This document shows, piece by piece, positions 1 to 34,551 of a stretch of DNA of 34,551 bases; position 1 is the stretch's first letter; the number at the start of each line of letters is the position of its first letter. Source of the stretch: Ignavibacteria bacterium (GTDB lineage Bacteria; Bacteroidota; Ignavibacteria; Kapaibacteriales; UBA961); the NCBI GenBank assembly GCA_947491315.1, contig CANLII010000005.1, positions 1-34,551 of the forward strand, given 5' to 3'. Under the pieces are notes generated by a model. The model was given only the letters and a program-made list of their open reading frames with translations, was not told where the DNA came from and did not search any database. The translations under genes were made by a program, and so were the position numbers.

Positions 1-147
1 TACTGTTGTATTGTCATTGAAGTCCAAATACACAACATCGCCTAGCTCGCCTTGTGCATGATCTGTCACGCCAACGGTTCCGATAGTGCCTTCCACTTTG
101 ATCCATTCATGATCTTTGGTGTACTTGAGGTCTGCGGGAAAATTCAT
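1..147 (-). CDS. gcvH: Glycine cleavage system H protein, N-terminal part (runs off the window)
   Basis: GcvH is the small lipoyl carrier that shuttles the aminomethyl group between the P, T and L proteins of the glycine cleavage system in the cytoplasm. The first 49 codons are visible and read [15 protein letters not shown], then [19 protein letters not shown], which is the conserved N-terminal half of the family. The lipoyl-lysine site lies beyond the window edge and cannot be checked. The start at 147 is supported by AAAGGA about seven bases upstream. It is the last visible member of the minus-strand efp-accB-accC run, 27 nt after accC. Lipoylation derives from the octanoyl product of fatty-acid synthesis, so a link with accBC makes sense, but that is inference. 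Confidence 0.93.
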
Positions 148-174
148 AATCAATCCTTTTTATATCGTAAAAAT

Positions 175-1512
175 TTATTGCCAACCTTTAGTATCGAGAT
201 ATTTCGTGTCGAAATCTCCCGCTATGAAATCCTTATTATCCATCATCGCGCGATGAAAAGGAATCGTGGTATGCACGCCTTCAATGATGAATTCTTCAAG
301 CGCTCTTTTCATCTTGGCAATTGCCTCTCTGCGCGTAGGCGCAAATGTGATGAGCTTTGCAAGAAGTGAATCATAATAGGGAGGAATGGCATAGCCTTGA
401 TACATATGAGTATCAACCCGCACTCCATGTCCACCCGGGAAATTTACGGTCTTCAATACACCCGGAGATGGCCTGAAATCATGGAATGGATCTTCTGCAT
501 TAATGCGACATTCAATGGAATGAAATTTCGGTGCGGTTTGCACAAGACCGAGCTTTTCGCCGGAAGCCACAAGTAATTGTTCTTTTACAAGATCAATGCC
601 GAGTGATGCTTCGGTCACGGGATGCTCAACCTGAATACGCGTATTCATTTCCATGAAATAGAATTTCATATGCTTATCAACCAGAAATTCAATCGTTCCA
701 GCGCCTTCATACTGCACGGCCAAAGCGGCTTTCACGGCAGCATCGCCCATTTCCTTGCGAAGTTCTTCGGTCATGATCGGTGAAGGAGTTTCTTCAATCA
801 ATTTCTGATGTCTGCGCTGAATCGAACATTCGCGCTCATTGAGATGCACCGCATTGCCGAATCTATCGGCAAATACCTGAAACTCAATATGTCGTGGCTC
901 TTCAATGAATTTCTCGATATATACATCAGGATTATTGAATGCTGATTGTGCCTCATTGCGAGCCATGATATAGAGATTCTCGAGTTCATCGGGATTTTGC
1001 ACATAACGCATGCCTTTTCCACCACCGCCCGCTGTAGCTTTAATCATTACGGGATAACCCATTGCATCGGCAATTTCTTTGGCTTCTTCAACGGTTTCAA
1101 CAATGCCTGCGGATCCCGGAATGACGGGTACACCGGCGGCTTTCATGGTGTCTTTGGCCACGGACTTATTGCCCATATTACGAATAGCATGAGCGCTTGG
1201 ACCAATAAAGGTGATGCCGATTTCGGCGCAAATCTCTGCGAAGGTGTCATTCTCAGCTAGGAAACCATAGCCCGGATGAATGGCATCGGCTCCTGTGATT
1301 TGTGCTGCGCTGATGATGGCGGGAATGTGGAGATAACTTTCGCGTCCCGGTGCAGGTCCTATGCAGACGGCTTCATCGGCGAATCGGACATGGAGTGATG
1401 TTTTGTCGGCAACGGAATACACCGCAACCGTTTTGATGCCCAATTCTTTGCATGCGCGAATGACACGCAATGCAATTTCGCCGCGATTGGCTATTAAGAC
1501 TTTTTGTATCAT
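175..1512 (-). CDS. accC: Acetyl-CoA carboxylase, biotin carboxylase subunit
   Basis: Biotin carboxylase carries out the ATP-dependent carboxylation of biotin on AccB, the first half-reaction of malonyl-CoA formation. The 445-residue length is the normal family size. Visible motifs are the N-terminal [17 protein letters not shown] (about 4-20), the ATP-grasp glycine loop GGGGKGMR (162-169), the catalytic [13 protein letters not shown] segment (289-301, with R292 and E296), and the biotin-carboxylase C-terminal domain. The start chosen is the ATG giving [12 protein letters not shown], because homologues begin there. In-frame starts at 1542 (ATG) and 1548 (TTG) add residues with no family match, and neither has a better ribosome site. 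It lies 48 nt downstream of accB in the same run. AccA and AccD are not in the window. Confidence 0.96.
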
Positions 1513-1560
1513 GATTTCGGAGTGTATCGTGGAAGAATACATTCCCAATGAATGGAATGC

Positions 1561-2031
1561 TTAATCAGGCTTGACAATGAACAAAGGTTGATTATACTCA
1601 ACCGGCTGGGCATTATTTGCAAGAATGCTCACAATGGTACCTGAAACATCGCTTTCGATTTCATTCATGAGTTTCATCGCTTCAACGATGCAGAGCGTTT
1701 GACCAGCGCTTATGTGTGATCCCACTTGCACGAATGCAGGCGCATCAGGTGATGGAGAGCCATAGAATGTGCCGACAATCGGGGAGAGAACTGTATGGTT
1801 GTTTTCATCCGCACTGGGTGCACTTATAAGCATCGTTTGTGCCGGTGCAGGTAGAGTTTCCACACCATGTGCCGGAACATGCGCTTGTGCAATTGGTGCC
1901 ATTTGTGTGACAACTTGATCCGGACCACGCTTTGAAACAGATACGGTTGTACCTTCTCCTTCGATCATAAGTTCGGTGGCTGAACTAGCATCAAAAATGG
2001 CCAGTAATTCTTTCAAGTATTGTAGATCCAT
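1561..2031 (-). CDS. accB: Acetyl-CoA carboxylase biotin carboxyl carrier protein
   Basis: AccB carries the biotin that AccC carboxylates and that the carboxyltransferase uses to make malonyl-CoA. The protein has 156 residues. A short N-terminal helical part ([16 protein letters not shown]) is followed by a Pro/Ala-rich linker (about 45-75) and the biotinyl/lipoyl domain (about 80-156). The biotinylation motif is EAMKLMNE with K120 as acceptor. The start at 2031 is preferred over an upstream in-frame start at 2067 because GGAGAAG sits five bases before it and because family members begin MDL.YLK. It precedes accC on the same strand and follows efp. The intervening segment can fold into two competing hairpins, described separately. 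Confidence 0.96.
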
Positions 2032-2053
2032 GTTTTCTTCTCCGTTGATAATG

Positions 2054-2092
2054 AAAAAGCGTGCCACTGAATGATATCAGCAGACACGCTTC
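2054..2092 (-). terminator. Intrinsic-terminator-like hairpin between efp and accB
   Basis: On the minus strand AAGCGTG pairs with CACGCTT (7 bp, about 25-nt loop that can itself form CTGA/TCAG), followed by a run of T and then C. It lies after the efp stop and ends about 20 nt before the accB start. It could end part of the efp transcripts. The overlap with the hairpin at 2081-2106 suggests alternative folding. The stem is short, so terminator strength is uncertain. Confidence 0.45.
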
Positions 2093-2106
2093 ATGGGAAG
2101 TGTCTG
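2081..2106 (-). promoter_or_regulatory. Hairpin competing with the efp-accB terminator
   Basis: The inverted repeat CAGACACTTC...GAAGCGTGTCTG forms a stem of about 10 bp with a 2-nt bulge and a 4-nt loop, immediately after the efp stop codon. Its 3' arm shares bases with the 5' arm of the terminator-like hairpin at 2054-2092, so both cannot form together. The geometry resembles an attenuator, but no ligand or leader peptide is apparent. Confidence 0.35.
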
Positions 2107-2110
2107 ATGA

Positions 2111-2674
2111 TTACTCTTTCACGCGTTCAACATATTCGCCATTGCGAGTATCAATGCGGAGCATGTCTCCTTCATTGACAAAAATGGGAACTTGAATAAT
2201 TGTTCCAGTTTCAACTGTTGCAGGCTTGAGAACATTGGTTGCGGTATCACCACGAACTCCGGGTTCAGTATGTGTAACACGCAGATTCACATGCGAGGGC
2301 AATTCAACCGATAACACAGATGTTTCATCGGATGTTAATTGCACCGCTTGATTTTCTTTCATGAATTTTGCAACATTGCCAACAATTTTCGTATCAACAG
2401 GGATTTGATCATAGGTATTCACATCCATAAATACATAGGATTCACCATCACGATACAAATATTGAAAATCATTGCGCTCAACTCTCACGAATTCGATGGT
2501 TTCACCGGAACGATAGCGATTCTCAAGTAATTTTCCGGTGCGGAGCACACGAAGTTTCACTTGATAAAATGCACGGAGATTTCCGGGGGTACGATGCTCG
2601 CTTTCCAATACTTGGCATAATTCGCCATTATATTTAAGAAAAGCTCCAACTCGTAAATCGGCTGTGGTTGCCAT
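2111..2674 (-). CDS. efp: Translation elongation factor P, Asn-tipped loop form
   Basis: EF-P binds stalled ribosomes next to the peptidyl-tRNA and promotes peptide-bond formation at polyproline stretches. The protein has 187 residues, the usual length, with the three beta-barrel domains recognisable: the N-terminal KOW-like domain (1-65), the middle OB domain (about 66-128) and the C-terminal OB domain ending GEYVERVKE. The start is fixed by MATTADLRVGAFLKYNGE; the open frame continues upstream through the tRNA gene but is not coding there. At the loop that normally carries the modified Lys or Arg, the sequence is TPGNLRAF, so Asn32 is at the tip. From memory this loop form is shared with Chlorobi EF-P. 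The genes for EpmA/EpmB or EarP are not in the window. Confidence 0.96.
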   Translation of the reverse strand: MATTADLRVGAFLKYNGELCQVLESEHRTPGNLRAFYQVKLRVLRTGKLLENRYRSGETIEFVRVERNDFQYLYRDGESYVFMDVNTYDQIPVDTKIVGNVAKFMKENQAVQLTSDETSVLSVELPSHVNLRVTHTEPGVRGDTATNVLKPATVETGTIIQVPIFVNEGDMLRIDTRNGEYVERVKE

Positions 2675-2721
2675 ATACCATCCAAATTGTGAGAAAGTCT
2701 TAGGGATTTCCCTGAACAGTG

Positions 2722-2792
2722 AGGTCTCGAGCGGATTCGAACCGCTGTAGGGGCTTTTGCAGAGCCCTGCCCAGCCACTAGGCGACGAGACC
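2722..2792 (-). tRNA. tRNA-Cys (GCA anticodon)
   Basis: The minus strand folds as a complete cloverleaf. The acceptor stem GGTCTCG pairs with CGAGACC, the D-arm is GCCTAGTGGCTGGGC, and the anticodon stem GGGCT/AGCCC encloses the loop CTGCAAA with anticodon GCA. The T-arm is AGCGG-TTCGAAT-CCGCT. The discriminator base is U, as expected for tRNA-Cys. The CCA end is not encoded; the DNA continues CAC after the discriminator. It lies 47 nt upstream of efp on the same strand, behind a good consensus promoter. Confidence 0.95.
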
Positions 2793-2832
2793 GGCTTCAT
2801 CAATAAAGACTTTGGTCGTGAATGATGAATCG

Positions 2833-2864
2833 CAAAAATACCATTGTATGGTCGGAATACCAAG
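2833..2864 (-). promoter_or_regulatory. Bacteroidota-type promoter for tRNA-Cys/efp
   Basis: Read on the minus strand, CTTG is followed by a 20-nt spacer and TATTTTTG, matching the Bacteroidota consensus TTTG-N19-21-TAnnTTTG with one mismatch in the -33 box. The expected transcription start, near 2827, is about 35 nt before the tRNA. No other good promoter is visible before efp. Confidence 0.65.
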
Positions 2865-2922
2865 CAGAAATACCAATGTGGAAAAGATAGGGGCTTGAAA
2901 ACAGAAAAGATATGAAAGTCGA

Positions 2923-2952
2923 TTGTTGAAAGCTTGGCTCTTCCTATTTTTG
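2923..2952 (+). promoter_or_regulatory. Bacteroidota-type promoter for the amino-acid permease
   Basis: ATTG, with the TTG core at 2923-2925, then a 19-nt spacer and TATTTTTG at 2945-2952. This fits the TTTG/TAnnTTTG consensus. It is divergent from the tRNA-Cys/efp promoter about 60 nt away and predicts a leader of about 45-55 nt for the permease. Confidence 0.6.
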
Positions 2953-3002
2953 CGCAGATGAAGCCAGTTATTGGCTGATTATACTGAAGATGTTTAACAA
3001 TC

Positions 3003-4487
3003 ATGGATCTCAATATGGCTTCTTCGAATCCTTTGTTTTTGACAAAACCTTTAGAGCAATTGCAAAAAGAGGCAAGTGGTGAGGGCGAGGGTCATACACT
3101 TAAACGCACTTTGGGTCCGCTGAGTTTGGTATTACTTGGCATTGGTGCTATTATTGGAGCCGGACTTTTTTCGCTCACAGGCATTGCAGCCGCGAACAAT
3201 GCGGGTCCTGCCGTAACGATTTCCTTCATGGTTGCGGCCATTGGTTGTGCTTTTGCCGGACTTTGCTATGCTGAATTTGCTTCGATGATTCCGATTGCGG
3301 GATCTGCATATACCTATTCATATGCGACGATGGGCGAATTGCTCGCATGGACTATTGGTTGGGATCTTGTTTTGGAATATGCCGTGGGAGCGGCCACAGT
3401 GGCCATAAGTTGGTCTCGATATCTTGTGAAATTGCTTGGCATTTTAGAGGTGGGTCTTCCGCATCAATTTTTGATGTCGCCTTGGGATCCGCCATTTATA
3501 GGTCCGGATGGATTGGCTGTGACGGGTATTATCAATCTTCCTGCAGTTTTCATCACGGTGATGATGTCATTGCTTCTCATTCGTGGAACCGAAGAATCAG
3601 CTAAGATGAATGCTGTTGTTGTATTTCTGAAAGTTATCGTTGTTTTGGTCTTTATTGGTCTTGGATGGGCATATATTGACCCCGCAAATTACACTCCATA
3701 TATTCCTGAAAATACGGGTGTCTATCAGCATTTTGGATGGTCGGGAATTGTTACCGGTGCTGCTGTTGTGTTTTTTGCATTCATTGGTTTTGATGCAGTG
3801 TCCACTGCCGCACAAGAGGCAAAAAATCCGCAAAGAGATATGCCGATTGGAATATTGGGATCGCTTGTTATTTGTACGGTTCTTTATGTATTGTTCGCGC
3901 ATGTGATGACTGGTCTTGAGAATTATAAAAACTTCGCAGGTGAGGCTGCACCTGTTGCTTTGGCAATCATGAAGACTCCCTATACATGGCTTCAAACGGC
4001 TATCATCGTTGCGATTCTTGCGGGATATTCTTCTGTGATTTTGGTGATGTTGCTTGGTCAATCACGCGTATTCTTCTCGATGAGTAAGGATGGTTTATTA
4101 CCGGGTCTTTTTGCCGCCGTGCATCCAAGATTTCTCACTCCGTACAAATCAAATTTATTCTTCATGGGGTTTGTATCCCTTTTTGCAGCATTTGTGCCGG
4201 TGACGGTTGTGGGTGAAATGACAAGTATAGGTACGCTCTTTGCATTCATTTTGGTTTGTTTTGGAATTATCGTGATGCGCAGAACGCATCCTGATATTCC
4301 TCGTTCATTCAAAACTCCGCTTGTACCATTGGTTCCGGCTCTTGGGATTGCAACATGCTTCTATATGATGTATTCATTGCCTTTTGATACATGGCTCCGA
4401 CTCATCATTTGGATGGCGATTGGTTTTGTTTTGTATTTTTCTTATGGCGCGAAACATTCTAAATTGCGCAAAGCAGCCATGGGTTGA
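3003..4487 (+). CDS. APC-superfamily amino-acid permease (cationic amino-acid transporter type)
   Basis: This is an inner-membrane amino-acid transporter of about 494 residues. The hydrophilic N-terminus (TLKRTLGPLSLVLLGIGA) runs into the first membrane helix with the family signature GIGAIIGAGLFSLTG (about 46-60). About twelve hydrophobic segments follow, including the conserved FFAFIGFDAVSTAAQEAKNP loop (about 259-278), typical of CAT/YfnA-like permeases that take up basic or other amino acids. The substrate cannot be told from sequence. A second ATG four codons in (3015) is equally acceptable as a start; neither has a clear ribosome site. It stands alone, with its own promoter and terminator. 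Confidence 0.9.
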   Translation: MDLNMASSNPLFLTKPLEQLQKEASGEGEGHTLKRTLGPLSLVLLGIGAIIGAGLFSLTGIAAANNAGPAVTISFMVAAIGCAFAGLCYAEFASMIPIAGSAYTYSYATMGELLAWTIGWDLVLEYAVGAATVAISWSRYLVKLLGILEVGLPHQFLMSPWDPPFIGPDGLAVTGIINLPAVFITVMMSLLLIRGTEESAKMNAVVVFLKVIVVLVFIGLGWAYIDPANYTPYIPENTGVYQHFGWSGIVTGAAVVFFAFIGFDAVSTAAQEAKNPQRDMPIGILGSLVICTVLYVLFAHVMTGLENYKNFAGEAAPVALAIMKTPYTWLQTAIIVAILAGYSSVILVMLLGQSRVFFSMSKDGLLPGLFAAVHPRFLTPYKSNLFFMGFVSLFAAFVPVTVVGEMTSIGTLFAFILVCFGIIVMRRTHPDIPRSFKTPLVPLVPALGIATCFYMMYSLPFDTWLRLIIWMAIGFVLYFSYGAKHSKLRKAAMG

Positions 4488-4507
4488 TAACAGTATCGTA
4501 GATTTTC

Positions 4508-4540
4508 AAAGGTCAAGGGAATATTCCTTGGCCTTTTTTT
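4508..4540 (+). terminator. Rho-independent terminator after the permease
   Basis: AAAGGTCAAGGGA pairs with TTCCTTGGCCTTT (stem of about 13 bp with two G-T pairs, tight loop), followed by an uninterrupted T run to 4540. The ribosome site of the next gene begins immediately after the T run. Confidence 0.85.
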
Positions 4541-4552
4541 ATGGAGTGTATA

Positions 4553-5356
4553 ATGTCTGATTTCAATCCACATGTATATTGGGAAGAGAGATTGACAAAA
4601 GATATTGGCCTGCACAGAGTTGGACATCTTGCTTATGGAAAGGCATTTAATCGGGCTTTATATGCAATAAGAAGACATGTGTTCAATGCTGTTCAACAGC
4701 AATATCTACCGGATATCTCTGAAAAGTCGATTCTTGATTGCGGGAGTGGTACGGGATTTTATCTGAATTTGTGGAATAGACTCCGTCCGAAATCACTCTC
4801 CGGACTTGACTTTACGGAAGCATCCGTGGAATTCTGTGCTCGGCGTTTTCCGCATCTTTCGATCTATCATGCTGATATCACAAATGCTGATTCAATGAGC
4901 GTGATTCCGGATCAATCGCAGGATGTGATTTCAATTTTTGATGTCTTGTTTCATGTAACGGATGATCAAAAATATGCAGGTGCTTTGCATGAACTTGGTA
5001 GAATCATGAAGGATGATGGCATTCTTTTCTATTCTGATAATGTGCCAAGACATGGCACAAGAAGGGAAAAACATATTGTACATCGGTCCAAGAAAGATGT
5101 ATATGCGCTATTGAAGAATGCTGGTTTTGAAGTAATTGAGCGTAAACCCATGTTTTACTTGATGGGATATCCCATTGATACAAAGTCTAGTTTTCCCGGC
5201 AAGTTGTGGAATATTGTTATGTATCCGGTTCGAAAGAGTGAAATTATAGGTATGATCTATGCATCTGTCTTCTATTTCCCTGAATTGTTTTGTATTTCCT
5301 TTTTCAAGGAAAGTCCCACGACGGAATTACTTATCTGCCGCAGAAATCGCCGATAA
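4553..5356 (+). CDS. Class I SAM-dependent methyltransferase, substrate unknown
   Basis: This is a 267-residue cytoplasmic methyltransferase of the Methyltransf_11/25 type. Motif I is ILDCGSGTG (60-68), the acidic residue that would contact the SAM ribose is D86 (SGLDFTE), and motif II/III include HADIT (106-110) and DVISIFDVLFHV (124-135). The C-terminal part (after about 200) has a hydrophobic YASVFYFPELFCISFF segment that may be a substrate lid or a membrane-associating region. The start at 4553 is chosen because GGAG lies seven bases upstream; an in-frame ATG at 4541 lies within that ribosome site. It is monocistronic, between two terminators. The sequence gives no basis for naming the acceptor. 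Confidence 0.82.
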   Translation: MSDFNPHVYWEERLTKDIGLHRVGHLAYGKAFNRALYAIRRHVFNAVQQQYLPDISEKSILDCGSGTGFYLNLWNRLRPKSLSGLDFTEASVEFCARRFPHLSIYHADITNADSMSVIPDQSQDVISIFDVLFHVTDDQKYAGALHELGRIMKDDGILFYSDNVPRHGTRREKHIVHRSKKDVYALLKNAGFEVIERKPMFYLMGYPIDTKSSFPGKLWNIVMYPVRKSEIIGMIYASVFYFPELFCISFFKESPTTELLICRRNRR

Positions 5357-5382
5357 AAAAAGCCCGAATTGCTTCGGGCTTT
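5353..5382 (-). terminator. Terminator of the sigma factor gene, shared with the convergent methyltransferase gene
   Basis: AAAGCCCGAA and TTCGGGCTTT form a 10-bp perfect stem with a 4-nt loop (5359-5382). On the minus strand it is followed by a further run of T, giving a strong intrinsic terminator for the sigma gene. On the plus strand the following bases (TTGATTT) are a weaker tract, so it may act in both directions. Confidence 0.9.
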
Positions 5383-5385
5383 GAT

Positions 5386-6246
5386 TTATCCAAGATAGGA
5401 TCTGAGTGCTTTTGATCTTGAGGCATGTCGCAATCTGCGTATTGCCTTTTCTTTGATTTGTCTCACGCGTTCGCGCGTAAGATTGAATTTTTCGCCGATT
5501 TCTTCCAAGGTGAGAGTCACGCCTTCGAGTCCGAAATACAATTTGATGACTTCTGCTTCTCTTTGCGAAAGTGTGGTAAGCACTTGTTGAACTTCCACGC
5601 GCAAAGATTCCCGCATCAATTCGGAATCTGGTGGTGGTTGTAAATCATTTGGGAGAATATCGAGGAGTCGATTGTCTTCACCTTGCACAAATGGTGCATC
5701 CACAGAAAGATGTCTTCCGGAAATTTTAATAGTTTCCGAGATCTCTGCGACGCTCATGTCCAATTGTTCTGCAAGTTCCGATGCGGTTGGTTCGCGTTCG
5801 AATGCTTGTTCAAGTTCGCTGAATTTTTTACCGATCTTATTAAGCGCACCCACGCGATTGAGCGGAAGGCGTACGATACGGGATTGTTCTGCGAGAGCTT
5901 GAAGGATGGATTGTCTGATCCACCACACGGCATAAGAGATGAATTTGAATCCACGAGTTTCATCGAAGCGTTTTGCAGCTTTAATCAAACCAAGATTTCC
6001 TTCATTGATGAGATCGCCGAGTGATAAACCTTGATTTTGATACTGCTTGGCAACAGATACCACAAAGCGAAGATTGGATTTCACCAAGCGCTCAAGCGCA
6101 AGTTCGCCTTCTATCCCGCCTTTCCTGATCAATTGCGCGAGATCAATCTCATCATCTCCGGTCAGAAGTTCTACTCTTCCGATTTCCTGAAGATATTTAT
6201 CGAGCGATTGACTTTCGCGATTGGTATATTGTTTCGTAATTCTCAT
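5386..6246 (-). CDS. rpoD: Primary sigma factor, Bacteroidota-type sigma-70 without region 1.1
   Basis: This is the housekeeping sigma subunit that directs RNA polymerase to the TTTG/TAnnTTTG promoters seen in the window. At 286 residues it lacks the long acidic region 1.1 and non-conserved insert of proteobacterial RpoD. Region 1.2 begins [10 protein letters not shown] (14-23). Region 2 is about 45-120 and includes [20 protein letters not shown] (93-112). Region 3 is about 125-200, and the region 4.2 helix-turn-helix is [25 protein letters not shown] (about 247-271). The ATG at 6246 is chosen because AGGTG lies six bases upstream; a GTG at 6255 is part of that site. It lies 88 nt downstream of gatC on the same strand. 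Confidence 0.94.
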
Positions 6247-6334
6247 TCGCAGCACCTGAAAATTGCGATGATTCGCAAGTATATGAAAGTATGGCCAAAA
6301 CGATTTTTCACGGTCTATATTGTATAAACCGCTA

Positions 6335-6634
6335 TTATTCCATCACTTTCGGAACTTTAAAAAATGTTTCATTTTTGTTTGGAGCATTTTCGAGCGCCTG
6401 CCCCACGCTTAACGATTCGCTTGATTCATCATCGCGAAACACATTGGGAAGATCAAGTACATGAGACATTGGCTCTACTCCCTTCAAATCCAAAGTATTG
6501 ATTGCATCTATAGCATGAACAATAGTGGCAAATTCATGCGTAAAAGCATCAATTTCGGCATCAGTGAAGCTCAAACGAGAAAGTTCAGCTATCTTTTTTA
6601 CCGTTTTTGAGTCTATTTCGCCATTTGAGTTCAT
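6335..6634 (-). CDS. gatC: Aspartyl/glutamyl-tRNA(Asn/Gln) amidotransferase subunit C
   Basis: GatC is the small scaffold of the GatCAB amidotransferase, which converts Glu-tRNA(Gln) or Asp-tRNA(Asn) to the amidated form. The 99-residue protein contains the family pattern [20 protein letters not shown] near the N-terminus and [18 protein letters not shown] in the middle, ending with FFKVPKV. The start at 6634 gives the normal length; upstream starts at 6646 and 6688 add unmatched residues, and none has a clear ribosome site. The gene is separate from gatA and gatB, which are not in the window. It precedes the sigma gene and could be co-transcribed with it. Confidence 0.9.
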
Positions 6635-6696
6635 TGAGCCAATCATAATATGATATCGGAAGCGGACGGTATATTGTGTATACAACACACGGGGTG

Positions 6697-6704
6697 CAAA
6701 AATA
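6697..6704 (-). promoter_or_regulatory. Candidate -7 box upstream of gatC
   Basis: TATTTTTG on the minus strand matches the TAnnTTTG box and lies about 60 nt before the gatC start. No good TTG is found at the expected 19-21 nt spacing, so support is partial. It is back-to-back with the murA promoter. Confidence 0.35.
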
Positions 6705-6739
6705 CGAAAATTAGCTGAGGAAGCGATGTACTTTCTTGA

Positions 6740-6771
6740 TTTGTGCTTGAGTCGTGATTATTGTACTTTTG
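6740..6771 (+). promoter_or_regulatory. Bacteroidota consensus promoter for murA
   Basis: TTTG (6740-6743), a 20-nt spacer and TACTTTTG (6764-6771) match the Bacteroidota promoter consensus at every defined position. Transcription would begin near 6778, giving a leader of about 50 nt. That leader contains a short hairpin, GGAGT (6785-6789) with ACTCC (6801-6805). Confidence 0.8.
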
Positions 6772-6827
6772 TGTGCCCCCCATAGGAGTTTGAAGAACAG
6801 ACTCCCTTTTGCAGCATAGAGAAACAT

Positions 6828-8090
6828 ATGGACAAACTAATCATTCATGGTGGACAGCGCCTCGAAGGCACTGTCAGAATTTCCGGTGCCAAAAATGCGG
6901 CATTGGCTTTGATTCCGGCGGCTTTGCTTGCGCCCGGAAAGAATCTCATCACAAATACTCCCAAAATTAAAGATGTGAAAACCATGTCTCGACTCCTCGA
7001 GGCAATGGGAGCGCATTGCATGTTCGAAGGCGAGAATCTTCTGATAGATTCTTCGGGAGTGAATTCATTTGAAGCTCCCTATGAACATGTCAAGCAGATG
7101 CGTGCATCCATCAATGTATTGGGTCCATTGCTTGCACGCTTCGGTGAGGCCAGAGTATCGCTTCCTGGTGGTTGTGCATTTGGACCGCGCCCGGTGGATT
7201 TGCATCTCAAGGGATTTGAAAAACTTGGTGCTGAAATCACCATTGAAAATGGATATATCCATGCAGTGGCGAAGGAATTGAAAGGAAATCGCATTCATTT
7301 TGATATATCAAGTGTAGGTGCCACGGAAAATGTGCTCACGGCCGCAGTCAAGGCAAAAGGCACGACAATCATGACAAATGCCGCCATGGAGCCGGAAGTG
7401 ACGGCGCTAGCGGAAATGCTTGTGAAGATGGGAGCAAAGATTGATGGGATTGGTACGACAACATTGACCATTGAAGGTGTTGATGAATTACATCCCGTGG
7501 AATTTGCGAATATACCCGATAGAATAGAGGCCGCGACATTTTTGATAGCTGCCGCGATGAGTCGTGGCGATGTCATGCTTGAGAATGTCTATCCCGGACA
7601 TTTGGATGCCGTTATTGCGAAGATGGAAGAAGCGGGTGTGCAATTGGATATTCAGGAGAATCGCATTCGAGTAAAGATGGACGGAATTCCCAATCCAACA
7701 GACATAACAACAGCGGTCTATCCTGGATTTCCCACAGATGTGCAAGCCCAATGGATTGCATTCATGCTGTGTACAAATGGAGCAAGCAAAATCACGGATA
7801 CGATTTATCATACGAGATTTCATCATGTGCCTGAATTGCAAAGATTGGGCGCGCATATTGAAATGGCGGAGAATTCAGCGATTGTCTTTGGCGGACATCC
7901 ACTGACTGGCGCAACCGTGATGTCATCCGATCTTCGTGCAAGTGCTTCGCTTCTCATTTCAGCATTGATTGCAGAGGGCAGAAGTGAAGTATTGAGAGTC
8001 TATCACATCGATCGTGGTTATGAAGAAATCGAGAAGAAATTTAGTCAATTAGGAGCAAAGATTGAGCGTGTCAAAACTGAGGAATTTTAA
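6828..8090 (+). CDS. murA: UDP-N-acetylglucosamine 1-carboxyvinyltransferase
   Basis: MurA transfers enolpyruvate from PEP to UDP-GlcNAc, the first committed step of peptidoglycan synthesis, in the cytoplasm. The 420 residues are full length. Key positions visible are K22-N23 (ISGAKNAAL), R92 (KQMRAS) and the catalytic loop PGGCAFGPRPVDLH with Cys116. A cysteine here predicts sensitivity to fosfomycin, unlike the Asp form found in some lineages. The C-terminal half carries FPTDVQAQWIAFM and the DLRASASLL motif. It starts the plus-strand run that continues with the M23 protein, whose start overlaps the end of murA. Confidence 0.97.
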   Translation: MDKLIIHGGQRLEGTVRISGAKNAALALIPAALLAPGKNLITNTPKIKDVKTMSRLLEAMGAHCMFEGENLLIDSSGVNSFEAPYEHVKQMRASINVLGPLLARFGEARVSLPGGCAFGPRPVDLHLKGFEKLGAEITIENGYIHAVAKELKGNRIHFDISSVGATENVLTAAVKAKGTTIMTNAAMEPEVTALAEMLVKMGAKIDGIGTTTLTIEGVDELHPVEFANIPDRIEAATFLIAAAMSRGDVMLENVYPGHLDAVIAKMEEAGVQLDIQENRIRVKMDGIPNPTDITTAVYPGFPTDVQAQWIAFMLCTNGASKITDTIYHTRFHHVPELQRLGAHIEMAENSAIVFGGHPLTGATVMSSDLRASASLLISALIAEGRSEVLRVYHIDRGYEEIEKKFSQLGAKIERVKTEEF

Positions 8091-9510
8091 GAGGATTCTC
8101 ACATTGATACCCATTCTTTTGATGGCATTTTGCTTCTTATCAATGAATGGACCAATACTCGGTGCTTCTCAACAGAAAGCGCAGAAGAAAAAGACTGTTC
8201 AAATCAAAAAAAATCAACAGAAAGGTAAAAAGAAAAAAGCAGTGATTGTGATAGGCAAATCGCGGAATGAACAGTCATTGCATTCTATCAAAAAAGACAT
8301 AGAAAAAGCAAAGAAGAAAGTAGGGGAATTGGAGCTTGAAGAAAAAAATACATTGAAGGGATTGGCTCGCACCAAAAAACAGCAATTGATTGTCAAGCAG
8401 CAAGTTGGTAAAATCATGAATGAGGTTCGTGATTTACAGGATACACTTGAGACGATACGCCAAACCGAAAATTCGATAAAAGGAACATTGAATTTGGCCA
8501 GGATGTCGTATGCGCGCATTGCTAAGAAATATCAAACATTGATGCAAAAACATGCTCCGGATATAGCTATTTCCAATGATCTTTTGACCGGAACCGGTAA
8601 TACTGGCGATGTATCAAAGATTGCAAGACTACCATCATATCTGAAGCAAATGCATACCAAGTTACTGCTTCAATTACAGGAAATGCAATCCTTGCAAGGC
8701 GAATTGAATTCCCAACAAGCATTGATTTCCATGCATTCTTCAAGGCAGGAGAGATTGCTGAAAGAATCAGAGTATGAACAGCAGAATATTCGTAATCTCT
8801 TAACAGAACAAAAGAAGAAACTTGCAAATGTTCGATCGAGCAAAGAAGATATGCAGAAAGAGCTCGAGAAAAAGGAACAAAGTGCAATGCAATTGGCAGG
8901 ACTTATTTCAACAATGGTACGAAATGACAAAGTCAAAAAAGAAGTAAAGATTGTAACAAAAGTCAAAAAAGAAGTCAAGCCGAAAACCATAGCATCTGAA
9001 ACAAAGAAAGAAGATGTCCCGAACAAGAAAAAAACGGAGAAGTCCCAAGAGCAATATGTTGCCTTGCAAGAGTCCAAGGAGAATCGCAATGATAATACGC
9101 GTGTGCAATCGCTTTCAGAATCCTTCTCTGGTGGATTCCGCTGGCCTTCTTCGGGCAAAAGAATTCTTCGTGGTTTTGGACAATACAGAAACTCCGTAAC
9201 GAATACGGTATTGGATAATCCCGGACTCGATATTGCCTGTACATCGGGGAGTTCGGCATTATGTGCCGCATCGGGAACCGTTTCACTTGTGCATTGGCTA
9301 CCAGGATATAATTCAATGGTTATTGTGGATCATGGTAATTCTTATCGCACGGTGTATGCAAATTTGTCTTCCACTGCAGTGAAAAAGGGTCAGTCAATTG
9401 ATGCGGGTGGCTTGATAGGTCGCACCACTCAATCCGTGGATGGGGAATTTCTGCATTTTGAGATTTGGAAGGGGAAACAACGGATGAATCCACTCTCTTA
9501 TCTTCGATAA
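8062..9510 (+). CDS. EnvC-like murein hydrolase activator with degenerate M23 domain
   Basis: This 482-residue exported protein has a signal or anchor segment (about 11-35), a long lysine-rich coiled coil (about 65-340) and a C-terminal LytM/M23 domain (about 357-482). Coiled coil plus LytM is the EnvC architecture, which activates amidases at division sites rather than cutting peptidoglycan. Consistent with this, metal and catalytic positions are lost: the usual HxGxD is NPGLD (N386), YAHL is YANL (N434), and HLHFE is FLHFE (F463), while D390 and H465 remain. The TTG start at 8062 is supported by AGGAG six bases upstream inside murA; the GTG two codons later is the alternative. The 29-nt overlap with murA suggests coupled translation. 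Confidence 0.86.
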   Translation: MSVSKLRNFKRILTLIPILLMAFCFLSMNGPILGASQQKAQKKKTVQIKKNQQKGKKKKAVIVIGKSRNEQSLHSIKKDIEKAKKKVGELELEEKNTLKGLARTKKQQLIVKQQVGKIMNEVRDLQDTLETIRQTENSIKGTLNLARMSYARIAKKYQTLMQKHAPDIAISNDLLTGTGNTGDVSKIARLPSYLKQMHTKLLLQLQEMQSLQGELNSQQALISMHSSRQERLLKESEYEQQNIRNLLTEQKKKLANVRSSKEDMQKELEKKEQSAMQLAGLISTMVRNDKVKKEVKIVTKVKKEVKPKTIASETKKEDVPNKKKTEKSQEQYVALQESKENRNDNTRVQSLSESFSGGFRWPSSGKRILRGFGQYRNSVTNTVLDNPGLDIACTSGSSALCAASGTVSLVHWLPGYNSMVIVDHGNSYRTVYANLSSTAVKKGQSIDAGGLIGRTTQSVDGEFLHFEIWKGKQRMNPLSYLR

Positions 9511-9587
9511 CTCTTCTCAAAGCTCTTGCCTCACAAAGCCATCATGATTTCGTATCTTCGTGATAGTAAATTTAGCACGGAACACGC

Positions 9588-10829
9588 ATGAAATTATTCA
9601 CGCCGGAAATATGGCGATCGCTCACCAAGTGGCAAATCAAGGTGCTTCTTGCATCTTTTGCATTTGTGATGGTTATAAGTGTATTGTTATATACTCAGCA
9701 ATTAGCCAATGAACTGATTCAGCGTGAAAAAAAGATTGTTACTTTTTATGCTGATATTTACAAGCATTATCTCTCTGATGTCAATGCAAATGCAGATGAT
9801 TTTTTGTTTTTGCTTGACCGCATCATACCAACTATTCCATTTCCGGTGATGTTTACTGATGCCGAGGGGAATCCCAATAGACCTTTCTCACAATTCACAT
9901 TAAATATCGATGTAGATACTTCGCTTGCTCCAGAGAGAGTGAAAGGAGAGGAAAAGAAATTGGTGGCATTGCTCAAAACGATGAGTGAAACATATGAGCC
10001 GATTGCCATCAAGGATGCCGATGGAATGATATTGGGTAAAATCTATTATACCAATTCAGCGCTCATCAGGCAGATGCAATTATTGCCATATATCGAAATT
10101 ATCATTGTTTCTGCATTTATTTTCATTGGTTATATCGCATTTAGTTTTGTGCGAAGAACCGAAGAATCGAATGTCTGGGTGGGGATGGCAAAAGAGGCCG
10201 CGCATCAATTAGGAACGCCTCTTTCCAGTTTATTGGGTTGGCTTGAGATATTACGAATGAATAATGATGATTCAAATTCGGTGCTGGAAACGGCCAAAGA
10301 AATGGAACATGATTTGCATCGCTTAAACACGATTGCCAATCGTTTCTCAAAGATTGGATCTGAGCCAGCTAAGAAACGAGAAAATATTTCTGATATCGTT
10401 GAAAAAGTATGTTCATATCTTGAAAAACGGGTACCCCATCTTGGAAGAAAAGTCAGTATCGTCCGCACTCTTGAAGATGATATTTATGTGAACGCCAATG
10501 CCGAATTAATTGGGTGGGTGATTGAGAATATCGTGAAAAACGGAGTTGAATCGATTGATTCCATTTCGGGTGTGATCACAGTGAATTTGACAAAATCTCT
10601 TAAAGGTAAAGTGATTATTCAATTGAAAGATAATGGAAAGGGAATGTCGGGTCCGGTGCGCAGAAGAATCTTTGAACCTGGATTCACAACAAAGAAAAGA
10701 GGTTGGGGATTGGGTCTTTCACTTTCAAAACGCATCATTGAAAAATATCATGATGGAAGAATCTATGTGAAAGATTCCGTGAGCGGAAAGGGTACAACAT
10801 TTATCATTGAATTACCGGCAATTTCATGA
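9588..10829 (+). CDS. Membrane-bound sensor histidine kinase, orphan
   Basis: This is a 413-residue inner-membrane sensor kinase. It has TM1 at about 19-37, an extracytoplasmic sensor region of about 125 residues with no recognised fold, TM2 at about 168-187, and the HisKA helix with the acceptor H206 in the Bacteroidota-type motif KEAAHQLGTPLSSLLGW. The HATPase_c domain has the N box (ENIVKNGVE, 313-321), G1 DNGKGM (348-353), F box FEPGFTT (362-368) and G2 GWGLGLS (372-378), all intact, so it should be active. No response regulator lies nearby, so its partner is unknown. Its stop overlaps the start of the secreted protease gene by four bases (ATGA). The 77-nt gap to the M23 gene shows no convincing promoter. 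Confidence 0.92.
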   Translation: MKLFTPEIWRSLTKWQIKVLLASFAFVMVISVLLYTQQLANELIQREKKIVTFYADIYKHYLSDVNANADDFLFLLDRIIPTIPFPVMFTDAEGNPNRPFSQFTLNIDVDTSLAPERVKGEEKKLVALLKTMSETYEPIAIKDADGMILGKIYYTNSALIRQMQLLPYIEIIIVSAFIFIGYIAFSFVRRTEESNVWVGMAKEAAHQLGTPLSSLLGWLEILRMNNDDSNSVLETAKEMEHDLHRLNTIANRFSKIGSEPAKKRENISDIVEKVCSYLEKRVPHLGRKVSIVRTLEDDIYVNANAELIGWVIENIVKNGVESIDSISGVITVNLTKSLKGKVIIQLKDNGKGMSGPVRRRIFEPGFTTKKRGWGLGLSLSKRIIEKYHDGRIYVKDSVSGKGTTFIIELPAIS

Positions 10830-13684
10830 GATATTTCATTTATATCTTCCTTTCTTTGGTGATTTCCTTCGATGCTTTTTGCTCGGAGACATTTATCTTG
10901 AAAATGAAATCGGGCACCGTGGAGTTTTCTGAGTGGAGAAGTGCGGGTAGGGTTGGTACTATCGAATCTTTGCAAAAAGTACTCGAGAATCATGATAGCA
11001 AGCCATTGGTGAGGGATGCTCTGATTACTATGCTGAAGGCGAAATCGAAATCGGAATTAGTATTGAATAATGAGCATCCGCTTGAGCGTATTGCAGTCAT
11101 CGAATTTGCAGTAGATATTCCTTTGCAGAAAATACTCTCCTCGATTCGTGCTTTGCCATTTGTGGAATATGCTGAGAAAACAGTAGAGCATACATTTATA
11201 GAAATACCAAATGATCCATTCTATGGATATCAATATTATCCTTCGATGATTGCTGCTGATTCTGCTTGGACTTATTATATGAGTCAATCCAAAAAAGATT
11301 CTGTGTTGATTGCAATTGTTGATACAGGTATTGATCCGCTTCATGAGGATCTGGCATCAGTCATTTATGTCAATCCAGGGGAATCGGGCATTGATTCCAT
11401 TGGCAATAATAAATCAGCAAATGGCATAGATGATGACAAGAATGGTTTCATTGATGATTGGCAAGGTTGGGATTTTGCGAGTTCGACCGATCCGATTACA
11501 GGAGATAACCTGGCAGTGCCCGGACATTTGCATGGAACACATGTGGCGGGTATTGCATGTGCCATCACCAATAATCAGAAAGGGATAGCAGGAATCGCGA
11601 GAAATCACAAAGTATTACCTGTAAAAGTCGGTTATGATGATTCAAGTTCGGTTATTGTATCGGGATCATATGAAGGCATGCTGTATGCATCTCTCATGGG
11701 AGCAGGTATCATCAACTGCAGCTGGGGATCTCCCACTTCTTCGATGGCGGAACAAGAGATCGTGAATGAGGTTTTGCGCTCGGGAAGTGTGATTGTTGGT
11801 GGTGCAGGGAATGATAGACAAGAAACAGCATTTTATCCGGCTTCGTATCCGGGTGTCATCAATGTTGCGGCATTGGCTCAAGATTCTCTTAAAGCATCAT
11901 ATTCGAATGTACATGCTACGGTGGATATCTCGGCGCCGGGTTCTTTTATCTATTCGACTGTGCTTGGTAATTCCTATGGTTTTTCCAGTGGGACATCCAT
12001 GGCTGCACCGGTTGTGGCAGGCGTGGCAGGACTCATCAAATCATTGCATCCCGAGTATTCGGTTGAACAAATAGCGGGAATATTGAAAGCAAGTGCTACT
12101 GATATTTCTGAGAAAAATTCCGACTATCCATTTGTGCTTGGCGCAGGAATGGTGAATGCTCATAAAGCACTTTCCATTCAGCGTCCACGCTATGCGGAAA
12201 TCACGCAAAATGTGTATACAGATGAAGACAATGATGGAATGTTCACCCCCGGGGAAAGCGTACAGCTAAGTCTTGTGCTGCATAATGTCTTGCAAGATGC
12301 CGATTCATGCATATTGATTATTCATCCAATTAATAATCAATATCCACCCATGATTCTGAATGATACGATCGTTTTGGGGAATGTGAAAGCATCAACTAGG
12401 TATGCAGTGAAGGAGAAAGTGAAGTGTATCTTGCCATTGAATCCTCCGTTCAATCATTCCATGAAAATACGCATCGATATTCAATCGAAATCAGAAGTGA
12501 TAGGTAGAGGCATTGCTGAGCTTATTATCAATCCCACATATAGAACGATGCGTGAGAATGATATGCATGTGACGGTCACGAGTCAAGGACATATCGGCTA
12601 TAATGATTATCCATTTAATCTTCAGGGAATTGGACTATCGCTTCCACCTCATGATCAATCTATATTGTTTGAATCGGGATTCATCATTGGTTCTTCGGCA
12701 GAAAAATTAAGTAATGGTGTTCGTGATATTTCCGGGAATGATCAAGAGCGTTCTTTTTTTATTCGATCATCTGTGGAAGTCTTGAAACCAGGATTTACAA
12801 CAGATGCTGAGGCATATTCCGAGTTTGCTGATTCCACTCGGTCAATTGATGCGGGAGTTTCTGTTTCGCATCGAGTGTATCAGTCAAAAGAAGAGGGAAT
12901 ACAAAAGACTGTATTTGTGATCTATGATGTACAGAATAGAAGAGATATTCGAATTGATTCTTTATATGGTGGGATGTTTTTTGACTGGGATATCGGTCCG
13001 AGTGGACAGCATAATATCGCGATGTTTGATCAGACAGATGGATTTGCTTATTGTTTCAATACAGTTGATTCCGCTTTGCCACATATTGGCGTATCACTTT
13101 TGAATGATCTACCAATTCAATTTCATGCGATTGACAATGATGGCCGAGGAAATGGTTTCTCGATATATGATGGCTTCTCGAGGAATGAGAAATGGTTTGC
13201 GATGTCGGGAGGCATTAGTCGTGATATGAGTCGTTCCACGGATGTATCAATGGTGATTGGTGGCGGACCATTTACTTTGGAACCAGGAATGCAAAAAAAG
13301 ATTGCACTTGCAATCACTGCGGGGACTTCAAAAGAAGATGTGAGAAAAGGCATATTGATTGCGCGTGATATCGCTTTCCAAAAAGGACTTGCATCGGGTT
13401 TTACATGGAATGTCTTTCCTGTAACTTCGCGTTTGATTGATGTTTCGATAGGCTTGGATGAACAATTTCGCATTGATTTTGAATTATCCAAACAGTCTGA
13501 AGTTACATTTGAGTTATACTCAATTCACGGTAGGTCTATGCGAGTTTTGGAGAAGAGACAGTATTCTGCGGGACAATATACAGGGCTTTCTTTGCCATTT
13601 GCTGATTTGCCTTCGGGAGTCTATTTTATAAAGATGACCACGCCTCAGGGCATTGATGCTCTCCCATGCATCATTGTTCGCTAG
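10826..13684 (+). CDS. Secreted subtilisin-like (S8) serine protease with T9SS C-terminal sorting domain
   Basis: This 952-residue protein has a signal peptide (about 1-20) and a prodomain (about 21-125, with FVEYAEKTVEHT typical of the inhibitor I9 tail). The S8 catalytic domain (about 135-455) has the intact triad D166 (IVDTGID), H236 (HGTHVAG) and S391 (SGTSMAAP), plus the oxyanion Asn N329 (GGAGND). A calcium-binding-like stretch DEDNDGMFTPGE (about 468-479) begins a region of beta-sandwich character of unknown role (about 460-870). The last 80 residues (VTFELYSIHGRS ... LPSGVYFIKM) match the T9SS type A sorting domain, so the product should reach the cell surface or medium. Translation is coupled to the upstream kinase through an ATGA overlap. 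Confidence 0.92.
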   Translation: MRYFIYIFLSLVISFDAFCSETFILKMKSGTVEFSEWRSAGRVGTIESLQKVLENHDSKPLVRDALITMLKAKSKSELVLNNEHPLERIAVIEFAVDIPLQKILSSIRALPFVEYAEKTVEHTFIEIPNDPFYGYQYYPSMIAADSAWTYYMSQSKKDSVLIAIVDTGIDPLHEDLASVIYVNPGESGIDSIGNNKSANGIDDDKNGFIDDWQGWDFASSTDPITGDNLAVPGHLHGTHVAGIACAITNNQKGIAGIARNHKVLPVKVGYDDSSSVIVSGSYEGMLYASLMGAGIINCSWGSPTSSMAEQEIVNEVLRSGSVIVGGAGNDRQETAFYPASYPGVINVAALAQDSLKASYSNVHATVDISAPGSFIYSTVLGNSYGFSSGTSMAAPVVAGVAGLIKSLHPEYSVEQIAGILKASATDISEKNSDYPFVLGAGMVNAHKALSIQRPRYAEITQNVYTDEDNDGMFTPGESVQLSLVLHNVLQDADSCILIIHPINNQYPPMILNDTIVLGNVKASTRYAVKEKVKCILPLNPPFNHSMKIRIDIQSKSEVIGRGIAELIINPTYRTMRENDMHVTVTSQGHIGYNDYPFNLQGIGLSLPPHDQSILFESGFIIGSSAEKLSNGVRDISGNDQERSFFIRSSVEVLKPGFTTDAEAYSEFADSTRSIDAGVSVSHRVYQSKEEGIQKTVFVIYDVQNRRDIRIDSLYGGMFFDWDIGPSGQHNIAMFDQTDGFAYCFNTVDSALPHIGVSLLNDLPIQFHAIDNDGRGNGFSIYDGFSRNEKWFAMSGGISRDMSRSTDVSMVIGGGPFTLEPGMQKKIALAITAGTSKEDVRKGILIARDIAFQKGLASGFTWNVFPVTSRLIDVSIGLDEQFRIDFELSKQSEVTFELYSIHGRSMRVLEKRQYSAGQYTGLSLPFADLPSGVYFIKMTTPQGIDALPCIIVR

Positions 13685-13685
13685 A

Positions 13686-14465
13686 TTAGGGAATGGTGAT
13701 GCGTTTTCTGACAAAACGCTCATTGCCGAGTCGAACTTCCGCCACATAATCTCCTGATGGCATTAATCGCCCTTTATCATCTCTTCCATTCCAAGTCAAT
13801 TGATATGTACCGGGATTTTGTTGTCCTTGAAACATCATTGCAACTTCTCTTGCGGCTGTGGAGTAAACCACCACTTTGACAATCACGGCATAATCAACAA
13901 CATAATTAATTACGGGTGAAACATCTTCGCTGATGCCGAGAAAAACGCCTATATCATTGAGCCCGATGCTTACACCACCTCGCATTCCGCCTGGCCTGCC
14001 TGTGGGAATTGCTTGAGAACGGGCAATCATTTCTTCTCTTTGCACGATGTCTTGAGATCTTGGCTGATAGTATTCGGGTGGCAAATCAAGATTGCGCAGT
14101 GCGATTGCAAAAGGGTTTTCTTGTTCTTGTTCTTTCCGCATTTCTATCCCAATCGAAATGATTTTAGCATGCAATTGAGCGAGTGTACCAGGTGCTATAC
14201 CCAATCGCATCATGCGATAATAGGCGGAGTCTTGCTCGGCTGAAAACTGATTGCGTGAGCCGGGGACAATTTGTTCGGATTTCTTTGTGGTATCACGAGA
14301 AATGGTATCTCCTGTGATAGCTTGAATTGGAGTGAATACTCGTGGTTTTTTGAGTATTGTGTTTACAGAGCTTGAGTCTTCTTGAGCAAATACATAATGA
14401 GGCAATGCTTGAAAACAACAAAGCAAAGCCAAGAATAGAATGTATGTGAGGTGAGCAGTTCGCAA
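13686..14465 (-). CDS. Secreted protein with C-terminal FlgD-like Ig fold, function unknown
   Basis: This 259-residue protein has a convincing signal peptide (MRTAHLTYILFLALLCC..., cleavage near YVFAQ-ED). The middle section (about 30-165) is polar with no recognised domain. The C-terminus (about 175-259) contains YQLTWNGRDDKGRLMPSG, the FlgD/FlgD_ig pattern often found in T9SS-exported proteins, and ends FVRKRITIP. A TTG start is required: an in-frame TGA lies two codons upstream, and no ATG precedes the signal peptide. The gene begins 35 nt after the terminator hairpin of the S1 gene and has no obvious promoter, so its expression is unclear. Its stop is one base from that of the convergent protease gene. 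Confidence 0.72.
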   Translation of the reverse strand: MRTAHLTYILFLALLCCFQALPHYVFAQEDSSSVNTILKKPRVFTPIQAITGDTISRDTTKKSEQIVPGSRNQFSAEQDSAYYRMMRLGIAPGTLAQLHAKIISIGIEMRKEQEQENPFAIALRNLDLPPEYYQPRSQDIVQREEMIARSQAIPTGRPGGMRGGVSIGLNDIGVFLGISEDVSPVINYVVDYAVIVKVVVYSTAAREVAMMFQGQQNPGTYQLTWNGRDDKGRLMPSGDYVAEVRLGNERFVRKRITIP

Positions 14466-14492
14466 GCCAGGTCAGTAATAGATTCGTTGAAT

Positions 14493-14522
14493 GTAAAAGA
14501 AAGGCCGACATAAGCCGGCCTT
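14493..14522 (-). terminator. Terminator of the S1-domain gene
   Basis: AAGGCCG and CGGCCTT form a 7-bp GC-rich stem around an 8-nt loop (14501-14522), followed on the minus strand by the tract TTCTTTTA. It lies 12 nt after the S1-gene stop. Confidence 0.8.
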
Positions 14523-14534
14523 CATTTGCTATCT

Positions 14535-16040
14535 TTATTTGTTTGTCAGACCCGATCTTTGCTCTTCTGAAAGCATATCGAGCAATGTGATTGATGGTGC
14601 ATTCGGTAGAGGACCTGTATGCTCGTCTCTATCGCGCATTTCACGATAACCTCTGGATTGCTTCTGTGGCAATGAAGCCAATTCCGCTTCCGAATAGACA
14701 GGAGCGAAAATCAAGGATTCGGTTTCACCATTGGAGTCGATGACAGTAGCATCCAATGTATCACCAACGGAGAAAGAATTTTTTCCGGGTACAGATTTAA
14801 CTCTTCCTTTTGGAATAAAGCCATCAAATTCAGCATTAACATCGACCAAATAACCTTTTTCATGGACTTGTTTTACTGTTACATTTGCGTTTGTTCCGGG
14901 AGGGAAAGTATCAGCTATTGTTTTCCAAGGATTTGGAGACAAATGCTTAAGGCTGAGTCCAACGCGTTTTTTTTCTGCCGACGAATTGAGAACCGCAATA
15001 TCAATCACTTGTCCTTCTTTCAAGAGATCAGCTGCATTCACATTTCTTTTGCCCCATGCAAGATCGCCATTGCGAAGCAGTCCTTCGATGCCGGGTTGTA
15101 ATTCGATATAAGTTCCAAATTCTGTGAATCGTTTTACTTTTCCTTTTACAACCGCACCTGTGGAATATGTTGTTTCGATAGTATCCCATGGGGATGCAAC
15201 GAAATCTTTGGTGCTGAGACCAATGCGGAATTTTTCTTTGTCTATAGAGGAGATCGTTGCTTTTACATGATCGCCTTTCTTGAATAGTGTTGAAGGGTTT
15301 GCAACATGGAATGATGCCATGCGAGAAACATGCACCATGCCTTCCACGCCATTTACATCCACAAACATTCCGAATGTTGTGAGTGAGGATACTGTGCCTT
15401 CAACAATATCACCTTCTTTTATACCGGCGAAATAGGTCTCGGAGAGTAATTTCTTGCGGCTTGCAACAATCGTTGCTCTTCCTGAATCTTCTTTTTGAAT
15501 TTCAGAAATGTGAACCGTAACAGTTTTGCCAACTGCATCATTCAATTCCTGCTCAAGCGGAGTTTTCTTCAATCCGAAATGAGAGGCAGGCATGAATAAT
15601 CGCATGCCACTATAGTCCAAGCGTAAACCACCTTTGATTCTTTCAACAATGACGGCTTCAATTGTTCCGCCTTCATTGAAAATCTTCTCGAGTGTTGCGA
15701 GCATTTCCTCCTCAAGTTTTTTACGCTTTTCGCGTTCTTCTTTACGCTTTTCGGCGGCTGAAGGTTCTTGTTCAATTACCACTGATTTTGGAGATTCTTC
15801 AGTAGGTGTTTCAGCAGGTGCCTCAATTGCAATTTCTGCATTTGCTTCCGGCTGAGAAATATGTTCAGGAGTTTCAGAAACTATTTCTACTGGAGCAGAT
15901 TCTACTGGAGCAGATTCTACTGGAGCAGTTTCTACTGGAGCAGATTCTACTGGAACAGATTCTACTGGAACAGATTGTATAGTTTCTTCATTGTTTACAG
16001 GATTTGCATGTTCCTGATTGTTGAGCTCTTGTTCGGACAT
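14535..16040 (-). CDS. rpsA: S1-domain RNA-binding protein (ribosomal protein S1-like, four S1 repeats)
   Basis: This 501-residue protein probably acts as ribosomal protein S1, helping mRNAs bind the 30S subunit. The N-terminal 95 residues are acidic and repetitive, with six copies of a five-residue unit (VPVES/APVES), then a charged helix rich in Glu and Lys. Four S1 domains follow: a degenerate first at about 118-195 and clearer ones at about 214-285 (GTVSSLTTFGMFVDVNGVEG), about 300-370 (GKVKRFTEFGTYIELQPGIEG) and about 383-455. S1 of Bacteroidota usually has about 600 residues and six domains, so this protein is shorter and may be a paralogue; the symbol is tentative. The ATG at 16040 is preferred over a TTG at 16058. 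Its promoter and terminator are both well formed. Confidence 0.8.
   Translation of the reverse strand: MSEQELNNQEHANPVNNEETIQSVPVESVPVESAPVETAPVESAPVESAPVEIVSETPEHISQPEANAEIAIEAPAETPTEESPKSVVIEQEPSAAEKRKEEREKRKKLEEEMLATLEKIFNEGGTIEAVIVERIKGGLRLDYSGMRLFMPASHFGLKKTPLEQELNDAVGKTVTVHISEIQKEDSGRATIVASRKKLLSETYFAGIKEGDIVEGTVSSLTTFGMFVDVNGVEGMVHVSRMASFHVANPSTLFKKGDHVKATISSIDKEKFRIGLSTKDFVASPWDTIETTYSTGAVVKGKVKRFTEFGTYIELQPGIEGLLRNGDLAWGKRNVNAADLLKEGQVIDIAVLNSSAEKKRVGLSLKHLSPNPWKTIADTFPPGTNANVTVKQVHEKGYLVDVNAEFDGFIPKGRVKSVPGKNSFSVGDTLDATVIDSNGETESLIFAPVYSEAELASLPQKQSRGYREMRDRDEHTGPLPNAPSITLLDMLSEEQRSGLTNK
15886..15975 (-). repeat. Six tandem 15-bp repeats encoding VPVES/APVES units
   Basis: Six consecutive units of TCTACTGGAGCAGAT (plus-strand form) run without gaps, differing by one or two bases: the third has GTT for GAT, and the last two have GAAC for GAGC. 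Each encodes five residues in frame inside the S1-domain gene. Copy-number change would preserve the frame. Confidence 0.97.
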
Positions 16041-16115
16041 AGTGCTTAAGCTGGACAAATTGATGAAATAAATGTGATTATGGTGAATCTACATTCCGGC
16101 AATTGTTTATGGTAA

Positions 16116-16146
16116 CAAAGATACGAAATAGAACATATAGGGCAAA
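16116..16146 (-). promoter_or_regulatory. Consensus promoter for the S1-domain gene
   Basis: On the minus strand TTTG, a 19-nt spacer and TATCTTTG match the Bacteroidota consensus fully. Transcription would start near 16110 and leave a leader of about 70 nt. It lies in the 165-nt gap between the helicase and S1 genes, which holds nothing else recognisable. Confidence 0.8.
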
Positions 16147-16205
16147 CAAGCAATAATTGCGGTAAAGAGTTGAATTGTAATGTATTGAACACAATTCTTC
16201 AATTC

Positions 16206-18485
16206 TCATGAATTATCGGGCTGTAATTTGGCATACTTGAGTAGGAGTTGTTTTTTTCCTATACCTTGAAATATAACGATTGCCTCTCTTTTTTCGCCAT
16301 TACCCGAGACTGAGTATACGGTGCCTTTGCCGAATTTTCCATGAATAACTTTCATTCCTGCTCTTATTTCCAATTCATCAGGTTCTATCTGAGAAAAAGA
16401 ATCTCCATGATGTGAAATATCATCAAAGAATGGAGAGGGCTTAGTTTTTTGTACTCTCAAAGTATTCGTAGCAGGGTTTTTTGAAGTACTCTCAGTATTA
16501 CGATTGCTTCTGTTGGGAATATGGGAATCTACATATTCGATTGTATCCGGATGAATTTCTTTCAGAAACATTGAGGGTTGAGAGTAATGTAACTCACCAA
16601 AGCGATATCGTTTTTGTGCATAGGAAAGATAGAGTCTCTTTTCAGCACGGGTGATTCCCACATAAAACAATCTTCTTTCTTCTTCTTGTTCATCGGGATC
16701 ATGTTCGGCTCTACCCATGGGAAATAGACCCTGTTCCAAACCTGTTATGAAAACCACGGGAAACTCGAGTCCCTTGGCGGCATGCATGGTCATCATTGCA
16801 ATGCGTTCTTGACCCATATCGGTTTCATCAATATCGGACATTAATGCCACTGTTTGCAGATATTCTTCAATGGTGAGCGCTTGATCTTTTTCAAATTCTT
16901 CTTCGATATTGGAGAGCATGCGCTGAACATTGTTCCATCTATCAAGAGACTCTTCAGTGTCCTCATCTTTAAGCATACGAAGCAAGCCGGTTGCTTCGAT
17001 ATACTCTTTAGCCAATTCCTGGGGAGGCAATGTAGATTTCAGTTCTTTGAAACGATGAATCATGGTCGTGAAATCGAATGATGCTTGCACTGCTCTTTTT
17101 TGCAGGTCGGACATTGTGTTTGCTTGTTCGAATGCTGAAAAGAGTGGAATGGAATGAGTGTTTGCAAAGTCATTCAGTTTTTTGAGTGTTGAAGGACCAA
17201 TTCCTCTTGCAGGTTCATTGATGATGCGTGTCAAACTTTCTGAATCACTTGGATTGCACAGAAGTCTAAGATATGCAATGGTGTCTTTGACTTCTTTTCT
17301 TTTATAAAAAGAAACGCCACCGATGATGATGTAACCAATACGAGATGAGCGTAAAGCATCTTCAAGAGATAGGGATTGTGCATTTGTACGATAGAGAATA
17401 GCGATATGTTTGGCTGATACTCCATTCTGCGATATTTCATGTTTGATCATGCTTCTGATTGCATCAGCTTCTTCGCGATCATCTCTTGTTTCAATCACTT
17501 TTATGAGGTCGCCTTGTGGGTTTTCCGTCCACAATGTTTTTGTGAGTTGTTTGCGATTTTTGGAAATGATTGAATCGGCTGCAGTAAGAATTACTTTTGT
17601 GGAACGATAATTTTGTTCCAACTTCACAATTGTTGCATCAGGATAATCTTTTTGAAAATCGAGAATATTTCTGATGTCAGCACCCCTCCAACGATAGATG
17701 CTCTGAGCATCATCGCCAACAACACAGATATTGCGATGTCCTCCCGCAAGAAGATTCACGGCTATATATTGTGCGCGGTTGGTGTCTTGATATTCATCCA
17801 CCATGATTAATGAAAATCGTTGTTGATATTTCGATTTGATTTCAGGAGATAATTTCAAGAGTCGGATGATATTGAGAAGTATATCATCAAAGTCCATGGC
17901 ATTATTCACACGCAATCTTTTTTCATATTCTTTGTATACTAATGCTGTTTGTTTTTCATTGATGTCTTGCGATGAAGCTTCATACTCTTGCCAAGAAACC
18001 ATTACATTTTTGGCTTGCGAAATTCTTCCTTTGATACTTTGAGGAGTGAATTGTTGTGCAGATATTCCGGCATCTCTCATGATTGAGCGAATCATGCTGA
18101 GTGAGTCATCTGTATCATAGATGGAAAATGCAGAGGTATATCCCAATTGCTCTGCTTCGAATCGCAAGATGCGAGCAAAAATAGAATGAAATGTTCCGGC
18201 CCAAATGCTCTTTGCTTGTGCTTCACCTACAAGTTTTGAAATTCGGGATTTCATCTCCTCGGCAGATTTATTGGTGAATGTGAGTGCCAAGATGGATGAA
18301 GATTGAATGCCCTGCGACAATGCATAAGCGATCCGGTATGTGAGCGTTTTTGTTTTACCGCTTCCGGCACCTGCAATGATGAGTAATGGACCGCTGATAT
18401 TCATTGCGGCTTTTTTTTGTTCGGGATTTAACTCATCAAGAAATGACAAAGACTGTTCGGTATGTGGCTGAGGAATCAATTTCAT
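16206..18485 (-). CDS. UvrD/PcrA-type ATP-dependent DNA helicase (superfamily 1A)
   Basis: This 759-residue 3'-5' helicase has the full SF1A motif set: the Q-motif region LNPEQKKAA (19-27), Walker A AGAGSGKT (38-45), motif Ia TFTNKSAEEM (69-78), Walker B VDEYQDTN (229-236), motif III GDDAQSIYRWRGAD (257-270), motif IV QNYRST, and motif V/VI with MTMHAAKGLEFP and FYVGITRAEKRLYLSYA. The C-terminus (about 705-759, KVIHGKFGKGTVYSVSG) resembles the PcrA/UvrD Tudor-like domain that contacts RNA polymerase. Roles in nucleotide excision repair, replication restart or transcription-coupled repair are likely. PcrA and UvrD cannot be separated here, so no symbol is given. No consensus promoter was found in the 126 nt upstream. 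Confidence 0.94.
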   Translation of the reverse strand: MKLIPQPHTEQSLSFLDELNPEQKKAAMNISGPLLIIAGAGSGKTKTLTYRIAYALSQGIQSSSILALTFTNKSAEEMKSRISKLVGEAQAKSIWAGTFHSIFARILRFEAEQLGYTSAFSIYDTDDSLSMIRSIMRDAGISAQQFTPQSIKGRISQAKNVMVSWQEYEASSQDINEKQTALVYKEYEKRLRVNNAMDFDDILLNIIRLLKLSPEIKSKYQQRFSLIMVDEYQDTNRAQYIAVNLLAGGHRNICVVGDDAQSIYRWRGADIRNILDFQKDYPDATIVKLEQNYRSTKVILTAADSIISKNRKQLTKTLWTENPQGDLIKVIETRDDREEADAIRSMIKHEISQNGVSAKHIAILYRTNAQSLSLEDALRSSRIGYIIIGGVSFYKRKEVKDTIAYLRLLCNPSDSESLTRIINEPARGIGPSTLKKLNDFANTHSIPLFSAFEQANTMSDLQKRAVQASFDFTTMIHRFKELKSTLPPQELAKEYIEATGLLRMLKDEDTEESLDRWNNVQRMLSNIEEEFEKDQALTIEEYLQTVALMSDIDETDMGQERIAMMTMHAAKGLEFPVVFITGLEQGLFPMGRAEHDPDEQEEERRLFYVGITRAEKRLYLSYAQKRYRFGELHYSQPSMFLKEIHPDTIEYVDSHIPNRSNRNTESTSKNPATNTLRVQKTKPSPFFDDISHHGDSFSQIEPDELEIRAGMKVIHGKFGKGTVYSVSGNGEKREAIVIFQGIGKKQLLLKYAKLQPDNS

Positions 18486-18559
18486 GTTAAAGAACTGAAA
18501 AAGTGTTGTGGAAAAGTAATTAGCCCTGATGCAATCTACGGAATTGATGCTGAGTGGAA

Positions 18560-18589
18560 ATAAAAAAGGCGACTCAGTAGAATCGCCTT
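18560..18589 (-). terminator. Terminator of the TonB-dependent receptor gene
   Basis: AAGGCGA and TCGCCTT form a 7-bp stem with a 10-nt loop (18566-18589), followed on the minus strand by TTTTTATTT. It lies 23 nt after the receptor stop. Confidence 0.85.
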
Positions 18590-18611
18590 ATTGATCAATA
18601 TGTTTTTTGCA

Positions 18612-20945
18612 TTAGAATTCAACATTGATTCCGAGACTTGGGATGACTCCTGCTCCGGCGAAGTTTACTACTCCTTGTCCTAGTCTTTGATCGAATCGAT
18701 AATTGTTTGCATTCTTGCGATTGTAAATATTTTGAATATCGATATATGTAATCAATAAAAATCCTTCGAAATTCCAGCGTCTGTCAATTCGCAAGTCCAT
18801 TGTATGGAATGATGGAAGACGCTCTCCTGCATTGAATTGCAGAAAATTCAATTGACCATAAAATGGCTCATTGGGATCTTCCACGAATGGCGTAGTTGGC
18901 GCACCTGTGGAAAAACGGAATTTTGTGCTGATTTCCCAATTTTCATTGAAGCGATATCCTGCGGCGATATTGAAGATGATGCGTGCATCAAATGCGCCTG
19001 GTCTGTCAATGCCGTCTAATCCTGAAAATCTTGATTCATTGATGGTTAAACTTATGAGACCATAGAGTGGGATTTCACCCATTTTCTTTTGTATGAACAA
19101 TTCGATGCCTCGTGCATAACCAGTGGATGAACTAATAAGTGGTTCAAGTCCGAATGGAATGTCATTTTGTACATCATCGAATCCTGAAGGGGCGAGCACA
19201 GCTTGAGGGCGGAATAATCTTGCGGCATAATTGCCATACCATTTATAATATCCTTCCACTTGAAATTTAAGATCTGATGCGAGTTGCAATTCATAACCGA
19301 GCACGATTTGATCTGCCCTTATTGCTTTTAATTGTTGTTGATTCGATGGGTCACCCATCAGCCAAATGAATGATGGTGATTGATAATATCGTCCTGCGCT
19401 CAGATTGAGAGTCGATACCTGATTGAGTGCATAAGATATTGTGAGACGAGGTGATAAATAGGTGGTTTCTTGGAGGAAATCATAATAATCTAATCTTGCG
19501 CCGAAAGTTGCTTTCCATGCATCCGAAGTTACAACAAGCGTAGCATGTGTTGCATTGCGAAAGGCTGTGAAAGAACTATCTACATCCAGTTCAATCGGCG
19601 TGCCTGCTTGATTTCTTCTGAACCGTGCATCAAGAAACAGATCATAATCGAGAAGAGATGCATATTTGACGATATTACCGACAATGATTTCAGTACCGGG
19701 TGATAATTGCAGGAAGAGATCAGTGCGGAGTGAATTTTCACCTTCAACGGATGTATTGTTGAATAGTGTCATGAGATTGGAATCTCTTTGTGCAGTATTG
19801 AAAGCTGAATATGTTCTTCCGAGTGTGACGAGAGCATAACCGTTTATGTCGGAACCTGTTATCAAGTGTTTCCAGGTCAAACCGGAGAAATATTGATTTT
19901 GAGTCGGAGAATTTATACGCGAATTGGAATACCGATCTTCCTCATCTTCATTATTGAAAGTAATTTTGTCCAAAGCACCGATAGTAAGAAATGAAAGTGA
20001 GTTTTTGTCATCGAGTCGGTACGAAATTTTTGTTTGAAAGTCCCAATAATCAGGAATAAAGCTAAAACCCAATGCTTTAAATAAAATATCTAAATAGGAT
20101 CTTCTTGCGCTCACGAAATAGGATCCTTTATCTGAGATGGGTCCTTCAGCAATTACTCCAAAGCCGGTTGCTGAGAAATTGATTTCTCCACCAAAGCGTT
20201 CTTCATTTCCTTCGCGAAGGGAGATATTGGTGAGTGAAGAGACGCGGTCCCCGAACCGAGATGAGAAACCACCCGCGCTGAAACTCACTTCACGAACAAA
20301 ATCAATATTGATGAGAGAGAGTGGACCCCCTGTTGAGCCTTGAGATCCAAAATGATTGATATTGGGCACTTCTATGTTGTCCACCACAAAGAGATTCTCA
20401 AATGGAGCGCCACCGCGCACAATTAAGTCATTTCTACCGGCGCTGGTGACATTCACTCCCGGTAAGAGTGCTACTGCTCTGATAACATCTTCTTGTACAC
20501 CCGGAGCACGGCGAATATCTTCGGAATTCAATAACTGAGTGCTTGTGATCGTTTCAGGACTTCTTTGAAAATAGCTGGCTTCCACTTCAGTTGCTTCTAA
20601 TTGTACAGCCTTTTCACTGAGAAGAATTGTAACTGTGGCAGGTTTTCCTGAACTAATGGCGATATCTGATAATGTTCTTTGTTCAAAGCCAATGGCGGTT
20701 GCTTTAATGCTGATAATGCCAACGGGTATTGATCGTATTGTAAATTTTCCTTGAGCATTGCTTCTTGAACCGATTTTGGTGCCATTTACCACAATGGAAG
20801 CACCATTAATTGGAGCTTGTGTGGAAGTATTTATAATCGTACCGGTTAAGACGCCCTTTATGCTTGTAGTATCCTGGGAATAGGATATAAAAGGACTGAT
20901 ACTAAGGATTATTAAGAAAATGAAAATTGAAGGTGCTTGTAACAT
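18612..20945 (-). CDS. TonB-dependent outer-membrane receptor with CarboxypepD-like N-terminal domain
   Basis: This 777-residue outer-membrane protein has a signal peptide (about 1-23, ending ISYSQ) and a carboxypeptidase regulatory-like beta-sandwich (about 31-112, GVLTGTIINTSTQAPINGASI). The plug domain (about 125-235) includes ALLPGVNVTSAGRNDLIVRG and the VVDNIEVPNINHF segment. A long 22-strand-type barrel follows and ends in the aromatic residue of NVEF, as outer-membrane proteins usually do. The substrate is unknown; no SusD-like lipoprotein gene follows, so polysaccharide uptake is not specifically supported. The start at 20945 directly precedes the signal peptide; the open frame extends 85 codons further but the extension does not look like coding sequence. 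It is divergent from purN. Confidence 0.9.
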   Translation of the reverse strand: MLQAPSIFIFLIILSISPFISYSQDTTSIKGVLTGTIINTSTQAPINGASIVVNGTKIGSRSNAQGKFTIRSIPVGIISIKATAIGFEQRTLSDIAISSGKPATVTILLSEKAVQLEATEVEASYFQRSPETITSTQLLNSEDIRRAPGVQEDVIRAVALLPGVNVTSAGRNDLIVRGGAPFENLFVVDNIEVPNINHFGSQGSTGGPLSLINIDFVREVSFSAGGFSSRFGDRVSSLTNISLREGNEERFGGEINFSATGFGVIAEGPISDKGSYFVSARRSYLDILFKALGFSFIPDYWDFQTKISYRLDDKNSLSFLTIGALDKITFNNEDEEDRYSNSRINSPTQNQYFSGLTWKHLITGSDINGYALVTLGRTYSAFNTAQRDSNLMTLFNNTSVEGENSLRTDLFLQLSPGTEIIVGNIVKYASLLDYDLFLDARFRRNQAGTPIELDVDSSFTAFRNATHATLVVTSDAWKATFGARLDYYDFLQETTYLSPRLTISYALNQVSTLNLSAGRYYQSPSFIWLMGDPSNQQQLKAIRADQIVLGYELQLASDLKFQVEGYYKWYGNYAARLFRPQAVLAPSGFDDVQNDIPFGLEPLISSSTGYARGIELFIQKKMGEIPLYGLISLTINESRFSGLDGIDRPGAFDARIIFNIAAGYRFNENWEISTKFRFSTGAPTTPFVEDPNEPFYGQLNFLQFNAGERLPSFHTMDLRIDRRWNFEGFLLITYIDIQNIYNRKNANNYRFDQRLGQGVVNFAGAGVIPSLGINVEF

Positions 20946-21045
20946 GTGATGAGGTATAAATGAATGAATGATTGCTTTGAAACATATAATGAACAAGTCA
21001 GAGTTCCTTTTTTTGAAGTAATTATCCACAAATCGATACCAACAG

Positions 21046-21076
21046 ATGTATAATAGGGCCTGAGACAGTATTTTTG
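21046..21076 (+). promoter_or_regulatory. Candidate promoter for purN
   Basis: TATTTTTG at 21069-21076 matches the -7 box. At 20-nt spacing upstream the -33 position reads ATG instead of TTG, so one base is off. It lies in the 185-nt gap between the divergent receptor gene and purN. I found no comparable promoter for the receptor in that gap. Confidence 0.4.
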
Positions 21077-21130
21077 TTTTAATAGATTGGAATATCATCA
21101 AATTCTCAATGACAGCTTTCCGTATATATA

Positions 21131-21727
21131 ATGTTGCAAGTTCAAAAACAAATTTCTGTCGCAATTTTTGCTTCCGGAACTGGAAGTAATGCAGAAGCAT
21201 TGATACGGCTTTCCCGGCTTAATACCTCTTATTATAAAGTTGTTATGGTATTGACAAACAAAGAGCAAGCAGGTATTTATGAGGTGGCGAATAGAATGCA
21301 TATTCCAATTGAGTATCTAACTGATCCAAAAGATTCATCAAGAATGGGTGAGTTATTACAAAAGAATAATGTACAAGTCATTGCATTGGCGGGATATCTA
21401 CGCTTATTGCCGGCTGATATAGTGCGTCATTTTGATGGTCGCATCATTAATATACATCCTTCGCTATTGCCGGAGTACGGAGGTCGTGGCATGTATGGAG
21501 ATACTATTCACATGGCTATTTACAATGATAAAAAGCCATATACTGGCATAACCGTGCATTATGTAGATGAATATTTTGATACCGGCTCAGGTCTTTGTCA
21601 GAGCAAAATTTCAATAAACGAATGTGATACAGTCGAAAAAATAGCAGAAAAGGTAAAAAAAGTCGAACATGAAGTTTATCCTTTGATGCTCAATCAGCTG
21701 TGTAAAATAATTTATTCACAGCAATAA
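21131..21727 (+). CDS. purN: Phosphoribosylglycinamide formyltransferase
   Basis: PurN transfers the formyl group of 10-formyltetrahydrofolate to GAR, the third step of purine synthesis. The 198 residues are the usual size. Visible elements are the GAR phosphate-binding loop FASGTGSNAEAL (13-24) and the catalytic N107 and H109 in IINIHPSLLPEYGGRGMYG. The catalytic D150 lies in HYVDEYFDTGSGLCQ, which replaces the commoner D-GP-I motif with D-GS-L. All essential residues are present. No ribosome site is evident. It is followed after about 150 nt by the large T9SS substrate gene and preceded by the divergent receptor gene; no other purine gene is near. Confidence 0.95.
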   Translation: MLQVQKQISVAIFASGTGSNAEALIRLSRLNTSYYKVVMVLTNKEQAGIYEVANRMHIPIEYLTDPKDSSRMGELLQKNNVQVIALAGYLRLLPADIVRHFDGRIINIHPSLLPEYGGRGMYGDTIHMAIYNDKKPYTGITVHYVDEYFDTGSGLCQSKISINECDTVEKIAEKVKKVEHEVYPLMLNQLCKIIYSQQ

Positions 21728-21770
21728 ATTTCTCTTGGTGATTTCAATCTTTCTTGTCAATTTACAAACG

Positions 21771-21793
21771 ATTATGTGTTTACAAAACATAAT
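21771..21793. promoter_or_regulatory. Inverted repeat upstream of the large secreted protein gene
   Basis: ATTATGT and ACATAAT form perfect 7-bp arms around a 9-nt centre, about 85 nt before the start codon. TTTACAAA occurs twice here (21761-21768 and 21779-21786). It could be an operator or an mRNA hairpin. There is no clear consensus promoter; CACTTTTG at 21856-21863 is the nearest -7-like box. Confidence 0.3.
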
Positions 21794-21878
21794 CTGCAGC
21801 TTTGTTAATGACACTAAAGCGAATATTTCTTGTATAAATAATTGTAATTATGTATCACTTTTGCATAGGGTTCTTCAT

Positions 21879-24800
21879 ATGAAGAAACGAGTCCTTATTG
21901 CACTTCTGGCATTTTTTACGGCGAGTATTGCCGCATATGCTGGTGGTAAGGAAGATGGAACCCTGAGAAAGAGTCGCTTCAATGCTACTTTTCCTCAGCC
22001 GTTCACTAATTTTCCGGCACTCAATAATGCAAATAACAGTCGCCCGAATAATTCGGTGCATTCTGTTTCCACCGGATATTATATCGTTGATTCTGACGAT
22101 GATGCCGGTGATTTTTGGCGTCCTAATTTGGATCGTGCTTTCTTAAATAGATTGAACGATACAGAGCCTTCAGAAATTATCAAATGGAAGCAAATCTCAA
22201 CAGGTCCGCTTCAATCCTTTGATGGTACTGAGGGTCGTCCATTTTTCCGTAATCCCGGAAACACAACTGATTCTACCGACAATGCCTTTGCGGGTCCGAT
22301 TAAAATTGGATTCCCATTCTTTTTGAATGGCGTTCGTTATGATAGTTTCTATGTGTCTACGAATGGATTGGTTTCATTGTCAAGCCCTCGTTATGAGTAC
22401 AATAGTAATGGTGTAAGAACCGGATACAATTTGTACCGTGATGATGTGTTTGCTCGTCCTGTATCTGGTAATCCAGTTACAGATGTTGTAGCAGATGATT
22501 ATGGTTATAATTTTGCAGTTGGGAATAATCCTGGATCTGCAACTGCGGGCATCCGTAATACAGGAACAGGTTCATTGGCTTCATTGGCAGGTGATATTGC
22601 TAATGCACCAATCATCGCTCCTGCCTATGGCAATTTACAATTGTCACAGAATCCTGATTTTCTTGAAGAGACTCGTGGCCAAGTGTGGTATAAGCGTGCT
22701 GATAATCCTGATGGAACCCGCCGCTTAATCATATATTTCCAAAATGTGGCACCAATTGGTGGTTGGAATAATGGTATTGCAGGTACTACTACATTCAACA
22801 AAGACGATCAAAGAATTCTTGCGAATTTCCAAGTTACACTTGATCAGTCAGATTCATCAGTATATATGTATTATGAGCGTTTGGAAGGTTCTGTTGTTGT
22901 TTCCGGTGTATCCGTTTCAGCAGCCGCATTTTTCCGTATGAATACTACTATTGGTGTGAATGGAACGACAAGGAATTATAATTACAAATTCCCGAATTGC
23001 CAATCAAACTTAACACAGACAGAATTCCAAACAGCTCCTCGTCAGCACACTCAATACCTTTCAAGAGGTAATTATAGTGGTTCTGATGTTTCTGGCCAAT
23101 TGTCTGGTCCTGCCGGTCATGGTTCCAATACACCGGCTAATGGTTTGGCAATTCGTTTCAAGCAATGGCGTAATGTTGTTCGTGTTGTTCCTGAGCAAAT
23201 TCGTTATTTCGGTCGCGAATTGTCATCTACAGCGAATCTTGATGCATATACACGCGAGATTTCAACACCTGAGCCAGAATTGTTTGCAGGTCATCCACAA
23301 CTCGGTGCGATTCGTCCATCGGCTGTGTTCCAGAATATGACCAATGATATTCAAGGTCCTGGTGTAAGTTTGCCACCTCGTCCAACAGGTGTTAATTACA
23401 CAAATCAAGATCTTAACTTCCGCGTTCGTATGCGTATTATCAATCAAGCTTCAAACCAAACAGCATACTCTCGTTCAGTTCCTATAGGTGTTGGTTGTTT
23501 GACAGGAAATTGTCCTCCTGATATCGATGCGAAAGTGCAGTATGGTTGGTTGTCCGGTGGTTCAGCAACCGGAAGCTTCCAAGGAGCAGGCGTTGCCGGA
23601 ACAGGTATTCCTGCATTCCCGGGTCAAGGCGCATGTCCACTTGGCGGTATTCCACCATATGGTATTGTTCGCGTTCAATTCCCACCATTTGAGCCAAATG
23701 AACTTCTTGACTTCCAAGTTGGACGTTTGAGATTGTTTGTGTTCTCAGAAGGTGTTGACTCAATCTATAGAACACTTGGTGATGAATGGCCATTTGATGA
23801 CACTGTATCACGCAATGTCTTTGTTATGCGCCGTTTATCCTTCTTGAATAGTGATGGTTTCTCAGATGATGCGAATGAGTATCATGTGATTAATGGTACG
23901 CCAATGCCTTCAGTATTGAAGTGGGTGAATTATGAAGCAGAAATATCCAATGGTGATGAAGAAACATATAATCCACCACCACCAAGATGGGCAGTGGGTG
24001 ATGTTCCAGGTTCACTTGTTACTGCAAAGAACCGCTCAACATTTAAAACAGCTTCTCCGGTTATCAAATTGAATCGTGTTACACTTGGCGGTGATGATCC
24101 ATCACCAAGCCCTGGTGGTGACGAGATTCGTTCATTCCCGATTGATATTCGTCACTTGCCTAATCGCAAGACACAAGGTTCAATCTTGACAATCTCATAT
24201 CAGAGAACAGGTAATAAAGGTGACTTCGGTCGTGGTTGGGCAGATGCTACAATCGTTGGACCAGAGCCACGAGTTATTTTCAATGGTCAATTGGGCACAA
24301 TTGCAGGTGGTGTTACAGCTGATGAATTGCGTCTTGAATATGCTCGTCCATCAACAAATGGTATTGAAAATATTGCTCGTCAATTCAACAGTGCTGCAAC
24401 AGATATCGCATGGAGTGTTCACAAACGCCGTGGTGGTGGTGCTGCAGTAACTGATAACTATGTTTATTCAGTATTTGGAGCGGGTGGCTATCGTTTGGGT
24501 TATTTGCCAGAGGATAAAGACTCAGCTGTGACACTAGCACAAGGTTTGCGTGCTGATATTTATGATGATGGAAAGGATGTTGAATTCAATAAGATTTTCT
24601 TCCGTATTCCTGATTCATTGATCTTTGCTCCAAATGAAGCAGCGAAAGACTTCCGTTTCAGATTGCGTGTATCTGCAGCTAGAAATACTGCTCCTCCACA
24701 ACCACAAGATGATGATGATGATTTTTATGTAGACAATATCAAATTGATCTACACAAACGAATCTCCAGATATTGAAATGTCACTTGTTCAGGTTTTGTGG

Positions 24801-26570
24801 CCATATGAAACAACACCTGCATCACAAATGACACAACTTCCTATTCGTTTCAAAATCACGAATAACACAGGCAAGCAGTCTCCCTCAGTTAGTATCAATG
24901 TAAAGGTTCTTCAAGAATCAGATGATATTCGCAAAGCAGATGCATACTATTGCCGTAGCACAATCATTCCTTTTGTTAAGCCCGGCCAAATTGTACAATC
25001 AACCGTGCCAGCATGGAATGCTCGTCGTTGTCCTCCAGGTCGTTATCGTATCGTTGCTAGCTGTTTTGTACAGGGCGGTGATGTTGATAATTCAAATGAC
25101 ACTACATATAGCTTCTACAATCTCCGTTATGGACCTGTATTTGCTTATGATCCTCCAACCGCTCGTAATGATGTGCCGGACTTTACTCAACAAGCTACAG
25201 GTAGCCGTGTTGATGGTCGTGGTTTGAATACAGAAGCTTATTCAGGTGGTACTTGGCCAAATGCAGGTTCTATCGATGGTCGTTTGGCTTTCGGTCCTGA
25301 ATCAGGTTCAGCTTCAGGTCAATTTGCGATGCGCTTCCAATTGCTTTCACAAGATACAATCAAAGGCTTCCAAGCTTGGATGGGCGAAGTGAACCAAAGT
25401 CCTGATCCTATTTCTTTTGCATTGTATCGTGGTGGTGATGCTCCTCAAGCACAACCAATCGCAGGTACTAAAATTGGTAAGCAGAGAGGTTTTGATGATG
25501 TACGCAAAGACTTGTTCTATGGTCAGTACACAACATATCTTTTTGACAAACCGGTAGTTTTGGCACCAGGTGAATATTGGGCATCAATTGCACAGCTTGG
25601 TCTTGACGGTCTTGCACTTGGTGCATCTAGATCTCGTGTTGGTCAAATGGTTACCCATTACAATACAAATCCTCCAGGCCCAGGTGTGAGTGGTACTCAC
25701 TTGAATATTGATAAGAGTTTCCGTCAATTGAATGCGGCAAATCAACTTATCAATAAGAATGTGTTTGCTTATGAAAGAACTGCATATAGCGGAACTTGGG
25801 TTCAAGCAACTCCACTTTCTAATCCAATGTTTGGCCATTTGAGCCACGCTGATTTGGGTTCAATCCAAGGTTATAGAACTGCATCACGCGGTACTTGGTT
25901 GCCACTTATCAGACCATTCCTTGGTGACAAAGCATTTGCAACGGAGCCTACTCCTGATGACAACTGTATCGTCCCTGTTGAACTTTCATATTTTGATGGT
26001 CAAAAGCGTAATCGTTCAGTAGATCTCTTCTGGCAAACAGCATCTGAAGAGAATAATGCCGGCTTCCACGTAGAGCGTCGTATTGCCCGTGGTGATGCAC
26101 CAACAAATTGGGAATCAATCCAATTTATTCGTGGAGCAGGTAATTCTACAGTAGTTCGTGATTATTCCATCACAGATGAGAAAGTACAACCAGGTGTTAC
26201 ATATCAATATCGTTTGACCCAAATGGATCTTACTGGTACTGAATCATGTAAAGCTATTTCTGATGTACTTGAGTTTACAATTGATGAAACTTCAGCAATT
26301 GTACTTGAGCAAAATGTGCCGAATCCATTCTCAATGTCTACAAGCATCAGCTTCTATGTTCGTGATAGTGGCGTAACCAAGCTTGAAATCGTTGATATGT
26401 TCGGTCGTATAGCTCGCACTCTTTTCGACGGCGTTGCTTCTTCAGGCAAAACCTCGGTTGAGTGGGATGGTACAGATGATAGCGGTGCAAATGTAGCAAC
26501 AGGTACTTATATCTATCGCTTGACAAATGGTAATAATACCGAAGTAGCAAAGATGACGATTACTCGCTAA
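21879..26570 (+). CDS. Very large T9SS-secreted surface protein, function unknown
   Basis: This 1563-residue secreted protein has a signal peptide (MKKRVLIALLAFFTASIAAYA, cleavage before GGKEDG). Most of the body has beta-rich, Asn/Gly/Pro-rich character without a recognised catalytic motif. Near residue 1000 the run of Asp (QDDDDDFYVDNI) could bind calcium. Near the C-terminus is the segment PVELSYFDG...VDLFWQTASEENNAGF, common just before T9SS tails. The final 90 residues (VPNPFSMSTSISFYV ... GTYIYRLTNG) are a type A sorting domain. Codon use is visibly skewed to GGT, GTT, CGT and CCA, unlike neighbouring genes, suggesting high expression. AGGG lies eight bases before the chosen ATG; an upstream in-frame start at 21735 would bury the signal peptide. 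Confidence 0.85.
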   Translation: MKKRVLIALLAFFTASIAAYAGGKEDGTLRKSRFNATFPQPFTNFPALNNANNSRPNNSVHSVSTGYYIVDSDDDAGDFWRPNLDRAFLNRLNDTEPSEIIKWKQISTGPLQSFDGTEGRPFFRNPGNTTDSTDNAFAGPIKIGFPFFLNGVRYDSFYVSTNGLVSLSSPRYEYNSNGVRTGYNLYRDDVFARPVSGNPVTDVVADDYGYNFAVGNNPGSATAGIRNTGTGSLASLAGDIANAPIIAPAYGNLQLSQNPDFLEETRGQVWYKRADNPDGTRRLIIYFQNVAPIGGWNNGIAGTTTFNKDDQRILANFQVTLDQSDSSVYMYYERLEGSVVVSGVSVSAAAFFRMNTTIGVNGTTRNYNYKFPNCQSNLTQTEFQTAPRQHTQYLSRGNYSGSDVSGQLSGPAGHGSNTPANGLAIRFKQWRNVVRVVPEQIRYFGRELSSTANLDAYTREISTPEPELFAGHPQLGAIRPSAVFQNMTNDIQGPGVSLPPRPTGVNYTNQDLNFRVRMRIINQASNQTAYSRSVPIGVGCLTGNCPPDIDAKVQYGWLSGGSATGSFQGAGVAGTGIPAFPGQGACPLGGIPPYGIVRVQFPPFEPNELLDFQVGRLRLFVFSEGVDSIYRTLGDEWPFDDTVSRNVFVMRRLSFLNSDGFSDDANEYHVINGTPMPSVLKWVNYEAEISNGDEETYNPPPPRWAVGDVPGSLVTAKNRSTFKTASPVIKLNRVTLGGDDPSPSPGGDEIRSFPIDIRHLPNRKTQGSILTISYQRTGNKGDFGRGWADATIVGPEPRVIFNGQLGTIAGGVTADELRLEYARPSTNGIENIARQFNSAATDIAWSVHKRRGGGAAVTDNYVYSVFGAGGYRLGYLPEDKDSAVTLAQGLRADIYDDGKDVEFNKIFFRIPDSLIFAPNEAAKDFRFRLRVSAARNTAPPQPQDDDDDFYVDNIKLIYTNESPDIEMSLVQVLWPYETTPASQMTQLPIRFKITNNTGKQSPSVSINVKVLQESDDIRKADAYYCRSTIIPFVKPGQIVQSTVPAWNARRCPPGRYRIVASCFVQGGDVDNSNDTTYSFYNLRYGPVFAYDPPTARNDVPDFTQQATGSRVDGRGLNTEAYSGGTWPNAGSIDGRLAFGPESGSASGQFAMRFQLLSQDTIKGFQAWMGEVNQSPDPISFALYRGGDAPQAQPIAGTKIGKQRGFDDVRKDLFYGQYTTYLFDKPVVLAPGEYWASIAQLGLDGLALGASRSRVGQMVTHYNTNPPGPGVSGTHLNIDKSFRQLNAANQLINKNVFAYERTAYSGTWVQATPLSNPMFGHLSHADLGSIQGYRTASRGTWLPLIRPFLGDKAFATEPTPDDNCIVPVELSYFDGQKRNRSVDLFWQTASEENNAGFHVERRIARGDAPTNWESIQFIRGAGNSTVVRDYSITDEKVQPGVTYQYRLTQMDLTGTESCKAISDVLEFTIDETSAIVLEQNVPNPFSMSTSISFYVRDSGVTKLEIVDMFGRIARTLFDGVASSGKTSVEWDGTDDSGANVATGTYIYRLTNGNNTEVAKMTITR

Positions 26571-26592
26571 TCTAATCTTGTGAATGTTTTCG

Positions 26593-26630
26593 ATGCCCTC
26601 TGTGCTTTATTGCGCAGAGGGCATTGTTTT
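26593..26630 (+). terminator. Strong terminator after the large secreted protein gene
   Basis: ATGCCCTCTGTGC pairs with GCGCAGAGGGCAT (13 bp with one G-T pair, 6-nt loop), followed by TGTTTTGT. The tract is short but the stem is the strongest in the window. Confidence 0.85.
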
Positions 26631-26648
26631 GTATAATGGAGAGTACAC

Positions 26649-26993
26649 ATGAGTGAAACTATATTTCATAAAATCATACGCAGAGAAATTCCCGCAACGA
26701 TTGAATGTGAATCTGAGACTTTGATTGTCATTCGTGATATCAATCCTCAAGCTCCTTTTCATTGTCTTATTATTCCAAAGAAAATCATACGAAGTATTCA
26801 GGATATTGCGGAAGATGATGCTGAATTATTACTTGAAATGGTTCAAGCGGCAAGTTCATTGGCTAAAAAGTATGCATTTGAAAAAGATGGATATCGATTA
26901 GTCATAAATTGCGAAGAATGGGGAGGACAAACTGTGTTTCAATTACATATGCATATGTTGGCGGGTGCTCAATTATCAGGAGGTTTTGCATGA
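26649..26993 (+). CDS. HIT-family (HINT-like) nucleotide-binding protein
   Basis: This 114-residue cytoplasmic protein belongs to the histidine triad family, which hydrolyses nucleoside phosphoramidates or aminoacyl-adenylates. Family features are IFHKIIRREIPA near the N-terminus, APFHCLIIPKK (35-45) and GGQTVFQLHMHMLAG (92-106). The canonical triad is HxHxH; here the first histidine is Gln98, while the catalytic-position H100 and the third H102 remain. GGAG lies eight bases before the start. Its stop overlaps the start of the arabinose-5-phosphate isomerase gene (ATGA), so the two are translated together. Confidence 0.92.
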   Translation: MSETIFHKIIRREIPATIECESETLIVIRDINPQAPFHCLIIPKKIIRSIQDIAEDDAELLLEMVQAASSLAKKYAFEKDGYRLVINCEEWGGQTVFQLHMHMLAGAQLSGGFA

Positions 26994-27967
26994 AAAATCA
27001 ACTGTTGGAAACAGTAGCTCAAGATTCATTTTTGCATGAAATTCAGGAGTTAACTTCTGCATCGCAAAGGATTCAATGGAGTTCAATCATTGATGCTGGA
27101 AGATTAATGATGGATGCAGATCATGTCATAACGATCGGAGTTGGAAAGTCTGCCATTATGGCTAAGAGAATGTCAGCATCATTGACTAGCATCGGAGTTA
27201 AGTCGGTATTTCTTCATCCCATTGATGCTATGCATGGTGATATAGGTATCATAGGAAAGAATGATACAATAATCATATTTAGCAATAGCGGGAATACTCA
27301 AGAAATAGTTTCAATATTGCCATTTCTAAAGATGCGCTCAAAGGCAATCATTGCGATTATTGGAAATATTGTATCTATTATAGCAAAACAAAGCGATGTC
27401 TGCATTGATGCAAGCATTACTCGAGAAAGTTGTCCATTGAATATCGTGCCGACCACTAGTTTACTCATGGCAACAGCAATTTCTAATACTTTGATAGTTA
27501 CTTTGATGAATCTAATTCAAGTAACCAAGGACGACTTTGCTCATTCGCATCCTGCGGGTCAATTGGGGAGGAATCTATTGCTGACAGTCGAAACTGTTAT
27601 GATCAAAGGTGACTCATCGCTTCCTTTTGGGAATCCCCAAGATTCATTAAAAGATCTCATTATTATAATGAGTGAAAGAAGACTTGGATGTGCAATCATA
27701 ACTGATGACAATAAAAAACTCATCGGATTTATAACTGATGGAGATGTCCGAAGATGTCTTTCTACTATTGAAAATCTGATTGATATTCAAGCAAAGGACA
27801 TTATGACATCAAATCCAATAACTATCAAAGCAGAATCGAGTTTGGGGGAAGCTTTGTCTTTGATGGAGGACAGGGAACATAAGATTGGAGTATTGCCTGT
27901 AGTTGATTTCAATGATCAATGCATTGGAATCATTCGATTACATGATATAGCAGGTCATATTCGCTGA
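26990..27967 (+). CDS. kdsD: D-arabinose-5-phosphate isomerase (SIS + two CBS domains)
   Basis: This 325-residue enzyme converts D-ribulose 5-phosphate to D-arabinose 5-phosphate, the first step toward KDO in the LPS inner core. The SIS domain (about 40-175) has ITIGVGKSAIMAKR (47-60) and the sugar-phosphate loop FSNSGNTQE (97-105). The C-terminal end of the isomerase domain is AHSHPAGQLGRNLL (184-197), equivalent to FHPGGALG in the E. coli enzyme. Two CBS domains follow at about 203-260 and 268-325. The start at 26990 has a perfect AGGAGG six bases upstream. A GutQ-type paralogue has the same architecture and cannot be excluded, but as the only visible copy, kdsD is the likelier role. Confidence 0.92.
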   Translation: MKNQLLETVAQDSFLHEIQELTSASQRIQWSSIIDAGRLMMDADHVITIGVGKSAIMAKRMSASLTSIGVKSVFLHPIDAMHGDIGIIGKNDTIIIFSNSGNTQEIVSILPFLKMRSKAIIAIIGNIVSIIAKQSDVCIDASITRESCPLNIVPTTSLLMATAISNTLIVTLMNLIQVTKDDFAHSHPAGQLGRNLLLTVETVMIKGDSSLPFGNPQDSLKDLIIIMSERRLGCAIITDDNKKLIGFITDGDVRRCLSTIENLIDIQAKDIMTSNPITIKAESSLGEALSLMEDREHKIGVLPVVDFNDQCIGIIRLHDIAGHIR

Positions 27968-29182
27968 TTAGCGTCTCGGATTTGCAATTGGAATGGTCTT
28001 CGGTGTTTCAATTTTTTTGGATTCCGAAGACTTTTTCTTTTCGGTTATAGGCTTTTTGGGGATAGTCTTTTTTTTCTCTTTAGTCTTACTCGTAGCGGAC
28101 TTCTTTTTCACAATGCCACTGGCTTTTGATTTCTCAGTGACTTTCTTCTTAGTTGATGAAGCGGTTTCTGTTACCTTTTTCTTAGGCTTGATGACATCAG
28201 TAGCATCTTTTTTTGTCTTTGCAGATGTTGATGTTGTTTTTTTTGAGGCTGTAAGAGTTTCAGATTTAGGTTTTACTGTTTTTTCGACCTTCTTTGGAGT
28301 ACTCTGTTTTGCTAGTTCGGACTTTGGTTTTTCCTCTTTTTTCTTATCTGCATTCCCATCAGAGTCAGAATACGGCATTGCAGATGTGAGCATTTCATTT
28401 GCAGTGATTTTCATTTCCCGGATAATTGTCCCTTCTTTACCGATATTGTCAAGTGTCTGACCATTTCTATTGAAAATCGCTCCACCATTGTTTGAAATGG
28501 AGAGTATGAAGTATTCAACTGCAGTCCAACGACCTGATTGACCTGAAGCTAGGAGTACTTCTTCACTTTTTTTGCCATCGGCATTGATAGTAAACCAGAT
28601 ATTGTTTTTTGCTGTCACTTCAAGTATGATACTGTCTTTGGTTGGCTCATCTTCGAACATTGACAATAAACCACCGCCTGACTCACTGGAAGAACCTGAT
28701 GATTGATTCGTAACTTCTGATGGTGTTCCCGGTTCAACAGGTGTATCATCTACTATGTCTTTAACAAAAAGATAATAAATGCCAACTACTAGAATCAAAA
28801 TCATGGCCGCAGAGATGACACCACTTACCAGTCTCGGGGAATATCTTGATGCATCTAATGTTTTTAAAGGTGTTGGTGGAGTATATTCTTTTTCCTTTTC
28901 TTTTTCGGGATTAATCAGTGTGCCTATGAATGATTGCTCTTGAACTTGAGGCATAATTCCGGAATCAGCAAATGATTTTTCAAAATCTTCCATTGGTAAT
29001 TTGAGGAATTGCCAATAGGATTTACTGAATGAACGCAAGTATGTTGGTGGTAAGATGCTATTCTTCCCTTTCTCCAAAGCATCAATGATATTGACACGGA
29101 TATTGGTTTGTCGAGAGACATCTGCCTGAGTAAGGTTCAGTTCTTCCCTACGATTGCGTAATATCGTACCGAGTTGACTCAT
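27968..29182 (-). CDS. rodZ: RodZ-like membrane protein with long lysine-rich C-terminal tail
   Basis: This 404-residue bitopic membrane protein has an N-terminal Xre-type helix-turn-helix (about 1-65, LGTILRNRREELNLTQADVS) that in RodZ binds MreB, then a linker and one membrane helix (about 118-140). A Ser/Gly-rich linker and a periplasmic DUF4115-like beta domain (about 183-262, SIILEVTAKNNIWFTINADG) follow. RodZ couples MreB filaments to cell-wall synthesis in rod-shaped cells. The last 125 residues (about 279-404) are almost entirely Lys, Ser, Thr, Glu and Pro with motifs such as KPKKKVTE and STKKKVTEK; this tail is not part of the usual family. The stop abuts the stop of kdsD with no gap. 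No consensus promoter was found upstream. Confidence 0.85.
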   Translation of the reverse strand: MSQLGTILRNRREELNLTQADVSRQTNIRVNIIDALEKGKNSILPPTYLRSFSKSYWQFLKLPMEDFEKSFADSGIMPQVQEQSFIGTLINPEKEKEKEYTPPTPLKTLDASRYSPRLVSGVISAAMILILVVGIYYLFVKDIVDDTPVEPGTPSEVTNQSSGSSSESGGGLLSMFEDEPTKDSIILEVTAKNNIWFTINADGKKSEEVLLASGQSGRWTAVEYFILSISNNGGAIFNRNGQTLDNIGKEGTIIREMKITANEMLTSAMPYSDSDGNADKKKEEKPKSELAKQSTPKKVEKTVKPKSETLTASKKTTSTSAKTKKDATDVIKPKKKVTETASSTKKKVTEKSKASGIVKKKSATSKTKEKKKTIPKKPITEKKKSSESKKIETPKTIPIANPRR

Positions 29183-29321
29183 TCGGGTAGGCTTTCATGA
29201 AAATAGAATATAAACATAAGGATTATATTGGACTTATCTCCGTGAATATTCATTCATTTAGATGAATCTTGCATAACTACAGACAAACATGGGGATTTCA
29301 TAGAAAGCAAGTAAGTTTGTA

Positions 29322-29903
29322 ATGTACTTTCCGGAATGTCATGCCATGTATTTTGATAAAATAATATTTCTCTATGCTCTGTATGTTGCTTTTGCATACG
29401 GAATGCTTGCACTTGGCGCGACATATTTTCGAAATGCACTTGATGCAAGTCAAAGAGCAGAAATTAGTATGGGTGAAACTTTTTTATTTGTGGTTAATCC
29501 TTTGACATATCTTCTGCTTGGGGCAATCTTCTTCCTTTTCTGTATTTTTGCATTTATTGCATTGAATATTTCAACGCCAACAGTATTGTCATATGTGTTC
29601 CCACTTGCACTCTTCATAAATGCGGTGCAAGTTTTATATAGAGCTTCTGAGCAAAGAGCGGAGCTATGTACAAAAGGACTGATCATCAGACCTATTTTCC
29701 TGGGTGAAACAACATCTGTAGCATATGAGAATATGATACGCGTTGAGATAACTCCCACGATATCATGGTTCAAATGTCAGTTTTATGTTCTGCCATTTGA
29801 CTTTGCGGGACAATGCCTATTGAATGAGGAACAGAAAAACAAGCTTATTTCAGCACTGAATGGTACTTCGCTTTGCGAGGTCCGATTCCTTTCAAATGGA
29901 TGA
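29322..29903 (+). CDS. Small integral membrane protein, unrecognised
   Basis: This protein of up to 193 residues is not recognised. Three hydrophobic segments are visible at about 15-35 (FLYALYVAFAYGMLALGATYF), 62-85 (YLLLGAIFFLFCIFAFIAL) and 88-107. A cytoplasmic-like C-terminal domain follows (about 110-193, with GLIIRPIFLGETTSVAYENMIRVEI), resembling the PH-like segment of some bacterial membrane proteins, but that comparison is weak. The start is uncertain: ATG at 29322 or 29346. A -7-like box TAAGTTTG (29312-29319) without a -33 partner would favour the later start. It lies four bases upstream of the DUF1446 gene and is probably co-transcribed with it. The 139 nt upstream shows nothing else. 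Confidence 0.7.
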   Translation: MYFPECHAMYFDKIIFLYALYVAFAYGMLALGATYFRNALDASQRAEISMGETFLFVVNPLTYLLLGAIFFLFCIFAFIALNISTPTVLSYVFPLALFINAVQVLYRASEQRAELCTKGLIIRPIFLGETTSVAYENMIRVEITPTISWFKCQFYVLPFDFAGQCLLNEEQKNKLISALNGTSLCEVRFLSNG

Positions 29904-29907
29904 TATT

Positions 29908-31269
29908 ATGTCAAAACAATCTATACGCATAGCTTCAGGTCAAGGTTTTTGGGGTGATTTACTCACTGCTCCACTCATTCAGGTCTCAAAAGGAGCTATT
30001 GATTATCTCATGCTGGATTATCTGGCAGAAGTGACAATGTCCATCGTACAAAAACAAAAATTGAAGAATCCTGCTTTGGGATATGCAAAAGATCTTGTGC
30101 AAACCTGTGAAGATATTCTACCGTATATTTCCTCAAAAGGGATAAAACTCATAACCAATGGTGGTGGAGTAAACCCGGAAGGTGCGCGAGATGCTGTATT
30201 TGAAGTTGCAAAAAAACTTGGTATAACCGGTTTGAAGATTGGTGTCGTGATGGGAGATAATATCCTCATGCATATTGATGGTCTTATTGCAGATGGACAT
30301 GCAATGAATAATATGGAAACAGGCCAGCCAATCAGTGAAGTAAAGGATAAATTACTAAGTGCAAATGTGTATTTCGGTGCAAAACCTATTGTTGAGGCAT
30401 TACAGGCCGGAGCGGATATCGTCATTACAGGCAGAACAACCGATACAGGTCTCACGCTTGCTCCGATGATTCATGAATTTGGTTGGAGTTTTGAAGATTG
30501 GGACAAACTTGCTTCCGGTACAGTTGCAGGACATATCAATGAATGTGGTGCTCAAGCTTCAGGTGGCAATTTCTTGGGAGATTGGGAATCTTTGCCTGAT
30601 ATGGCGAATGTTGGATTTCCCATCATCGAGGCATTTCCCGATGGCTCATTCATTGTCACAAAACATGAGGGTACCGGTGGTGCAGTCACAAGAGAAACTG
30701 TAAGCGAGCAATTGATGTATGAGATTGGTGATCCTTCCGAATATATCACCCCTGATTGCATTGCTGATTTCACTTCCATCCACATGGATGATCTTGGAAA
30801 TAACCGAGTAAAGGTGTATGGAATTACAGGGAAACCCGCAACTCCATTTTTCAAAGTATCGGCTTCCTATGAAGATGGATATGTTGCATTTAGTTCTCTC
30901 ACATATTCTGCACCTGATGCATATAAAAAAGCCAAAGCCGCAGATGCTATTTTGAGAAAAAGACTCGATCAACTTGATTTACATTTTGATGAAATCAGAA
31001 CGGAGTTCATTGGCATGAATGCTTGTCATGGACCAATAGCACAAGCGATTGAACCCAATGAAGTGATGATGCGCATTGGTGTTCGCGGACAAGATTATAA
31101 AGCCGTTGAACGATTCGGAAAAGAAATTGCACCGCTTATTTTGACGGGTCCACCCAGTGCGACGGGATTTGCTGGAGGCAGACCTAAGCCTTCATCCGTG
31201 GTTGCATATTTCCCGGCTTTGCTTAGAAAGGATATGGTGAATCACAGCGTAGTGGTTAGTGAATTATGA
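29908..31269 (+). CDS. DUF1446 / AtuA-family protein
   Basis: This 453-residue protein matches the acyclic terpene utilisation family (AtuA, DUF1446), seen in IRIASGQGFWGD (near residues 6-17), LITNGGGVNPEGARDAV, ADIVITGRTTDTGLTLAP, GHINECGAQASGGNF and GPPSATGFAGGRPKP. AtuA is required for acyclic terpene (citronellol) catabolism in Pseudomonas, but its biochemical role is not well established. No geranyl-CoA carboxylase or other atu gene is nearby, so a terpene role is not supported here. GGATG lies a few bases before the ATG at 29908; upstream in-frame starts at 29896 and 29860 also exist. It overlaps the following glycosyltransferase gene by four bases. Confidence 0.85.
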   Translation: MSKQSIRIASGQGFWGDLLTAPLIQVSKGAIDYLMLDYLAEVTMSIVQKQKLKNPALGYAKDLVQTCEDILPYISSKGIKLITNGGGVNPEGARDAVFEVAKKLGITGLKIGVVMGDNILMHIDGLIADGHAMNNMETGQPISEVKDKLLSANVYFGAKPIVEALQAGADIVITGRTTDTGLTLAPMIHEFGWSFEDWDKLASGTVAGHINECGAQASGGNFLGDWESLPDMANVGFPIIEAFPDGSFIVTKHEGTGGAVTRETVSEQLMYEIGDPSEYITPDCIADFTSIHMDDLGNNRVKVYGITGKPATPFFKVSASYEDGYVAFSSLTYSAPDAYKKAKAADAILRKRLDQLDLHFDEIRTEFIGMNACHGPIAQAIEPNEVMMRIGVRGQDYKAVERFGKEIAPLILTGPPSATGFAGGRPKPSSVVAYFPALLRKDMVNHSVVVSEL

Positions 31270-32054
31270 TGATTGAGGAAGGACATCGAGAAGAATCGAA
31301 ACAAAATGATATTGCTCGCAATCCCTCAATAAGCATCATAATCCCTGTGTTGCAAGAAGAGAAATTACTTGCTCGTACGCTATCGATTTTTACGCATGAG
31401 AGAAAACGCCATTTTGACCTTGAGATCATAGTCAGTGATGGTGGTAGTACGGATGCCACCATTGACATTGCGCGAAGGTATGCTGATACTGTGATTTGTC
31501 ACTCTGAGCAAAGAAGGCAGACTATTGCTGAAGGTAGAAATAAGGGAGCCGAACAAGCGAGGGGAGAAATTTTTGTGTTTTTGAATGCGGATACTTTTCC
31601 TGCAGATCCCGATGGGTTTTTGGAACATGTAATAGAGTGGCATAAACTTACATATAAACCCTGCGCACTTGCATGTTCTGTTAGTATTTATCCTGAAGAA
31701 AGAACATTTCCGGATTCCATGTTTTCTTGGATCTTGAATTCATATATTGGATTCATGGTTAATGTTGCCGGTTTCGGCATGGGAAGAGGAGAGTGTCAGA
31801 TCTTCACGCGTTCAGCATTTTATTCTGCTGGGATGTATAATGCTGCAATTCCTGCAGGGGAAGATTTTGAGATATTTCGTAGAACAAGAAAAATAGGTGG
31901 CTTGTCTTTTGTTAAGAAGTTACTTGTATATGAATCTCCCAGAAGATTTCGCCGTTATGGATATCCTCGCATTTTGCTGGAATGGGCCATAAATTGGTTT
32001 TGGGTATTGTTTTTCGGAAAAGCAAGATCGAAAGAATGGGAAGCCGTCCGTTAG
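31266..32054 (+). CDS. Family 2 glycosyltransferase
   Basis: This 262-residue GT-A enzyme has a polar N-terminal 20 residues, then the GT2 core: ISIIIPVLQEEKLLARTLS (22-40), DLEIIVSDGGSTDATI (51-66) and the DxD-equivalent FLNADT (105-110). The acceptor region has AAIPAGEDFEIFRRTRK with the catalytic-base-like ED pair. The C-terminal RRYGYPRILLEWAINWFWVLFFG may associate with the membrane. The donor and acceptor are unknown; a role in surface glycans is an inference from the envelope context. It is coupled to the DUF1446 gene by an ATGA overlap and converges tail-to-tail with the gene at 32051, overlapping it by four bases. Confidence 0.85.
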   Translation: MMIEEGHREESKQNDIARNPSISIIIPVLQEEKLLARTLSIFTHERKRHFDLEIIVSDGGSTDATIDIARRYADTVICHSEQRRQTIAEGRNKGAEQARGEIFVFLNADTFPADPDGFLEHVIEWHKLTYKPCALACSVSIYPEERTFPDSMFSWILNSYIGFMVNVAGFGMGRGECQIFTRSAFYSAGMYNAAIPAGEDFEIFRRTRKIGGLSFVKKLLVYESPRRFRRYGYPRILLEWAINWFWVLFFGKARSKEWEAVR

Positions 32055-33304
32055 GATTCTCTTTGACGGCAAAAAAACATCACCAAATCGCATAAACCAT
32101 TCATTGGATCTTCTGCATCTCGAATAGGCATGCCATATTGTTCGACATATGCTTTGCAGGTAAGCATTGCCGCTTCCGATCCAACTGTTTTGTCAATCGA
32201 TGCACCAAGCTTGCGAAGTAAAGTAAGGTTACCATCAAAAATTGCATTCGCATAATGTACTTGGACGGGAATGGGCAAGGTGCCGAGAAAAGACCTGCGA
32301 ATCAATCTCAGTGGCTGTTCATGTACTTGTTCATGCTTCAATAACTCATCAATAATTTCCGGTGATTGTATCTCTCTTGGAAATTCGATAGGACTCAATT
32401 CAAGCGTTTTGGGAATGCCATGTCTCATGCTCGGCTTGATTGTCAATCTTGGTTTTGGTAGTATTATGCCTTTATCAGCAAAATACGTACGATCATTTCT
32501 CTTCTCGCGATGGGGTTTCTCCTCAACTTGAACTTCTATTGTCTGACCAATTGCTTGATGCAAGGCTTCGAACAATGTCACTTTATTGAATGTCCTCAAT
32601 TCCGTTGCATTGAAATATGAAGTATATGCAGCATGATTTGCTTCTTGGAAATATGCTATCAGTAACTCCACAGGAATTTCTTCTTTCCCCATGAGTATAA
32701 ACATGAATTCAAACATCTTCAAGAGGGAAATACTCAAATCTTTTGGATGCTGTTTGTATATGAATGCTGTACTTGCATGCTCAATTTCTTCAGTGAATTG
32801 TTCCTTCTTGATTAATAATGCGGCGGGATGTCTTGAATCAATGCCAATGCAAGATTGAATTGCTTCATGCACAAAAGGAATGGAGTATGATAGTGCTTGT
32901 GCTCGCAATTGTAATTCACGCGCCGATTTCAAGGACTCATTTCTGAAAAGAAATCGTGATGATGTCATAATTGGTCTGACAAGTGCATTCAAATGCATTT
33001 CGATGGATAGTCGAATCATTTCTTGCAATTCATTGGCATCGCATTCTGCAATGGAATTGAGATAATGACTCAATGCTTCACCGGATGCAAATGCTTGTTC
33101 ATGATTGATGGGGAAATGAGGGCCAAAATCTTTTCTTAAAACAGCTGTATATGACCACCAAGCGATTTCAGAGGATATAAATGACTGAGTATAAACTGGT
33201 AAAACCGGATTTGCAGCAAGTTCATTCAAAGCATATCGGTCCCTTTTTTCTCCGAGTGAGAGAAAGAGTTGTTCTGAATATGATGATATGAATTGCTGAA
33301 ACAT
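32051..33304 (-). CDS. Unrecognised 417-residue protein
   Basis: No family was recognised. The protein has no signal peptide or membrane segment. The first 250 residues look helical, with motifs such as LLKMFEFMFILMGKEEIPVE. A proline- and charge-rich extended section (about 260-325, with GIILPKPRLTIKPSMRHGIP) follows, then a C-terminal helical part (about 340-417) ending DLVMFFCRQRES. Its composition and position suggest a cytoplasmic protein. GGAATAAT lies just upstream of the ATG, but the site is weak. It starts 7 nt after the HAD phosphatase gene, so the two may be co-transcribed, with no clue to a joint function. Confidence 0.7.
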   Translation of the reverse strand: MFQQFISSYSEQLFLSLGEKRDRYALNELAANPVLPVYTQSFISSEIAWWSYTAVLRKDFGPHFPINHEQAFASGEALSHYLNSIAECDANELQEMIRLSIEMHLNALVRPIMTSSRFLFRNESLKSARELQLRAQALSYSIPFVHEAIQSCIGIDSRHPAALLIKKEQFTEEIEHASTAFIYKQHPKDLSISLLKMFEFMFILMGKEEIPVELLIAYFQEANHAAYTSYFNATELRTFNKVTLFEALHQAIGQTIEVQVEEKPHREKRNDRTYFADKGIILPKPRLTIKPSMRHGIPKTLELSPIEFPREIQSPEIIDELLKHEQVHEQPLRLIRRSFLGTLPIPVQVHYANAIFDGNLTLLRKLGASIDKTVGSEAAMLTCKAYVEQYGMPIRDAEDPMNGLCDLVMFFCRQRES

Positions 33305-33311
33305 ATGAGTA

Positions 33312-34031
33312 TTATTCCGCGATGAATGCTTTTTTCCTTTCTTTTCTTGCGATGTCTCGCAAAACGGGTTTTCTTTTCTTCAACACTTGAATGATGTCAA
33401 AAAAACTATTCCAATTATGATGCATGATTCCATGTTGATTGCAATACGATGACAAATTTCCTTTTGCGAAAATCATGTCGGAATAGTGCACCGGACAAGT
33501 ATCCGAAAGTCCATCTCCAATATAGATAATCAAATCATCGGGATGACTTTTTCCAAGTACAATCTTTGTTTTGCAGGAAGCACAAAAGCAGGAACAACGC
33601 TCATCGGCATTGGGAAAAACAGGCTTCCATGATTGAGAGTCGGATTGTAACTGCAACTGATTGTGATAAGCCGGAATATCTTCTGCATTGATTCTTCTCA
33701 GAATCTCATCGATATAGATGTCAAAACCATCGCTGACAATACACATTGTCCAATTTTGTTTTTGCACGAATTCGAGAAATTGACCGAAATATGCGTCGAC
33801 ATCGCATGAATCGCAGAATGTCTGAAGTGCTTCTTTGGTTAAAGAAAGATCAGAACTTACCTTCTCATAATATTCTTTGACGGAATATAATCCATGCATC
33901 AAATCGGAATGCGCTGGCTCGAATGAGGAAAATGTACGGAAGAAATCATCTCCTGAATCTTTCCTCGTGATTGTTCCATCAAAATCGCAAAAAACACGAA
34001 TGATTGGTTCAATCCCTTTATTGTCATTCAT
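33312..34031 (-). CDS. HAD-superfamily phosphatase, MtnX/PSP-like
   Basis: This 239-residue HAD phosphatase has motif I FCDFDGTITRKDSGD (14-28) with nucleophile D16, motif II IVSDGFDIYI (98-107) and motif III/IV GDGLSDTCP (172-180). The layout matches the MtnX/phosphoserine-phosphatase-like group, which in methionine salvage dephosphorylates a ketomethylthiopentenyl phosphate; no other salvage gene is near, so the substrate is open. It carries a cysteine cluster, CSCFCASC (146-153), in the usual region of a CxxC-like insertion of this group, and could bind zinc or simply stabilise the fold. The start overlaps the stop of the dehydrogenase-like gene (ATGA), implying coupled translation. Confidence 0.85.
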   Translation of the reverse strand: MNDNKGIEPIIRVFCDFDGTITRKDSGDDFFRTFSSFEPAHSDLMHGLYSVKEYYEKVSSDLSLTKEALQTFCDSCDVDAYFGQFLEFVQKQNWTMCIVSDGFDIYIDEILRRINAEDIPAYHNQLQLQSDSQSWKPVFPNADERCSCFCASCKTKIVLGKSHPDDLIIYIGDGLSDTCPVHYSDMIFAKGNLSSYCNQHGIMHHNWNSFFDIIQVLKKRKPVLRDIARKERKKAFIAE

Positions 34032-34551
34032 GCAAAACCCGAAGCATGCGTATAAAATCCTTTTCCACCGGCTTTGCCAATCCAGCGAGCACGAACATAT
34101 TGTCTGAAGAGTATGCAGGGTCTATAACGCTCTTGTCTATATTCCGCATATAATGCATCCAAAATCGAAAGCACCGTATCAAGTCCAATTATATCTGCCC
34201 ATTCAAGCAATCCGTGGGGATAATTCACTCCAGATTTCATGGCTGCATCAATATCATCACGAGTTGCAACTTCTTCTAAAAAGGCAAATGCAGCCTCATT
34301 CATGAGCGTTGCCAATATGCGTGGCATGACCAGTCCTACGCGATCTTCAACAATTTCACAGGCATATCCTGCGGCATTCATCAAAGATTCGATTTTGCGT
34401 AAACTATGTTCTGATGCATTGAGACCTTTAGTCAATTCTATAATATTGGTAGTGCCTGTATGATTTGGTATGAAGCCAAAGCCAATAACATCATGTGAAT
34501 CTTGTATATAATGCATAATCTCAGTTGCTGTACATGCAAGTGTTGAAGACA
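34028..34551 (-). CDS. 3-hydroxyacyl-CoA dehydrogenase-like protein, C-terminal part (5' end beyond the window)
   Basis: The 174 visible residues match the end of the Rossmann domain and the C-terminal domain of 3-hydroxyacyl-CoA dehydrogenases: STLACTATEIMHYIQDSHDV, NIIELTKGLNASEHSL, a PRILATLMNEAAFAFLEEVA helix, and YRPCILFRQYVRARWIGKAGG followed by KGFYTH. Enzymes of this family oxidise 3-hydroxyacyl-CoA in fatty-acid or phenylacetate degradation. The position usually occupied by GMHFFNP reads GFGFIPN, so the catalytic His is Gly, and the later conserved Asn before RIL is Pro. It may be a divergent or inactive enzyme. The frame stays open to the window edge, so the ATG at 34516 is internal and not the start. 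Confidence 0.85.
   Translation of the reverse strand, partial: SSTLACTATEIMHYIQDSHDVIGFGFIPNHTGTTNIIELTKGLNASEHSLRKIESLMNAAGYACEIVEDRVGLVMPRILATLMNEAAFAFLEEVATRDDIDAAMKSGVNYPHGLLEWADIIGLDTVLSILDALYAEYRQERYRPCILFRQYVRARWIGKAGGKGFYTHASGFA

Follow-up and report, generated by a model that had tools for sequence, protein, structure and literature searches.

We analysed a window of 34,551 nucleotides (contig CANLII010000005.1 of an Ignavibacteria bacterium), in which an efp gene lies between a tRNA-Cys gene and genes resembling accB and accC (Table 1). The product, elongation factor P (EF-P), is the factor that helps ribosomes past runs of proline, and in most bacteria its tip carries a modified lysine or arginine.

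Table 1. Features of the efp locus, and the deoxyhypusine synthase (DHS)-like gene found elsewhere in the same genome
Feature	Position	Strand	Basis
efp, elongation factor P, 187 aa, single copy	2111..2674	-	translation; TIGR00038 and NF001810 over cut-off; single EFP_N match
β3-β4 loop TPGNLRA, residues 29-35	2570..2590	-	translation, alignment, AlphaFold2 strands
Asn32 codon AAT, loop tip, E. coli K34 position	2579..2581	-	sequence, alignment
Leu33-Arg34, +1/+2 residues switching with Asn tip	2573..2578	-	loop counts, independent pairs
G142-D143-T144, domain III GDT motif	2243..2251	-	sequence
accB-like (biotin carboxyl carrier), directly downstream of efp	1561..2067	-	biotinyl motif EAMKLMNE
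accC-like (biotin carboxylase), downstream of efp	175..1548	-	ORF
tRNA-Cys (GCA), upstream of efp	2721..2792	-	ARAGORN
DHS-like enzyme (DS)	L188:5531-6520 (own genome, C12)		TWGK catalytic Lys kept

The EF-P locus and the tip of its loop

The gene product matches curated EF-P models over its full length with a three-domain fold, scoring 238 bits against TIGR00038 (cut-off 185.8) and 241.8 bits against NF001810 (cut-off 161), and EF-Ps are its top Foldseek matches over about 185 columns. Its ATG start at 2674 agrees with the M(A/S)TTADLR start conserved in relatives. A 300-residue, upstream-starting version returned by the ORF finder is spurious, since the tRNA-Cys gene lies inside it and relatives start at M(A/S)TTADLR. 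The GDT motif at G142-T144, which an EF-P canonical in all other respects should carry in domain III, is well kept among relatives, with G142 invariant and D143 and T144 at least 90% conserved. Around the gene, accB and accC homologues are found in 63 of 80 relatives and a gcvH-like gene in 46; these are the only neighbours kept, and no conserved modification gene adjoins efp in the 80.

At positions 2579-2581 the plus strand reads att, hence AAT (Asn) on the minus strand, and the loop reads H27-R-T-P-G-N32-L-R-A-F36 in context. With seven residues, TPGNLRA equals E. coli KPGKGQA in length, and when phmmer aligns the protein with solved EF-Ps, N32 meets the tip Lys of PGKG with no gap. In the AlphaFold2 model (mean pLDDT 88), the seven-residue loop joins strands 18-28 and 36-43 and has N32 at its centre; no register shift of the loop was seen in its secondary structure. 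The initial annotation had proposed Asn in place of Lys or Arg at the tip, and codon, translation and gapless alignment bear this out, with neither Lys nor Arg aligning at the tip. Nor does the genome hold a canonical Lys-tip EF-P that would undo the claim: a search of all 2.3 Mb (100% complete) for a second EFP_N domain found none, so there is no Lys- or Arg-tip paralogue to rescue it. This single-copy EF-P is canonical outside the β3-loop-β4 hairpin, and it is conserved by purifying selection.

Distribution of Asn tips and coupling to the +1 and +2 residues

All 80 close relatives carry HRTPGNLRAF, written in 77 distinct nucleotide versions with AAT or AAC as tip codon in every case, in a set that is partly ascertained because NLRAFYQV was one of its six search seeds. 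Among the carriers are Kapaibacterium, Ignavibacteria and MAGs labelled Chloroherpeton and Melioribacter. Since all 80 keep the loop through 77 nucleotide versions, the Asn loop is not a chance occurrence. In an unbiased sample of the phylum (198 genomes, 196 with an EF-P match), the pattern TPGNLR[A/G]F was found in 76 genomes and the reversed control pattern in 0. The match in G012 is not located at its efp gene, which leaves 75 of the 196 EF-P-bearing genomes; a second TPGNLRGF match in G137 is without EF-P and was discarded. Direct reading revealed other Asn-tip loops in at least 7 further genomes of the phylum, such loops being NPGNWRAF (families f7, f8, f13 and f43), TPGNKRGF (f18 and f41), HTPGNLRAM (f15) and TPGNLHAF (G125).

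In the phylum sample, the Asn tip occurs in at least 17 families. The initial annotation had judged the Asn loop to be apparently lineage-wide, and the relatives and families support this and carry it beyond the lineage, but Lys- or Arg-tip EF-Ps lie inside the Asn clade (G109, G128 and the paralogues of G196 and f16). The Asn tip is widespread in the phylum, yet not universal.

Some genomes carry more than one type of EF-P. In family f16, G080 and G138 have tandem EF-P genes (L155:2811-4050 and L156:1783-3018) with the loops HRTPGNLRAF and HRTPGKGGAF, the Lys-tip copy being derived from inside the Asn clade; in G099, the same two types lie on separate contigs. G156 of family f11 has an Asn-tip EF-P (L148:3014-3571; HVTPGNLRAFYR) and other f11 members have HVKPGKGGAF, which makes them a natural test pair for co-changing genes. 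Family f19 (L221, L224-L228, L230) has Arg-tip EF-Ps (NKTARAAAK), in whose genomes the EarP model finds nothing in a search without a positive control. Divergent EF-P-like proteins with the loop HAGSGQM, and Gln at the aligned tip, are present in G200 (L229) and G220 (L231), and G220 encodes an Arg-tip EF-P (HVKRGRGGAF) as well.

We read the tip and its neighbours in 173 EF-Ps, 126 of which have an Asn tip. In these, +1 is Leu in 117, Trp in 6 and Lys in 3, and +2 is Arg in 125 and His in one (G125). Lys-tip loops have Gly at +1 in 36 of 36 cases and Arg at +2 in one. This picture is unchanged when the ascertained set is left out, with 46 Asn-tip sequences. Every column that tells Asn-type and Lys-type EF-Ps apart falls within residues 18-53 of domain I; domains II and III contribute no such column.

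A maximum-likelihood tree of 107 EF-Ps requires 6 changes of the Asn state, at least 5 of them forced by well-supported branches; being unrooted, the tree does not polarise the oldest of them. With the loop columns removed from the tree, there are six independent pairs whose tips differ. Among these, Asn tips go with Arg at +2 by 5:0 and one tie, and Lys or Arg tips go with Gly at +1 by 5:0 and one tie (p = 0.06 in each case, the floor of a sign test on 5 informative pairs). Gly is also found at +1 in the Lys or Arg tips nested in Asn clades, namely those of G128, G109, the f16 tandem paralogue and the G196 paralogue. Arg at -4, considered as a further part of the switch, does not track the tip state (0.6 of 6 pairs). 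Across the tree, the tip switches together with +1 and +2, as P-G-N-[L/W/K]-R versus P-G-K-G-x. The coupled change at L33 and R34, which the initial annotation missed, is the most informative feature of this loop.

Action of the Asn-tip loop and alternative readings

In E. coli EF-P, K34N is inactive, and changes of residue 35 or 36 alone lose most activity (PMC6544042). Given the inactivity of K34N, compensation elsewhere in an Asn-tip loop is to be expected; given that a simple swap fails in the E. coli loop, a working Asn-tip loop should need partners. The near-invariant ones are a bulky side chain at +1 and an Arg at +2. In the mechanism we propose, Asn32 would support the turn of the loop, the +1 residue would shape that turn, and Arg34 would contact the CCA end without modification. 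Arg34 would probably supply the cationic contact. For the actinobacterial loop, which has Pro at +2, action without modification is reported. EfpL acts with an unmodified Arg tip (PMC11611912), and these two cases show that modification-free routes exist. Against the Arg34 model stand G125, with His at +2, the p = 0.06 floor of the sign test and the AlphaFold2 model, which has no register shift. On balance, we see about an even chance that this is a functional asparagine-type EF-P that would need no known modification at its tip, the Arg34 contact included.

The known modification enzymes were also sought. None of the 61 genomes of the class has EpmA over the cut-off, at which the E. coli control scores positive; the best match to the EpmA model in the own genome is a LysS-like frame of 550 aa. 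EpmB has no match in the own genome. The best own match to the YmfI model reaches 232 bits, short of the 238 cut-off; it proved to be FabG, which sits beside a FabD-like gene in a fab operon. Thus epmA, epmB and ymfI, which the initial annotation had named as genes to look for, are absent over cut-off. EarP was found in 0 of 198 genomes, a weak negative because no control genome in the sample carries EarP and none gave a positive. No known modification of Lys is possible on Asn.

An undescribed enzyme might instead modify Asn32 or Arg34, as occurs in the Lys and Arg types. More than half of bacteria are without a known EF-P modification enzyme (PMC6544042), the +2 Arg (125/126) is as strictly conserved as a modified residue would be, and there is precedent for chemistry that differs between lineages. 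However, epmA and epmB cluster with efp (PMC2821294), whereas only accB/accC and gcvH-like genes are conserved beside efp here. EarP is without a match, though no control genome was positive, and the Lys reversion of G128 inside the Asn clade is likewise without EpmA/EpmB over cut-off. We regard such a modifier as the main rival, with a clearly lower probability than the unmodified reading. That Asn32-x-Arg34 is the substrate of an undescribed modification across much of Kapabacteria/Ignavibacteria/Chlorobi, and hence a fourth kind of bacterial EF-P activation, strikes us as rather unlikely.

Alternatively, the Asn-tip EF-P could be weak or inactive in proline rescue, with ABCF ATPases or changes in ribosome or tRNA compensating. 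The inactivity of E. coli K34N fits this reading, and ABCF factors also resolve such stalls (PMC11381351). The tRNA-Pro(UGG) of the own genome (C2:229520-229594, L305) has a 10-nt D-loop, with an extra base after G19; in E. coli, a 9-nt D-loop is reported to be essential for EF-P, and a change in its size to abolish EF-P action (PMC4890201). However, 10-nt D-loops are also common in Lys-tip genomes, EF-P is kept with strict conservation of its loop, and PP motifs are not depleted. Observed/expected PP is 0.82 in the own genome (about 400 kb), compared to 0.71-0.86 in three Lys-tip genomes and 0.99 and 1.15 in two other Asn-tip genomes, and ValS retains its PPP motif (MPPPNVTG). Nothing suggests proline avoidance in the lineage, and a weak or inactive EF-P seems to us improbable.

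Across the sample, the tRNA-Pro D-loop is 10 or 8 nt in Asn-tip families and never 9 (0/10, versus 7/13 of Lys/Arg families; p = 0.007, uncorrected for kinship, with a pattern that sees GCGC stems only). We leave D-loop length as a lead, and not as the tip's partner, given the 10-nt loops with Lys tips and the uncontrolled kinship.

A further candidate is the DHS-like enzyme (DS, PF01916), which could add an aminobutyl group to the Asn-tip EF-P. The own genome encodes it, as do all Asn-tip genomes of the sample. Its catalytic Lys is kept, and a 2019 report has already suggested EF-Ps with a Lys or Asn tip as possible substrates of a DHS-like enzyme (PMC6544042). DHS alkylates an amine, however, and Asn carries an amide. 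The own DS scores 60-110 bits against cut-offs of 304-500, below every curated DHS, homospermidine and polyamine model; with no tip Lys either, a hypusine-like modification by DHS does not fit. The DS proteins of Asn-tip genomes fall into three clades that are distant from one another (about 25% identity), and bacterial DHS homologues (SpeY) produce homospermidine (PMC9992855). Between the own-type DS and its counterparts in two Lys-tip genomes, identity is 85% (G109) and 79% (G029). We reject DS as a tip-specific modifier because it is near-identical in Lys-tip genomes, and aminobutylation of this EF-P by DS is very improbable. The own-type subfamily, 68-85% identical across distant genomes and with the TWGK Lys, scores far under all curated DHS/homospermidine cut-offs and is an unnamed polyamine-type enzyme.

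Finally, a sequencing error, a pseudogene or a lone chance mutation at this codon, for which only the rarity of Asn in reference collections speaks, has next to no chance of being right and is ruled out by the repetition of the loop in 80 relatives (77 DNA versions) and at least 75 phylum genomes, in keeping with the view of the initial annotation that the Asn is not a mutation.

Comparison with known types of EF-P

Lysine-type EF-Ps (β-lysylated by EpmA/EpmB in E. coli, 5-aminopentanolylated in B. subtilis) share with this protein the fold, the seven-residue loop, Pro at -2 and Gly at -1. Here, by contrast, the tip is Asn32 and not Lys, +1 is not Gly, and the modification enzymes are absent over cut-off: EpmA and EpmB for the lysylated form, with YmfI under its cut-off for the 5-aminopentanol form. 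The arginine type, rhamnosylated by EarP, likewise has Arg in the loop, which here stands at +2; it differs in having Arg at the tip without Pro at -2, a residue selected against in that type, whereas this loop has Asn at the tip and Pro30 at -2, and EarP is without a match in a search that had no positive control.

EfpL (YeiP) shares with our model a proposed modification-free action through a loop Arg. Its loop has nine residues and an Arg tip, compared to seven residues here, and the protein scores 120-124 bits against EfpL cut-offs of 216-264 (120 against the 264-bit cut-off). The actinobacterial PGKGP EF-P (C. glutamicum, PDB 6s8z) shares a compensating +2 residue, Pro there and Arg here, but has a Lys tip and Gly at +1, unlike the Asn-Leu of this loop; the actinobacterial loop is cited as stiffened (PMC11611912).

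A wider question touched here is how EF-P acts in the more than half of bacteria that are without a known modification enzyme. Whether the answer proves to be a loop that works unmodified or an enzyme still missing, it would account for a large bacterial group, and the coupling of P-G-N-[L/W/K]-R versus P-G-K-G amounts to a short, testable prediction for a three-residue change. In the literature searched, we found no EF-P paper on a PGNLR or TPGNL loop and none stating the +1/+2 coupling, the phylum map, the reversions or the evidence against DHS.

The closest match is the published Asn type, with Asn at 34, Pro at 32 (i.e. -2) and genomes without EpmA/EpmB (PMC6544042 and PMC2821294), all of which hold for this EF-P. 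Asn tips were reported in 2010 for 2.2% of EF-Ps lacking yjeA/yjeK (PMC2821294) and in 2019 by Volkwein et al. for 2.23% of 1166 EF-Ps, always with Pro at -2 (PMC6544042). Because of these earlier reports, the protein belongs to a class that is already known, though uncharacterised. Their available text gives frequency and Pro co-occurrence only; new here are the coupling of the tip to +1 and +2, the map of the lineage across the phylum, the reversions, and the findings that speak against a DHS specific to this tip.
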